From Chloroflexaceae bacterium (GTDB lineage: Bacteria; Chloroflexota; Chloroflexia; Chloroflexales; Chloroflexaceae): DNA of 49,043 nucleotides. The translations under genes were made by a program, and so were the position numbers. The notes beneath the pieces are model-generated. The model was given only the letters and a program-made list of their open reading frames with translations, was not told the DNA's origin and ran no database searches. Position 1 is the stretch's first letter. Each line of letters begins with the position of its first letter. Positions 1-49,043 of the stretch are shown here, piece by piece. Location: the NCBI GenBank assembly GCA_012031225.1, contig JAAUTZ010000016.1, positions 1 to 49,043 on the forward strand, given 5' to 3'.

Positions 1-132
1 GGTCTCAAGGCGGACAAACCACGCAGAACAGGCCAGACAGGCAGCACAGTAGCAGGTGCGAGGTCTCAGGTGCGAGGTCTCAAGGCGGACAAACCACGCA
101 GAACAGGCCGGACAGGTAGCACGGTAGCGGAG
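1..132. repeat. Imperfect direct repeat, about 75-base period
   Basis: Bases 1-55 and 76-130 are near-identical, both beginning GGTCTCAAGGCGGACAAACC and differing at only a few positions. A short GCGAGGTCTCA motif is repeated between them. No coding frame is convincing here. The ACCACGCAGAAC segment resembles the ACCACGAAGAAC element at the far right end of the window, so this looks like a dispersed intergenic repeat family. Confidence 0.7.
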
Positions 133-158
133 GGGATGCTCCGCACAGCCCGCTCCGC

Positions 159-217
159 TCCACCTGCTACCTGACACCCGACACCTAACACCCGACACCT
201 AGTCCCTGACACCCGAC
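159..217. repeat. Degenerate heptamer array (CACCTGA/CACCCGA type)
   Basis: A run of imperfect seven-base units of the form ACACCTG or ACACCCG directly precedes the ribosome binding site of the first gene. Related arrays occur at 1206-1267, 43040-43110 and, in opposite orientation, 48872-49004. No clear promoter was seen between the array and the gene at 233. Confidence 0.6.
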
Positions 218-232
218 GAAGGAGTAGCCTTT

Positions 233-1204
233 ATGACGATCCTGATCACTGGTGGAACCGGCTTCATCGGCAGCCATCTGGCCCGAGCGTTACTGGCAGC
301 AGGGCAGCGCGTGCGCCTGATGGGGCGCGACTTCAGCCGCGTCAGCGATGTGCTGGCGGCGGGAGCCGAAGCGGTGCAAGCCGATCTGCGTGATCCTGTG
401 CAGGTCTTTGCGGCCTGTGCTGGTGCGGATGTGGTGTATCACGTTGGTGCGCTTTCGGCTCCGTGGGGGCGGTGGCGCGATTTCCGAGCAATCAACGTGG
501 GCGGAACCCAAGCCGTGATCGGCGGCTGCATTCAGCATAATGTGCGCCGCCTGATCCATGTCTCCTCGCCGAGTGTCGTCTTTGATGGGCGCGACCAACT
601 GAACATAACTGAAGCCGCGCCCTACCCGCGCCGCCCGATCTCGGCCTACTCGGCCAGCAAGATGATCGCTGAGCAGCGCGTGCGCCAAGCTGCCGCCCAA
701 GTCGAAACGGTGATTATGCGCCCCAAAGCGGTGTTCGGGGTAGGCGACACAACCTTGCTGCCACGCTTGATTGCCGCCGCCCAAGCCCAACGCCTGCCCC
801 AGATCGGCGCTGGGCAGAACTTGATTGACCTAACCTACGTAGACAATGTGGTGCATGCCCTGCAACTAGCCCGCACCGCACCGCAAGCCGTAGGCCATAC
901 CTACCATATCACCAACAATGAGCATATCAAGGTGTGGGCGATGCTGCACGAGGTGCTAGCGCGGCGCGGCATTGCCCCGATTTCGCGCCGCGTTTCCGTG
1001 CGGGGAGCACTGGCGTATGCTACAATGTTGGAAGCACGCGCCGCCCTGACACGCCGCGAACCGCTCTTGACGCGCTACACCGTAGCGATCCTCGCTCGCT
1101 CGCAGACGTATGACATTGCCGCCGCCCAGCGTGATCTCGGCTATGCCCCACTGGTTAGTGTGCAGGAAGGGATTGAGCGCACGCTCGCAGGGCTAGCGGC
1201 ATAG
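233..1204 (+). CDS. NAD-dependent epimerase/dehydratase, extended SDR (OleD-like)
   Basis: 323 residues. Extended short-chain dehydrogenase with the N-terminal Rossmann motif GGTGFIG at 7-13, catalytic Ser near 111-112 in the segment SSPSVVFDG, and the YxxxK pair Y139/K143. It probably reduces or oxidises a beta-keto/hydroxy substrate with NAD(P)H in the cytoplasm. The SSPSVVF segment is typical of the 3-beta-hydroxysteroid dehydrogenase/OleD branch. The ATG at 233 follows AAGGAG at 219-224, a good ribosome binding site. It is the first gene of a same-strand cluster ending with a KAS III gene, so the likely substrate is the condensation product of that enzyme. The fold and cofactor are firm. 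The substrate is inferred; a nucleotide-sugar epimerase is the alternative. Confidence 0.88.
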   Translation: MTILITGGTGFIGSHLARALLAAGQRVRLMGRDFSRVSDVLAAGAEAVQADLRDPVQVFAACAGADVVYHVGALSAPWGRWRDFRAINVGGTQAVIGGCIQHNVRRLIHVSSPSVVFDGRDQLNITEAAPYPRRPISAYSASKMIAEQRVRQAAAQVETVIMRPKAVFGVGDTTLLPRLIAAAQAQRLPQIGAGQNLIDLTYVDNVVHALQLARTAPQAVGHTYHITNNEHIKVWAMLHEVLARRGIAPISRRVSVRGALAYATMLEARAALTRREPLLTRYTVAILARSQTYDIAAAQRDLGYAPLVSVQEGIERTLAGLAA

Positions 1205-1205
1205 G

Positions 1206-1267
1206 TGACAGGGGTCAACACCCGCCACGCAATACCTGCCACCCGCAACCTGATACCCAACACCTGA
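1206..1267. repeat. Degenerate heptamer array between the first two genes
   Basis: Imperfect C-rich units (CACCCGC, TACCTGC, CACCCGC, AACCTGA, TACCCAA, CACCTGA) fill nearly the whole 73-base gap between the dehydrogenase and the hydrolase genes. The family is the same as at 159-217. Confidence 0.5.
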
Positions 1268-1277
1268 GAACACCGCT

Positions 1278-2126
1278 ATGCTTGATCACTGGCTCCTGCT
1301 TGATACTGGCTTCTGCCGCGTCTCTGCCCACCACGTTATGCGCGGCGCACCGCACCAGCCGCTGGATTGCCACGCGCTGGTTGCGCTGCTGCACCACCCG
1401 CAGCACGGCTGGATTATGTGGGATAGTGGCTATGCCCCGCGTATGCTCACGGCCACGCAACGCTTGCCCTACCGCCTGTATCGCCTTGCAACACCGTTGC
1501 ACATCCGCCCAGAGCAGAGCGTGATCGCCCAATTGCCCGCGCTCGGCATTGATCCGCAGGCGATCCGCACGATCATCATCTCGCACTTTCACGCCGATCA
1601 CCTCGCCGGGTTGCACGATTTCCCCCACGCCCGCCTGATCGCCAGTGCGCCCGCCTACGCCCATGTGCAGGGGCGGCGCGGGCTAGCGGCTCTGCGGCGC
1701 GGCTTCATTCCGGCGTTGCTCCCGCCCGATTTTGCCGAGCGGGTGCGCCTGCTCCCGCCCGCCGATTTTCGGGGGCCACCACTGCCCGCGCTCGGTGCAA
1801 CGTGCGACCTCTTTGGCGATGGCGTGCTACAGGCCGTGTGGCTACCGGGCCATGCGCGGGGGCAGATCGGGCTACTTGCCCACACGCACACGGGCGCCAT
1901 CTTGCTTGCCGCAGATGGCTGCTGGACGACGGAAGCCTACCGCGAGCTGCGCCCGCCCCACCGCCTGACGCACCTGTTTGTAGATGATCCGGTGGCGGTG
2001 GGGCAGACCTTGCACGCGCTGCACCACTTTGCCCATGCCCGCCCTGCTGTGCGGATTATCCCGACCCACTGCCCGGCTATGTTCGCCTATGTGACGCGCC
2101 CAGCTGCGCCTGTGCTAGCACCGTGA
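1278..2126 (+). CDS. Metallo-beta-lactamase-fold hydrolase
   Basis: 282 residues. The hallmark metal-binding motif SHFHADH lies at 102-108 (H103, H105, D107, H108), with further ligands H192 (LPGHARG), D213 (AADG) and H264 (PTHCP), so a complete binuclear zinc site is present. The family hydrolyses thioesters, lactones, phosphodiesters and similar bonds. Sequence alone does not give the substrate, but its place between an SDR and an adenylating enzyme, upstream of a KAS III, suggests an acyl-thioester or lactone. The stop overlaps the next gene's GTG start by four bases (GTGA), indicating translational coupling. A heptamer repeat array separates it from the first gene, so an internal promoter cannot be excluded. 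Confidence 0.88.
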   Translation: MLDHWLLLDTGFCRVSAHHVMRGAPHQPLDCHALVALLHHPQHGWIMWDSGYAPRMLTATQRLPYRLYRLATPLHIRPEQSVIAQLPALGIDPQAIRTIIISHFHADHLAGLHDFPHARLIASAPAYAHVQGRRGLAALRRGFIPALLPPDFAERVRLLPPADFRGPPLPALGATCDLFGDGVLQAVWLPGHARGQIGLLAHTHTGAILLAADGCWTTEAYRELRPPHRLTHLFVDDPVAVGQTLHALHHFAHARPAVRIIPTHCPAMFAYVTRPAAPVLAP

Positions 2127-3538
2127 ATATGACCCTTGTTACGGCGTATCATTGGCTCCAAGCCCACCTACGCTGGCACACCCTGCACGGCTCACGCCTG
2201 CGCCAGTACCAGCACCAACAGGCCCAACGCATGATCGCGTGGGCGTGGCAGCACACGCCCGGCTATCGCCGCCACTGGCAGGCGGCAGGCTACGATCTGG
2301 CGCAGGCCCAGCAGGCGTGGCGGCAACTGCCAGTGATCCAGCGTGCTGACCAATTGGCCGACTTTGCGGCGTTTAATGCCTATGGCATCACCCGTTCGGC
2401 GGCGGCGGCGGTGGCACAGGCCGCCGAGCAGCCCAACCAGATCGCACAGAGCTTGCCCCACGCGATCAGTGCGGGCTTTTCATCGGGCACGGCGGGGGCG
2501 GCCCAGCGCGGGCTGTTTCTGGCAAGCCCCACCGAGCGGGCCATCTGGGCTGGGGTGATCCTCGCCCGCGCCTTGCCGCCGCTCCCCCACATGCTGCACC
2601 ACGCCCGCACTGGCTACCGCGTTGCGCTGTTCCTGCGGGCCCCCAACCAACTCTACACGGCAGCTAGCGGGGGCATGGTGCAGGTGCGCTACGCTGGCCT
2701 TGCGGCGGCGCAGCGTGAGCCAGCACAGGCACTGGCCCAATTGGTGCAATGGCAGCCCCACGCTATCGTTGCCCCGCCCAGCCTGCTGGTGCAGCTGGCC
2801 CAGCTGCCTGCTGCCACGCACCTGCACCCAGAGCGGCTGGTGAGTGTAGCGGAGGTGCTAGAGCCACACGATCACGCCCTGCTAGCGGCGCGGTGGGGCG
2901 TACCCGTGCAGCAGATCTATCAGGCGACAGAGGGGGTGTTGGCGATAACGTGCCAAGCCGGACGCTTGCACCTACAAGCCGATCTGCTCGCCTTTCAGCT
3001 TGTGCCCGTGCCCGATGCTGATCCGGCGTTGGGCTACATGCAGCCGATCATCACCGATCTGTGGCGCACCACCCAGCCGATGCTACGCTTTGCGCTCGAT
3101 GATGTTGTCCAAGTTGATCCGCGACCATGCCCGTGTAGAGCAGGCATGCCCGTGCTACAGGCGGTGATCGGGCGCGCAAGCGACCTGCTCTACCTGCCGT
3201 GCAGGGAAGGGCGCGGGCGGCGCGTTGTGCCCGTTGCCAGCGTGCGCTGGATGGTTGGGGTGGGGACACTCAGCGGGAATGATGGGCCTGAACGGGTGCC
3301 CCTTGCAGGGGTTACAGATTATCAGTTGGAGCAGGTGCAGGTGGGGCAGTGGCGCGTGCGGCTTGGTCTATCGCCGCCCACCGATGCGGCTGCGCTAGCG
3401 GCGGCGGTGCAGGCGCGGGTGCAGCAGGCGGCGGTGCAACTCGGCTGTGTGCCGCCACAGGTGCAGGTGCTGCCGGAGCTTGGGCCGCTCACGCCCGGCG
3501 TGAAACGTCGCCGGATTATCGTGCGTGCTATCGAATGA
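2123..3538 (+). CDS. Adenylate-forming enzyme, F390 synthetase/CapK (PaaK)-like
   Basis: 471 residues, related to phenylacetate-CoA ligase and coenzyme F390 synthetase. The phosphate-binding loop FSSGTAG lies at 119-125, the adenine/Glu motif YQATEG around residue 274, a YRxGD-like segment (FALDDVVQVD) later, and a C-terminal PGVKRRR with the expected conserved lysine. The family activates a carboxylate with ATP to an acyl-adenylate in the cytoplasm. It starts at GTG 2123, overlapping the previous stop; ATG 2129 is an alternative. Coupled to the MBL hydrolase and followed 15 bases later by a KAS III gene. By analogy with OleC it could activate a beta-hydroxy acid, but it belongs to a different branch of adenylating enzymes, so this is only inference. 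Confidence 0.82.
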   Translation: MNMTLVTAYHWLQAHLRWHTLHGSRLRQYQHQQAQRMIAWAWQHTPGYRRHWQAAGYDLAQAQQAWRQLPVIQRADQLADFAAFNAYGITRSAAAAVAQAAEQPNQIAQSLPHAISAGFSSGTAGAAQRGLFLASPTERAIWAGVILARALPPLPHMLHHARTGYRVALFLRAPNQLYTAASGGMVQVRYAGLAAAQREPAQALAQLVQWQPHAIVAPPSLLVQLAQLPAATHLHPERLVSVAEVLEPHDHALLAARWGVPVQQIYQATEGVLAITCQAGRLHLQADLLAFQLVPVPDADPALGYMQPIITDLWRTTQPMLRFALDDVVQVDPRPCPCRAGMPVLQAVIGRASDLLYLPCREGRGRRVVPVASVRWMVGVGTLSGNDGPERVPLAGVTDYQLEQVQVGQWRVRLGLSPPTDAAALAAAVQARVQQAAVQLGCVPPQVQVLPELGPLTPGVKRRRIIVRAIE

Positions 3539-3553
3539 AAGGACTACCATACG

Positions 3554-4558
3554 ATGACTCATCTCCCTCTCCAAATTGCTGGCATCGGGCATTATCTGCC
3601 CCAGCAGCAGATCAGCAGTAGCGACCTTGCGACACGCCTTGAACTGACCGATGATTGGATCGCCGCGAAGACTGGTGTACATACGCGCCACTACGCCAAT
3701 CTTGCCCAAGGCGAAACCACCGTCGGGATGGGGGTAGCGGCGGCTCACATGGCCCTGAACCACGCCGGCATCCGCGCCGATCAGCTTGACGTAATCGTGG
3801 CGGCGGCAACGGGCGCAGAGCAGCTCATTCCCTGCACGGCGGTACTATTGCAACATGCACTCGGCGCACCGGAAGGGCAGAGTATCTGCTTTGATGTAAA
3901 TGCAACGTGTATGAGCTTTCTGGTTGGGCTGCATCTGGTGGCGGCACAGGTTGCGGCAGGGGTGTATCAGACGGCATTGATCGTGGCAAGCGAGATTGCC
4001 TCAACCTCGCTCAACCCGCACGAGCCGGAAAGTGCGGCCCTGTTTGGCGATGCGGCGGCGGCAGTAGTGCTGCGGCGCACACCGACAGGCTCAGCTAGCG
4101 CGATCTGCCATACACGCTTTGCCACCTACAGCAGCGGTTCGGCGTATATCGTGGGCTTGGGCGGCGGTACGCGGCATCACCCGAATGATCCTGCCACTAC
4201 GCCGGAGATGAACATGTTTCACATGGAAGGTCCGCGAGCGTACTTGCAAGTCTTTCGCACCCTGCCCCCATTTCTGGATACGTTCTTTGCGGAGGCAGGC
4301 TGGCAGCGGGAGGATCTAGCGGCGGTGGTGCCGCATCAAGCCAGCCAGCACGGGCTGGATTTGCTGACCCAACGGCTTGGCTTTCGAGTCGAGCAGGTGG
4401 TGTCCAATCTCGCAACACGCGGCAATACCGTAGCGGCTTCGATCCCACTTGCCTTGAGCGAGGCCGTGCATGCTGGGCGCATCCGGCGCGGTGATCGGCT
4501 GGCTCTGATCGGGGCGGGGGCGGGGCTGACGCTCGGCGCGATGGCCTTGGTGTATTAG
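3554..4558 (+). CDS. 3-oxoacyl-ACP synthase III family (KAS III/OleA-like thiolase fold)
   Basis: 334 residues, the usual length for FabH-type enzymes. The catalytic triad is visible: C119 in FDVNATCMSF, H261 in VVPHQAS and N291 in TRGNTVAAS. The family catalyses a decarboxylative or non-decarboxylative Claisen condensation of acyl thioesters. No acyl carrier protein or other fab gene is adjacent, so a role outside housekeeping fatty acid synthesis is likely. Last gene of the four-gene cluster; the dehydrogenase upstream would reduce its beta-keto product. It is convergent with the next gene, and the two stop codons overlap by four bases (TTAG). FabH and OleA subtypes cannot be separated by eye. 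Confidence 0.88.
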   Translation: MTHLPLQIAGIGHYLPQQQISSSDLATRLELTDDWIAAKTGVHTRHYANLAQGETTVGMGVAAAHMALNHAGIRADQLDVIVAAATGAEQLIPCTAVLLQHALGAPEGQSICFDVNATCMSFLVGLHLVAAQVAAGVYQTALIVASEIASTSLNPHEPESAALFGDAAAAVVLRRTPTGSASAICHTRFATYSSGSAYIVGLGGGTRHHPNDPATTPEMNMFHMEGPRAYLQVFRTLPPFLDTFFAEAGWQREDLAAVVPHQASQHGLDLLTQRLGFRVEQVVSNLATRGNTVAASIPLALSEAVHAGRIRRGDRLALIGAGAGLTLGAMALVY

Positions 4559-5586
4559 CGTAGCACCAGCACGGCCTGCACCGGGCGGTGATCGGAGCGT
4601 TGATCCCACACCCCGATCTCGGCATGGGTGGCGTGCCAGTGCGCTGAGTAGAAGATGTAGTCGAGGCGGATCAGCCATTGCGGGATCGGCATGCCCAGCA
4701 CCGTTGGGCGCGAGCTACCGGGGATGTTCGCGCCGGGGAAGGTATGCCCCACGCCATGCCCTGCCACGAGCCACGCATCCTGCATCGCGGCACTGAGGAT
4801 GCGATGGGCATGGCTGGGGTAGCCCGTGTTGAAATCACCGAGCATCAGCAACGGTTCAGAGCGGCTGCGGGCAAAGGCCGCGAGCGCGTGCATCTGCGCC
4901 TCGCGCTGGCGCACCGATTGCTCCATCTCGGCCGGACTGAAGCGCAACGGGCCGCCATAGCCCAAGCTAGTTGAATGGGCGTGGATATTCAAGACCAACA
5001 CCTGCCGCCCGTGATAATCTAGGGTGGCGAGCTGGGGCTGCCCCACCCACCCAGAGAGCGGCAGCAGCGCAAACTCGGAGGGCGGCAGGGGCGTGAGCGG
5101 GTACCGACTGAGCAAGCCCATGCCGGCGGTATTCTCGGCGGGGGCAAGGATCTGGTAGGGGTAGCGGGTGCTGAGTTCGGCTTGGATTGCGTGCAAGCCT
5201 GCCTCACTCAGTTCTTGGATCGCAACCAGATCGGCATCGCTGGCGCGAATTGCGGCAACCATCCGCTCGACCTCTGTATTGTGGTAGAGGGCGTTGTAGG
5301 TCAGCACGGTGAGGGTGGTATCATTGGCAAGCACGGGTGCAGAGTGCGGCAGATAGAGCCGCCCAAACAGCCCCAGCCACACGGCGGCGGCCAGCCCAAA
5401 GCCGACCCACAGTGGCGGGTGGCGCGTGACAAGAGCAAGCGGGGGCAGCAACAGGGCGGGCAAGAACAGGTAGAACGCCAGCGCAGTGAGCAGAAACAGC
5501 CACCACCAGCGATCCCCATAGAGCAGGTGCAAGGCGACCCACAGCAGTAGCGCAGCGAGATAGCTATAGGCGAACAGCAGCAGCAT
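4555..5586 (-). CDS. Membrane-anchored endonuclease/exonuclease/phosphatase family protein
   Basis: 343 residues from ATG 5586. About three hydrophobic helices lie in the first 85 residues, followed by an EEP catalytic domain, probably outside the membrane. The domain has VLTYNAL (Asn), LVAIQEL (metal-binding Glu), LNIHAHS, LMLGDFNTG (GDFN), RLDYIF and the C-terminal SDHRPV (catalytic Asp-His). The family cleaves phosphodiester or phosphomonoester bonds. The reading frame stays open to 5754. An extended -10 at 5690-5698 would place the transcript start near 5683, excluding the longest start. ATG 5679 would then be nearly leaderless, and ATG 5586, just before the first membrane helix, is the other candidate. 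The substrate (nucleic acid, lipid or sugar phosphate) is unknown. Confidence 0.82.
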   Translation of the reverse strand: MLLLFAYSYLAALLLWVALHLLYGDRWWWLFLLTALAFYLFLPALLLPPLALVTRHPPLWVGFGLAAAVWLGLFGRLYLPHSAPVLANDTTLTVLTYNALYHNTEVERMVAAIRASDADLVAIQELSEAGLHAIQAELSTRYPYQILAPAENTAGMGLLSRYPLTPLPPSEFALLPLSGWVGQPQLATLDYHGRQVLVLNIHAHSTSLGYGGPLRFSPAEMEQSVRQREAQMHALAAFARSRSEPLLMLGDFNTGYPSHAHRILSAAMQDAWLVAGHGVGHTFPGANIPGSSRPTVLGMPIPQWLIRLDYIFYSAHWHATHAEIGVWDQRSDHRPVQAVLVLR

Positions 5587-5689
5587 AGATTTCCATGATA
5601 GGTGGGCTAGGTGCGGTGCGAACGGCACAGGCAAAGATCCTTTCTGATGCGATGCAGCGACGGCATCCTGTCCGAACATCCTACCTGCT

Positions 5690-5698
5690 ATTATAGCA
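5690..5698 (-). promoter_or_regulatory. Extended -10 promoter for the EEP gene
   Basis: On the minus strand TGC-TATAAT reads at 5698-5690. No good -35 was found at 16-18 bases. It lies back to back with the fprA promoter. Confidence 0.5.
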
Positions 5699-5706
5699 TG
5701 GCAAGG

Positions 5707-5735
5707 TTGACAGGCATGCCGCCTCATGCTACATT
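5707..5735 (+). promoter_or_regulatory. Sigma70-type promoter of fprA
   Basis: TTGACA at 5707-5712, a 17-base spacer, then TACATT at 5730-5735 preceded by TGC (extended -10). The predicted start near 5742 leaves a leader of about 80 bases before the fprA ATG. Confidence 0.65.
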
Positions 5736-5820
5736 GATAGCCCAACAGAGCCATACAAACCTAAACATGTGCTGAGCCAAACAGGATTGGTTCGGATAAG
5801 CAAGGAAGCGAGAAAGAGCT

Positions 5821-7221
5821 ATGACCCACACACTTGGTAGCCCTGAACGTCCGGTGCGGATTGCGATTGTTGGTGCTGGGCCTGCCGGTTTCTACACCGC
5901 CGAGTCGTTGCTGAAACGCAGTGAGGTGGTATGTTCGATAGATTTCTTCAATCGTCTGCCGACTCCCTTCGGGCTTGTGCGCGAGGGGGTTGCCCCCGAT
6001 CACCAATCCATCAAGGCGGTGGTGCGCGTGTATGACAAGATCGCCAGCAACCCCAGTGTACGCTATTTCGGCAACGTGACGGTGGGCGTAGACATCACGC
6101 TCTCTGATCTGCGCCACTACTACGACCAGATTGTGTATGCAGTTGGGGCCCAGTCGGATCGGCGGATGGGGATTGAGGGGGAAGATTTGATTGGGAGCTA
6201 TCCCGCCACGATCTTCGTCGGGTGGTACAATGGCCACCCGGATTACCGCGATCTGCACTTCGATCTGAGCCATGAGCGGGTGGTGGTGGTGGGCAATGGC
6301 AACGTGGCGATGGATGTAGCTCGGATCCTCTCGGCCAACCCAGACTATCTGGGCAAGACGGATATTGCCGATCACGCGCTGGAAGCCCTGCGTGAGAGCA
6401 AGGTGCGTGAGGTGGTGATGTTGGGGCGGCGGGGGCCAGCCCAAGCCGCGTTCACCAATCCCGAACTGAAGGAGTTTGGCGAACTCGAAGGGGTGTCGGT
6501 GGTGGTTGATCCGGCGGATGTCGAGCTTGATCCGCAAAGCGAAGCCGCCCTTGCCGATGACAAAACCGCGCTCCGCAATGTGGAGTTGCTGCGCTCCTAC
6601 GCGACCCGTGCGGTGGTAGCAGGTAACCGCCGCATCGTGATGCGGTTTCTGGTTTCGCCCGTCGAAATCATCGGGGCGGCAGGGCAGGTTGCGGCGGTGC
6701 GGATCGAGCGTAACGAGCTATACCAGACAGCCGATGGCAGTATGCGCCCGCGGGGGACGGGGCAGTTTGAGACGCTGGAAGCGGGCATGGTGCTGCGTTC
6801 GGTAGGCTACAAGAGTGTCCCGCTTACGGATGTCCCCTTTGACGAGAACCGCGCCGTGATCCCTAACGCTGGAGGGCGGGTGCTGCGCGAGGCGGGCAGT
6901 GCCCACGTCATCTCCGGCGAGTATGTCGTCGGGTGGGCGAAACGGGGCCCATCCGGTGTGATTGGCACGAACAAGCCGGATGCCGTGCAGACCGTAGATG
7001 CAATGGTGGCAGACGTACCCACGCTGGCGGGGATTGATGATACCCGCCGCGATCCAGCCTTGATTGAGGCACTGCTGGCAGAGCGCAAGCCAGACTATGT
7101 TACCTACGCGCACTGGCGCAAGCTCGATACGCATGAGGTTGCGGTAGGGACGGCGCAGGGCCGCCCGCGAGTCAAAGTGACTCGGGTGGATGAGATGCTA
7201 ACGGTGATGCACAACGATTAG
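5821..7221 (+). CDS. fprA: Ferredoxin--NADP+ reductase, FprA/adrenodoxin-reductase type
   Basis: 466 residues, normal for the FprA/adrenodoxin reductase family. FAD-binding GAGPAG lies at 18-23. NADP-binding VVGNGNVAMDVARIL lies near 160, followed by LGRRGPAQAAFT, and the late GWAKRGPSGVIGTNKPD segment closes the FAD site. It moves electrons between NADPH and ferredoxin in the cytoplasm, either direction depending on the partner. No ferredoxin gene is adjacent. The ribosome binding site is AAGGAAG and a clear promoter lies at 5707-5735. Monocistronic by appearance, with a strong hairpin after the stop. Glutamate-synthase small-subunit-like proteins share part of this fold, but the full-length match favours FprA. 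Confidence 0.93.
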   Translation: MTHTLGSPERPVRIAIVGAGPAGFYTAESLLKRSEVVCSIDFFNRLPTPFGLVREGVAPDHQSIKAVVRVYDKIASNPSVRYFGNVTVGVDITLSDLRHYYDQIVYAVGAQSDRRMGIEGEDLIGSYPATIFVGWYNGHPDYRDLHFDLSHERVVVVGNGNVAMDVARILSANPDYLGKTDIADHALEALRESKVREVVMLGRRGPAQAAFTNPELKEFGELEGVSVVVDPADVELDPQSEAALADDKTALRNVELLRSYATRAVVAGNRRIVMRFLVSPVEIIGAAGQVAAVRIERNELYQTADGSMRPRGTGQFETLEAGMVLRSVGYKSVPLTDVPFDENRAVIPNAGGRVLREAGSAHVISGEYVVGWAKRGPSGVIGTNKPDAVQTVDAMVADVPTLAGIDDTRRDPALIEALLAERKPDYVTYAHWRKLDTHEVAVGTAQGRPRVKVTRVDEMLTVMHND

Positions 7222-7269
7222 CCAAAGCGGAGACGGTGTAACGTCGTGCTAGTGACACAGCTTGCAACA

Positions 7270-7294
7270 GGAGCTGTGCTCCTAGCACGGCTCC
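7270..7294 (+). terminator. Perfect hairpin after fprA
   Basis: GGAGC-T-GTGCT, loop CCT, AGCAC-G-GCTCC form an 11-base-pair stem (one T-G wobble). No T-run follows, so it is a weak intrinsic terminator or an mRNA-stabilising 3' structure. The rest of 7222-7569 is comparatively AT-rich. It holds a possible -10 (TAAAAT, 7436-7441) but no convincing -35. Confidence 0.5.
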
Positions 7295-7569
7295 TAGCTC
7301 ATTGCTGTAGATCAGGATATATCGCCGAACTCCCTTATATTCCCCACGCCACGCCTTTTTGCTGATACCTTTTGCCTAGTTTTAACCCTTTCAATTCGGA
7401 TAACTCATCACAGTAATAGAGGGGACAATGTGTGTTAAAATAACATAGTAGTGAAACATATCACTCACCGGGCAATTCGCGCTTGCTATGTATAAACCAC
7501 GAAGGTTTACCACCGAACACGATTGTTCAATGATGAACAGCATGCACAGTCGGCCACATCTGAAGAGTA

Positions 7570-9828
7570 GTGATGCTGAACGCTTTGCAATCATCAACCA
7601 CACAATCAAACACGCCCCCACGGATAACCGTCGTGCTAAAGCCGGGGTTTCTCTTTCACGGGCGTTACTTGATTGTGCGCCAGCTTAGCAGTGGCGTATC
7701 GGGGGCAGTGTATGAGGCAGTAGACCGGCGCACACGGCAGCGCGTATCGCTCCAGCATCTGTATGAAGCTGAAGCGAATACGCCACTTGAAGCGCAGTTT
7801 ATGCAAGTCGGCACACGCCTGTTGCCGCTCGAACATCCGCACCTTGCGCGGGTCGTAGATGTGTTTGTGGCGAACGAAGGTTGCTTCCTCGTCAGCGAGC
7901 TGATCACGGGCGATGATCTGTGGACGCTGATGCAGCAACACCAGATGCGCCCCTTCCCGACGCGCGATGTCCTCGATTGGGCCGAGCAGGTGCTCCAAGC
8001 CTTGACTGCGCTGCAAACAGTAGGCAATGGCATCACGCACGGCGACATCAAGCCGCACAATCTGCGTGTCGTAGCTGGGCGCGGGGTGGTGCTGGTGGAT
8101 ATTGAACTCAACTCGATGCCCCTTGCCAGCCTGATCCAGAATGCGGTAGACCTCAATGATATTGTCTTCTATGCCCCCGAAAAGCTACACGGTCAGCCGC
8201 TTACGCCTGCGGCCGATCTGTATGCGCTAGGGGCAACGCTCTACCTGCTCCTGACGGGGAACGTGCCGCCGAGTGCGCTGCAACGTGCGCTGGCCCTCTC
8301 GCTCGGTGAGCCTGACCCGCTCGTGCCAATCCAGAAGCTCAATGCCTCAATTGCGGCCGAGACTTCGGCAGTGGTGGAGCGGGCACTGGCATACGCGCCA
8401 GCCGAACGGTTTCAGGATGCGACCCAAATGTGGCAAGCTCTCGGCGATCATCTGGAGTTGCCGGCGTTGGTGGTGGGCTGTGGCAAAGATGCCGGCTTTG
8501 CCACGATCACCGCAGCATTGGCGGCAGCTGAACCATCTCAGCGGATCGTGATCCAGCCCGGTCTCTACGCCGAGAGCCTGACGCTGGAGCAGCCCGTATC
8601 GCTGATTGGTGAGGGCTTGGCGGGGGATGTGATTATTGAGAGTAGCGATGCGGCGTGTCTCACGATCTTGAGCGATCAAGTGGATGTCCACAACCTCACA
8701 CTGGTTGCCCGTAAAGTTGCCCCATTGGAGCCGTTCTTCGCAGTGACGGTGGCGCACGGCTCAGCCCTGATTGAGCAATGCACAATCACTAGCGAATCGT
8801 TGGCGTGCCTCTCGCTGCACGGCAGCACCACAGCGGCACTGGTGCGCGACTGCACGATTCGCAATGGCGCAGCCGCCGGGATTGATATTTACGATGGCGC
8901 ACAAGGCACCATTGAGGATTGCCAGATTTTCGGCAACACCCGTGCGGGCATCGAGATTAGCAATGCCGCAAATCCGATCATTCGGCGGTGCAAGATCCAG
9001 TACGGGCTTGCCAGTGGCATCTTTGTCACCGAGAATGGGCTAGGCGTGATTGAGGATTGCGAAATCCTTGCGAATGGCGGCGCAGGTGTCGCAGTGAGCT
9101 TTGGCGGCAACCCGCTGATCCGCCACTCGACGATCAGTTCCAATAGTGGCGCGGGGGTGTTTGTCTACAAGCAAGGCACGGGTACGATTGAACACTGCAC
9201 GATTGCGGGCAACCAAGCGGCAGGGGTGGAGATCAAAGAGGGTGGCGATCCGACGGTGCGGCGGTGTGAGATCCACAGTGGTTGGTTCAGTGGCATCTAC
9301 GCCCACGCCTACGCCCTCGGACGGGTGACAGGCTGCCAGATCTATGCGAATACCGATGCAAACGTGACGATTGCCGAGCATAGTGCGATTGTGCTGCGCG
9401 AGTGCCAGATCTACGATGGCAAAGCCGAAGGGGTGTGGTTTACGCGGCGCGGGGAGGGCACCCTTGAAAGCTGCGACATCTACGCGAATACGCAGGCGAA
9501 CGTTACCTTGCACGCCGGCAGCAACCCGATTATCAAACGCTGCCAGATCCGCAATGGGCTACAGGCGGGGGTGCTGGCCGATGAGGATGCGGGCGGTTTG
9601 CTGGATGAGTGCCAGATCAGTGGCAACGGCGAGTCAGGGGTGGTGCTGCAAGAACGCTCGAATATTACCCTGATGCGCTGCCGCATTCAGCAGAACCAGC
9701 AGTATGGGGTAGTCATCGAACGCAATGCAAGCGGCGTGGTGCGCGAGTGTGCGCTGGTGCTAAATGTGCGTGGGGCGTGGCATCAAGAGGGGCGTAATAA
9801 CGTCCGCAGTATGGATAACTCGGAATAG
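7570..9828 (+). CDS. Pseudokinase-like Ser/Thr kinase domain fused to a right-handed beta-helix
   Basis: 752 residues. Residues about 33-295 form a Hanks-type kinase fold: glycine loop SSGVSGAVYEA (40-50), HGDIKPHN (157-164, D159, K161, N164), VDIE in place of DFG (D177) and APE at 202-204. The beta-3 lysine of VAxK is replaced by glutamine (VSLQ, Q62), so phosphotransfer is doubtful. From about 300 to 740 come about 17 repeats of roughly 23 residues with a C-x-I...N...G-I/V pattern, typical of right-handed parallel beta-helices (pectate-lyase/NosD/FBXO11 fold). No signal peptide or membrane segment is seen, so it is probably cytoplasmic. Start is GTG 7570 or ATG 7573, with GAAGAG upstream. 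The helix may bind polymers or proteins, with the kinase domain as an allosteric module. Function unknown. Confidence 0.85.
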   Translation: MMLNALQSSTTQSNTPPRITVVLKPGFLFHGRYLIVRQLSSGVSGAVYEAVDRRTRQRVSLQHLYEAEANTPLEAQFMQVGTRLLPLEHPHLARVVDVFVANEGCFLVSELITGDDLWTLMQQHQMRPFPTRDVLDWAEQVLQALTALQTVGNGITHGDIKPHNLRVVAGRGVVLVDIELNSMPLASLIQNAVDLNDIVFYAPEKLHGQPLTPAADLYALGATLYLLLTGNVPPSALQRALALSLGEPDPLVPIQKLNASIAAETSAVVERALAYAPAERFQDATQMWQALGDHLELPALVVGCGKDAGFATITAALAAAEPSQRIVIQPGLYAESLTLEQPVSLIGEGLAGDVIIESSDAACLTILSDQVDVHNLTLVARKVAPLEPFFAVTVAHGSALIEQCTITSESLACLSLHGSTTAALVRDCTIRNGAAAGIDIYDGAQGTIEDCQIFGNTRAGIEISNAANPIIRRCKIQYGLASGIFVTENGLGVIEDCEILANGGAGVAVSFGGNPLIRHSTISSNSGAGVFVYKQGTGTIEHCTIAGNQAAGVEIKEGGDPTVRRCEIHSGWFSGIYAHAYALGRVTGCQIYANTDANVTIAEHSAIVLRECQIYDGKAEGVWFTRRGEGTLESCDIYANTQANVTLHAGSNPIIKRCQIRNGLQAGVLADEDAGGLLDECQISGNGESGVVLQERSNITLMRCRIQQNQQYGVVIERNASGVVRECALVLNVRGAWHQEGRNNVRSMDNSE

Positions 9829-9864
9829 CCGGATTGCCCTAGCTTGCCTCGCGCGAGTGGGCGT

Positions 9865-9894
9865 TTGACATAGTATTCCCCTTCGCAGTACACT
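9865..9894 (+). promoter_or_regulatory. Promoter of the MFS transporter gene
   Basis: TTGACA at 9865-9870, an 18-base spacer and TACACT at 9889-9894, giving a leader of about 60 bases before GTG 9961. Confidence 0.6.
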
Positions 9895-9960
9895 ACTACA
9901 GGACAGATTCAAAGGTAGCGCGTAATCGTTAATATCGCCTAAGCGTGAGGAAGGTGTGCT

Positions 9961-11637
9961 GTGAAGCAAGCTGTTACATCTGCACAGGCAAGTGCCCGGA
10001 TACCCTTACAGACTATCGAGCGTGATCCGCGCCGTTGGGGGGCACTGGCAGCATGCTGTATCGTTGCCTTCTCCGAACTGGTTGAGCCGCGCTTGCACCA
10101 CATGGGCTTGCGGATTCCGCATGATGCGTTTGGGGCGAGCTTTCACCAGTTCCAAATCCTGAACAGCTTCACGATCATCCTGTTTATGACCAGCATGCTG
10201 CTCGGCGGTTTCTTGGGCGATTTGCTTGGGCGGCGCAGGGTGTTTCTGTTTGGGGCGATAGGCTACGTAGCGGGCAATGTGCTGGTTGCTAGTGCCATGT
10301 CTATCGAGTGGTTCATCACTGCGCGGATCTTGGTAGCGATCTGTGGTGGGATGGTGCTGCCGCTCACACTGGCCACGATCCGCACGATCTTCGATGACCG
10401 TGAAGAACGCATCATTGCGATTGTGCTGTACACGATCACGACTTCTGCCGCGAGCCTGTTGGCGTTGCTAGCGATCTTGATCGAGTCCAACTTCGGCTGG
10501 CGGGCGACGCTGATCCCGCCAATTGTGGCGGGCGCGCTCGGTACGGCACTGGCATGGAACTACCTGCCCTTCTCGAAAGCACTCGGTGGTTTTCGCCGGG
10601 CTGATGCACTCGCGGCAGCGGTGTGGTCGTTGCTTTTTCTGGGGCTGATGTACGGCTTGTTGCTGGTGCAGTTCATTATAAACGGGGGGTTGCGCTTCAT
10701 CTTCATTAGCATTATTCTGATCGGGTTGGGGGCGATCTCGTTTGGGGTAGCACGGTGGCAGCAACGCTCGGCGCGTGAGTCCGAGAATGTGCATCAGGTT
10801 CCGGTGTATGCGCTAACGATGCTGCTATTCATCTCAGCGGCACTGAGCTTTGCGCTGATCAACTACCCTATGCGGCTGTACAACTACTTTCTTGTGGTGC
10901 GCGAATTTGGCTTTGTGTTGAGTGGCTTTGCGCTTTTGCCGTTCTTGATCACGATGCTTAGCTTGGTGCGCCCGACGGTTACACTCACCGAACGCTACAG
11001 CATGCCGCTGCTGATTGCAGGTGGGATGGGCTTGATGGCAACCGGCATGCTGCTGACGGCGGGAGCGGGCACGACCACGCCGTACATTCTGATGATTGCC
11101 CCGATGGTGATCTTCACGTTTGGCTACCTGATCGCATCTAGCGCGTGGAGTAATGCCTTCTTGAATGTGATCCCGAAAGATCTGGTAGGGATCAATGTTG
11201 GGATGAGCCGTGCAGCGGGCGCAGCCGGGAGTACGATTGGCGGGCTGTTGCTCTCGGCCATTCTGATCAGCGTGGGGCAACGCACACTGGAGCAGCGTGC
11301 GCTTGAGCAAGGCTTGCCCCCAGAACAGCTTGACTATGCAGTTGCTGCCCTCAATGCGGTGTTGCAGAATGAGGAGCCGATGTTGCCCGTTGAGAATATC
11401 CCCCCCGAACTGGTTAGTGCGTTGCTGATGAGCAACTACCGCGAAGCCTATATGAGTGGCTTGGCGGCGGGCTGGATGCTGGTGGGGGTGATCTACTTTG
11501 CAATCGTCCTTGTGATCTGGTTCGGCTTGCGCTGGGTGGCGGTGCATGAGCCAACGGCAGCAACGGTGATTCGCACGCAGCCCCTGACACCGCCCGCCTC
11601 GGCCGCTGTGCCGCCGCCCGCCGATAGCACGGCGTAA
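9961..11637 (+). CDS. MFS transporter, 14-TM drug/proton antiporter-like
   Basis: 558 residues with about 14 predicted transmembrane helices. The major facilitator motif A is seen as GGFLGDLLGRRRVFL after the second helix. Length and helix count match the DHA2 (EmrB/QacA-like) group, which exports hydrophobic compounds in exchange for protons across the cytoplasmic membrane. The first 25 residues are cytoplasmic and polar; the C-terminus is a Pro/Ala-rich tail. GTG 9961 follows GAGGAAGG, a good ribosome binding site. It lies between the pseudokinase fusion and a membrane sensor on the same strand, and both it and the sensor have their own promoter. The substrate is not deducible. Confidence 0.85.
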   Translation: MKQAVTSAQASARIPLQTIERDPRRWGALAACCIVAFSELVEPRLHHMGLRIPHDAFGASFHQFQILNSFTIILFMTSMLLGGFLGDLLGRRRVFLFGAIGYVAGNVLVASAMSIEWFITARILVAICGGMVLPLTLATIRTIFDDREERIIAIVLYTITTSAASLLALLAILIESNFGWRATLIPPIVAGALGTALAWNYLPFSKALGGFRRADALAAAVWSLLFLGLMYGLLLVQFIINGGLRFIFISIILIGLGAISFGVARWQQRSARESENVHQVPVYALTMLLFISAALSFALINYPMRLYNYFLVVREFGFVLSGFALLPFLITMLSLVRPTVTLTERYSMPLLIAGGMGLMATGMLLTAGAGTTTPYILMIAPMVIFTFGYLIASSAWSNAFLNVIPKDLVGINVGMSRAAGAAGSTIGGLLLSAILISVGQRTLEQRALEQGLPPEQLDYAVAALNAVLQNEEPMLPVENIPPELVSALLMSNYREAYMSGLAAGWMLVGVIYFAIVLVIWFGLRWVAVHEPTAATVIRTQPLTPPASAAVPPPADSTA

Positions 11638-11640
11638 CGC

Positions 11641-11671
11641 TTGCCTGTGACCAGTGTGCGCGTGCTATAAT
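11641..11671 (+). promoter_or_regulatory. Extended -10 promoter before the frameshifted sensor gene
   Basis: TTGCCT at 11641-11646, a 19-base spacer and TGC-TATAAT at 11663-11671. The predicted start is near 11678, leaving a leader of about 70 bases before ATG 11749. Confidence 0.6.
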
Positions 11672-11748
11672 ATGCTTCATGATGTGGCAACCGATCAACA
11701 CCTGCCCCAAGTCTGTGTGGTGATAACGGCAGAAGCAGTGGCTCCTTT

Positions 11749-13697
11749 ATGTATCTTGTGCTGTTGCAGTGGCTAAACGAACTGCTGAACGCGACTGTCG
11801 TCATCGTAGTCTTCTCCCTGTTTGCCTACCTAATCGCGCATAACTGGCGCAACGGTACGGCGCGTGCGCTGTGTGTCCTGCTGCTCAGCGTCGTGATTGT
11901 CTACGGTGGCGATATTCTGGTGGCGCGTGCGGTGCGCCCCGACACAATCCAATTCTTGCTACGGGCACAGTGGCTCGGCATTGGCCTCGTGCCCGCGGCC
12001 TATCTGCATCTGGGCTTGTCGCTCTGGCCACGCAGGCCCGGCATTACCTCGCGGCGGCACTGGCTGATCTGGGGGGGGTATCTCGGCAGTGCCCTGTTTT
12101 CGGGCTAGCCCTCAATACCGATCTGATTGTGCAGGGCGGGATCCCCGACAGTGTGGTCAATCAGGTGCAGGGCGGCCCGTTGTTTGCGGTGTATGTGCTG
12201 TGGCTGGCGGTGAGTATGCTGCTGCTGCTGCGGGCAATCCTGCAAGCGCGGCGGCAAGCCCTCACGCCCGGCCAGCGGCGGCGGATGTCCTACCTTGCCT
12301 TCACCTTCATGGCCCCCGGCTTGGGCGTGTTCCCCTACCTCACGCTGGCAACCAGCATTGCCTCGGAGGTGTGGCAAGGGGTGGTTCTGCTCTTTGCGGC
12401 GGTGGTTAGCGTGGGGGTCATGGGCATGCTCACGGTGATGACCTACAGCATCGCCTTTCAGGTGATCGCCCTGCCGGATCGCCTGATCAAGTATGACTTT
12501 ACCCGTTGGGGCTTGTATGGCCCCCTCGTAGGGGTGACGATCATTCTGCTGCTACAGGTAGTTCCGGCCCTAGAGATGCTGATCGGGCTGCCCGCCGATA
12601 CGCTGATTACCTTCGCCGTGATGCTTATGACGGTGCTGATGCCGTTGCTGATTTCGTGGTTGCGCCCGCTGCTCGATACGCTGGTGCATCAGCAGGATCA
12701 GAATGAGATCGCCTACCTCCGCAGCTTGCCGCGCCAAACCTTCACCCGCGCCGATCTGCGCCAGTTGCTCGAAAATACATTGATTGCGGTGTGTGGCGCA
12801 CTAGGGATCCGGACCGGCTTTGTGTTGGTGGCGGGCAGCACGAATGCCACCCTCGGCGCAACGACGGGGGATCGCCAGCGGATCGAAGCCTTTCTCCAGC
12901 AACACAAGGGCGAGGCGATCCTCACCCGCCTCGCGCATACGCCCATCCACAAAGAGGGCTTGCTGGTTGCCTATGATACCAGTTGGGAGAGCGACGGCAT
13001 TCGTCTGTTGCCGTTGCACAGCCCAGATGGGCAGTTTCTTGGGGCGTTGGGGCTAGAGCTGCACGCCAAAATTATCCACGATACCACCGATCAGAATGGG
13101 CACTTTACGCCGGAGGTCATCCACTTGATTGATGCGCTGACGCATCAGATCGAGCTTGCGCTCACGACGGTTGAGATCCAAGAGCAACTGCTCACGATGC
13201 TACGCGGGCTAGGCCCTGAGATGCAATCCTTGCAGCAGCTTACCTCGCACCTTGAGCAGACCAACACCGAGACGCTGAGCGATGCCTTGCCCCTGAGTAC
13301 GCCCGATCCCGCCTCTCGCGAACAGTTTACGCAGTGGGTCAAGGATGCGCTGACCCACTATTGGGGTGGCCCGAAGCTGTCGGATAGCCCGTTGTTGAGC
13401 TTGCACGCGGTGCGCTTGGTGCTGCACGAACATAGCGGCAGCCCAACGCGGGCCTTGCAGGCCGTGCTGCGCCAAGCGATCAACAATCTGCGCCCCGATG
13501 AACAGCTTGATCCGAATGCGCCAGAGTGGACGCTGTACAACATTCTGGAGCTGCGCTACCTACAGGGCAAGCGCACTCGTGATGTTGCCAATCGCCTTTC
13601 GATGAGCGAGTCGGATTTCTACCGCAAGCAGCGCATTGCGGTAGAGGAGGTTTCTCGCCAGCTTGCATTGATCGAGGAGCAACACCAAGCGGGGTGA
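11749..13697 (+). pseudogene. Membrane sensor with GAF-like and C-terminal HTH-like regions, frameshifted
   Basis: Two overlapping frames make one protein. The first (11749-12108) gives 119 residues with about three membrane helices and stops at TAG. The continuation, one base back, runs to 13697. The join lies between the G8 run at 12071-12078 and the TAG at 12106-12108; homology sense (LFSG then LALNTDL) favours a missing base near 12100-12106. The intact protein would have 7-9 membrane helices (histidine-kinase N-terminal 7TM-like), a GAF-like domain in the middle, and a C-terminal region with a helix-turn-helix-like stretch (GKRTRDVANRLSMSESDFYRKQR). No histidine kinase domain is seen, so it may be a membrane-bound one-component regulator. 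The break could be a sequencing error, a true mutation, or slippage in the G tract. The start lacks a strong ribosome binding site. Confidence 0.7.
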
Positions 13698-13719
13698 GCT
13701 ATGCCCGCCCCGCTCGCCG

Positions 13720-14106
13720 CTACCCTAGCGGTGTACACAGCTCGACCAAGAAGCCGTTCAGGTCGCGCACATACGCCACCGTCTGGCCCCACTCCTTGAG
13801 GGCGGGCGGTAGCACGGGCGCGGCTCCGGCGGCAACGGCGCGGGCGTATGCGGCATCTACATCCTCTGTCACCAAGCCGATCTCAACCGCGGCGGGGGGG
13901 GTGTGCGGCTCGTGCGGCGTAACGCGGCCGAATAGGGCTTGGGCATACTCCAATGAACTGAACGCCAGTATGGTGGGGCCAGTCTCTAGCTCGGCATACG
14001 TGCCGCTCTCGTGCAGCATGCGGCTGACGATGCCGAAGGCGTGCGCGTAGAATGCAACTGTTGCGGCAACATCGGTGACATAGATGATCGTGTAGCCAAA
14101 TCTCAT
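13720..14106 (-). CDS. VOC (glyoxalase/bleomycin resistance/dioxygenase) family protein
   Basis: 128 residues, the standard size of a single-pair VOC protein. It shows two beta-alpha-beta-beta-beta halves: MRFGYTIIYVTDVAATVAFY at the start and VEIGLVTEDVDAAYARAVAAG in the second half, ending YVRDLNGFLVELCTP. The family binds a divalent metal and acts on small molecules (glyoxalase, fosfomycin resistance, dioxygenase); the specific reaction cannot be told. The frame stays open far upstream, but the start is ATG 14106, which overlaps the msrQ stop in an ATGA. It is therefore translationally coupled as third gene of the msrPQ operon. It is convergent with the sensor gene, 22 bases away. Confidence 0.88.
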   Translation of the reverse strand: MRFGYTIIYVTDVAATVAFYAHAFGIVSRMLHESGTYAELETGPTILAFSSLEYAQALFGRVTPHEPHTPPAAVEIGLVTEDVDAAYARAVAAGAAPVLPPALKEWGQTVAYVRDLNGFLVELCTPLG

Positions 14107-14801
14107 GAGGGTTGTTCCTTGTGTGGGGGGCGGGTGTAGCGTTGGCGCGTGCGAATGATCGCCTGCCGCACGGGGGGCAAGCGCAGCACGAGCAACACCA
14201 CGACAATTGCGCCATAGATTAACGGCTCGCGGATGTCGGATTTCTGAGACCACGCAAAATGCACTACGCCCAAGAGCATTGCCACGTAGACCAGCCGATG
14301 CAGGCGTTTCCAGTTTTTGCCGAGCCGCCGCATGGCGTAGCGGGTGGAGGTGAGCGCGAGCGGGAGCAGCAGCAGGAAGGCGAGGAAGCCCGCGAGGGCG
14401 TAGGGCTTCTCGAAGATGGCTTCCACGATCAAGCCCGGATTGAGCAAGTAATCGAGCACGAGGAAGATGAAGAAATGCACGCATACATACACAAAGGCAT
14501 AGATGCCAAGCCACTTGCGCAAGGGGATGATCGTGCGCCAGCCTGTGATTGTATTGAGTGGTGTAATCGCTAGCGATAGCAGCAGGAGCAAGATCGCCAT
14601 GCGCCCGGAGCGGAAGGTTGCGGCTTGGATCGGGTTGAAGCCGAGCCGCCCCTGAAGCCAATCGCTGATCAGCAGCACGAGCGGCAGCAGGGCGGCGATA
14701 TGCACAAGGATCAGCAGCCCGTGCTTGCGAAGCAAGGCGGCCGGCTGGGGCGGGGTGGGGGCTGGCAGATCAGAAGAAGACACGCAGATCCATTCCCGCA
14801 T
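14103..14801 (-). CDS. msrQ: MsrQ, haem-binding membrane subunit of methionine sulfoxide reductase
   Basis: About 232 residues with six hydrophobic helices of the ferric-reductase-like (YedZ/MsrQ) family. Family hallmarks are FRSGRMA, the helix with VYVCVHFFIFLVLDY (haem-ligand type His), LALTSTRYAMRRLGKNWKRLHRLVY and the later VVHFAW. It passes electrons from the quinone pool or a flavin reductase to MsrP in the periplasm. It overlaps the end of msrP, as usual for this operon. The start is uncertain: ATG 14801 or GTG 14783; the open frame reaches 14831, but that start would lie further inside msrP. Confidence 0.9.
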   Translation of the reverse strand: MREWICVSSSDLPAPTPPQPAALLRKHGLLILVHIAALLPLVLLISDWLQGRLGFNPIQAATFRSGRMAILLLLLSLAITPLNTITGWRTIIPLRKWLGIYAFVYVCVHFFIFLVLDYLLNPGLIVEAIFEKPYALAGFLAFLLLLPLALTSTRYAMRRLGKNWKRLHRLVYVAMLLGVVHFAWSQKSDIREPLIYGAIVVVLLVLRLPPVRQAIIRTRQRYTRPPHKEQPS

Positions 14802-15726
14802 ACATACCCGCCACCTGTTCGGCGTAGCCATTGAAAGGGAGCGTCGGGCGGCGATCTAGCTCACCGATGCGCCGCTCGGATGCTTGTGACCAGCGCGGGT
14901 GCGGCACGTCGGGGTTAACATTGGCGTAGAAGCCGTATTCGTTGGGGGCGGCGGCCATCCACAGCGAGAGCGGAGCCGTCTCAACGAGATCTATCTTGAC
15001 GATGGCTTTGATGCTCTTGAAGCCGTATTTCCATGGGACGACTAGCCGCAGGGGTGCGCCGTTTTGGGGGAGCAGCTGGTTGCCATATAATCCGGTTGAC
15101 ATAAGTGTTAAATCGTTCATCGCCTCGTCGAGCCGCAAACCTTCGACATAAGGCCAGTTGTACCACCGGCTCTGTTGGCCCGGCATCACGTCGGGGGCAT
15201 AGATTGTCTCGAAGCGGACATATTGGGCTTCGGCCAGTGGCTCAACTTCCTTGAGCAAGGCAGCCAGTGGGAAGCCGATCCATGGAATTACCATAGACCA
15301 GCCCTCGACGCAGCGTAGGCGGTAGATGCGCTCCTCTTGATCGAAGCGGCTGAGCAGGTCTTCAACGGCGAAGGTCTGCGGATTGCGGACCAGCCCACCA
15401 ACTTGGACTTCCCACGGCGAGGTGGGGAAGTTTGCCGCTGCTGCTGCGACATCTTCTTTGGTGGTGGTAAATTCGTAGTAGTTGTTGTAGCCGATCACGG
15501 CGGCATAGGCCGTAGCAGGATCGCCGAGTTCATCGGTGAGTTGGGCAACTACACCGGGCGTGGGGGCGGGCGGGGCGGGTGGTGAGCCTAGCCCACACGC
15601 ACCAAGCAATATGGTCCCGCCGAGTGCGCCTGCGCCGCGCAAGAACTGCCGCCGCGAGCGAAACAGGGCTTCAGGGGTTATGTCTGCGGCAGGGATTGCC
15701 GGATAGGACTGACGTTTGAAGTGCAT
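14770..15726 (-). CDS. msrP: MsrP, molybdopterin-dependent periplasmic methionine sulfoxide reductase
   Basis: 318 residues. Twin-arginine signal SRRQFLRGAG at 24-33 followed by a lipobox LGAC (C44), so it is probably a Tat-exported lipoprotein anchored to the outer face of the membrane. The catalytic fold is sulfite-oxidase-like, with the molybdenum ligand Cys at C139 in RLRCVEGWSMVIPW and the conserved NGAPLRLVVPWKYGFKS segment. With MsrQ it reduces protein-bound methionine sulfoxide, repairing envelope proteins after oxidative damage. Start ATG 15726 with GAGGAAT just upstream. A promoter with an inverted repeat in its spacer (15771-15799) suggests regulation. The lipobox is the one feature unlike E. 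coli MsrP. Confidence 0.94.
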   Translation of the reverse strand: MHFKRQSYPAIPAADITPEALFRSRRQFLRGAGALGGTILLGACGLGSPPAPPAPTPGVVAQLTDELGDPATAYAAVIGYNNYYEFTTTKEDVAAAAANFPTSPWEVQVGGLVRNPQTFAVEDLLSRFDQEERIYRLRCVEGWSMVIPWIGFPLAALLKEVEPLAEAQYVRFETIYAPDVMPGQQSRWYNWPYVEGLRLDEAMNDLTLMSTGLYGNQLLPQNGAPLRLVVPWKYGFKSIKAIVKIDLVETAPLSLWMAAAPNEYGFYANVNPDVPHPRWSQASERRIGELDRRPTLPFNGYAEQVAGMYAGMDLRVFF

Positions 15727-15770
15727 AATTCCTCTGGTTGATGTTGGGAGCCAATCAATTCACACCATGT

Positions 15771-15799
15771 ATTATACGCACTTCTGGGAGAAGTGGCAG
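15771..15799 (-). promoter_or_regulatory. msrPQ promoter with palindromic operator in the spacer
   Basis: On the minus strand TATAAT reads at 15776-15771 and a weak TGCCAC -35 at 15799-15794 (17-base spacing). The perfect inverted repeat CACTTCT-GGG-AGAAGTG (15779-15795) fills the spacer, the classic position for a repressor or a DNA-distorting activator. The binding protein is unknown. Confidence 0.55.
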
Positions 15800-15827
15800 G
15801 CGGCATGCTGCGTTGGTGGATCAATGA

Positions 15828-15857
15828 TTGACACGGTACGGATCGGCATAGTATGAT
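15828..15857 (+). promoter_or_regulatory. Promoter of the CLCA-like gene
   Basis: TTGACA at 15828-15833, an 18-base spacer and TATGAT at 15852-15857. The predicted start near 15864 rules out a translation start at 15853 and supports ATG 16006 or 16012. Confidence 0.6.
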
Positions 15858-16011
15858 AGCTGAGGCACCCTTTACGCTGGGCATCTCATACTGCTTGCTA
15901 GCCCCTGCCCAAACCAGAACAACAGGGGTAATGTTCAGGAATGTCGTGGGAATGAGGAGCACCGATGCCGATGCGTCGGTGGTTGGATTGGTGCACAGAA
16001 AGGAAATGGCG

Positions 16012-19000
16012 ATGCAATCACATGTGGATGTCCATGCTCGACGTGGGGTGCGGTTCGCAGCAGCGATCCGAATGCTGTTGCTGAGTAGTCTGGTATTGAG
16101 TAGTTTGTTTGTGCCGCTTGCGGTGCATGCCCAAGATGCGACGGAGCCGGTGGTGCAAGCCGAACCACAGCCGCCCGCGCATTTGAGATTGGAGCAGACG
16201 GAGGATGGCTGTGCAGTACGCACAATCAACGTCACGATTTCGCTCTACCGTGCCGCGCCAGCGGGCAGTGCCTTGCGCCGCCAGTATGAGCAGGCGATCC
16301 GCTATTTTGCGGATGGCATCTATGAGGCGACCAACTGCGCCCATATCGTGGGCAAGGTGAGTATCTACCAGCGCGGCAAAGCTAAGGATACGGCGGATGT
16401 GGTGTGGGTGCGCGAAGAACACCCCGCCGCGTATGTGTCGGGCTACCGCCGGGCCGTTGGCAATATTGCGATGGCGGATATATACAACGAGCAGAATATG
16501 ACTACCATCGGCGATGAGGGCGCACGCAATCTGGGCTACACGCTCGCGCATGAGTGGGGGCATGCCTTCTACTCGCTCTATGATGAGTATCGTGGCAGTG
16601 ATCCACTGGATCGTGATAACCTCGGCTCGCCCGCCCGCACCGATACGCCGATCCGCGAATCGCTCATGCATGACCCTGATCAGGGCTTCAATCGGGCCAA
16701 CCCACGCCGCTATGCGTGGCTGAACTTCTCGGCTGATTATAGCTACGAGAATATCCCCTTCAACCGCACCGCTCACGGGCGGGTATATGCCGCGAGTGTG
16801 TGGGATATGCTGGTGCGTCGCCCCGCGCAAGACCCACCGCAAGCCCGCACCGCCGCAAACTATCCCCGTTTCTACTATCCTGAGTTGGTGGATTTCGCAC
16901 CGAATGGGGAACACTACCTTGATCTGCCGGATAGCTCCTTTGATGCGGTAAATCGGCCCGGCAATCCGGCGCGAGCCAAGCTGCGGATTGTCTGGTTTAA
17001 CACGGAGACGGCGCGAGTCTTTGCGGTGAATACGGCGAATGCTTCTGGGGGCAATCAGTTGGAAGTCATCATCGAGGCACTGGAGCAAGAGATCTACAGC
17101 ATGCCGCTTGGCTCGGCAGTTGGTGTGATCGGCTTTGATGCAACGGCGCAGGTGGTGATCCCGATTACACGCTTGACCGACGACGAGGTGCGCGACGAGT
17201 TGCTGGATAGGTTGTTTGAGGATTTGGAAACAGGCACCGGTGCAACAGGTGATGTATCGCTGGCGTTGCAGCGTGCGTATGACATGCTTGAACAGCACCC
17301 GCCCTACATCAATGGCGATGATGTGGGGAGCGTGTTCTTGCTCTCTGGCGCACCCCTGAGCGGGGCGGCTGGGGTGGATGCCGTGTTGCAGGATTACCAA
17401 GCCGACGATCTGCAAATCTACACCTTCGGGGTTGAGGTCAGCTTTGAGGACGATGATCTGCTCTATGAGATTGCCGAAGCAACAGCCGGCTTGCACGCCT
17501 TCGTGGTCGGGGTAGATGAGACGTATGATGATGTGTATGCCTTTAATACGGCCGTGTCGGAGCTTGTGGCGGCTCTTGCCGATGCTCGCATTGATGCTGA
17601 GCCGCTTGTCGAAACCTTGTTGGAAGAGGGCAGCCAGCGTATTCAACCGCGCCGCACCGTGACACGCGAATTCTTGGTGGATGAGACGCTAACGGCAATC
17701 AATGTGTATGCCAGTGTTAGCCCGACGGCAACGCTCACCCTCCGCAGTCCGAGTGGTGGGCCGCCACGTAGCCCGGATTTCTGCTTCACGCCGAGTTCAG
17801 GCGGCGCACGCCCCAACGTCTACTGTGAATTTACCGTGCCCGCGCCAGTCACGGGAACGTGGCAGCTACGGGCGCAGGCGGGGGCAGCTGCGGCTGATCT
17901 GTTCTACGAGATTACGGGCGAACCGGGCGAAGACAATGAGACCTTCACCTCGCGGGTGGATACGACGGGCAGCGACATTATCCGCTACCCGCAGCCGATT
18001 ATTCTCAAAGCTGCGGTCGAAAAGACCCTGCCGATGAGTGGGCTACGGGTGGTTGCTGAGCTGATCCTCCCCAATGGTGAGCCGCGTAGTTTCCCCATGC
18101 TAGATGATGGAGTGGCGCCAGATGATCTAAAGGATGATGGGATCTACACGGGGATCGTCAGCAACTATCCAGCAAATGGCACGTATGGGATACGAGTGCG
18201 GATAGATAATAGCGCAGGCACTGGCAAGCTGACGCACGGTGGCTTGGCGACGGCACCGGGCCCATTCGATCCAGAGACAGGCTTACCCCTGTTCCCCGTA
18301 CCTGATCCCACACCCGTGATTACGAACTTCACCCGGCTGGCTCGCACCAATGTCTTGGTGACGGGCTTCCGCGCTGATGATCACGGCAATACGCCCGCAA
18401 CGGCAACGGTGCTACCAGCATTTGATGTGAATGTATTTGGTAAGGTGGATCAAGCCGGTGATGTGGATTTCTTTCGCATCAATGTGCCCGTGACATTCAC
18501 AGGCGAACTCACCGTGCGCCTGACCAATCTACTGGATGGCATGCAGCCACGCTTACGCATCTTTGCGGCAGATGGCACGACAGAGCTACGCAATGTGGTG
18601 CTGGCGGCGGAAGAGACGACCCTACGGGCGAGCGTGCCACCTGCGCCGGGCGGCTCCTACTTTGTGGCGGTCACCCACACTGACCCTGCCGCAGATCGGG
18701 GCGTGTACACCCTCAGCGCGGGTGCGCCGCTACCATCGGAAGGGTTGCAGCTTAGCTCGTTGCGAGCCTTGCCCAGCACCATCCCCGCCGATGGCACAAC
18801 GACGGCGGGGATTTCCGCGACGGTGGTGTTGGACAGCGCACCAGCGGCGGGCCAAGCTGTAACCTTGACGACGACGCTTGGTCGCTTCACGGATAGCAAT
18901 ACCACTACGGTTGTGGTGAATGCAAACGAAAACGGCTTCCTCACGACGACGCTCGTCTCGGCTGAGGCTGGCGTTGCTACAATTCAGGCGACGGCTGGAA

Positions 19001-19089
19001 CGAATACGCGCAGCGTCACGCTGACGCTTCAGGATAGCACGCGCCGCGTCTACCTGCCACTGATCGTGCGCCTTGCGACAGGGCAGTAA
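16012..19089 (+). CDS. Secreted CLCA-like zincin/VWA protein with PPC and Big-1 domains
   Basis: 1025 residues from ATG 16012 (GAAAGGA seven bases upstream; ATG 16006 is also possible). Signal peptide 1-40 (cut near AVHA-Q). The zinc motif HEWGH at 180-184 with D191-E192 matches the HExxH-x6-DE arrangement of calcium-activated chloride channel regulator (CLCA) metallopeptidases, where the Asp is the third zinc ligand. Residues about 324-520 form a VWA-like domain whose MIDAS DxSxS is degenerate (NTANAS). About 654-745 resembles the CLCA C-terminal beta-domain (DDGVAPDDLKDDGIY). A PPC-type domain (about 790-903), a Big-1 Ig-like domain (about 910-1010) and the tail YLPLIVR (1014-1020) follow. 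It should be a secreted or surface protease or adhesin. The substrate is unknown. Confidence 0.83.
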   Translation: MQSHVDVHARRGVRFAAAIRMLLLSSLVLSSLFVPLAVHAQDATEPVVQAEPQPPAHLRLEQTEDGCAVRTINVTISLYRAAPAGSALRRQYEQAIRYFADGIYEATNCAHIVGKVSIYQRGKAKDTADVVWVREEHPAAYVSGYRRAVGNIAMADIYNEQNMTTIGDEGARNLGYTLAHEWGHAFYSLYDEYRGSDPLDRDNLGSPARTDTPIRESLMHDPDQGFNRANPRRYAWLNFSADYSYENIPFNRTAHGRVYAASVWDMLVRRPAQDPPQARTAANYPRFYYPELVDFAPNGEHYLDLPDSSFDAVNRPGNPARAKLRIVWFNTETARVFAVNTANASGGNQLEVIIEALEQEIYSMPLGSAVGVIGFDATAQVVIPITRLTDDEVRDELLDRLFEDLETGTGATGDVSLALQRAYDMLEQHPPYINGDDVGSVFLLSGAPLSGAAGVDAVLQDYQADDLQIYTFGVEVSFEDDDLLYEIAEATAGLHAFVVGVDETYDDVYAFNTAVSELVAALADARIDAEPLVETLLEEGSQRIQPRRTVTREFLVDETLTAINVYASVSPTATLTLRSPSGGPPRSPDFCFTPSSGGARPNVYCEFTVPAPVTGTWQLRAQAGAAAADLFYEITGEPGEDNETFTSRVDTTGSDIIRYPQPIILKAAVEKTLPMSGLRVVAELILPNGEPRSFPMLDDGVAPDDLKDDGIYTGIVSNYPANGTYGIRVRIDNSAGTGKLTHGGLATAPGPFDPETGLPLFPVPDPTPVITNFTRLARTNVLVTGFRADDHGNTPATATVLPAFDVNVFGKVDQAGDVDFFRINVPVTFTGELTVRLTNLLDGMQPRLRIFAADGTTELRNVVLAAEETTLRASVPPAPGGSYFVAVTHTDPAADRGVYTLSAGAPLPSEGLQLSSLRALPSTIPADGTTTAGISATVVLDSAPAAGQAVTLTTTLGRFTDSNTTTVVVNANENGFLTTTLVSAEAGVATIQATAGTNTRSVTLTLQDSTRRVYLPLIVRLATGQ

Positions 19090-19106
19090 TCAAGGAGAGA
19101 TGAGCG

Positions 19107-19139
19107 ACAGGGGCAGGCACATGGTGTGGTTGCCCCTGT
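19107..19139 (+). terminator. Hairpin after the CLCA-like gene
   Basis: ACAGGGGCA and TGCCCCTGT form a perfect 9-base-pair stem with a 15-base loop, 18 bases after the stop codon. Only a short T-stretch follows, so termination strength is uncertain. Confidence 0.5.
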
Positions 19140-19201
19140 TTCGTAGGCGGGGTAGCACAGGAGATAAAAGATCGTGTAGCCAAGAGAAAGGAACTGCATC
19201 T

Positions 19202-19774
19202 GTGTCGGGCCATGTGAAAGATTACGAGAAGCATATCGCCTGCCTTGAGTCGTTGTGGGATGAGAATATCGAGAATGAAACGCTGACTTTTGCGCCGATC
19301 CTGAATATGATCTCGCAGCTGTATGAGGTCAACTATATCCGCCTTGCGTGCAACACCGAAGGCGAGTTCCGCTACAACCTTGATTTGATCAGCAAGCAGA
19401 AAGAGTACGATATTTTGTACTTCGCGTTTCACGGCGATGCGGGCACGCTGTATCTACACGATGGTACGGCTCTAACGCTGGATACGATTGCATCTGCGAT
19501 GGGGCGCAAGTTCAAGGGCTGGATTGTCCACTTTGGCAGCTGTGGCACGATGAATTTGGGTGAGCAGGAGCTTGCCGCGTTTGCCAAGAAGACGGGCGCG
19601 GCGATGCTGGTAGGCTACACCGATACGGTGGATTGGGCTGAGAGTGCGGCACTGGATCTGCTCTTTTTAACCTACGTGCAAAGCTATGTAGATATGAATG
19701 CGTTCTGGGCCGAATTTGAGGAACGCTACCGCAGCCTGATCGAGGCGATTGGCTTCGCGGTATACGTGGCCTAG
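19202..19774 (+). CDS. Small caspase/CHAT-like protein, putative cysteine peptidase
   Basis: 190 residues from GTG 19202, chosen because AAAGGAA sits eight bases upstream; the frame is open further upstream but through the terminator hairpin. A beta strand followed by H77 (YFAFHGD) and, 37 residues later, a strand followed by C114 (VHFGSCGT) match the His/Cys dyad order and spacing of caspase-like CHAT peptidases. The rest (TGAAMLVGYTDTVDW, then AALDLLFLTY) fits the end of that fold. No signal peptide, so it is cytoplasmic. It follows the secreted CLCA-like gene by 112 bases, with a hairpin between, so co-regulation is possible but not shown. Activity and target are inference; it may be one of the uncharacterised stand-alone families of this fold. 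Confidence 0.7.
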   Translation: MSGHVKDYEKHIACLESLWDENIENETLTFAPILNMISQLYEVNYIRLACNTEGEFRYNLDLISKQKEYDILYFAFHGDAGTLYLHDGTALTLDTIASAMGRKFKGWIVHFGSCGTMNLGEQELAAFAKKTGAAMLVGYTDTVDWAESAALDLLFLTYVQSYVDMNAFWAEFEERYRSLIEAIGFAVYVA

Positions 19775-19786
19775 GGTGGAGTGTAC

Positions 19787-19811
19787 GGGGCAGGCGGCTA
19801 CCGCCTACCCC
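19787..19811. terminator. Hairpin between convergent genes
   Basis: GGGGCAGGCGG, loop CTA, CCGCCTACCCC: an 11-base-pair stem with one mismatch. It lies between the caspase-like gene (plus) and icd (minus) and could serve both. No T-run. Confidence 0.45.
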
Positions 19812-19853
19812 ACCTGTGGCTGCCTTAATCGTAGAGGCTGACGTAGTGCGCTG

Positions 19854-21212
<1,359 letters not shown>

Positions 21213-21259
21213 GATTCTCTCCTTCGCTTTACGCTCTGCCTTTGCTCTGCTAGGCAATT

Positions 21260-21265
21260 ATTATA
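21260..21265 (-). promoter_or_regulatory. -10 element of the icd promoter
   Basis: TATAAT on the minus strand, 48 bases upstream of the icd ATG. No convincing -35, so low certainty. Confidence 0.4.
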
Positions 21266-21356
21266 CACGATTGTGACCCGCGCCTTGCGGCGTGCCCTGC
21301 ACAGCCTACCCACCGGGAGTATCCTTAAAAGTTGGGTGAAGAAGTTATAACCTAGA

Positions 21357-21385
21357 GTTGACAAGAAGTAAGAATGAGTATAAAA
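21357..21385 (+). promoter_or_regulatory. nuo operon promoter P1
   Basis: Perfect TTGACA at 21357-21362, a 17-base spacer and TAAAAT at 21380-21385. It would give a leader of about 180 bases before nuoA. The 362-base icd-nuoA gap otherwise holds only promoters P1, P2 and the icd -10. Confidence 0.65.
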
Positions 21386-21493
21386 TCTGTGCCGTTAGTA
21401 CCATTCGGATGTGCATTGCGACTCGGCGCTCGGCGTTGCGTAGCATGGAGTGCCGCCTGCTCATGAGGCTCGGCGTGATAGCTCGTAATTCAC

Positions 21494-21523
21494 TTGCGAA
21501 ACTATCCTAAGACTCGTTATAAT
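21494..21523 (+). promoter_or_regulatory. nuo operon promoter P2
   Basis: TTGCGA at 21494-21499, an 18-base spacer and TATAAT at 21518-21523, with the start near 21530 and a leader of about 45 bases. Confidence 0.65.
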
Positions 21524-21574
21524 TCAGTTGGATGCAGCAACGCTAGCAGCACCGTTAGGGAGGAGCGACGACGT

Positions 21575-21931
21575 ATGCTTCAAGACTACACGCCGATTTT
21601 GGTCATGTTCCTCATGTCCCTGTTTGTCCCTCTGTTTGTGATCTCACTATCTGCCGTACTCGGGCCCAAGCGTGGCTCAAAGCGCAAGCTCGCACCGTAT
21701 GAATCCGGGATGGAGCCTATCGGGCCTGCGATGCGCCGCTTCCCAGTTAAGTTCTACGTGGTTGCGATGCTGTTCATTTTGTTCGATATTGAAGCGATCT
21801 TCTTCTTTCCCTACGCACTCGCCTTCCGTGATCTGGGGCTGTATGGGCTAGGTGTGATGGGCGTGTTCCTCGTGCTGCTGGTCGTTGGTTTCGTCTACGA
21901 ATGGAAAAAAGGAGCCTTACGATGGGATTAG
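21575..21931 (+). CDS. nuoA: NADH-quinone oxidoreductase subunit A
   Basis: 118 residues with three membrane helices, the normal NuoA/ND3 topology. The loop between helices one and two has the conserved [15 protein letters not shown] and [25 protein letters not shown] segments, including the membrane-embedded acidic residues of helix two. It is part of the proton-pumping membrane arm of complex I near the quinone site. Start ATG 21575 follows a strong GGGAGGAG; the frame is open to 21494, which overlaps promoter P2. First gene of the operon; its end overlaps nuoB by ten bases. Confidence 0.96.
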
Positions 21932-22464
21932 AAGAGAAAGCTGGCGATCTTGGTTTTGTTACTACGACACTCGAAACGGTTGTAAATTGGGGGCGCACCA
22001 ACGCAATGTGGCCACTCACCTTTGGGTTGGCGTGCTGTGCTATCGAGATGATGGGGGCGCAATCGAGCAATTATGATCTGTCGCGCTTTGGCATGGAGAT
22101 CAACCGCCCTTCGCCGCGCCAAGCCGATCTGCTGATCGTATCGGGCCGGCTCTCGCGCAAAATGGCTCCCGTTGTACGTCGCCTGTACGACCAGATGAGT
22201 GATCCGAAGTGGGTGATTGCGATGGGCGATTGCGCTTCGTGCGGGGGCGTGTACAACAACTATGCGATTGTGCAAGGGGTGGATGAGATTGTTCCGGTGG
22301 ATGTGTATGTGGCAGGCTGCCCGCCGCGCCCTGAAGCCTTGATTGACGGGATTATGCGCCTGCACGCAAAGGTGATGCAAGAGAAGATCGGCGGCAAGGC
22401 ACACACCCACGAGGAGCAGATTGTGGTGGAACACAAGGACACCGGCTTGATACAGGTGACATAG
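21922..22464 (+). CDS. nuoB: NADH-quinone oxidoreductase subunit B (cluster N2)
   Basis: 180 residues. The [4Fe-4S] cluster N2 ligands are all present: adjacent C38-C39 ([11 protein letters not shown]), C104 (MGDCASCGG) and C133 (GCPPRPE). The subunit delivers electrons to quinone at the junction of the peripheral and membrane arms. Start ATG 21922 lies inside the nuoA end and follows AAAAGGAG, so the two genes are translationally coupled. The C-terminal tail beyond residue 155 is polar. A 114-base gap containing a large hairpin separates it from nuoC. Confidence 0.96.
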
Positions 22465-22507
22465 GGACTACGTACACCGCACAGGGGTACACGGAACGGA
22501 GCAGGGA

Positions 22508-22541
22508 CAGGGCAAGAACGGATCGGCACGTTCCTGCCCTG
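22508..22541 (+). other. Intercistronic stem-loop between nuoB and nuoC
   Basis: CAGGGCAAGAACG (22508-22520) pairs with CGTTCCTGCCCTG (22529-22541) over 13 positions with one mismatch and an 8-base loop. No T-run follows. It may mark mRNA processing, partial termination or 3' protection of the nuoAB message. Confidence 0.6.
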
Positions 22542-22578
22542 CACCATCATCAGCATAATCAGACAGGTATGGAATAGG

Positions 22579-23097
22579 ATGGATAACCAAACGGTATTAG
22601 TTCAGATCCAAGCTGCTTTTCCCGCTACGATTACCGAGATTGACGAACGGCACGGCGATCTGAAGCTGCGAATCTCCCGCGAGAGTCTGCTCGCCGTGAT
22701 GCAGTGGCTGCGCGATCACGCGGAGTTGCAGTACACCTTTCTGGAGAGTGTTACCGGTGTAGATTATCTGGGGCGCGATCCGCGCTTTGAGGTGGTGTAT
22801 CACCTGTTCTCATTCCGCCACTTCCACCGCCTGTGCCTGAAGGTAGGCGCACCTGAAGCCGATCCGGTTGTGCCCTCGTTGACGGGGCTGTTCCCTACCG
22901 CCAATTGGCAGGAGCGCGAAGCCTACGATCTGCTCGGTATCGAGTTCAGCGATCATCCGGCGTTGCAGCGCATCCTGATGCCCGATGATTGGATCGGGCA
23001 TCCGCTGCGTAAGGATGTGCCGCTTGGCTATGAAGAAGTAGCCTTCACGTTCAATCAAGATCGCATCTACGCGCACAAGCCGTTTGCCAAAGAGTGA
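22579..23097 (+). CDS. nuoC: NADH-quinone oxidoreductase subunit C
   Basis: 172 residues, the 30-kDa subunit family. The conserved block runs from YTFLESVTGVDYLG through FEVVYHLFSF to PSLTGLFPTANWQEREAYDLLGIEFSDHPALQRILMPDDWIGHPLRKD, the family signature. It is a structural subunit of the peripheral arm contacting NuoD; here C and D are separate genes, not fused as in E. coli. ATG 22579 follows GGAATAGG. Confidence 0.95.
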   Translation: MDNQTVLVQIQAAFPATITEIDERHGDLKLRISRESLLAVMQWLRDHAELQYTFLESVTGVDYLGRDPRFEVVYHLFSFRHFHRLCLKVGAPEADPVVPSLTGLFPTANWQEREAYDLLGIEFSDHPALQRILMPDDWIGHPLRKDVPLGYEEVAFTFNQDRIYAHKPFAKE

Positions 23098-23159
23098 GAA
23101 GCGTGCGTTGATCCGCCACGTATGATCGGGCGGTTGCCCCGATGAGAGAGAAAGGTTCA

Positions 23160-24392
23160 ATGAGTACACTGACAATTCCATCGCCGCAAGATTTGGTTGC
23201 TCCCGCGCAGCGTGGTGAGCGCGAATCAATGGTGCTGAACATGGGCCCCCACCACCCTAGTACGCACGGGGTGCTGCGCCTTGTGGTGGATTTGGATGGC
23301 GAGACGGTGGTGGATGTTGCTCCGGATGTTGGCTTCCTGCATACCGGCATCGAGAAGACGATGGAGAGCAAGACCTATCAGAAAGCCGTCGTGTTGACTG
23401 ATCGGATGGATTACCTTGCGCCGCTCTCAAATAACCTTAGCTATGTGCTGGCTGTAGAGAAGCTGCTCGAGTGTGAGATTCCCGAACGGGCCCAGACTGC
23501 CCGTGTGCTGCTCACTGAGCTGACCCGCATTGGCTCGCACCTTGTCTGGTTGGGCACGCACGCGCTCGATCTGGCGGCGATGAGCGTGTTTCTGTATGCC
23601 TTCCGGGAGCGCGAGCAGATCCTCGATATTTTCGAGTTGGTCAGTGGCGCACGCATGATGACGAGCTACTTCCGCGTGGGTGGGCTAGCCTACGATCTAC
23701 CGGCGGATTTCAGCCCCACTGTGCAGCTGTTCCTCGATGGCTTTGGCCGCAATATTGATGAATACGAAGACCTGCTGACGAACAACCCGCTCTGGCTGGA
23801 GCGCACCGTGGGGGTCGGGGCGATTACCGCCGATAATGCGATTGCGCTAGGCTTGACGGGTGCGAATATGCGGGCAGCGGGGGTGTCCTACGATATGCGG
23901 AAGATGGTTCCGTATATTGGGTACGAGACCTACGATTTCGAGGTTCCGGTTGGCAAGAATGGCGATATTTATGATCGTTATCTGGTACGCATTGCCGAGA
24001 TGCGCCAGAGCCGCAAGATCGCCTACCAAGCCCTTGAGCGGCTCCAGCATATGCCGTCCGGTGACTATGTGACGCATGATCGAAAGATTGCGCCGCCCCC
24101 CAAGCATGAGATCACGCACAGCATGGAGTCGCTGATCCACCACTTCAAGCTGTGGACCGAAGGCTTCAAGCCGCCCATCGGCGATGCCTACAGTGCGATT
24201 GAGTCGCCGCGTGGGATTCACGGCACGTATATCGTGAGTGATGGCAGCCCCAAGCCCTACCGCGTGCATTTCCGTGCGCCGTCGTTTATCAATCTACAAG
24301 CGTTGCCGCATATGGCGCGGGGGCGGTATCTCGCAGATTTGGTTGCCCTGATTGCCAGTATGGATCCGGTGTTGGGTGAAGTAGACCGCTAA
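23160..24392 (+). CDS. nuoD: NADH-quinone oxidoreductase subunit D
   Basis: 410 residues, the 49-kDa subunit related to NiFe-hydrogenase large subunits but without metal-binding cysteines. Motifs: NMGPHHPSTHGVLR, DVGFLHTGIEKTME, DRMDYLAPLSNN, and the C-terminal ESPRGIHGTYIVSDGS and GEVDR. It forms the quinone-binding cavity with NuoB; the His and Tyr that bind the quinone head group are expected in GPHHPSTHG and DRMDYL. Start ATG 23160 with AAAGG upstream is preferred over ATG 23142. Confidence 0.96.
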   Translation: MSTLTIPSPQDLVAPAQRGERESMVLNMGPHHPSTHGVLRLVVDLDGETVVDVAPDVGFLHTGIEKTMESKTYQKAVVLTDRMDYLAPLSNNLSYVLAVEKLLECEIPERAQTARVLLTELTRIGSHLVWLGTHALDLAAMSVFLYAFREREQILDIFELVSGARMMTSYFRVGGLAYDLPADFSPTVQLFLDGFGRNIDEYEDLLTNNPLWLERTVGVGAITADNAIALGLTGANMRAAGVSYDMRKMVPYIGYETYDFEVPVGKNGDIYDRYLVRIAEMRQSRKIAYQALERLQHMPSGDYVTHDRKIAPPPKHEITHSMESLIHHFKLWTEGFKPPIGDAYSAIESPRGIHGTYIVSDGSPKPYRVHFRAPSFINLQALPHMARGRYLADLVALIASMDPVLGEVDR

Positions 24393-24442
24393 CCGTGCGA
24401 GCGGCTGAGGATTGGCCCCCTTACACAAGAGCAAGAGAGGAG

Positions 24443-24484
24443 TGCGGCGCGGCGGGGAGAAGGAGAGCTTGCCATCGCGCCGCA
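24443..24484 (+). other. Stem-loop in the nuoD-nuoE gap
   Basis: TGCGGCGCG (24443-24451) and CGCGCCGCA (24476-24484) form a perfect 9-base-pair stem with a 24-base loop that carries the only Shine-Dalgarno-like sequence of the gap (AAGGAG, 24460-24465). It may modulate nuoE translation. Confidence 0.5.
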
Positions 24485-24495
24485 AGCACACCGCA

Positions 24496-25179
24496 ATGCT
24501 AAAAGAAACCTATGCCACGCAGATTGAGAGCCTGCTTGCCCGCTACGCCAGCCCGCGTAGTGTGGTGCTGCCGCTGCTGTATATTGCCCAAGATCACTAC
24601 GGGCACTTGACCGAAGCAGTGATCAACGAGGTCGCCGCGATTCTTGATCTGCCCGCAACCGCTGTGTTTGAAGTGGTGGGCTTCTACACGCTGTACTATG
24701 ATCGCCCCGTCGGGCGGTGGATGGTGCAGGTCTGCGATGATGTGCCCTGCTGCTACTGCGGAGCCGAGGAGTTGATAGATGCGCTGAAGCAGCAGCTCGG
24801 CATCAGCGAAGAGCAGACTAGCAGCGATGGGATGTTTACGCTGCAACGGGTGAAGTGCCTTGCCGCCTGCCAACGTCCGCCGGTGGTGCAGGCGAACTTG
24901 TCCTACTTCTACGATGTGACTGCCGAGCGGGCCGATGCGTTCATTCGCTTTCTGCGCGAGCATGCCGATACACCGCAAGGCAAGAGTGTGTCGGGGTACT
25001 ACGCCGAAGACTACGAGCCAGATGCGGCGGGCAACTTTCGCCTGATCCAGCGCAGGCTTGCAACGTATCAGCCGGCGGCGGCGAGCAATGGGCATGGGCC
25101 CACTGAGCCGGACCCCAGCCCCCCCGCCCAATCGGAGTTGTCCGAATCATCGCCACCCACTTCAGCCGAAGGTAGCTGA
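24496..25179 (+). CDS. nuoE: NADH-quinone oxidoreductase subunit E
   Basis: 227 residues from ATG 24496. Thioredoxin-like [2Fe-2S] subunit (cluster N1a) with ligands C80 and C85 (VCDDVPC) and C121 and C125 (KCLAAC). It works with NuoF in the NADH dehydrogenase module. The C-terminus carries a Pro/Ser/Glu-rich tail of about 30 residues not needed for the fold. The start is uncertain: the ATG lacks a ribosome binding site; TTG 24469 lies in a hairpin loop after AAGGAG but only three bases away; and the frame is open to 24412. Homology to the usual NuoE N-terminus favours 24496. Confidence 0.92.
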   Translation: MLKETYATQIESLLARYASPRSVVLPLLYIAQDHYGHLTEAVINEVAAILDLPATAVFEVVGFYTLYYDRPVGRWMVQVCDDVPCCYCGAEELIDALKQQLGISEEQTSSDGMFTLQRVKCLAACQRPPVVQANLSYFYDVTAERADAFIRFLREHADTPQGKSVSGYYAEDYEPDAAGNFRLIQRRLATYQPAAASNGHGPTEPDPSPPAQSELSESSPPTSAEGS

Positions 25180-25229
25180 TTTGCATATGTGCCACTTGTA
25201 CTTGTACCTAGAGAGAAAAGGAACCACCT

Positions 25230-26561
25230 ATGGCACTGACTGAACATGTCATTATGCGTGAGCTAGATGTCCCGAATATTGCTGATTTTAATGTGTATCT
25301 TCAGCACGATGGGTATGTGGCCTACCGCAAAGCCCTGACTGAAATGAAGCCGAATGAGATTGTGCAGATCGTGAGTGATGCGGGCTTGCGCGGGCGCGGC
25401 GGGGCAGGCTTCCCGACGGGGCGCAAGTGGTCGTTTCTGCCACGCGGCGTATACCCACGCTACCTGCTGTGCAATTGTGATGAGAGCGAGCCGGGCACGT
25501 TCAACAATCACCAGATTATAGACCTGAACCCGCACCAATTGATTGAGGGTGTGGCGTTGTCGGCGTTTGCCATCGAAGCCGAAGTCGCCTACATCTACTG
25601 TCGCGGCGAATTTGCGACGGCGGTGAATACGCTTGAACACGCGATTGAGCAGGCGTATGCAGCCGGGTTCTTGGGCAAGAACATTCTCGGCACAGGTGTG
25701 AACATTGATATGTACGTGCATCGTGGGGCGGGGGCGTACATCTGCGGCGAAGAGACAGCCTTGATGGAATCGCTAGAGGGCAAGATCGGGCAGCCGCGCA
25801 ACAAGCCGCCGTTCCCCGCTGTCGAGGGGCTGTATCGTAAGCCGACGATCATTAACAATGTGGAGACCCTCGCCAATGTGCCCCCGATTGTATTGAAAGG
25901 CGTAGATTGGTATCGCTCCTATGGCACGCAGCAGAGTCCCGGCACGAAGGTCTTTTCGCTGAGTGGGCACGTCAATCGGCCCGGCAACTACGAGTTGCCC
26001 TTCGGGGTGACGTTGCGTGAGCTGATCTACAGCCCAGAATATGGCGGCGGGATGCACGGAGATCGCCCGGTGAAGATTATCATTCCGGGCGGGGCTTCCG
26101 CGCCGTGGCTGATAGATAAGCACCTCGATACGCCGCTTGACTATGAATCGGTGGCGGCGGCTGGCTCGATGCTCGGCTCCGGGGCGGTGATGGTGATGAA
26201 CGATACGGTGAGTGCGCCCCATCTCGCCTACAAGATGGATGAGTTCTTCAAGCACGAGAGCTGCGGCAAGTGTACGCCCTGCCGTGAGGGGACGCACTGG
26301 CTGGTGAAGGTGCTGCACCGCTTTGCGGAGGAGGGGCACGGGCGGGCTGAGGATATTCCTGTGCTGCACAGCATCTACCGCCAGATGCAGGGCAACTGCT
26401 TCTGCCTGCTGGGGGAGAGTGCGGTGATGCCGATCAAGAGTGCGTTAGCCCTCTTCCCAGAGGAATTTGAAGCCTATGTTGCCCGCGCCGCTAGTAATGG
26501 CCATGATGGCCAGAACGGTTCTGCCAAAGGCAAGCCTGTGATTGCGTTGCAGCAGCGGTAA
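25230..26561 (+). CDS. nuoF: NADH-quinone oxidoreductase subunit F (FMN/NADH-binding)
   Basis: 443 residues. NADH/FMN site GLRGRGGAGFPTGRKW at 52-67, CNCDESEPGT at 81-90, and GAGAYICGEETALMESLEGK at 167-185. [4Fe-4S] cluster N3 ligands C345, C348, C351 (SCGKCTPC) plus a Cys in NCFC near 390-392. It accepts a hydride from NADH and starts the electron chain of complex I. ATG 25230 follows AAAAGGA. The extra C-terminal residues (NGHDGQNGSAKGK) form a polar tail. Confidence 0.97.
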   Translation: MALTEHVIMRELDVPNIADFNVYLQHDGYVAYRKALTEMKPNEIVQIVSDAGLRGRGGAGFPTGRKWSFLPRGVYPRYLLCNCDESEPGTFNNHQIIDLNPHQLIEGVALSAFAIEAEVAYIYCRGEFATAVNTLEHAIEQAYAAGFLGKNILGTGVNIDMYVHRGAGAYICGEETALMESLEGKIGQPRNKPPFPAVEGLYRKPTIINNVETLANVPPIVLKGVDWYRSYGTQQSPGTKVFSLSGHVNRPGNYELPFGVTLRELIYSPEYGGGMHGDRPVKIIIPGGASAPWLIDKHLDTPLDYESVAAAGSMLGSGAVMVMNDTVSAPHLAYKMDEFFKHESCGKCTPCREGTHWLVKVLHRFAEEGHGRAEDIPVLHSIYRQMQGNCFCLLGESAVMPIKSALALFPEEFEAYVARAASNGHDGQNGSAKGKPVIALQQR

Positions 26562-26605
26562 GATCCGCCGGATGCCAGATTGCGAAGAGATAGGAGAATC
26601 ATGCA

Positions 26606-29407
26606 ATGGCTGAGATAATCATAACGGTAGACGGTGTGCAGATCACTGTGCCAGATACGATGAATGTCGTAGATGCTGCTCGCCTTGCCGCCACCCAGAT
26701 TCCCGTCTTTTGTTACCACCCGCGCCTGCCTGCCGTCGGGATGTGCCGGATGTGTATGGTGGCGATTGGGATGCCCCGTATAGATCGGGATACGCGCCAG
26801 CCGATGTTGAATGAACACGGCAAGCCGATCATCCAGATGTTCCCCAAGCTGCAACCGGCGTGTACCACCCGCGTTGCCGATGGCATGGTGGTGATTACCA
26901 ATTCGGAAGAGGTCAAGTTTGCCCAGAACGGTGTGCTTGAGTTTCTGCTCACCTCGCACCCACTCGATTGTCCGGTATGCGACAAGGGCGGCGAGTGCCC
27001 CTTGCAAAATCTGACGATGGAGTGGGGCCCCGGCAATAGCCGCTTTGATTACAGCGACAAGGTCCACTTCGAGAAGCCCTACAAGCTCGGCGACTTGATC
27101 AACCTTGACCGCGAACGCTGCATTTTGTGTAGCCGCTGTGTGCGCTTCCAAGATGATCTTGCCGATGATTCTGTGTTGGGCTTCGATCAGCGCGGGCGCA
27201 AGTGGCATATCATTAGCAAGAGTGACCCGCCTTTCGATAGCAAATTCAGTGGCAACACCACCGACATCTGCCCCGTCGGTGCGCTGACAACAAGCGATTT
27301 CCGCTTTCGGGCGCGGGCGTGGGAGTTGACCTCTGTGCCCTCGCTGTGCAACCACTGCGCGGTGGGCTGCAACACCACCCTCGATATGCGCCACAATCAG
27401 CTCCAGCGCGTGATGCCGCGTGACAATGCCGCTGTCAATGATATTTGGATCTGCGACAAAGGCCGCTTTGGGCATCGGTTCATCGAGCGTGAGCACCGCC
27501 TGACTACGCCGCTCGTGCGCCGCGATGGGCAGCTCCAGCCCGCAACGTGGGATGAGGCCCTCGATGTGATTGCGACCAACCTCCGCGCTATCCAAGCGGC
27601 AGCAGGCGGCGCGGCCCTTGCAGGCTTGGCGGGCGAGCATCTGGCGAATGAGGACCTGTTCCTGTTCCAACGCCTGTTCCGCGAGGTGCTGGGCAGCAAC
27701 AATCTTGATACCCGCACCGGTGTGCCGGGTGAGTATGCGCTGGATGATGTGGGCTATCAGTATGGGGTCGGGGTTGGGACGAATTTGATGGATCTGGGCA
27801 AAGGCACGGCGGTGCTGGTATTCGGGGCTGATCCCGAAGAAGAAGCCCCCCTGTATATGCTGCGCTTGCGCCAGATTGTCACACAGGGCGGGAGCTTGAT
27901 TGTTGCCAACCCGCGCCCGACCAAGCTGGATCGTTCGGCTACGCAGACGCTGCACTATCGCCCCGATAGCGAGCGTGAGGTATTGCTAGCTCTGCTCAAG
28001 CTCGTCAGCGCGGAAACCAAGCAGATCCCGCAACGCACGACTGGCGGGGCTGAACTAAAGGGCACACTGGAGCAGACCAAGCTCGATGCAGTTGCCAAGC
28101 TCAGTGGGCTAGAGCAAGCAGCCCTCGCACAAGCCGCCCAGACGATCCTTGCCGCCGAGCATCTGCTGATTGTCTACGGAGCCGATGTGCTTGTACACGG
28201 GGCGAGCCTCTCGGCGTTGCTTGCCAATCTGTTGATCCTGCGGGGCAAAGTCGGGCTTGCCAACAGTGGGCTGATCCCGCTACTGGCACGCGGCAATAGT
28301 CGCGGTGCGCTGGATATGGGCGTGCGCCCAGATAAGGCGGCAGGCTATGCGCCCCTGAAGCAGGCGGGACTCACGGCGCGGGAGATGTGGCCTGCGGCAC
28401 TTGCAGGCAAGCTGCGGGGCATGTACCTGATGGGCAGTGATCCCGTTGCCAGCTACGCCCCAGCGCGGGCGGCACTCGATGCGCTGGCGTTTCTGGTGGT
28501 GCAGGATACTACCCTCACCGCAACCGCTCAGCTTGCTGATGTAGTGCTGCCCGGCACGAATGTTGCCGAATATGATGCCACCTACACCAATGCTGAGCGG
28601 CGCGTGCAGCGGGCCCGCCTTGCCCGCAAGGTGTATGATGCGAGCAAGCCCAATTGGGAGATTGTGCAGGCGGTGGCCCAAGCCCTGCAAGGCGAACTGG
28701 TTCTCGCGGGAGCCGCCAGCAGTACCACCGTGACCCGCACGGTAGGCGGCAATGGCAAGTCTGGCGATGGCGTGCAGGGCAAGCTGACCTTGACCACCAG
28801 CACCGCTAGCCCAGTGGCCGCGCAGGAAAGCTGGGACTACATAACTGTTGGCGAAGTGGCAGCCGATATTGCCGACCTTGTGCCGGGCTATGCCGGCATC
28901 ACCCACACGGCACTGGCTCAAACGGCGCAGACGAAGGAGTGGGGCCGCCAAGCCAATGAAGACTATTTCTACGATGGCACAAGCTACACGAATGCCGAAG
29001 GGGTAGGCTTGCAAGTGCCGGCGGGGGCGGAGTTGCCCAAAGCCACCTTTGACTTGACCCCGCCACCAGCAACCAAAGTGCCCGCGAGCAGCACGTATCC
29101 GTTTGCCCTGCTGGTGCAGACGCTGGCCTATCGCAACGATCCGTTCCTGCACGACTCGTTGCTGCAAAGCCATATTCCAGCGGGCTATATCGCCCTGAAT
29201 ACGGCGGATGCCGCCCAGCTCGGCATTGCAGCCGGAGCGCAGGTGCAGCTCACATCGGCAGCAGGCAGCCTACGTGGTACGGCGCGGGTCGTGCCCGATC
29301 TACCGGCGGGCTGTGTGTTGGTTCCGGGGGGGCTGGTTGATCTGCCGGTCGCAACGATCCAGACGGGAGCTTTGACGCGGGTAGCAGTGAGCAGTGTTGC
29401 GGAGTAA
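26606..29407 (+). CDS. nuoG: NADH-quinone oxidoreductase subunit G (75-kDa)
   Basis: 933 residues. N-terminal [2Fe-2S] ferredoxin fold (C36, C47, C50, C86); N5-type cluster with H118, C122, C125, C131; N4 cluster with C172, C175, C178, C222; and the extra N7 site C248, C251, C255, C283, which only some bacterial complexes keep. The remainder is a molybdopterin-oxidoreductase-like domain without visible Mo ligands. It carries electrons from NuoF toward NuoI. ATG 26606 follows AGGAG; another ATG at 26600 is out of frame. Confidence 0.96.
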   Translation: MAEIIITVDGVQITVPDTMNVVDAARLAATQIPVFCYHPRLPAVGMCRMCMVAIGMPRIDRDTRQPMLNEHGKPIIQMFPKLQPACTTRVADGMVVITNSEEVKFAQNGVLEFLLTSHPLDCPVCDKGGECPLQNLTMEWGPGNSRFDYSDKVHFEKPYKLGDLINLDRERCILCSRCVRFQDDLADDSVLGFDQRGRKWHIISKSDPPFDSKFSGNTTDICPVGALTTSDFRFRARAWELTSVPSLCNHCAVGCNTTLDMRHNQLQRVMPRDNAAVNDIWICDKGRFGHRFIEREHRLTTPLVRRDGQLQPATWDEALDVIATNLRAIQAAAGGAALAGLAGEHLANEDLFLFQRLFREVLGSNNLDTRTGVPGEYALDDVGYQYGVGVGTNLMDLGKGTAVLVFGADPEEEAPLYMLRLRQIVTQGGSLIVANPRPTKLDRSATQTLHYRPDSEREVLLALLKLVSAETKQIPQRTTGGAELKGTLEQTKLDAVAKLSGLEQAALAQAAQTILAAEHLLIVYGADVLVHGASLSALLANLLILRGKVGLANSGLIPLLARGNSRGALDMGVRPDKAAGYAPLKQAGLTAREMWPAALAGKLRGMYLMGSDPVASYAPARAALDALAFLVVQDTTLTATAQLADVVLPGTNVAEYDATYTNAERRVQRARLARKVYDASKPNWEIVQAVAQALQGELVLAGAASSTTVTRTVGGNGKSGDGVQGKLTLTTSTASPVAAQESWDYITVGEVAADIADLVPGYAGITHTALAQTAQTKEWGRQANEDYFYDGTSYTNAEGVGLQVPAGAELPKATFDLTPPPATKVPASSTYPFALLVQTLAYRNDPFLHDSLLQSHIPAGYIALNTADAAQLGIAAGAQVQLTSAAGSLRGTARVVPDLPAGCVLVPGGLVDLPVATIQTGALTRVAVSSVAE

Positions 29408-29440
29408 GCTGTGCGGTTAGCCTGAAAGGGGCTAGGTGCA

Positions 29441-30718
29441 ATGGATATTTTCCTGATCGTGTTTCTCGTGGTCCAAGTCCTCATTATCACGCTGGCGGTG
29501 ACAACCGGCTTTGCCTACCTGACGTGGTACGAACGCCGCCTGTTAGCGCGTTTCCAGAACCGGGTGGGTCCCAATCGGGCAGGCCCGCTAGGCTTACTGC
29601 AACCAGTGGCCGATGCCGTTAAGCTCTTCTTCAAAGAGGACGTAATCCCAACCGCATCGGATAAGGTAGTCTACCTGCTTGCGCCGGTGTTAGCGGTGAT
29701 GACGGCGATTGTGATCTGGGCGGTGATTCCCTTCGGTTGCTTCAACCTGAATGGCGATCATACGGCCTGCTTCGATCCGGCGCGGCGCGACGAGGTGTGG
29801 AACGCGCTGCAAGTGGCTGAAGTCAACATCGGCATCCTGTTCATCCTCGCTGTCACCTCGATTGGGGTGTATGGGATTACGCTGGCGGGCTGGGCAAGCA
29901 ACAGCAAGTACGCCATGCTGGGGGGCATTCGCGCCTCCGCCCAGCTTATCTCGTATGAGTTGGCGTTTGGGATGGCAGTGCTGAGTGTCGTCATGTTTGG
30001 GGGCACTCTTAGCACATGGGAGATCGTGCTGGCCCAAGAGGGGCTGTGGTTCTTCTTCCCGCTCATTCTCGGCTTTCTGCTGTTTATGATCAGTGCCACT
30101 GCCGAATTGGTCCGTACCCCGTTTGACCTTGTGGAAGCCGAACAAGAGCTAACGAGTGGCTACAACACCGAGTACGGCTCGATGAAGTTTGCGCTGTTCT
30201 TCATGTCCGAGTACATCAAGATGATCGCCATGAGTGCAATTGCCACGACGCTGTTCTTGGGCGGGTGGCGGTTTCCGGGCTTGGAGACGCTCGGTGATGG
30301 GGTCGCCGCGCTCGCTGGGCCATGGCCGGCGGCGATCATTGTGGGCTTGGTGTCGCTCGGCTCATTCCTCTTGAAAGTGGCCATGTTCCTGTTTATGCTC
30401 GTGTGGCTACGGGCTTCTTGGCCCCGCATGCGTTACGACCAATTGATGCAGTTTGGCTGGAAGTCGCTCCTGCCCTTAGCCATCCTCAATCTGGTGATGA
30501 TCCCAGTGGTGGTGGTGTTGGTTCCCGATAACCGCTACATCCAGACCGCGATCCTGTTTGTGTTGGGCATTGCGGCAATCTTTGGGGCGGCCCGGATCGG
30601 CGGGCGCGGGCGGGTTAAGAGCAAGGTAGAGCTGGTGCAGCCGGTGGCGGAAGGCAAGCAGGCGAGCGCGGCGAGTAGTGCGCCAGCATCCCAGCAGACG
30701 AGTGGCGTGGCGAGCTAG
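29441..30718 (+). CDS. nuoH: NADH-quinone oxidoreductase subunit H
   Basis: 425 residues with about eight to nine membrane helices. Signature segments: YERRLLARFQNRVGPNRAGP, LQPVADAVKLFFKED, and ATAELVRTPFDLVEAEQELTSGYNTEYGSMKFALFFMSEYIKM, whose charged residues line the quinone chamber. It links the quinone site to the proton channels. A C-terminal extension of about 35 residues, rich in Ala, Ser and Gln, is unusual compared with the E. coli protein. ATG 29441 follows a GAAAGGGG sequence. Confidence 0.96.
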   Translation: MDIFLIVFLVVQVLIITLAVTTGFAYLTWYERRLLARFQNRVGPNRAGPLGLLQPVADAVKLFFKEDVIPTASDKVVYLLAPVLAVMTAIVIWAVIPFGCFNLNGDHTACFDPARRDEVWNALQVAEVNIGILFILAVTSIGVYGITLAGWASNSKYAMLGGIRASAQLISYELAFGMAVLSVVMFGGTLSTWEIVLAQEGLWFFFPLILGFLLFMISATAELVRTPFDLVEAEQELTSGYNTEYGSMKFALFFMSEYIKMIAMSAIATTLFLGGWRFPGLETLGDGVAALAGPWPAAIIVGLVSLGSFLLKVAMFLFMLVWLRASWPRMRYDQLMQFGWKSLLPLAILNLVMIPVVVVLVPDNRYIQTAILFVLGIAAIFGAARIGGRGRVKSKVELVQPVAEGKQASAASSAPASQQTSGVAS

Positions 30719-30787
30719 TGCGGCTTGCCCTTGCAGCAGGGCAGCGCATTCCATACGGTGTCCTACCAAGAGAGAGAAGGAGTGACC

Positions 30788-31285
30788 ATGATTGGTGATC
30801 TGGTAAAAGGGCTGGCTACAACGGTGCGCTATATGTTCCGCAAGCCAGTCACCATTGAATATCCCGAAGTCAAGCGGCCTGTGCGGGAACGCTTTCGTGG
30901 CAAGCACGAACTCAAACGGTTTGAGAATGGCATGGAACGCTGCATCGGCTGCTCGCTATGTTCGGCGGCATGCCCCTCAGATGCGATCCTTGTCGTGCCT
31001 GCCGAGAATAACCCGCAGCAGCCAAACTCGCCCGGCGAACGCTACGCCGCGACGTATGAGATCAACATGCTGCGCTGCATCTTCTGCGGCTACTGCGAGG
31101 ATGCATGCCCCACCAATGCGATTGTGCTAGAGCATCAGTATGAGCTATCGTATTATGATCGGCGCGCCTCAATTTATACCAAAGACATGCTGCTTGTGCC
31201 CCCCGATCAAGGTCACGGGGCGATCCCGCCGGTACTCGAGCAGGTCAATCGCACGCCTAGCCCGCCCGCCCAGATCGAGCTATAA
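30788..31285 (+). CDS. nuoI: NADH-quinone oxidoreductase subunit I
   Basis: 165 residues. Two ferredoxin-type [4Fe-4S] motifs: RCIGCSLCSAACPSDAI and RCIFCGYCEDACPTNAI (clusters N6a and N6b). It passes electrons from NuoG to NuoB along the wall of the peripheral arm. An amphipathic N-terminus contacts the membrane. Start ATG 30788 follows AAGGAG; the frame is open to 30725 without a better signal. Eleven bases separate it from nuoJ. Confidence 0.96.
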   Translation: MIGDLVKGLATTVRYMFRKPVTIEYPEVKRPVRERFRGKHELKRFENGMERCIGCSLCSAACPSDAILVVPAENNPQQPNSPGERYAATYEINMLRCIFCGYCEDACPTNAIVLEHQYELSYYDRRASIYTKDMLLVPPDQGHGAIPPVLEQVNRTPSPPAQIEL

Positions 31286-31296
31286 GGGAGCCGACC

Positions 31297-31905
31297 ATGA
31301 GCTTTGAACTGTTTATGTTTCTCGTGACTGCGGCGATTGCCTTAGCCGGCGGGGTTGGCATGATTGTCGCCCGTAACACGGTGCATAGTGCGCTGTTTCT
31401 ACTGCTCAACTTCTTTGCGATTGCGGTGCTGTTCCTGTTGCTGCATTCGCCATTCCTATTTGCGATCCAGCTTACGATCTATGCGGGCGCGATTATGGTG
31501 CTGTTCCTGTTTGTGGTGATGCTGCTGGGGGTCGAGAGTATCGAAGATCGCACCAAAGATCGGCTGGCGGGGCAGCTCTGGCTCTCGGTGGTATTGACGC
31601 TGATCTTGATGGTGCAGGCGATAACGATTACGCTACTCGCTGAGCCAGCCGAGTCGCAAGCCCAAAATACGGCGTTGCTCGATCAGTTGGCTGATCCCGC
31701 CTTGATCGGCGCAACGCTGTTTACGACCTACCTGCTGCCATTCCAGATCACCGGTGTGATCCTGCTGGTGGGCATTGTTGGAGTGGTGGTGCTGCACCAA
31801 CGGGCGCACCTGTATGGGCCTTTGTCCGAGACGGAGCGTGAATTTGCCGAGCAATATGCCGCCGAACGGACAGCAAGTGGGCAACCCGCCGAACAAGCAT
31901 CCTAG
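31297..31905 (+). CDS. nuoJ: NADH-quinone oxidoreductase subunit J
   Basis: 202 residues with five membrane helices (ND6 family). The third helix has the conserved IYAGAIMVLFLFVVMLLG segment with its pi-bulge. Part of the proton-translocation path of the membrane arm. A polar C-terminal tail of about 25 residues follows the last helix. ATG 31297 follows GGGAG. Confidence 0.95.
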   Translation: MSFELFMFLVTAAIALAGGVGMIVARNTVHSALFLLLNFFAIAVLFLLLHSPFLFAIQLTIYAGAIMVLFLFVVMLLGVESIEDRTKDRLAGQLWLSVVLTLILMVQAITITLLAEPAESQAQNTALLDQLADPALIGATLFTTYLLPFQITGVILLVGIVGVVVLHQRAHLYGPLSETEREFAEQYAAERTASGQPAEQAS

Positions 31906-31950
31906 AGCACTGGGCACGACGGGGAATAGACGGGAGAGAAGGGGTATTGT

Positions 31951-32253
31951 ATGGTTGAGACAAGCTACTACATTCTCTTGAGTGCGTCGCTGTTCACGCT
32001 CGGCATTCTGGGGGTGTTGGTGCGGCGCAACGCGATTGTGGTGTTTATGTCGGTGGAGCTGATGCTGAATGCAGCCAATCTTGCGTTTGTGGCGTTTGCG
32101 CGGCAGCAGGGCAACATTGACGGGCAGGTATTGGTGTTTTTTGTGATTACGGTAGCGGCGGCAGAAGTTGCCGTAGGGCTGGCTCTGCTGGTGACGATCT
32201 TCCGCAACAAACAAACTGCCGATGTGGATGCGATCAGCCAATTACACGGCTAG
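31951..32253 (+). CDS. nuoK: NADH-quinone oxidoreductase subunit K
   Basis: 100 residues with three membrane helices (ND4L family). The two conserved membrane glutamates lie in [14 protein letters not shown] and [14 protein letters not shown]. They form part of a proton channel with NuoJ and NuoN. ATG 31951 follows GAGAAGG. Confidence 0.96.
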
Positions 32254-32310
32254 CTTGCCGTGCGCGAGCCTACAGCCATTTGGGGGCTGTGCAAGGAGAA
32301 AGACACAACC

Positions 32311-34275
32311 ATGCTTGATCTGATTTGGCTGATCCCGCTCTTACCCTTTATCGGCTTTCTGATAAACACCCTGTATACGGGGCGTATTGCTGATGTACAC
32401 ACCCGCGAACGCACGGCGGGCTATGTGGCGGTGGGTGCGGTGGGAGCGGCGTTTATCGTGGCGTTGCTGGCATTCGTCCAATTGGGGCAGCTGCCCGAAG
32501 AAGCCCGCCTGCACCAAGTAGTGCTGTGGACGTGGCTTGCCACAGGTAGCCTGAATGTCCCATTCGGGCTGATGCTCGATCCGTTGGCGGGCGTGATGAT
32601 GCTGCTCGTGACGGGGGTCGGTACGCTGATCCACATCTACTCTATCGGCTACATGCATGGCGACAAGCGCGTCGCTCGCTACTTTGCCTACCTCAATCTG
32701 TTCATCACGATGATGCTGTTGCTCGTGATGGGCAACAATCTGCTGCTGCTCTTTCTGGGTTGGGAAGGGGTGGGGTTGTGTTCGTTCCTGCTGATTGGCT
32801 ACTGGTATGAGAAGCGGTCTGCATCGGGTGCGGCGGTCAAGGCATTTGTCGTCAACCGCATTGGCGATGCGGCGATCCTGCTGGCGATGATGGCGATCTT
32901 CTTCTACTTCGGCACGCTCAATTTCTTCACGACGACGGTGAATGGGATTGAGTATCCGGGCTTTATCGAGGAAACAAGCCGGATTGCCGGCGTGACAGTG
33001 GGCATCCCCGGCCAGACGTTCCTGATTGGCACAATCATCTCCCTGCTGCTGCTGATTGGCGTGACGGGCAAATCGGCCCAACTGCCGCTCTTTGTGTGGC
33101 TGCCGGATGCGATGGCGGGGCCTACGCCCGTCTCTGCTCTGATCCACGCCGCAACGATGGTCACGGCGGGGGTGTATCTGATTGCCCGCACGCATGCGAT
33201 CTTCACCCCAACCACACTGGCCATCGTGACGTGGGTCGGCGCACTGACGGCGATCATTGCCGCAACCGCTGCAATTGCCCAGTGGGATATTAAGCGCGTG
33301 TTGGCCTACTCCACTGTCTCGCAACTCGGCTTTATGGTGGCGGCGGCAGGCATGGGCATCTATGTTGCCGCGATCTTCCACCTGCTCACGCACGGCGTAT
33401 TCAAAGCCCTGCTCTTTCTGGGTAGCGGCTCGGTCATTCACGGCACGCACGAGACGCAGGATATGCGCCGGATGGGGGGGTTGCGCGAGCATATGCCCAC
33501 CACCTTCTGGACCTACTTGATCGGGGCGTTATCGTTGGCGGGCATCGTACCGCTCGCAGGCTTCTGGAGCAAGGACGAGATCATCGCGCATGCGTGGAAG
33601 CATCAAGGCGATGCTGGGTACATCCTGCCGGTGTTCTTCATTCTGGTGCTGTCCTCCGCAATGACGGCCTTTTACATGGGGCGGCAGATGGCGTTGGTCT
33701 TCTGGGGCAAGCAGCGCGATCACCACTACCACCCGCACGAAAGCCCGTCAGTGATGACAATCCCGCTCGTGATCCTTGCGGGGCTGACGGTGCTCGCGGG
33801 TGCGCTGAATTTGCCCGGCTCGCACTGGCTGACCGACTGGCTGCATCCGGTGATGCGCGAAGAAGCAGCCCAGTTCAGCATTGGGGTGGCGGTATTTGCC
33901 ACGCTGCTGGCGGCGGGCAGTGGTTATCTGGGCTGGTGGTTGTATGCGGTCAAGTTTGCCAATAAGATCACGGTAGATGGCAAAGACCCACTCTATCACT
34001 GGACGGGCGACATTTGGGATTCGATGGCGGCGGCGTGGTATTTCGATGCCCTCTACAACAGCACCATTGTGCCTGCGTATCGGCGCGTGGCGGGCTTCTT
34101 TGCAGCGGTGTTTGATCCGCAGGGCATAGATGGCATTGTGAATGGCGTAGGGCGGCTGTTTGGGCGGGCTTCAAATGGCGCACGCACCTTGCAGAACGGC
34201 TTTGTGCGGACGTATGCGCTAGCGTTTTTTCTAGGCGTAGTCGTGATTATCGGCTACCTGATTACAGCCCTCTAG
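32311..34275 (+). CDS. nuoL: NADH-quinone oxidoreductase subunit L (antiporter-like)
   Basis: 654 residues with about 16 membrane helices including the long lateral helix near the C-terminus. Conserved antiporter residues occur in FLGWEGVGLCSFLLIGYW (key Glu), TGKSAQLPLFVWLPDAMAGPTPVSALIHAATMVTAGVYL (key Lys and His) and LTHGVFKALLFLGSGSVIH. It is the distal proton pump. Start ATG 32311 has AAGGAG about 11 bases upstream; GTG 32260 is open in the same frame but less likely. Confidence 0.96.
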   Translation: MLDLIWLIPLLPFIGFLINTLYTGRIADVHTRERTAGYVAVGAVGAAFIVALLAFVQLGQLPEEARLHQVVLWTWLATGSLNVPFGLMLDPLAGVMMLLVTGVGTLIHIYSIGYMHGDKRVARYFAYLNLFITMMLLLVMGNNLLLLFLGWEGVGLCSFLLIGYWYEKRSASGAAVKAFVVNRIGDAAILLAMMAIFFYFGTLNFFTTTVNGIEYPGFIEETSRIAGVTVGIPGQTFLIGTIISLLLLIGVTGKSAQLPLFVWLPDAMAGPTPVSALIHAATMVTAGVYLIARTHAIFTPTTLAIVTWVGALTAIIAATAAIAQWDIKRVLAYSTVSQLGFMVAAAGMGIYVAAIFHLLTHGVFKALLFLGSGSVIHGTHETQDMRRMGGLREHMPTTFWTYLIGALSLAGIVPLAGFWSKDEIIAHAWKHQGDAGYILPVFFILVLSSAMTAFYMGRQMALVFWGKQRDHHYHPHESPSVMTIPLVILAGLTVLAGALNLPGSHWLTDWLHPVMREEAAQFSIGVAVFATLLAAGSGYLGWWLYAVKFANKITVDGKDPLYHWTGDIWDSMAAAWYFDALYNSTIVPAYRRVAGFFAAVFDPQGIDGIVNGVGRLFGRASNGARTLQNGFVRTYALAFFLGVVVIIGYLITAL

Positions 34276-34299
34276 GGCTATTGTTGCAGGAGTTGAGGT

Positions 34300-35829
34300 A
34301 TGTTTCCGTATCTTTCGCTGATCCTGTGGTTGCCCGCACTTGGTGCGCTGGCGTTGCTGGCAACCCCGCGTGAGCAGCACCAAACTGCCCGCAGCATCGC
34401 CCTTGCCGTTAGCCTGCTTACATTTGTGATTTCGCTGGCGTTGCCGTTGCGCTTCAATGCGGCGGATCCGAGCATGCAGTTTGTGGAACAGGTGGCGTGG
34501 ATCCCGCAGTGGGGCATCTCGTACCACTTGGGGCTAGATGGGCTGAGCCTGTGGCTCGTGGTGCTGACCACCTTCCTGATCCCGATTGCCCTATTTGCAA
34601 CGTGGAACTCGATCCATGCACAGGTGCGCTACTTCCAGATCTTGATGCTGCTGCTGGAAACAGCCATGATCGGCGTATTCATTGCGCTGGATACGATCCT
34701 GTTCTACTTGTTCTGGGAGTTCACCCTGATCCCGATGGCCTTTATGATCGGCATCTGGGGTAGTGGCAACCGCATCTACGCCGCCCGCAAGTTCTTCCTG
34801 TATACCTTCGCGGGGTCGGTGCTGATGCTGATGGGCATCATTGGCTTATCGTTCCTGCACCGTGATGCAACTGGCGCAGAGCTGACCAGCTTTAGCTTGA
34901 CCCAGATTATGGGCGACATTCGCACGGGGGCATTTGCGTTAGAGTTTGGCATGGAGCAGCTGCTGTTCGGGCTGTTCTTCATCGCCTTTGCAATCAAAGT
35001 GCCGATGTGGCCCTTCCATACGTGGCTGCCCGATGCCCACGTCCAAGCACCGACGGCTGGCTCGGTCATTCTGGCCGGCGTGCTGCTGAAGCTCGGCACG
35101 TATGGCTTAATCCGCTTCAACCTGTCGCTGTTCCCGAATGCGTCCGAATGGGCTGCGCCCGCGATTGGCATTCTGGCCGTGATTGGCATCATATACGGGG
35201 CGTGGATCGCGTTTGCCCAAACCGACATGAAGAAGCTGGTGGCCTACTCCTCAGTCAGCCATATGGGCTTTATCGTGTTGGGCATCTTTGCCCTGAACGA
35301 GATTGGCATCACGGGGGCCGTGTTGCAGATGGTCAATCACGGGCTGAGTACGGGCGCGTTGTTCTTGATTGTCGGCTACATCTACGAACGCCGCCACACC
35401 CGCGAGATGAGCGAATTTGGGGGGCTGTGGACGGTGATGCCGATTTATGGTGGGCTGGCCCTTGTGATGGTGCTATCGTCGGTGGGCTTGCCGGGCTTAA
35501 ACGGCTTCATCGGCGAGTTTGCGATTATGCAGGGGGCATTCATCTCGCCCGCACTAGGCTGGGGCTATGTAGCCGTGTCGGTGATTGGCGTGGTGCTAGC
35601 GGCGGTGTACCTGCTGCGGATGTACCGCGAGACCTTTATGGGTGAGGTAAACAAGCCCGAAAATGCCGAACTCAAGGATTTGTCCGGCGGCGAGATCGGC
35701 ATGATGGTTGCGCTGCTGGTACCGATTGTCGTGATTGGGCTGTTTCCGACGCTGTTCTTTGCGCCGATGCAAGCCAGCATTAGCGAGGTTGCCCAAGCCT
35801 TTAGGAGTGTTGTAGCAGAGGGACAATAG
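34300..35829 (+). CDS. nuoM: NADH-quinone oxidoreductase subunit M (antiporter-like)
   Basis: 509 residues, about 14 membrane helices (ND4 family). Conserved segments: LYLFWEFTLIPMAFMIGIWG (key Glu), AFAIKVPMWPFHTWLPDAHVQAPTAGSVILAGVLLKLGTYG (key Lys), DMKKLVAYSSVSHMGF and MVNHGLSTGALFLIVG. It pumps protons in the middle of the membrane arm. ATG 34300 follows AGGAG; five bases separate its stop from nuoN. Confidence 0.96.
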   Translation: MFPYLSLILWLPALGALALLATPREQHQTARSIALAVSLLTFVISLALPLRFNAADPSMQFVEQVAWIPQWGISYHLGLDGLSLWLVVLTTFLIPIALFATWNSIHAQVRYFQILMLLLETAMIGVFIALDTILFYLFWEFTLIPMAFMIGIWGSGNRIYAARKFFLYTFAGSVLMLMGIIGLSFLHRDATGAELTSFSLTQIMGDIRTGAFALEFGMEQLLFGLFFIAFAIKVPMWPFHTWLPDAHVQAPTAGSVILAGVLLKLGTYGLIRFNLSLFPNASEWAAPAIGILAVIGIIYGAWIAFAQTDMKKLVAYSSVSHMGFIVLGIFALNEIGITGAVLQMVNHGLSTGALFLIVGYIYERRHTREMSEFGGLWTVMPIYGGLALVMVLSSVGLPGLNGFIGEFAIMQGAFISPALGWGYVAVSVIGVVLAAVYLLRMYRETFMGEVNKPENAELKDLSGGEIGMMVALLVPIVVIGLFPTLFFAPMQASISEVAQAFRSVVAEGQ

Positions 35830-35834
35830 CCACT

Positions 35835-37328
35835 ATGCCACCTGAAATTGTGATCCCAGCGATTGACGTGCGTGTGATTGCCCCGATGCTAACGATCTTT
35901 GCGTGGGCAACGGTGCTGTTGATGGTTGACCTGTTTATGCCCGGCAAAGATCGCAAGCTGACGGGCTACCTTGCACTGGCGGGGCTAGCTGTCACGGCAT
36001 TGGTGACATTGGCGGTGCAGCCTGCGCCGGGCACCAGCCGCACATCGTTCAGCAATATGGTCGTGTTGGATAGCTTTGGCACAACGCTGACGCTGATCCT
36101 GCTGCTGATTGCCGCCTTCTCGATTGCGATCTCGATCAACTACCTGAGTTACCATAATATCGAGATGGGCGAATACTACCCGCTTATCCTCTTTGCGACG
36201 GGTGGGATGATCCTGCTTGGGCAAAGCACCAATCTGATCCTCGTCTTTCTGGGGGTCGAGTTGCTCTCGATCACGCTGTATGTGCTGACGGCATTCTTCT
36301 ACCCGCGCTACACCTCTGAGGAAGCCGGGCTGAAGTACCTCTTGCTGGGTGCATTTGCGGCGGGCTTTCTGATCTACGGCATAGCGTTGATCTACGGTGG
36401 GGCGGGCACGCTCGATCTGTTTGAGATCGGCGCGTTTCTGAATACCTCGCTGGCCGTGGGGTCCGCCTTCCCGCCGGGCGCGTTGCTGGTGCTGATCGGC
36501 GGGGCACTGGTGCTGATCGGCTTCTGCTTCAAGATTTCGCTCGTGCCGTTCCATATGTGGACACCGGATGTCTACGAAGGCTCACCAACCCCCGTCGCAG
36601 CGTTTATGTCGGTGGGCACCAAGGGCGCAGCCTTTGCCGCGCTGCTCCGCATCCTGATTGTTGCGCTGCTTCCCTTCAAGATCTACTGGCTGCCGGTGCT
36701 TGGCGTGCTGGCCACCCTGACGATGCTGTTTGGCAACATTGCCGCACTGATGCAGCCCAACATGAAGCGCATGCTAGCGTATAGCAGCGTGGGGCATGCG
36801 GGCTACATTACCATCGGTATTATGACGGCGGGCACGCACGGCACGGAGAGCTTCCTGTTCTACCTCTTGGCGTATGCGCTGGCAAATATGGGTGCGTTCG
36901 CGGTGCTGATTACGCTGGAGCGGCGCGGTGAGATGGCGTGGAGCGTGGATGATTTCGCGGGGCTGTGGAAACGCTACCCCCTCTTGGCGATTGCGATGGC
37001 GACGTTTATGCTATCGCTGGCAGGTGTGCCCCCGACAGCAGGCTTCTTCGGCAAGTTCTTTGTATTTGCCGCAGCGTGGGAAGATGGGCAGATCTTCCTC
37101 GTATTCATGGGCGTGCTGTCGAGTGCGATTGCGGCATTCTTCTATCTGCGGGTAATTATGCGCATGTTTATGGATGAGCCGGTGCGTGAGGTCATACCGA
37201 TCTTCAATCGCGGGCTGACGATCACGATTGGCATCGCTGTCGTCGGAACTATCGTGTTTGGCTTGCTGCCTACGCCGCTGGTGAGCCTCGTGCAGAATTC
37301 GGTGATTGCGCTAGGCGTGGGTGGGTAG
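35835..37328 (+). CDS. nuoN: NADH-quinone oxidoreductase subunit N (antiporter-like)
   Basis: 497 residues, about 14 membrane helices (ND2 family). Conserved residues: VFLGVELLSITLYVL (key Glu), FKISLVPFHMWTPDVYEGSPTPVAAFMSVGTKGAAF (key Lys) and MKRMLAYSSVGHAGY. It is the proximal antiporter-like pump and completes the fourteen-subunit set. The strong terminator at 37366-37400 follows. Confidence 0.96.
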   Translation: MPPEIVIPAIDVRVIAPMLTIFAWATVLLMVDLFMPGKDRKLTGYLALAGLAVTALVTLAVQPAPGTSRTSFSNMVVLDSFGTTLTLILLLIAAFSIAISINYLSYHNIEMGEYYPLILFATGGMILLGQSTNLILVFLGVELLSITLYVLTAFFYPRYTSEEAGLKYLLLGAFAAGFLIYGIALIYGGAGTLDLFEIGAFLNTSLAVGSAFPPGALLVLIGGALVLIGFCFKISLVPFHMWTPDVYEGSPTPVAAFMSVGTKGAAFAALLRILIVALLPFKIYWLPVLGVLATLTMLFGNIAALMQPNMKRMLAYSSVGHAGYITIGIMTAGTHGTESFLFYLLAYALANMGAFAVLITLERRGEMAWSVDDFAGLWKRYPLLAIAMATFMLSLAGVPPTAGFFGKFFVFAAAWEDGQIFLVFMGVLSSAIAAFFYLRVIMRMFMDEPVREVIPIFNRGLTITIGIAVVGTIVFGLLPTPLVSLVQNSVIALGVGG

Positions 37329-37365
37329 TACCCGCCAAGCTGCATCGCTAGCAGATAGACACGCA

Positions 37366-37400
37366 GCGAGCCGTGCCCCACTGGGGCACGGCTCGCATTT
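37366..37400 (+). terminator. Intrinsic terminator of the nuo operon
   Basis: GCGAGCCGTGCCCC (37366-37379), loop ACT, GGGGCACGGCTCGC (37383-37396): a perfect 14-base-pair stem followed by ATTTTG. It also lies just beyond the stop of the convergent baeRF3 gene and could serve both. Confidence 0.9.
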
Positions 37401-37425
37401 TGAGGCAGCTATTCACACATCACCG

Positions 37426-38511
37426 TTAGTAGCGCAGGATCAGCGCAATCTGATCGTGTTGTGGCAGGGTGCCATCATCTACAAAGGCAACCCGCCCGCC
37501 CTTCGCTAGCACAATCTCGATCACCTCATCTACGGCATCATCCAGATCAGCTGGGTCGGTGGGGGTCTCAATCGGTTCCAAGCCCATCCCATCGGCTGTC
37601 ACCCGCGCCGGATAGTGGAAATCCTCTTCCACCACCACCACTGCGCCGCGCCCTTCCTGTGCAAACCGCCACACCTCACCAATCGTGGATGCACAGCGTT
37701 GCGCTCCGACTGCTGCATCGAGTTCATCCAGCACCTGCTTGCGTTGCGCGGCGAGGGCTTCTTTGACGGGGGGCCAGACGAGCTTGGCCAGTTCGTGGGC
37801 GGAGGTGGTATCGTGGTTGCCGCGCACACTGGCAATCACTTTGTCGGCGTTGCGGGCAACTTCGCTGAAGAAGGAGTGGTAGCGATCTACGCCAACCAGC
37901 GCAACCGGCAGCGGGTCTTCCGCCAGAATCGCAGTCATCTCATTGTCTACGTTGCGGAAGAAGGCGCGGTGGTTCTCATCACGGTAGAGCGACGCATTCA
38001 CGGCAGGGTCGCCGGGCAGGGCGGTTGAGCCACCGGGCCCGCCGTGCGTCATGGGGAAGGCTCCGTAGCGCACCTCTTCGAGATCACCGCGCACCCCTTC
38101 AAAGAGGCGCGTGGGCTGCTCGCTGAGCGCCAGCACCCAGTAGCGTGGATTGCGGTTCAGCGCAAACACGAGATCGCGGGTGAAGAAGTTCGCATCAATA
38201 ATCACCCGTTCCGGCAGCGTGAAGGGCAGGTAGTGCTTCTGGGCGACATCTTGATTGACAAAGATCACCAAGCCATCGAGGGCATATTTGTAATCAATCT
38301 CATTGACCAGCTCATCTAATGCCTTGAGCAGTGGCTCTACCTCGCGCCGCGAGAACTCTTCCAGCAGGCGGTTGTTCATCTGCGTGACAAGGTTCCGCAC
38401 GCGGATCGGGTCTTGTTTGTTATCCGGCGACGTGCGATGCGTCGGCAGGGTAATCGTTAGGCTGGGGTAGCCTTGATAGCTCTGGATTGTTTGCAGATCA
38501 GCACGATTCAT
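37426..38511 (-). CDS. Bacterial archaeo-eukaryotic release factor family protein, baeRF3-like
   Basis: 361 residues. The N-terminal part (YPSLTITLPTHRTSPDNKQDPIRVRNL) and the central RNase-H-fold/L7Ae-like arrangement (VALVGVDRYHSFF, then VIASVRGNHD) resemble baeRF3, one of the bacterial families related to eukaryotic/archaeal eRF1 and Pelota. The C-terminal part contains VVVVEEDFHYPARV and IVLAKGGRVAFVDDGTL. Such proteins are proposed to act on ribosomes in rescue or hibernation; experimental support is limited and no GGQ-like loop is evident to me. ATG 38511 has a weak AAGGATT upstream, and an extended -10 lies at 38592-38600. No translation genes are adjacent. Confidence 0.78.
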   Translation of the reverse strand: MNRADLQTIQSYQGYPSLTITLPTHRTSPDNKQDPIRVRNLVTQMNNRLLEEFSRREVEPLLKALDELVNEIDYKYALDGLVIFVNQDVAQKHYLPFTLPERVIIDANFFTRDLVFALNRNPRYWVLALSEQPTRLFEGVRGDLEEVRYGAFPMTHGGPGGSTALPGDPAVNASLYRDENHRAFFRNVDNEMTAILAEDPLPVALVGVDRYHSFFSEVARNADKVIASVRGNHDTTSAHELAKLVWPPVKEALAAQRKQVLDELDAAVGAQRCASTIGEVWRFAQEGRGAVVVVEEDFHYPARVTADGMGLEPIETPTDPADLDDAVDEVIEIVLAKGGRVAFVDDGTLPQHDQIALILRY

Positions 38512-38591
38512 CGTGAATCCTTTCTGTAGCTTCGGCTCGTTACGGGCATCCGCCAGCGCAGGATGTGCGCCGCTGCGGATGCTTGCAGGGC

Positions 38592-38600
38592 ATTATAGCA
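38592..38600 (-). promoter_or_regulatory. Extended -10 promoter of the baeRF3-like gene
   Basis: TGC-TATAAT on the minus strand at 38600-38592; no clear -35. Leader about 75 bases. Confidence 0.55.
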
Positions 38601-38647
38601 CGTCATGCGCTGGATGCACGATAGGCTAGTCCGCGCCGGGTGTGGCC

Positions 38648-41011
38648 TTAGCGGGCTTCCCGCCGCACGATGGGCAGGTACACCTGTGCCGCACTGCGCG
38701 GAGCCACCACGAGGACATACTCACCCGTCTGCTGCACGGACATGGTAAGTTCGTGTCGGCTAGGATCGAGGCTGTAGTGCAGCCCAACGCTAGCTTGCCG
38801 CCAGCCCTGTGGCGTGCGCCGATAGAGACGTAGCGCACGATCATCATCCGTGCTTTGCAGATAGCGTTCGTCCACTTTCAGCACCAGCGTGAGCGGCGCA
38901 GCGAAATCGAGCTGATTGAGCACCAGCGTGTTGTGCAGTGCATTCAGGCGGAAGGCGTGCCCAGCATAGCTCAGTTCCGGCGGGAGCGGCAGGGTTGGGG
39001 TTGCCCGTTCGGTATAGCTGAGGGTGGTGGTGCTGTACACTGCAAATGCCGGAATGCGTAGCTCGAAGGTGGTATTCGGGCTGCGGTCGCGCAGGATGCC
39101 GGTTTGGTTGGGGGCAATGGCGACTTGCCCGTTGTTGCCGACTGCGGGCGGCAGTAGCGGAATCGGGGTGGCAGTTGGGCTGGGAGTTGCCGTTGGGGTC
39201 GGGGTGGGGGTGGGTTCGGGGGTTGGCTCCAGCGTGGCGGTGGGTTCGGGGGTAGGGCTAAGGAACGGCGCAGGCGGGGGCACTTGGCGAATGTAGAGCG
39301 GGTCTTCGCTGAGCCGTAGGCGCAGGACATCCCCACTCACGCTGAAGTTGGCAGGCAGCCAATCCCGCGTGCGGACTTCAGGGGTCATGCCCGGCTCAAG
39401 CCGTAGCCCCACCTCCTGCACGCCAGTATTGACCCACACAATGTCAATGATGGCTCCATCGGCGGCAAGCACGCGCACGCCGAAGCGTGTACCGTGCGGC
39501 ACTTTTGCCAGTGGGTTGTAGCCGTAGCCGTGCAGTGGGCTAGGCCCCAGCACCTGCGCCCCATCCAGAATCGTGTTGAGGACGGCATACGTGCCATAGG
39601 CAACCTTTGGGCGGTAGCCGCGTGCAAAGGTATCGAGGATGCTATGCCCGCCCCACTGCACCTGCGCCCCATCGAATTTGTCCTCCAGTTGGAAGTAGTT
39701 AATATGCTGCACACCTAGCATCAGGGCGATGGCGTGGGTACGGATCATATAGTTGGCTTGCTCCACTTCGGTGCGGCACAGATTGCTGGCAAGCCCAAGC
39801 TGGGCAGAAGCATCAGCCGGTTCGGGCGATTCGTCCGGCTCAAGCGGGGTAGGCAGATTGTAGCGGGCGAGGTAGGAATCATCGGGGGCTTGGGCAAGCA
39901 ACGTTGAACACGTAGACCAACCCACTTCGGTGATCCAGATCGGGCGCATAGGGGTGTTCGTGTCAATACTACGATTGTGCAGCCATGTGAGCGTTTGTTG
40001 CACGCGCCCCCACATACTGACCAAGCTGATCAGCCCGGATTGGTCGGGGGCAACATCGGGCATGTATGGATGGATTGACATAATGTCGAAGCTGTGCCAC
40101 GCGGTGGGTACGGCGGCAAACACTTGGTTATAGAAGTTCAAGCCATCCTGATGCCCGCGCCCATCATTCCACGACCCATCAAACACGTATACCCCACCAA
40201 TCGCAACGAGGGCCGTTGGATCAGATTGCTTGACGGCGGCATAGGCGGCAACCAGTAGCTCGCCGTATTCGGCGGGGGTGCCGGGCCATGTCTCCCACGC
40301 ATTCGGCTCATTCCAGATTTGCCACACGGCAACACGCGGTGAGCCGGGCGCATCGTATGCGCCGTCGCCGTCGTAGCGTTCAACGGTGTGCGCGAGGGTC
40401 AGCGCAAAGTCGGCGATGTATGCTTGGGCTGGTGGACACCAGTACGTCTCGGTGCGCGTGCCCTGCGCGGCAAACCGATTGACCCGCTCGTTGCAATCGC
40501 TGGGGCGGGCCCACGCAGGGGTGGTGGAGACCATGCCGATGATGCCATAGCCGGATGCAGCGATCTGGCGCAGGCGGTTATCGAATACGCCCCACTCGCG
40601 TTTCTTGCGCCCATTGCGCTCAAGATTAGCCCAACTCAGCTCCTCGCGGGCCCATGTAATGCCTACCTGCCGCCCAAGCAGCATGAGGGTCTCGGTGCCA
40701 TCGGTGGTGATATGGCCGTTTGCGTCACGCACGGTATCATTCCAGAGCCGCTCTAGCCCCGTGAAATAGGTGTTCATGCCGGTATACCCGACGTGGACGG
40801 GTTGCGGATTGGGATTGACGAACTGCGTAAGGGCGGGATCGCCGGCGGTAATCGGCGGGGTGGGGACAGCTTGGGCGGTGGCGGGTGGGCTGCTAGGGGG
40901 CAGCAGCGTGAGCAGCAGCCCGATCAGCAGCACGAGGCTACTCACGGTGAGCCAGCCGCGATTGGGTATTGATCGTTTGATAATTTTGGTGGGCACGCTT
41001 GGTTTGTGCAT
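38648..41011 (-). CDS. Secreted clan GH-A glycoside hydrolase with C-terminal module
   Basis: 787 residues. Cytoplasmic basic leader, then a signal helix (about 20-48, cut near ATAQA). A TIM-barrel catalytic domain (about 70-470) has the acid/base motif IWNEPN (E235) and the nucleophile motif WITEVGWS (E362) at the ends of beta-4 and beta-7, typical of clan GH-A (GH5, GH39 and related families). A Thr/Pro/Glu-rich linker lies around residues 595-640. A C-terminal beta-rich domain of about 130 residues precedes the tail YLPIVRREAR (778-787). It probably acts on plant or microbial polysaccharide outside the cell; the exact family and substrate cannot be named. ATG 41011 follows GAGGAGG. Confidence 0.85.
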   Translation of the reverse strand: MHKPSVPTKIIKRSIPNRGWLTVSSLVLLIGLLLTLLPPSSPPATAQAVPTPPITAGDPALTQFVNPNPQPVHVGYTGMNTYFTGLERLWNDTVRDANGHITTDGTETLMLLGRQVGITWAREELSWANLERNGRKKREWGVFDNRLRQIAASGYGIIGMVSTTPAWARPSDCNERVNRFAAQGTRTETYWCPPAQAYIADFALTLAHTVERYDGDGAYDAPGSPRVAVWQIWNEPNAWETWPGTPAEYGELLVAAYAAVKQSDPTALVAIGGVYVFDGSWNDGRGHQDGLNFYNQVFAAVPTAWHSFDIMSIHPYMPDVAPDQSGLISLVSMWGRVQQTLTWLHNRSIDTNTPMRPIWITEVGWSTCSTLLAQAPDDSYLARYNLPTPLEPDESPEPADASAQLGLASNLCRTEVEQANYMIRTHAIALMLGVQHINYFQLEDKFDGAQVQWGGHSILDTFARGYRPKVAYGTYAVLNTILDGAQVLGPSPLHGYGYNPLAKVPHGTRFGVRVLAADGAIIDIVWVNTGVQEVGLRLEPGMTPEVRTRDWLPANFSVSGDVLRLRLSEDPLYIRQVPPPAPFLSPTPEPTATLEPTPEPTPTPTPTATPSPTATPIPLLPPAVGNNGQVAIAPNQTGILRDRSPNTTFELRIPAFAVYSTTTLSYTERATPTLPLPPELSYAGHAFRLNALHNTLVLNQLDFAAPLTLVLKVDERYLQSTDDDRALRLYRRTPQGWRQASVGLHYSLDPSRHELTMSVQQTGEYVLVVAPRSAAQVYLPIVRREAR

Positions 41012-41035
41012 AGATTCACATCCTCCTCGTTCACT

Positions 41036-41044
41036 ATAGTAGCA
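41036..41044 (-). promoter_or_regulatory. Possible promoter of the glycosidase gene
   Basis: TGC-TACTAT on the minus strand, with TTCTTT 17 bases upstream (41059-41064) as a weak -35. The leader would be about 20 bases and includes the ribosome binding site. Confidence 0.4.
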
Positions 41045-41159
41045 TGCCTACCTGCAAAAAAGAATGAGGCAATGGTTACAACTTGGCGGTTCATGCTGCG
41101 GTCTACTTGTGCGAACTGTCTAGGGACTTTACCCTGTATGATCTATACAAGCTAGATGG

Positions 41160-41205
41160 TGGTATAATTACACAAACAATATGCATTCACTGATCAAACT
41201 GATCA
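41160..41205 (+). promoter_or_regulatory. Promoter and TGATCA-repeat operator candidate before the PucR-type gene
   Basis: TGG-TATAAT at 41160-41168 is an extended -10 without a good -35. ACTGATCAA occurs twice in tandem nine bases apart, centring palindromic TGATCA at 41191-41196 and 41200-41205, just downstream of the predicted start. This is a possible operator, perhaps for autoregulation. Confidence 0.45.
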
Positions 41206-41298
41206 ATCTGCGGCACAAGCTAGCTGCGCTGCTGCAAATCGCGCAGCTAGGCGATGGTGTCGGTAAGGGTCTGCACAAACGGAAATGAGAAGTTAGGA

Positions 41299-42867
41299 AT
41301 GGCAGGGGTAACGGTCTACGATGTACTGCGGCTTGCTACGCCTATGGGCACGTTGCTAGCGGCGGGGGCAACGGGTGTGACGCATCAGGTGACGTGGGTT
41401 GCAACACTGCGGGCTACACCGCCCGTGTTTGCGGATGTACGCGGGGGAGAACTTGTTGTTCTCTCTATTGAATCTGCACAAACGATAGACCCGCGCCTCA
41501 CGTTGGATGTGATGCTGCGGCGGCTGGCGCAGGCTCCGGTGGCGGCGGTGGCGGTGCAAGGCACGGTGAGCGACGCTGATCTGGAGGTGGCAGATCGGGT
41601 GGCCTTGCCGCTGCTGCATGTGCCTGACGATGCTGATCTGCGTGAGGTGGAGCGTGAGACCAAACGCCTGATTACGGACTTTGAGGCGCAGCTTGAGCGG
41701 CGCGGGGCACAGCTCTACAACACGCTTACGCAACGTTCGCTTGATCTGCACAGCGAGCATGCGCTTCTCCAGACATTGGTTGACCATACGGGGCAGAGCT
41801 TTGCGGCCTATGCACCGAACGGCGATCTGCGCCTGCAAATGGCGCACGGGCAAGCCCAGCTTGCGCTGCAATCGTTGCGCCCGACGGCGGCGGGTGAGCA
41901 GGTGTTGCTCAATCAGCAGATCTGGATCAAGCCGATCAGTCCTTCCGAGCACCAGCAGAGCCTGCCATCGGGCTATGTGGCGATTGCGGGAACCCGTCTT
42001 GATGATTGGGATCGGCTGGCGTTGCAGCAGGGCGCAGCGGCACTGGCACTGGTTGCCGCCCGTGAGCAGGCGGTGATGGCGGTGGAGGAGCGACTGCGGG
42101 GTGATTTCCTCTCGATGGTGCTATCGGGGCAGCCGGGTGATCCGGTGGTGCTGCTTCAGCGTGGGCAGGAGCTGGGCTATGATGTGAAGCAGCCGCATGT
42201 GGCGGTGCTGGTAGCGATGGATCGCACGGCTTCGAGTGCCGTGCTGAGCCGGATTATTAGCAGTATGCAGAGCGAGTTGGGGCGGCGCAATATTGCTGCG
42301 CCACTGCTGCGCCGCGAGACAAGTGTGCTTTGTATGATGCCGTTGGGCAGTAATGGCACGCGCCCACGCGATGTCGCTGATGCGCTGCATGATCGCTTGC
42401 GCGGCGATTATCCGGGTGTGGTGTTGGCTCTGGGCAATCCGGCCCAAAGCCTGATCGAGTGGTCGCGTTCGTTCAAGGAGGCGGAGCAGGCTCTGGTGCT
42501 GGGGCAGCAGCTATTCGGGGCGGAGCGCGTGCTGGCGTTCAGCGATCTGGGGGTGTATCGGCTGCTGGTGCTGCTGCGCGAATCGCCGGAGTTGTGGATG
42601 TTTTACCGCGAGACGTTGGCGGCATTAGTGGAGTATGATCGCAAGCAGCAGGGCGAGTTGCTGAAGACGCTGGAAGCCTACTTCAATCATTTGGGCAATC
42701 TGCGGGCAACGTCGGAAGCGTTGCACGTCCATCGCAATACGCTGCTGTATCGGCTGGAGCGGATTGAGCAGATTAGTGGGCTAGACTTGGGCAATGCGGA
42801 GGAGCACTTTGCGCTGTGGCTGGCATTGCGGGCGCACCGCGTCCTGCGGACACTGGAGCCAAGCTGA
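41299..42867 (+). CDS. PucR family transcriptional regulator
   Basis: 522 residues from ATG 41299. The N-terminal PucR_1 (purine catabolism regulator-like) domain starts GVTVYDVLRLATPMG and includes VTWVATLRATPPVFADVRGGELVVLS. A helical linker and a GAF/CdaR-like middle domain follow. The C-terminal HTH_30 motif is LLKTLEAYFNHLGNLRATSEALHVHRNTLLYRLERIEQISGL, the usual signature. These cytoplasmic regulators respond to small metabolites and often control purine or other nutrient catabolism; no such genes are next to it. The frame is open to GTG 41254, but the family N-terminus matches 41299. Divergent from the glycosidase gene, which could be a target. Confidence 0.88.
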   Translation: MAGVTVYDVLRLATPMGTLLAAGATGVTHQVTWVATLRATPPVFADVRGGELVVLSIESAQTIDPRLTLDVMLRRLAQAPVAAVAVQGTVSDADLEVADRVALPLLHVPDDADLREVERETKRLITDFEAQLERRGAQLYNTLTQRSLDLHSEHALLQTLVDHTGQSFAAYAPNGDLRLQMAHGQAQLALQSLRPTAAGEQVLLNQQIWIKPISPSEHQQSLPSGYVAIAGTRLDDWDRLALQQGAAALALVAAREQAVMAVEERLRGDFLSMVLSGQPGDPVVLLQRGQELGYDVKQPHVAVLVAMDRTASSAVLSRIISSMQSELGRRNIAAPLLRRETSVLCMMPLGSNGTRPRDVADALHDRLRGDYPGVVLALGNPAQSLIEWSRSFKEAEQALVLGQQLFGAERVLAFSDLGVYRLLVLLRESPELWMFYRETLAALVEYDRKQQGELLKTLEAYFNHLGNLRATSEALHVHRNTLLYRLERIEQISGLDLGNAEEHFALWLALRAHRVLRTLEPS

Positions 42868-42877
42868 TGTGTTGCGC

Positions 42878-42906
42878 TTGACAAACCACGTTGCACCTGC
42901 TATACT
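42878..42906 (+). promoter_or_regulatory. Near-consensus promoter of tRNA-Asn
   Basis: TTGACA at 42878-42883, exactly 17 bases, then TATACT at 42901-42906 preceded by TGC. The predicted leader before the tRNA is about 47 bases. A second TTGACA lies just before the tRNA at 42945-42950 but has no -10. Confidence 0.8.
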
Positions 42907-42959
42907 TCTGTGGTGTTAAATGGCGTGCGCCTCTTTGGTATGCGCTTGACAAGCATTAA

Positions 42960-43034
42960 TCCCCGATAGCTCAACGGTAGAGCGGCTGACTGTTAATCAG
43001 TAGGTTCTAGGTTCGAATCCTAGTCGGGGAGCCA
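42960..43034 (+). tRNA. tRNA-Asn (anticodon GTT), CCA encoded
   Basis: Full cloverleaf: acceptor stem TCCCCGA (42960-42966) with TCGGGGA (43024-43030), D-arm GCTC...GAGC, anticodon loop CTGTTAA with anticodon GTT, T-arm CTAGG-TTCGAAT-CCTAG, discriminator G43031 and genome-encoded CCA at 43032-43034. No intron. Confidence 0.96.
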
Positions 43035-43039
43035 CTTCG

Positions 43040-43200
43040 TTTCCTACCTGTCCCCTGCCACGCTCGCACCCACCTCACCCCTCACCCCTGATACCTATCA
43101 CCCGACACCTGACACCCCCCTTCGCGTTCTTCGTGCCCTTCGTGCCCTTCGTGGTCTGCGTTCCCCTGCCCCCTGACACCTAGCACCTGTCACCTGCGCC
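43040..43200. repeat. C-rich heptamer array plus CTTCGTG-type repeat
   Basis: Degenerate CACCTGA/CACCCCT units at 43040-43115 are followed by tandem CTTCGTGCC units. CTTCGTGGTCTGCGTTCC (43147-43164) is the exact reverse complement of 49005-49022. The gap 43035-43475 has no credible gene; the remaining parts are the REP-like and G-rich elements listed next and unremarkable sequence from about 43340. Confidence 0.7.
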
Positions 43201-43241
43201 GGTGGATAAATCCGGCTCGTGTGGGGTGCTGGGGTGCGGGC

Positions 43242-43284
43242 AGCCCGCTTCAGCGGGCTTGAGCCGGGAGCTTTAGCTCGCGGC
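43242..43284. repeat. REP-like tandem palindromes
   Basis: AGCCCGC-TTCA-GCGGGCT (43242-43259) is followed directly by GCCGgGAGC-TTTA-GCTCgCGGC (43263-43284). Two adjacent stem-loops with tetraloops are typical of dispersed REP/BIME elements. Whether it is repeated elsewhere in the genome cannot be seen here. Confidence 0.6.
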
Positions 43285-43294
43285 GGCGGGCGGT

Positions 43295-43328
43295 GGGGCG
43301 GTGGGGCGAAGGGGATGGGGGGCAGGGG
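43295..43328 (+). other. G-quadruplex motif
   Basis: Five runs of at least four G (43295-43298, 43303-43306, 43311-43314, 43317-43322, 43325-43328) with loops of 2-4 bases. This meets the strict G4 definition on the plus strand. It lies about 150 bases downstream of the lipoprotein stop. Confidence 0.7.
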
Positions 43329-43475
43329 CAGGTGTGAGGTGGCGAAGGGGGCTGGTGCGCCGGTGGTCGTGCGGCTGAATGATGGGTAAATGTCTGGCTA
43401 TTGATACTACACAAACTCCCCCGACAACAACCATCACGCGACAGGCTCGCCAGTCCATTGTGAACCTCCGGGTGT

Positions 43476-44708
43476 CTATCGCGTGGGCCAACCGACAACG
43501 TTGACGCAATCGCTGCGACCAGCGGGCAATTGCTGCCAAGTTTGGGTCGGCATATGATAGAGCCAAGATTGTTGGTCGGTGGCATTAACCGTGCATCCCA
43601 CCAGCCACTGTCCATCGGGTGCTGTACTCACTACGCTGAGATTTTCTAATCCGGGTGCAAGGAGGGGTAATACCGCTGTACTTACAACCGTCATCGCTGG
43701 CAAAGCATGCACACTGAGACTCCCCGGAAGCGTGCCAGCTAAGGCGAGGATATGCTGACTATCGCTGCCCCAGAAGGCTTGATTGGGTACCATGTCGGTC
43801 GCACGGCTCTGCCCCGTCAGACGATCAAACAGATACGGTTGGTAGGGAGATTCGCCTATGGCGAAAAGCAGTTGACTACCATCGGGTGAACCCTTGCGGC
43901 AGAAAAGGCGTTCGCGCTCTGGCTGAGGCATTGGTGCTAGGATGGTTTGCGCCCCGGTCGCAAGATCAACAGACACAATATTCTGGGACTGATTAGCCTC
44001 ACGCTCCACAGCCAAGAGGATACGTTCGTTACGATCACCACCGAGGAGATACGCACCATCTGGCAAGTCGAGAACGTCACGCTCGCTGTTTGTCGTGGGC
44101 AGATAGCTACGGAAGAATCTCCCGCCACCGACACGATAGACTAAATGCGCTTCATTTCCCACCCAAGCAAACTCTGGGGCGCAGTCGCTATGTATTCCTG
44201 TCATAGCAATGACTTGATCGCTGCTACCATCGCTACGCAGGAGATGCAGTTCAAAGCCGGGCGTGGGTTGATCGCCGATAATGTAGGCCACCCACTGCTC
44301 GTCTGGCGATAGCGCACCTACCGGGGTGCCAAGGGGAGTCCAAGGTGCGGTACTGATAGGCTGTGCTGTTCCAGAACCGTCAAGGGGGAACCGCCAGAGG
44401 ATCAACGACGATGGACTCTGGGCACCAAAATACAGCAGCGCCGTCGCTTCAGCTTCCCCCTGATTGGCTTGCTGCCACGTGGTAGCGAGCGTGGCCAGTT
44501 CTGCATTGAGTAGCGGGGTAGGCGTGCTCGGCGCGGTGGGGGCTGCGCTCGTCGCCATTGGCGTAGCGTCTGCGGTCGGGAACGCTGCTGGTTCCGTTGC
44601 GTGCGCTTGCGCGGTCGGGGGTGCGGTCGGTTGGATTTCTTGTGCAGTCGTCGCCGCACACCCACTCACGAGAAGGATCATCATGCTCAGAACAAACAGC
44701 CGGACCAT
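43476..44708 (-). CDS. Lipoprotein with TolB/WD40-like beta-propeller
   Basis: 410 residues. The lipoprotein signal peptide ends in LLVSGC (C17), followed by a Thr/Pro/Ala-rich linker to about residue 65. The rest contains repeated beta-strand blades of the type SPDEQWVAYI, SPDGQWLVGC, GSPDGSQLLFA and WGSDSQHILAL, resembling TolB-like or PD40 propellers. It should sit on the outer face of the membrane. No catalytic residues are evident, so a binding or scaffold role is likely. ATG 44708 follows AAGGAG. Upstream is a degraded gene remnant; downstream a repeat-rich non-coding stretch. Confidence 0.8.
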   Translation of the reverse strand: MVRLFVLSMMILLVSGCAATTAQEIQPTAPPTAQAHATEPAAFPTADATPMATSAAPTAPSTPTPLLNAELATLATTWQQANQGEAEATALLYFGAQSPSSLILWRFPLDGSGTAQPISTAPWTPLGTPVGALSPDEQWVAYIIGDQPTPGFELHLLRSDGSSDQVIAMTGIHSDCAPEFAWVGNEAHLVYRVGGGRFFRSYLPTTNSERDVLDLPDGAYLLGGDRNERILLAVEREANQSQNIVSVDLATGAQTILAPMPQPERERLFCRKGSPDGSQLLFAIGESPYQPYLFDRLTGQSRATDMVPNQAFWGSDSQHILALAGTLPGSLSVHALPAMTVVSTAVLPLLAPGLENLSVVSTAPDGQWLVGCTVNATDQQSWLYHMPTQTWQQLPAGRSDCVNVVGWPTR

Positions 44709-44817
44709 ATTCTGCTCCTTGAGTTCTAGGGGGTGCTCCCCGATGGTTTGCCCAATTATTCCGCTATTTTCCCGCTACTTCCCGCAGCGTTCACTTCATT
44801 GGAGTGTGCGGGCAGTT

Positions 44818-45075
44818 TCAGCGTTCCTCTATAATATCCTTTAATGGGGAATAGGACAACTGAAAATTGCCATGCAGCGTCACTGGGAAGGTGATGACGT
44901 GGTGGAACCCTTCACCCTTTTGCCCTTCGCTTGGCACGGTGGAGCCTGCCACCTGTGTGCTCAGGCGGATGCGGTACAGGTCATCGCCCTAGGCATCCAC
45001 CGCAATCGTGAGCACGCTCGCGCCGACGGCAGCGGCAGCTCGCGGCAGGGCGGCCCACCGGCCCACGCAGGCATG
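44818..45075 (-). pseudogene. Truncated gene remnant with in-frame stop
   Basis: On the minus strand the frame ending at TGA 44820-44818 reads GDDLYRIRLSTQVAG, then GFHHVITFPVTLHGNFQLSY and a short tail, protein-like and about 57 residues. It is preceded by ASVLTIAVDA and an amber TAG at 44991-44989, explainable as a CAG-to-TAG change. Upstream the frame closes at a TAG near 45078, exactly at the restriction gene's promoter, and no start codon is left. It looks like the 3' end of a gene cut off when the neighbouring cassette arrived. The family is not recognised. Confidence 0.5.
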
Positions 45076-45082
45076 CTATAAT
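45074..45082 (+). promoter_or_regulatory. Extended -10 promoter of the restriction-modification gene
   Basis: TGC-TATAAT at 45074-45082, no -35; leader about 40 bases to ATG 45129. Another TATAAT occurs at 44830-44835. The gap 44709-45128 otherwise holds only the remnant above. Confidence 0.5.
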
Positions 45083-45128
45083 CCCCCTCAGTACGCGCTA
45101 TCGCCGATCTTGCTGAAAGGAACCGCCC

Positions 45129-48100
45129 ATGTCTGTATCGCAACGCTTGCTCGTGCCGCAGATGGAGCAACCCCACGCCAATCACCAACTCTTCGCCGAT
45201 CACTACCTTGCCAACGTCCTGCCTCACGACCCGGCGTGGGCTGACCTACAGGGCCAAGCCGCCCCGCTCCTTGAGCGCATTGCGGCGATCCTCGCCAAGC
45301 ACACCCCCAGCTCCAAAGAAGCCCAGACTGAAGATGACCTGATTAAGCCCGTGCTTACCGCGCTGGGGCATACCTTCGAGGTGCAGGTCACGCTGAAATC
45401 GGGCGCAGCCACCTTCGAGCCAGATTACATCCTCTACACGGATGCCGCCGCCGTGGCCAGCCACAAGGGCCAGAGCGTCACCGAGCAGGACTTGCAGGGC
45501 ATCGCTTTTGCCGTGGCCGATGCGAAATATTGGGAGCGTCCGCTGGATGTGACCCAGCGGCGGGCTGGCTCGAATGCGAAGGAGAACCCCGCCAAGCAGA
45601 TTGATGACTACATCCGGCACAGTGGCCTCGCGTGGGGTATCCTCACCAATGGCCGCTACTGGCGGCTCTACCACCGCGATACCTCGCGCTACCTGAATGT
45701 TTATTACGAGATTGACCTGCCCACGCTTGTCGCCCAAAACGACCCCGCCGCCTTCACCTACTTCACCGCCTTCTTCCAGCGGGCCGCCTTCGATGAGACC
45801 GCCCCGCTCAACCTCGCGGCGATCCTCAAGACCAGCACCGACTACGCCCGCGCCGTTAGCGATAACCTCAAGCAGCAAGTCTACGCCGCGCTCCGCCACC
45901 TCGCGCAGGGCTTCCTCGATTATCACCCCAACCGCTTCCAGCCCGATCCGGCCACGCTCGCGCAGATCTACGACCACAGCTTGATTGTGCTGTATCGCCT
46001 GCTGTTCATCCTCTATGCCGAGTCACGCGATCTGCTGCCGCTCCGCACCAGCACCACCTATCGCAAGGAGTATAGCCTCGATGCGATCAAGCGCATGGTC
46101 GCAGGCAAGCTCGATACCGGCGTGCAGCTGCTCACGTCATCGGTGGGAACGTGGGCCCGCCTGAAGGACTTGTTCAGCATCATCCATCTGGGTAGCCCCC
46201 CGTTGCAGGTGGCCACCTACAATGGCGGGCTGTTCGATCCCGCGCACTATCCCTTTCTGGAGCAGTACGGGATTGGCGATGCCCAACTGCTCCGGGCGAT
46301 TGACCAACTCACCCGCGTCGAGCGGCAGTTCATTGATTACCGCGACCTCGCCGAGCGGCATCTCGGCACGATTTACGAGGGCTTGCTGGAGTATCAGGTG
46401 CAGCCCCTCGCCACGCCCCAACGTGATCCCGCAACCGACCTCGTGTGGACGGTGCAGCTCGGCACGGATCGCGGCGAGCGCAGCGCACCGGCAGCTACTA
46501 CACGCCGGATTACATCGTGGAGTATCTGCTTGAGCAGACAGTTGGGCCGGTGTTGCAGGCCACCGTGGCCAATCAGCCGGATGATGCGGCCAAGGTGCAG
46601 GCGGTGCTAGCGGTGAATGTGGTTGATCCTTCGATGGGCAGTGGGCACTTCCTTGTGGCCCTCACCGAGTATATCGCCCGCTTTCTGGTCAGCCTCTCGG
46701 AAGTGGGCGAGGATGAGCGGCAAGGCGCAACCGACCTGATCTATTGGAAGCGGCGTGTCGCTCAGTCCTGCATCTACGGCGTAGACCTCAACCCGCTCGC
46801 GGTGGATTTGGCCAAGCTCTCGCTGTGGCTGGCCACGGTGGCCCAAGATAAGCCGCTCTCGTTCCTCGATCACCACCTGCGCTGCGGCAATGCGTTGGTG
46901 GGGGCGTGGCTGGGGCAGCTGCGCCCGCTGCTGGTCGAAAGCACCTCGCGCTCATCCGCCCGCCGCAGCCCGCTGCCCGCGCCCGCGCAGGTATCCATGT
47001 TTGCCGATGACGACTTCCGCACGCAGGCCCGCCAAGCGGTGGTGGCGATGCAGGAGATTGAGGCTCTGGCGGGCGATACGCTGGATGAGGTGCGCGAACA
47101 AGCCCGGCTCTATGCCACGTTGCAGACGGAGCTGCGCGCGCACTACGAACGGGCCGCCGATCTGACTGCGGCCACTGGCTTTGGGCTGCCGCTTGATCCG
47201 GCCCTGTGGACGGCTTTGGTGGACTATGCAGCCGGGCGCGCCCAGCATGCCCCGCCCCAATTTGCTGAGCTGCTGACACAGGCCACGGCCACGGCTACCG
47301 CGCAACGCTTCTTCCATTGGGAGCTGGCCTTCCCGGAGGTCTTCTTTGCGGCGGATGGGCAATCGCTTGGGGCGCAGGCCGGCTTTGATGCGGTGATCGG
47401 CAACCCGCCCTACGTGCGCCAAGAGGCCCTCGCCCCGATCAAGCCCTACCTCAGTGCGGCCTACCTAGAGGTGTACCACGGGGTCGCCGATCTGTATGTC
47501 TACTTCTACCAGCAGGGCGTGCGCCTGTTGCGGCAGGGCGGGCGGCTCGGCTTTATCACCAGCAACAAGTGGTTTCGGGCCGGCTATGGCACGCCCCTGC
47601 GCGGCTACCTTGCGGAACAGGTCCAGCTTGAGCGGATTGTGGATTTTGGCGATGCGCCGATCTTTGCCGATGCCACCGCCTACCCCGCGATTGTGCTGGC
47701 CCAGCACGGTGCGCCCCCCGCCGAGCATACCTTTCCGGCACTGGCATGGGCTGGCGATACGGCTGATCTTGCGCTCTTTGGCACGCAGCTGGCACAGGGC
47801 AGCATCCCGATTGCCCAGCACCGCCTGCAACCGGATGGCTGGCAACTCACATCGAGCGCGTCGCTCAATCTGCTCGACAAGCTGCGGGCGGCGGGCACCC
47901 CGCTCGGCGAGTATGTGCAGGGGCGATTCTACTACGGCATCAAGACCGGCTTGAACGAGGCGTTTGTCGTGGATCAGGCGACCCGCGATGCGCTGATTGC
48001 CGCGCACCCCTCCTCCGCCGAGCTGCTCAAGCCGTTTCTGCGCGGGCGCGACGTGAAGCGGTGGGCCGTGCATGATCCCAAGTTGTGGCTGATCTTCACA

Positions 48101-48871
48101 CGGCGCGGTGTAGACATCAACAAGTATCCAGCTATTTATGAACACTTGAAGCAGTTCAAGGATCGTTTGATGCCGGGGGTTGCAGGTGGGCGCAAAGCGG
48201 GGAGTTATCAGTGGTATGAGATACAGGACAACATCGCCTACTGGCAGGAGTTCGAGCAGCCGAAGATTATCTATCCTAACATCTGTAGTCGTAACGAGTT
48301 TGCGTGGGATGATAACCAATACTATGCAAACCAGAAAACGTTTATCATACCCGGAGCATCGCAGTATTTACTTGCGGTGCTAAATTCTACCGTTATGCTG
48401 TGGCTGTTCGAGAATATATTGACCAAGTTACAGAACGGATTCTACGAACCTAGTGCTATTTTTATGAAAGAGATGCCCATTCCCGATGCGCCCGCCACCG
48501 AGCGGGAAGCCATCGGCGGGCTTGCGGAGCAGCTCGGCGAGCAGGCCCGCACGCGCTACAGCCTGCACCAGAACACCCGCCACCGCATCCGCAGCGATCT
48601 CGGTGGGGGCGCGGGCCCGCTCAACCAGAAGCTGACGCAATGGTGGGAACTGGACTTTGCGGCCTTCCGGCGCGAGGTGGGCAAAGCCTTCAAGCACGAC
48701 ATCCCGCTCCGCGAGCGTGAGGAGTGGGAGGCATACCTCGCCGAGCAGCGCAGCCAGCACGCGGCCCACACCGCCGCGATAGCGCAGCTGGAGCGCGAGC
48801 TGAATGCGCGGGTGTATGCGCTGTTTGCGCTATCGCCCGCCGAGATCGCCCAGATCGAAGGTGATAGGTGA
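45129..48871 (+). pseudogene. Single-chain type II restriction-modification enzyme (Eco57I/TaqI-C type), frameshifted
   Basis: One gene in two frames. 45129-46482 encodes an N-terminal PD-(D/E)xK-like nuclease (FEPDYILY, then VADAKYW) and a helical connector. One base is missing near 46482-46483: GERK-RTGSYYTPDY would need AAG where AG stands. The second frame runs to 48871 with methyltransferase motif I DPSMGSGHF, motif IV IGNPPYVRQ, a target-recognition region and a TaqI-like C-terminal specificity domain. The whole would be about 1,245 residues: a cleaving and methylating enzyme in one chain. ATG 45129 follows AAAGGAA. Without repair by frameshifting, the nuclease is separated from the methyltransferase. 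The second part could start internally and be a lone methylase. Confidence 0.82.
48110..48480 (+). other. Low-GC segment inside the specificity domain
   Basis: Four consecutive 60-base blocks from 48241 to 48480 are about 40-47% GC by direct count, whereas the next block (48481-48540) is 75%. The drop starts near 48110. The segment encodes part of the target-recognition/TaqI-C domain, so it looks like a recombined recognition module. Confidence 0.65.
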
Positions 48872-49043
48872 TAGGGGGCAGGTGCTAGGTGTCAGGGGTC
48901 GGGGGTCGGGTGTCAGGTGTCAGGTGGTAGGTGTCAGGTGTCAGGTGGTAGGTTTCAGGTGTCAGGTTTCAGGTGGTAGGTTTCGGGTTTCAGGTGTGAG
49001 GTCAGGAACGCAGACCACGAAGAACACGAAGGGCACGAAGGGA
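48872..49043. repeat. G-rich heptamer array and inverted copy of the boundary repeat
   Basis: About 130 bases of degenerate AGGTGTC/AGGTTTC/AGGTGGT units begin immediately after the restriction gene stop. GGAACGCAGACCACGAAG (49005-49022) and a CACGAAGGG tandem follow. Both parts are inverted copies of the elements at 43040-43164. No gene is present. Confidence 0.75.

Follow-up and report, generated by a model that had tools for sequence, protein, structure and literature searches.

The PQS pathway combines KAS III enzymes (PqsD/PqsBC) with a ligase (PqsA) and an MBL-fold thioesterase (PqsE) that releases the KAS III products. In the OleABCD pathway, a thiolase-fold condensing enzyme, an SDR (OleD), an adenylating enzyme (OleC), and an alpha/beta-hydrolase decarboxylase (OleB) are brought together in one operon, and the signature of the condensing enzyme, OleA, is the catalytic Glu117 followed by Pro (PMC7064751). 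CorB and MxnB, the alpha-pyrone ketosynthases of corallopyronin and myxopyronin, end modular PKS lines; MxnB fuses two long carrier-bound chains via two tunnels (PMC5724707). The PaaK-type ligase family TIGR02304 (aden_form_hyp) has no assigned function.

Here we describe a four-gene cassette with partial likeness to each of these systems. The window analyzed is a 49,043-nt stretch from a Chloroflexaceae bacterium (Chloroflexales; GenBank assembly GCA_012031225.1, contig JAAUTZ010000016.1). As in OleABCD, a thiolase-fold condensing enzyme, an OleD-like SDR, an adenylating enzyme, and a hydrolase share one operon; unlike OleABCD, the cassette KAS lacks Glu-Pro, the ligase is PaaK-type, and an MBL-fold enzyme is found instead of the alpha/beta-hydrolase. 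The resemblance to the PQS system (KAS III, MBL thioesterase, and ligase) is a working analogy, although the KAS enzymes are not closely related in sequence and the cassette has no anthranilate genes. Our preferred reading, still tentative at a probability of roughly 0.4, is that the cassette is one copy of a widespread lipid-biosynthesis system that condenses two chains, reduces and releases the product, and attaches or glycosylates it. Searching the open-access literature for the families, their locus context, and the accessory genes turned up no description of the cassette (an F390 synthetase does figure in a comparative-genomics paper on ladderanes, but as part of another FASII cluster). 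Apparently, the cassette is uncharacterized and its genes bear generic names only.

The locus

The four open reading frames are real and intact, and lie next to each other at the contig edge (Table 1). An earlier note, made from the sequence alone, had assigned them to an SDR, an MBL-fold hydrolase, an adenylating enzyme, and a KAS III; profile matches bear out all four assignments, and the four-base overlap that it described between the middle two genes is confirmed (the ligase gene overlaps the end of the MBL gene by 4 nt, with an in-frame ATG two codons downstream).

Table 1. Features at the start of the window
Feature	Position	Strand	Details
Intergenic stretch at contig edge	1..232	+	GACACC-type repeats
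SDR, 3-beta-HSD/OleD-like reductase	233..1204	+	323 aa; ATG after AAGGAG
MBL-fold dinuclear-zinc hydrolase	1278..2126	+	282 aa
PaaK-type AMP-forming ligase, "F390 synthetase-related"	2123..3538	+	471 aa; GTG start
KAS III, CorB/MxnB-like cassette group	3554..4558	+	334 aa; after AAAGGA

Another Chloroflexales MAG (L063) carries all four genes at 87%–93% identity to the window copy. Between the two, dN/dS is 0.08–0.17 across the four genes, which indicates purifying selection on all of them. The SDR gene of L063 is preceded, at a distance of ~195 nt, by the end of a UvrD/PcrA-like helicase gene (identified by eye), so no cassette gene is missing from the upstream side.

Conservation across phyla

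Co-occurrence of the cassette genes extends to hundreds of bacteria; of 80 loci spanning at least 11 phyla, 67 have all four families side by side. The possibility raised in the earlier note, that the neighbors would not be conserved together in related genomes, is thus contradicted, and we regard the cassette as a conserved operon. The genes stand in the exact order SDR-MBL-ligase-KAS at 18 loci; at 17 loci, the MBL and ligase genes share exactly 4 nt. Low-scoring relatives of the ligase (L025 and L052–L055) served as an internal control, and none has any of the cassette partners alongside. The idea that unrelated genes have simply come to lie side by side is refuted by this phyletic spread, by the translational coupling, and by the control, and we found no point in its favor. 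Carriers include commensal Escherichia coli, Streptococcus, and Paenibacillus; within E. coli, the cassette's ligase gene is present in 672 of 5,426 complete genomes (~12%, or one in eight), including those of Nissle 1917 and ATCC 25922, so that tractable laboratory strains are among the carriers. In Nissle 1917, the operon comprises seven genes, from the KAS to a desaturase, and is flanked by narI on one side and the tRNA-Tyr genes and purU on the other. No relative of the ligase was detected in the viral contigs searched.

Around the conserved genes there is an optional set of neighbors, comprising ATP-grasp and FemAB-like acyltransferase genes, GT1 and GT21 glycosyltransferases, a fatty-acid hydroxylase, a fatty-acid desaturase, PAP2, a sulfotransferase, and a Rieske oxygenase. 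Some Chloroflexota cassettes lack the ligase and have a glycosyltransferase or a FemAB/ATP-grasp pair in its place. We therefore consider KAS-SDR-MBL to be the core, and the ligase step is not universal.

The KAS III and its relatives

The KAS III belongs to ACP_syn_III (Pfam), and its best match in the PDB is CorB (best entries 4yuc and 4v2p). Its catalytic triad is Cys119-His261-Asn291, and the corresponding CHN triad occurs in 87 of 87 cassette enzymes. In the tree, the cassette KAS III enzymes group with CorB/MxnB (support 100/96) and are split from FabH (95/97). CorB/MxnB fall inside the cassette radiation, and their exclusion from it gave an AU p of 0.036. A topology placing cassette KAS and OleA apart from FabH and CorB/MxnB was not rejected (AU p 0.117), so more than one order of branching among FabH, OleA, and the cassette enzymes fits the data. 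The earlier note had allowed that the enzyme might group with housekeeping FabH, which the trees contradict. We also rejected that identity on the grounds that FabH-specific residues are absent and that the genome encodes its own housekeeping FabH elsewhere (G000:C53). Judged by its residues and tree position, the window KAS III is neither a housekeeping FabH nor an OleA.

The second part of that statement draws on the OleA signature. Where OleA has its catalytic Glu and Pro, the window enzyme has Ile92-Pro93, and the Glu position is occupied by Ile (80), Leu (six), or Val (one) in all 87 cassette enzymes; Glu-Pro is kept in six of six OleA proteins of related Chloroflexales. Moreover, a genome of the same family (G061) carries true oleA and oleD at one locus (L178) in addition to cassette genes at two others (L215 and L216), where a glycosyltransferase occupies the usual place of the ligase. 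Because the two coexist, the cassette is not a substitute for the ole pathway, and we rejected ole membership on the basis of the missing signature, the tree, and this coexistence. The route proposed in the earlier note was an OleA-type head-to-head condensation, with the ligase in the OleC role (forming a beta-lactone) and the MBL enzyme in the OleB role, yielding an olefin or beta-lactone. An SDR that scores best against OleD models and the presence of both an adenylating enzyme and a hydrolase speak for it; against it stand the KAS residues, the real ole genes of G061, a PaaK-type ligase that is swapped for other genes at some loci, and the lack of any family match to OleA, OleB, or OleC among the cassette proteins. 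This route is largely refuted already, and we hold it to be very improbable.

A FabH-like activity deserves more weight, although it too is unlikely. Here the KAS III would extend one acyl chain by decarboxylative condensation with malonyl-ACP. Once the SDR had reduced the beta-ketoacyl product, the MBL enzyme would free a 3-hydroxy acid, to be attached to a head group by the ligase or by glycosyltransferases. The CHN triad and the general similarity to KAS III/FabH enzymes (33% identity to the genome's own FabH, 230 bits against TIGR00747) fit such a reaction, as does the absence of the catalytic Glu on which a Claisen reaction of the non-decarboxylative kind would rely. However, Arg36, Arg151, Asn247, Arg249, and Phe304 of FabH are not kept in the cassette enzymes (nor is Phe87), the tree separates them from FabH, and 3-hydroxyacyl-ACP is already made by ordinary fatty acid synthesis. 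The features that are kept are those of CorB/MxnB, the closest characterized KAS III enzymes by sequence and tree, which have in common with the cassette KAS the CHN triad, Gln85, Ile/Val87, Ser247, and Thr304. Gln at EcFabH position 85 occurs in 85 of 87 cassette enzymes, and its combination with Ile/Leu/Val87 is absent from FabH and OleA.

The SDR, hydrolase, and ligase

The SDR is a member of 3Beta_HSD/Epimerase (Pfam), with a Rossmann TGGTGFIG motif and a catalytic Tyr139-Lys143 pair that is invariant in 25 cassette SDRs. The earlier note placed it in the OleD branch. It is related to OleD, and OleD models are its best NCBIfam matches (242 and 232 bits, versus a cut-off of 580 that true Chloroflexales OleD, at ~340 bits, likewise fails to reach). 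In the tree, however, the true OleD proteins of Chloroflexales cluster among themselves (support 100), beside the cassette SDRs and apart from them.

The hydrolase is a Lactamase_B protein (Pfam) whose best NCBIfam model is the AHL lactonase AttM, at 79 bits versus a cut-off of 390, and thus under the equivalog threshold for a quorum-quenching function. Its dizinc site is complete (HxHxDH, comprising H103, H105, D107, and H108, followed by H192, D213, and H264) and invariant in 27 sequences. The fold is that of AHL lactonases (AiiA/AhlX) and 4-pyridoxolactonase (Foldseek TM 0.74–0.76 to AhlX; the structure runs used alignments without plasmid rows), and there are more distant matches to the PqsE thioesterase. 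Identity to these proteins is 17%–26%, and the cassette enzyme is encoded in a ketosynthase operon rather than a quorum-sensing context. From these features, it is probably lactonase- or thioesterase-like and not a decarboxylase, and it is not tied to the OleB role.

The ligase has the fold of PaaK-type AMP ligases, with an SSGT P-loop, a YQxTEG motif, and invariant C277, C336, C338, and C-terminal K461. It matched no Pfam family, and none of the OleC models reached threshold. Its best model is TIGR02304, at 218.8 bits, under the cut-off of 251.9; around its P-loop, the window copy carries two inserted residues. Orthologs in other Chloroflexota, to several of which it is 41%–44% identical, score 260–408 bits, and cassette ligases pass the cut-off in 15 of 301 Chloroflexota genomes.

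Proposed function

In the lipid-biosynthesis reading that we prefer, the KAS III would load an acyl chain on Cys119 and form a branched beta-keto thioester by condensing this chain with a second thioester, either acyl or beta-ketoacyl. Reduction of the 3-keto group to a hydroxyl would fall to the OleD-like SDR, and the zinc hydrolase would cut the thioester (or open a lactone) to give a free hydroxy acid. The PaaK-type ligase would adenylate this acid and couple it to a head group, which could be an amine or an alcohol. Glycosylation or sulfation of the hydroxyl may occur in other genomes, instead or in addition. The sequence in which the MBL enzyme, the SDR, and the ligase act is conjectural. 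We favor this reading because the neighbors are lipid-type (fatty-acid hydroxylase and desaturase, PAP2, GT21, and GT1), because of the CorB/MxnB affinity and residue pattern of the KAS III, and because the catalytic features and folds of the other three proteins suit the steps assigned to them, in a cassette that is conserved and under purifying selection throughout. A hydroxy-acid-type lipid, among the products suggested in the earlier note, is the most plausible one. The Ile at the OleA Glu position suggests that the enzyme may have no base to deprotonate a plain acyl chain; the second substrate may therefore be a thioester of the beta-ketoacyl or malonyl type, and the cassette may not make a lipid of two long chains. 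We considered malleicyprol as a precedent for two-chain fusion and set it aside, as it involves a condensation domain rather than a KAS III.

Alternatively, the KAS could, like CorB/MxnB, join two chains into an alpha-pyrone or a comparable lactone, which the MBL enzyme and SDR would open and reduce. The position of CorB/MxnB inside the cassette radiation and the affinity of the MBL enzyme, by sequence and fold, to AHL and pyridoxo-lactonases are consistent with this. However, CorB/MxnB belong to PKS lines, whereas the cassette KAS sits with an SDR, an MBL enzyme, and a ligase, and no PKS was recognized beside the cassettes in the loci examined. Making a lactone only to open it also seems wasteful, and we consider this route improbable.

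Implications

Given its occurrence in at least 11 phyla and its reach within E. coli (about 12% of the complete genomes, by the ligase gene), the product of the cassette almost certainly matters to its hosts. The cassette KAS is a likely origin of the CorB/MxnB ketosynthases of RNA-polymerase-inhibiting antibiotics. A broader view joins that recruitment to an unrecognized class of bacterial lipids, in which two chains would be condensed and reduced to branched hydroxy lipids resembling mycolic acids and decorated in various ways (by glycosylation, amidation, hydroxylation, or sulfation); taken as a whole, we judge it possible, if somewhat unlikely. If true, a lipid class that spans many phyla, with Streptococcus, Paenibacillus, and commensal E. 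coli among its makers, would so far have been missed.

The cassette in its genomic setting

The cassette consists of an OleD-like SDR, an AHL-lactonase-like MBL hydrolase, a PaaK-type ligase (TIGR02304, "F390 synthetase-related") and a KAS III. The coordinates of all four ORFs, including the overlap between MBL and ligase, are exactly those of the earlier note.

Genes of the cassette and its downstream neighbor in the window
Gene	Position	Strand	Remarks
SDR	233-1204	+	ORF
MBL	1278-2126	+	ORF
Ligase	2123-3538	+	ORF; GTG start; 4-base overlap with MBL stop
KAS III	3554-4558	+	ORF
Endonuclease/exonuclease/phosphatase family	4555-5754	opposite to cassette	bounds operon downstream

The downstream neighbor is absent from cassettes seen elsewhere. 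The window is an entire contig (G000:C204) of a 4.21-Mb genome in 205 contigs, and the SDR starts just 232 nt from its first base. In the closely related L063, a locus on a 131-kb contig of an uncultured Chloroflexales MAG, a 781-aa protein that reads as a UvrD/PcrA helicase ends ~195 nt upstream of the SDR. Because this helicase-like gene occupies the upstream side there, the window cassette is complete. The four cassette proteins of the two loci are 93%, 93%, 88%, and 91% identical, and dN/dS values of 0.08-0.17 indicate that selection maintains the genes.

Intergenic heptamer repeats (GACACCT/GACACCC type; eight hits vs. 0.04 expected) occur at 173-192, 43104-43116, and 48888-48970, standing at both contig ends, and probably caused the assembly break. 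Similar repeats precede the SDR and MBL in L063 (6900-7100, 8075-8150). Separately, window positions 7570-9828 encode a 752-aa protein that appears from its sequence to have a Ser/Thr kinase-like domain at the N-terminus and right-handed beta-helix-like repeats after it.

Conservation across phyla

The ligase scores above the family cut-off in 15 of 301 Chloroflexota genomes. Where flanking DNA suffices, MBL and SDR adjoin nearly all of these 15 ligases and KAS III accompanies most; for one above-cut-off ligase (L048, genome G106) no partner was found. Low-scoring ligase relatives (L025, L052-L055), which served as an internal control, had no cassette partners. A ligase-alignment scan of 84,980 species genomes returned at least 579 relatives, and all four families are present at 67 of the best 80 loci (many of the remaining 13 are broken off by contig ends), so the neighbors are indeed conserved together. 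By record labels, the loci include members of Chloroflexota, Armatimonadota, Gemmatimonadota, Acidobacteriota, Bacillota, Pseudomonadota, Cyanobacteriota, Chlamydiota, Bacteroidota, Verrucomicrobiota, Actinomycetota, and Campylobacterota, although single labels may be wrong because several loci are MAGs. Common orders are KAS-ATPgrasp-SDR-MBL-ligase (27 loci), the window's own SDR-MBL-ligase-KAS (18), and KAS-SDR-MBL-ligase (10); MBL and ligase overlap by 4 nt in 17.

Plasmids of Pontibacillus, Paenibacillus, and Ketogulonicigenium, and one E. coli plasmid, carry cassettes. The ligase gene occurs in 672 of 5,426 complete E. coli genomes (12%), with 670 of its places chromosomal. In E. coli Nissle 1917, a seven-gene run, KAS-SDR-MBL-ligase-PAP2-fatty-acid hydroxylase-desaturase (L003:3173-10054, L214), sits between narI and the tRNA-Tyr genes/purU. 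This is a lipid-type operon; we found no description of it in the open-access literature.

All parts of the cassette come from known families, and databases list the conserved set solely under generic product names. We found no description in the open-access literature; an earlier one may exist elsewhere.

KAS III and the ole pathway

The Cys-His-Asn triad is present in all 87 cassette KAS III. At the E. coli FabH Phe87 position, 80 of these carry Ile, six Leu, and one Val; the residue there is the catalytic Glu in OleA (6/6 here), mostly Phe in FabH, and Val in CorB/MxnB, the alpha-pyrone ketosynthases. Glu117-Pro is described as the OleA signature (PMC7064751). In a 51-sequence tree, cassette KAS III and CorB/MxnB form one group (100/96), and FabH (95/97) and OleA (100/100) stand apart. 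The cassette enzyme thus does not group with housekeeping FabH, and the window genome has its own FabH (contig C53); a malonyl-dependent, FabH-like reaction is possible. CorB/MxnB fall within the cassette radiation, beside the KAS III from an SDR-MBL-FemAB-KAS-ATPgrasp cassette in Chloroflexota, and a pyrone or lactone route is likewise possible. The nearest CorB/MxnB relative found is the KAS III of one such ligase-less cassette (L230, G018:C33). Approximately unbiased (AU) tests weakly rejected leaving CorB/MxnB out of the cassette group (p 0.036) and did not reject a grouping of the cassette enzymes with OleA to the exclusion of the others (p 0.117), so more than one deep branching order is compatible with the data.

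The earlier proposal of an ole-like cassette was not borne out. No OleA was found in the window's own genome. A genome of the same family, G061, carries true oleA and oleD (L178) together with cassette genes, so the cassette is no ole-replacing variant.

Proposed chemistry and variable finishing step

The SDR matches OleD models best, with Tyr139/Lys143 invariant, but cassette SDRs form a cluster separate from the true OleD enzymes of the same order. The MBL has a full dizinc site in 27 sequences, and its predicted structure (pLDDT 95.5) has the fold of the AHL lactonase AhlX and pyridoxolactonase; the PqsE thioesterase is only a distant match. The ligase (predicted structure, pLDDT 86.7) matches PaaK-type AMP ligases, including NatL2, AjiA1, and ClxA. 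In the mechanism we propose, KAS III would load an acyl chain on Cys119 and condense it with another thioester, acyl or beta-ketoacyl, this second substrate being the weakest link; the SDR would reduce the product, the MBL would release it by hydrolysis, and the ligase would adenylate and transfer it, or it may be glycosylated instead.

No TIGR02304 ligase was found in the G061 genome. Its locus (L216, G061:C110) continues after MBL with a GT1-like glycosyltransferase, KAS III, and two GT21-like glycosyltransferases; the glycosyltransferases were named by resemblance to neighbors identified in other loci. The GT1-like gene takes the usual place of the ligase. Two further genomes, G018 and G303, combine SDR-MBL-KAS with a FemAB-like protein and an ATP-grasp enzyme, without ligase. 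Since the ligase is replaced in all three genomes, the core is KAS-SDR-MBL, with a finishing step that varies. In other loci the accessory genes include ATP-grasp (34 loci), FemAB-like (27 loci), GT1, GT21, fatty acid hydroxylase, desaturase, PAP2, Rieske, and a sulfotransferase with adenylylsulfate kinase (in L126, both identified by eye). This gene set points to a lipid product that carries a hydroxyl group as well as an acyl linkage.
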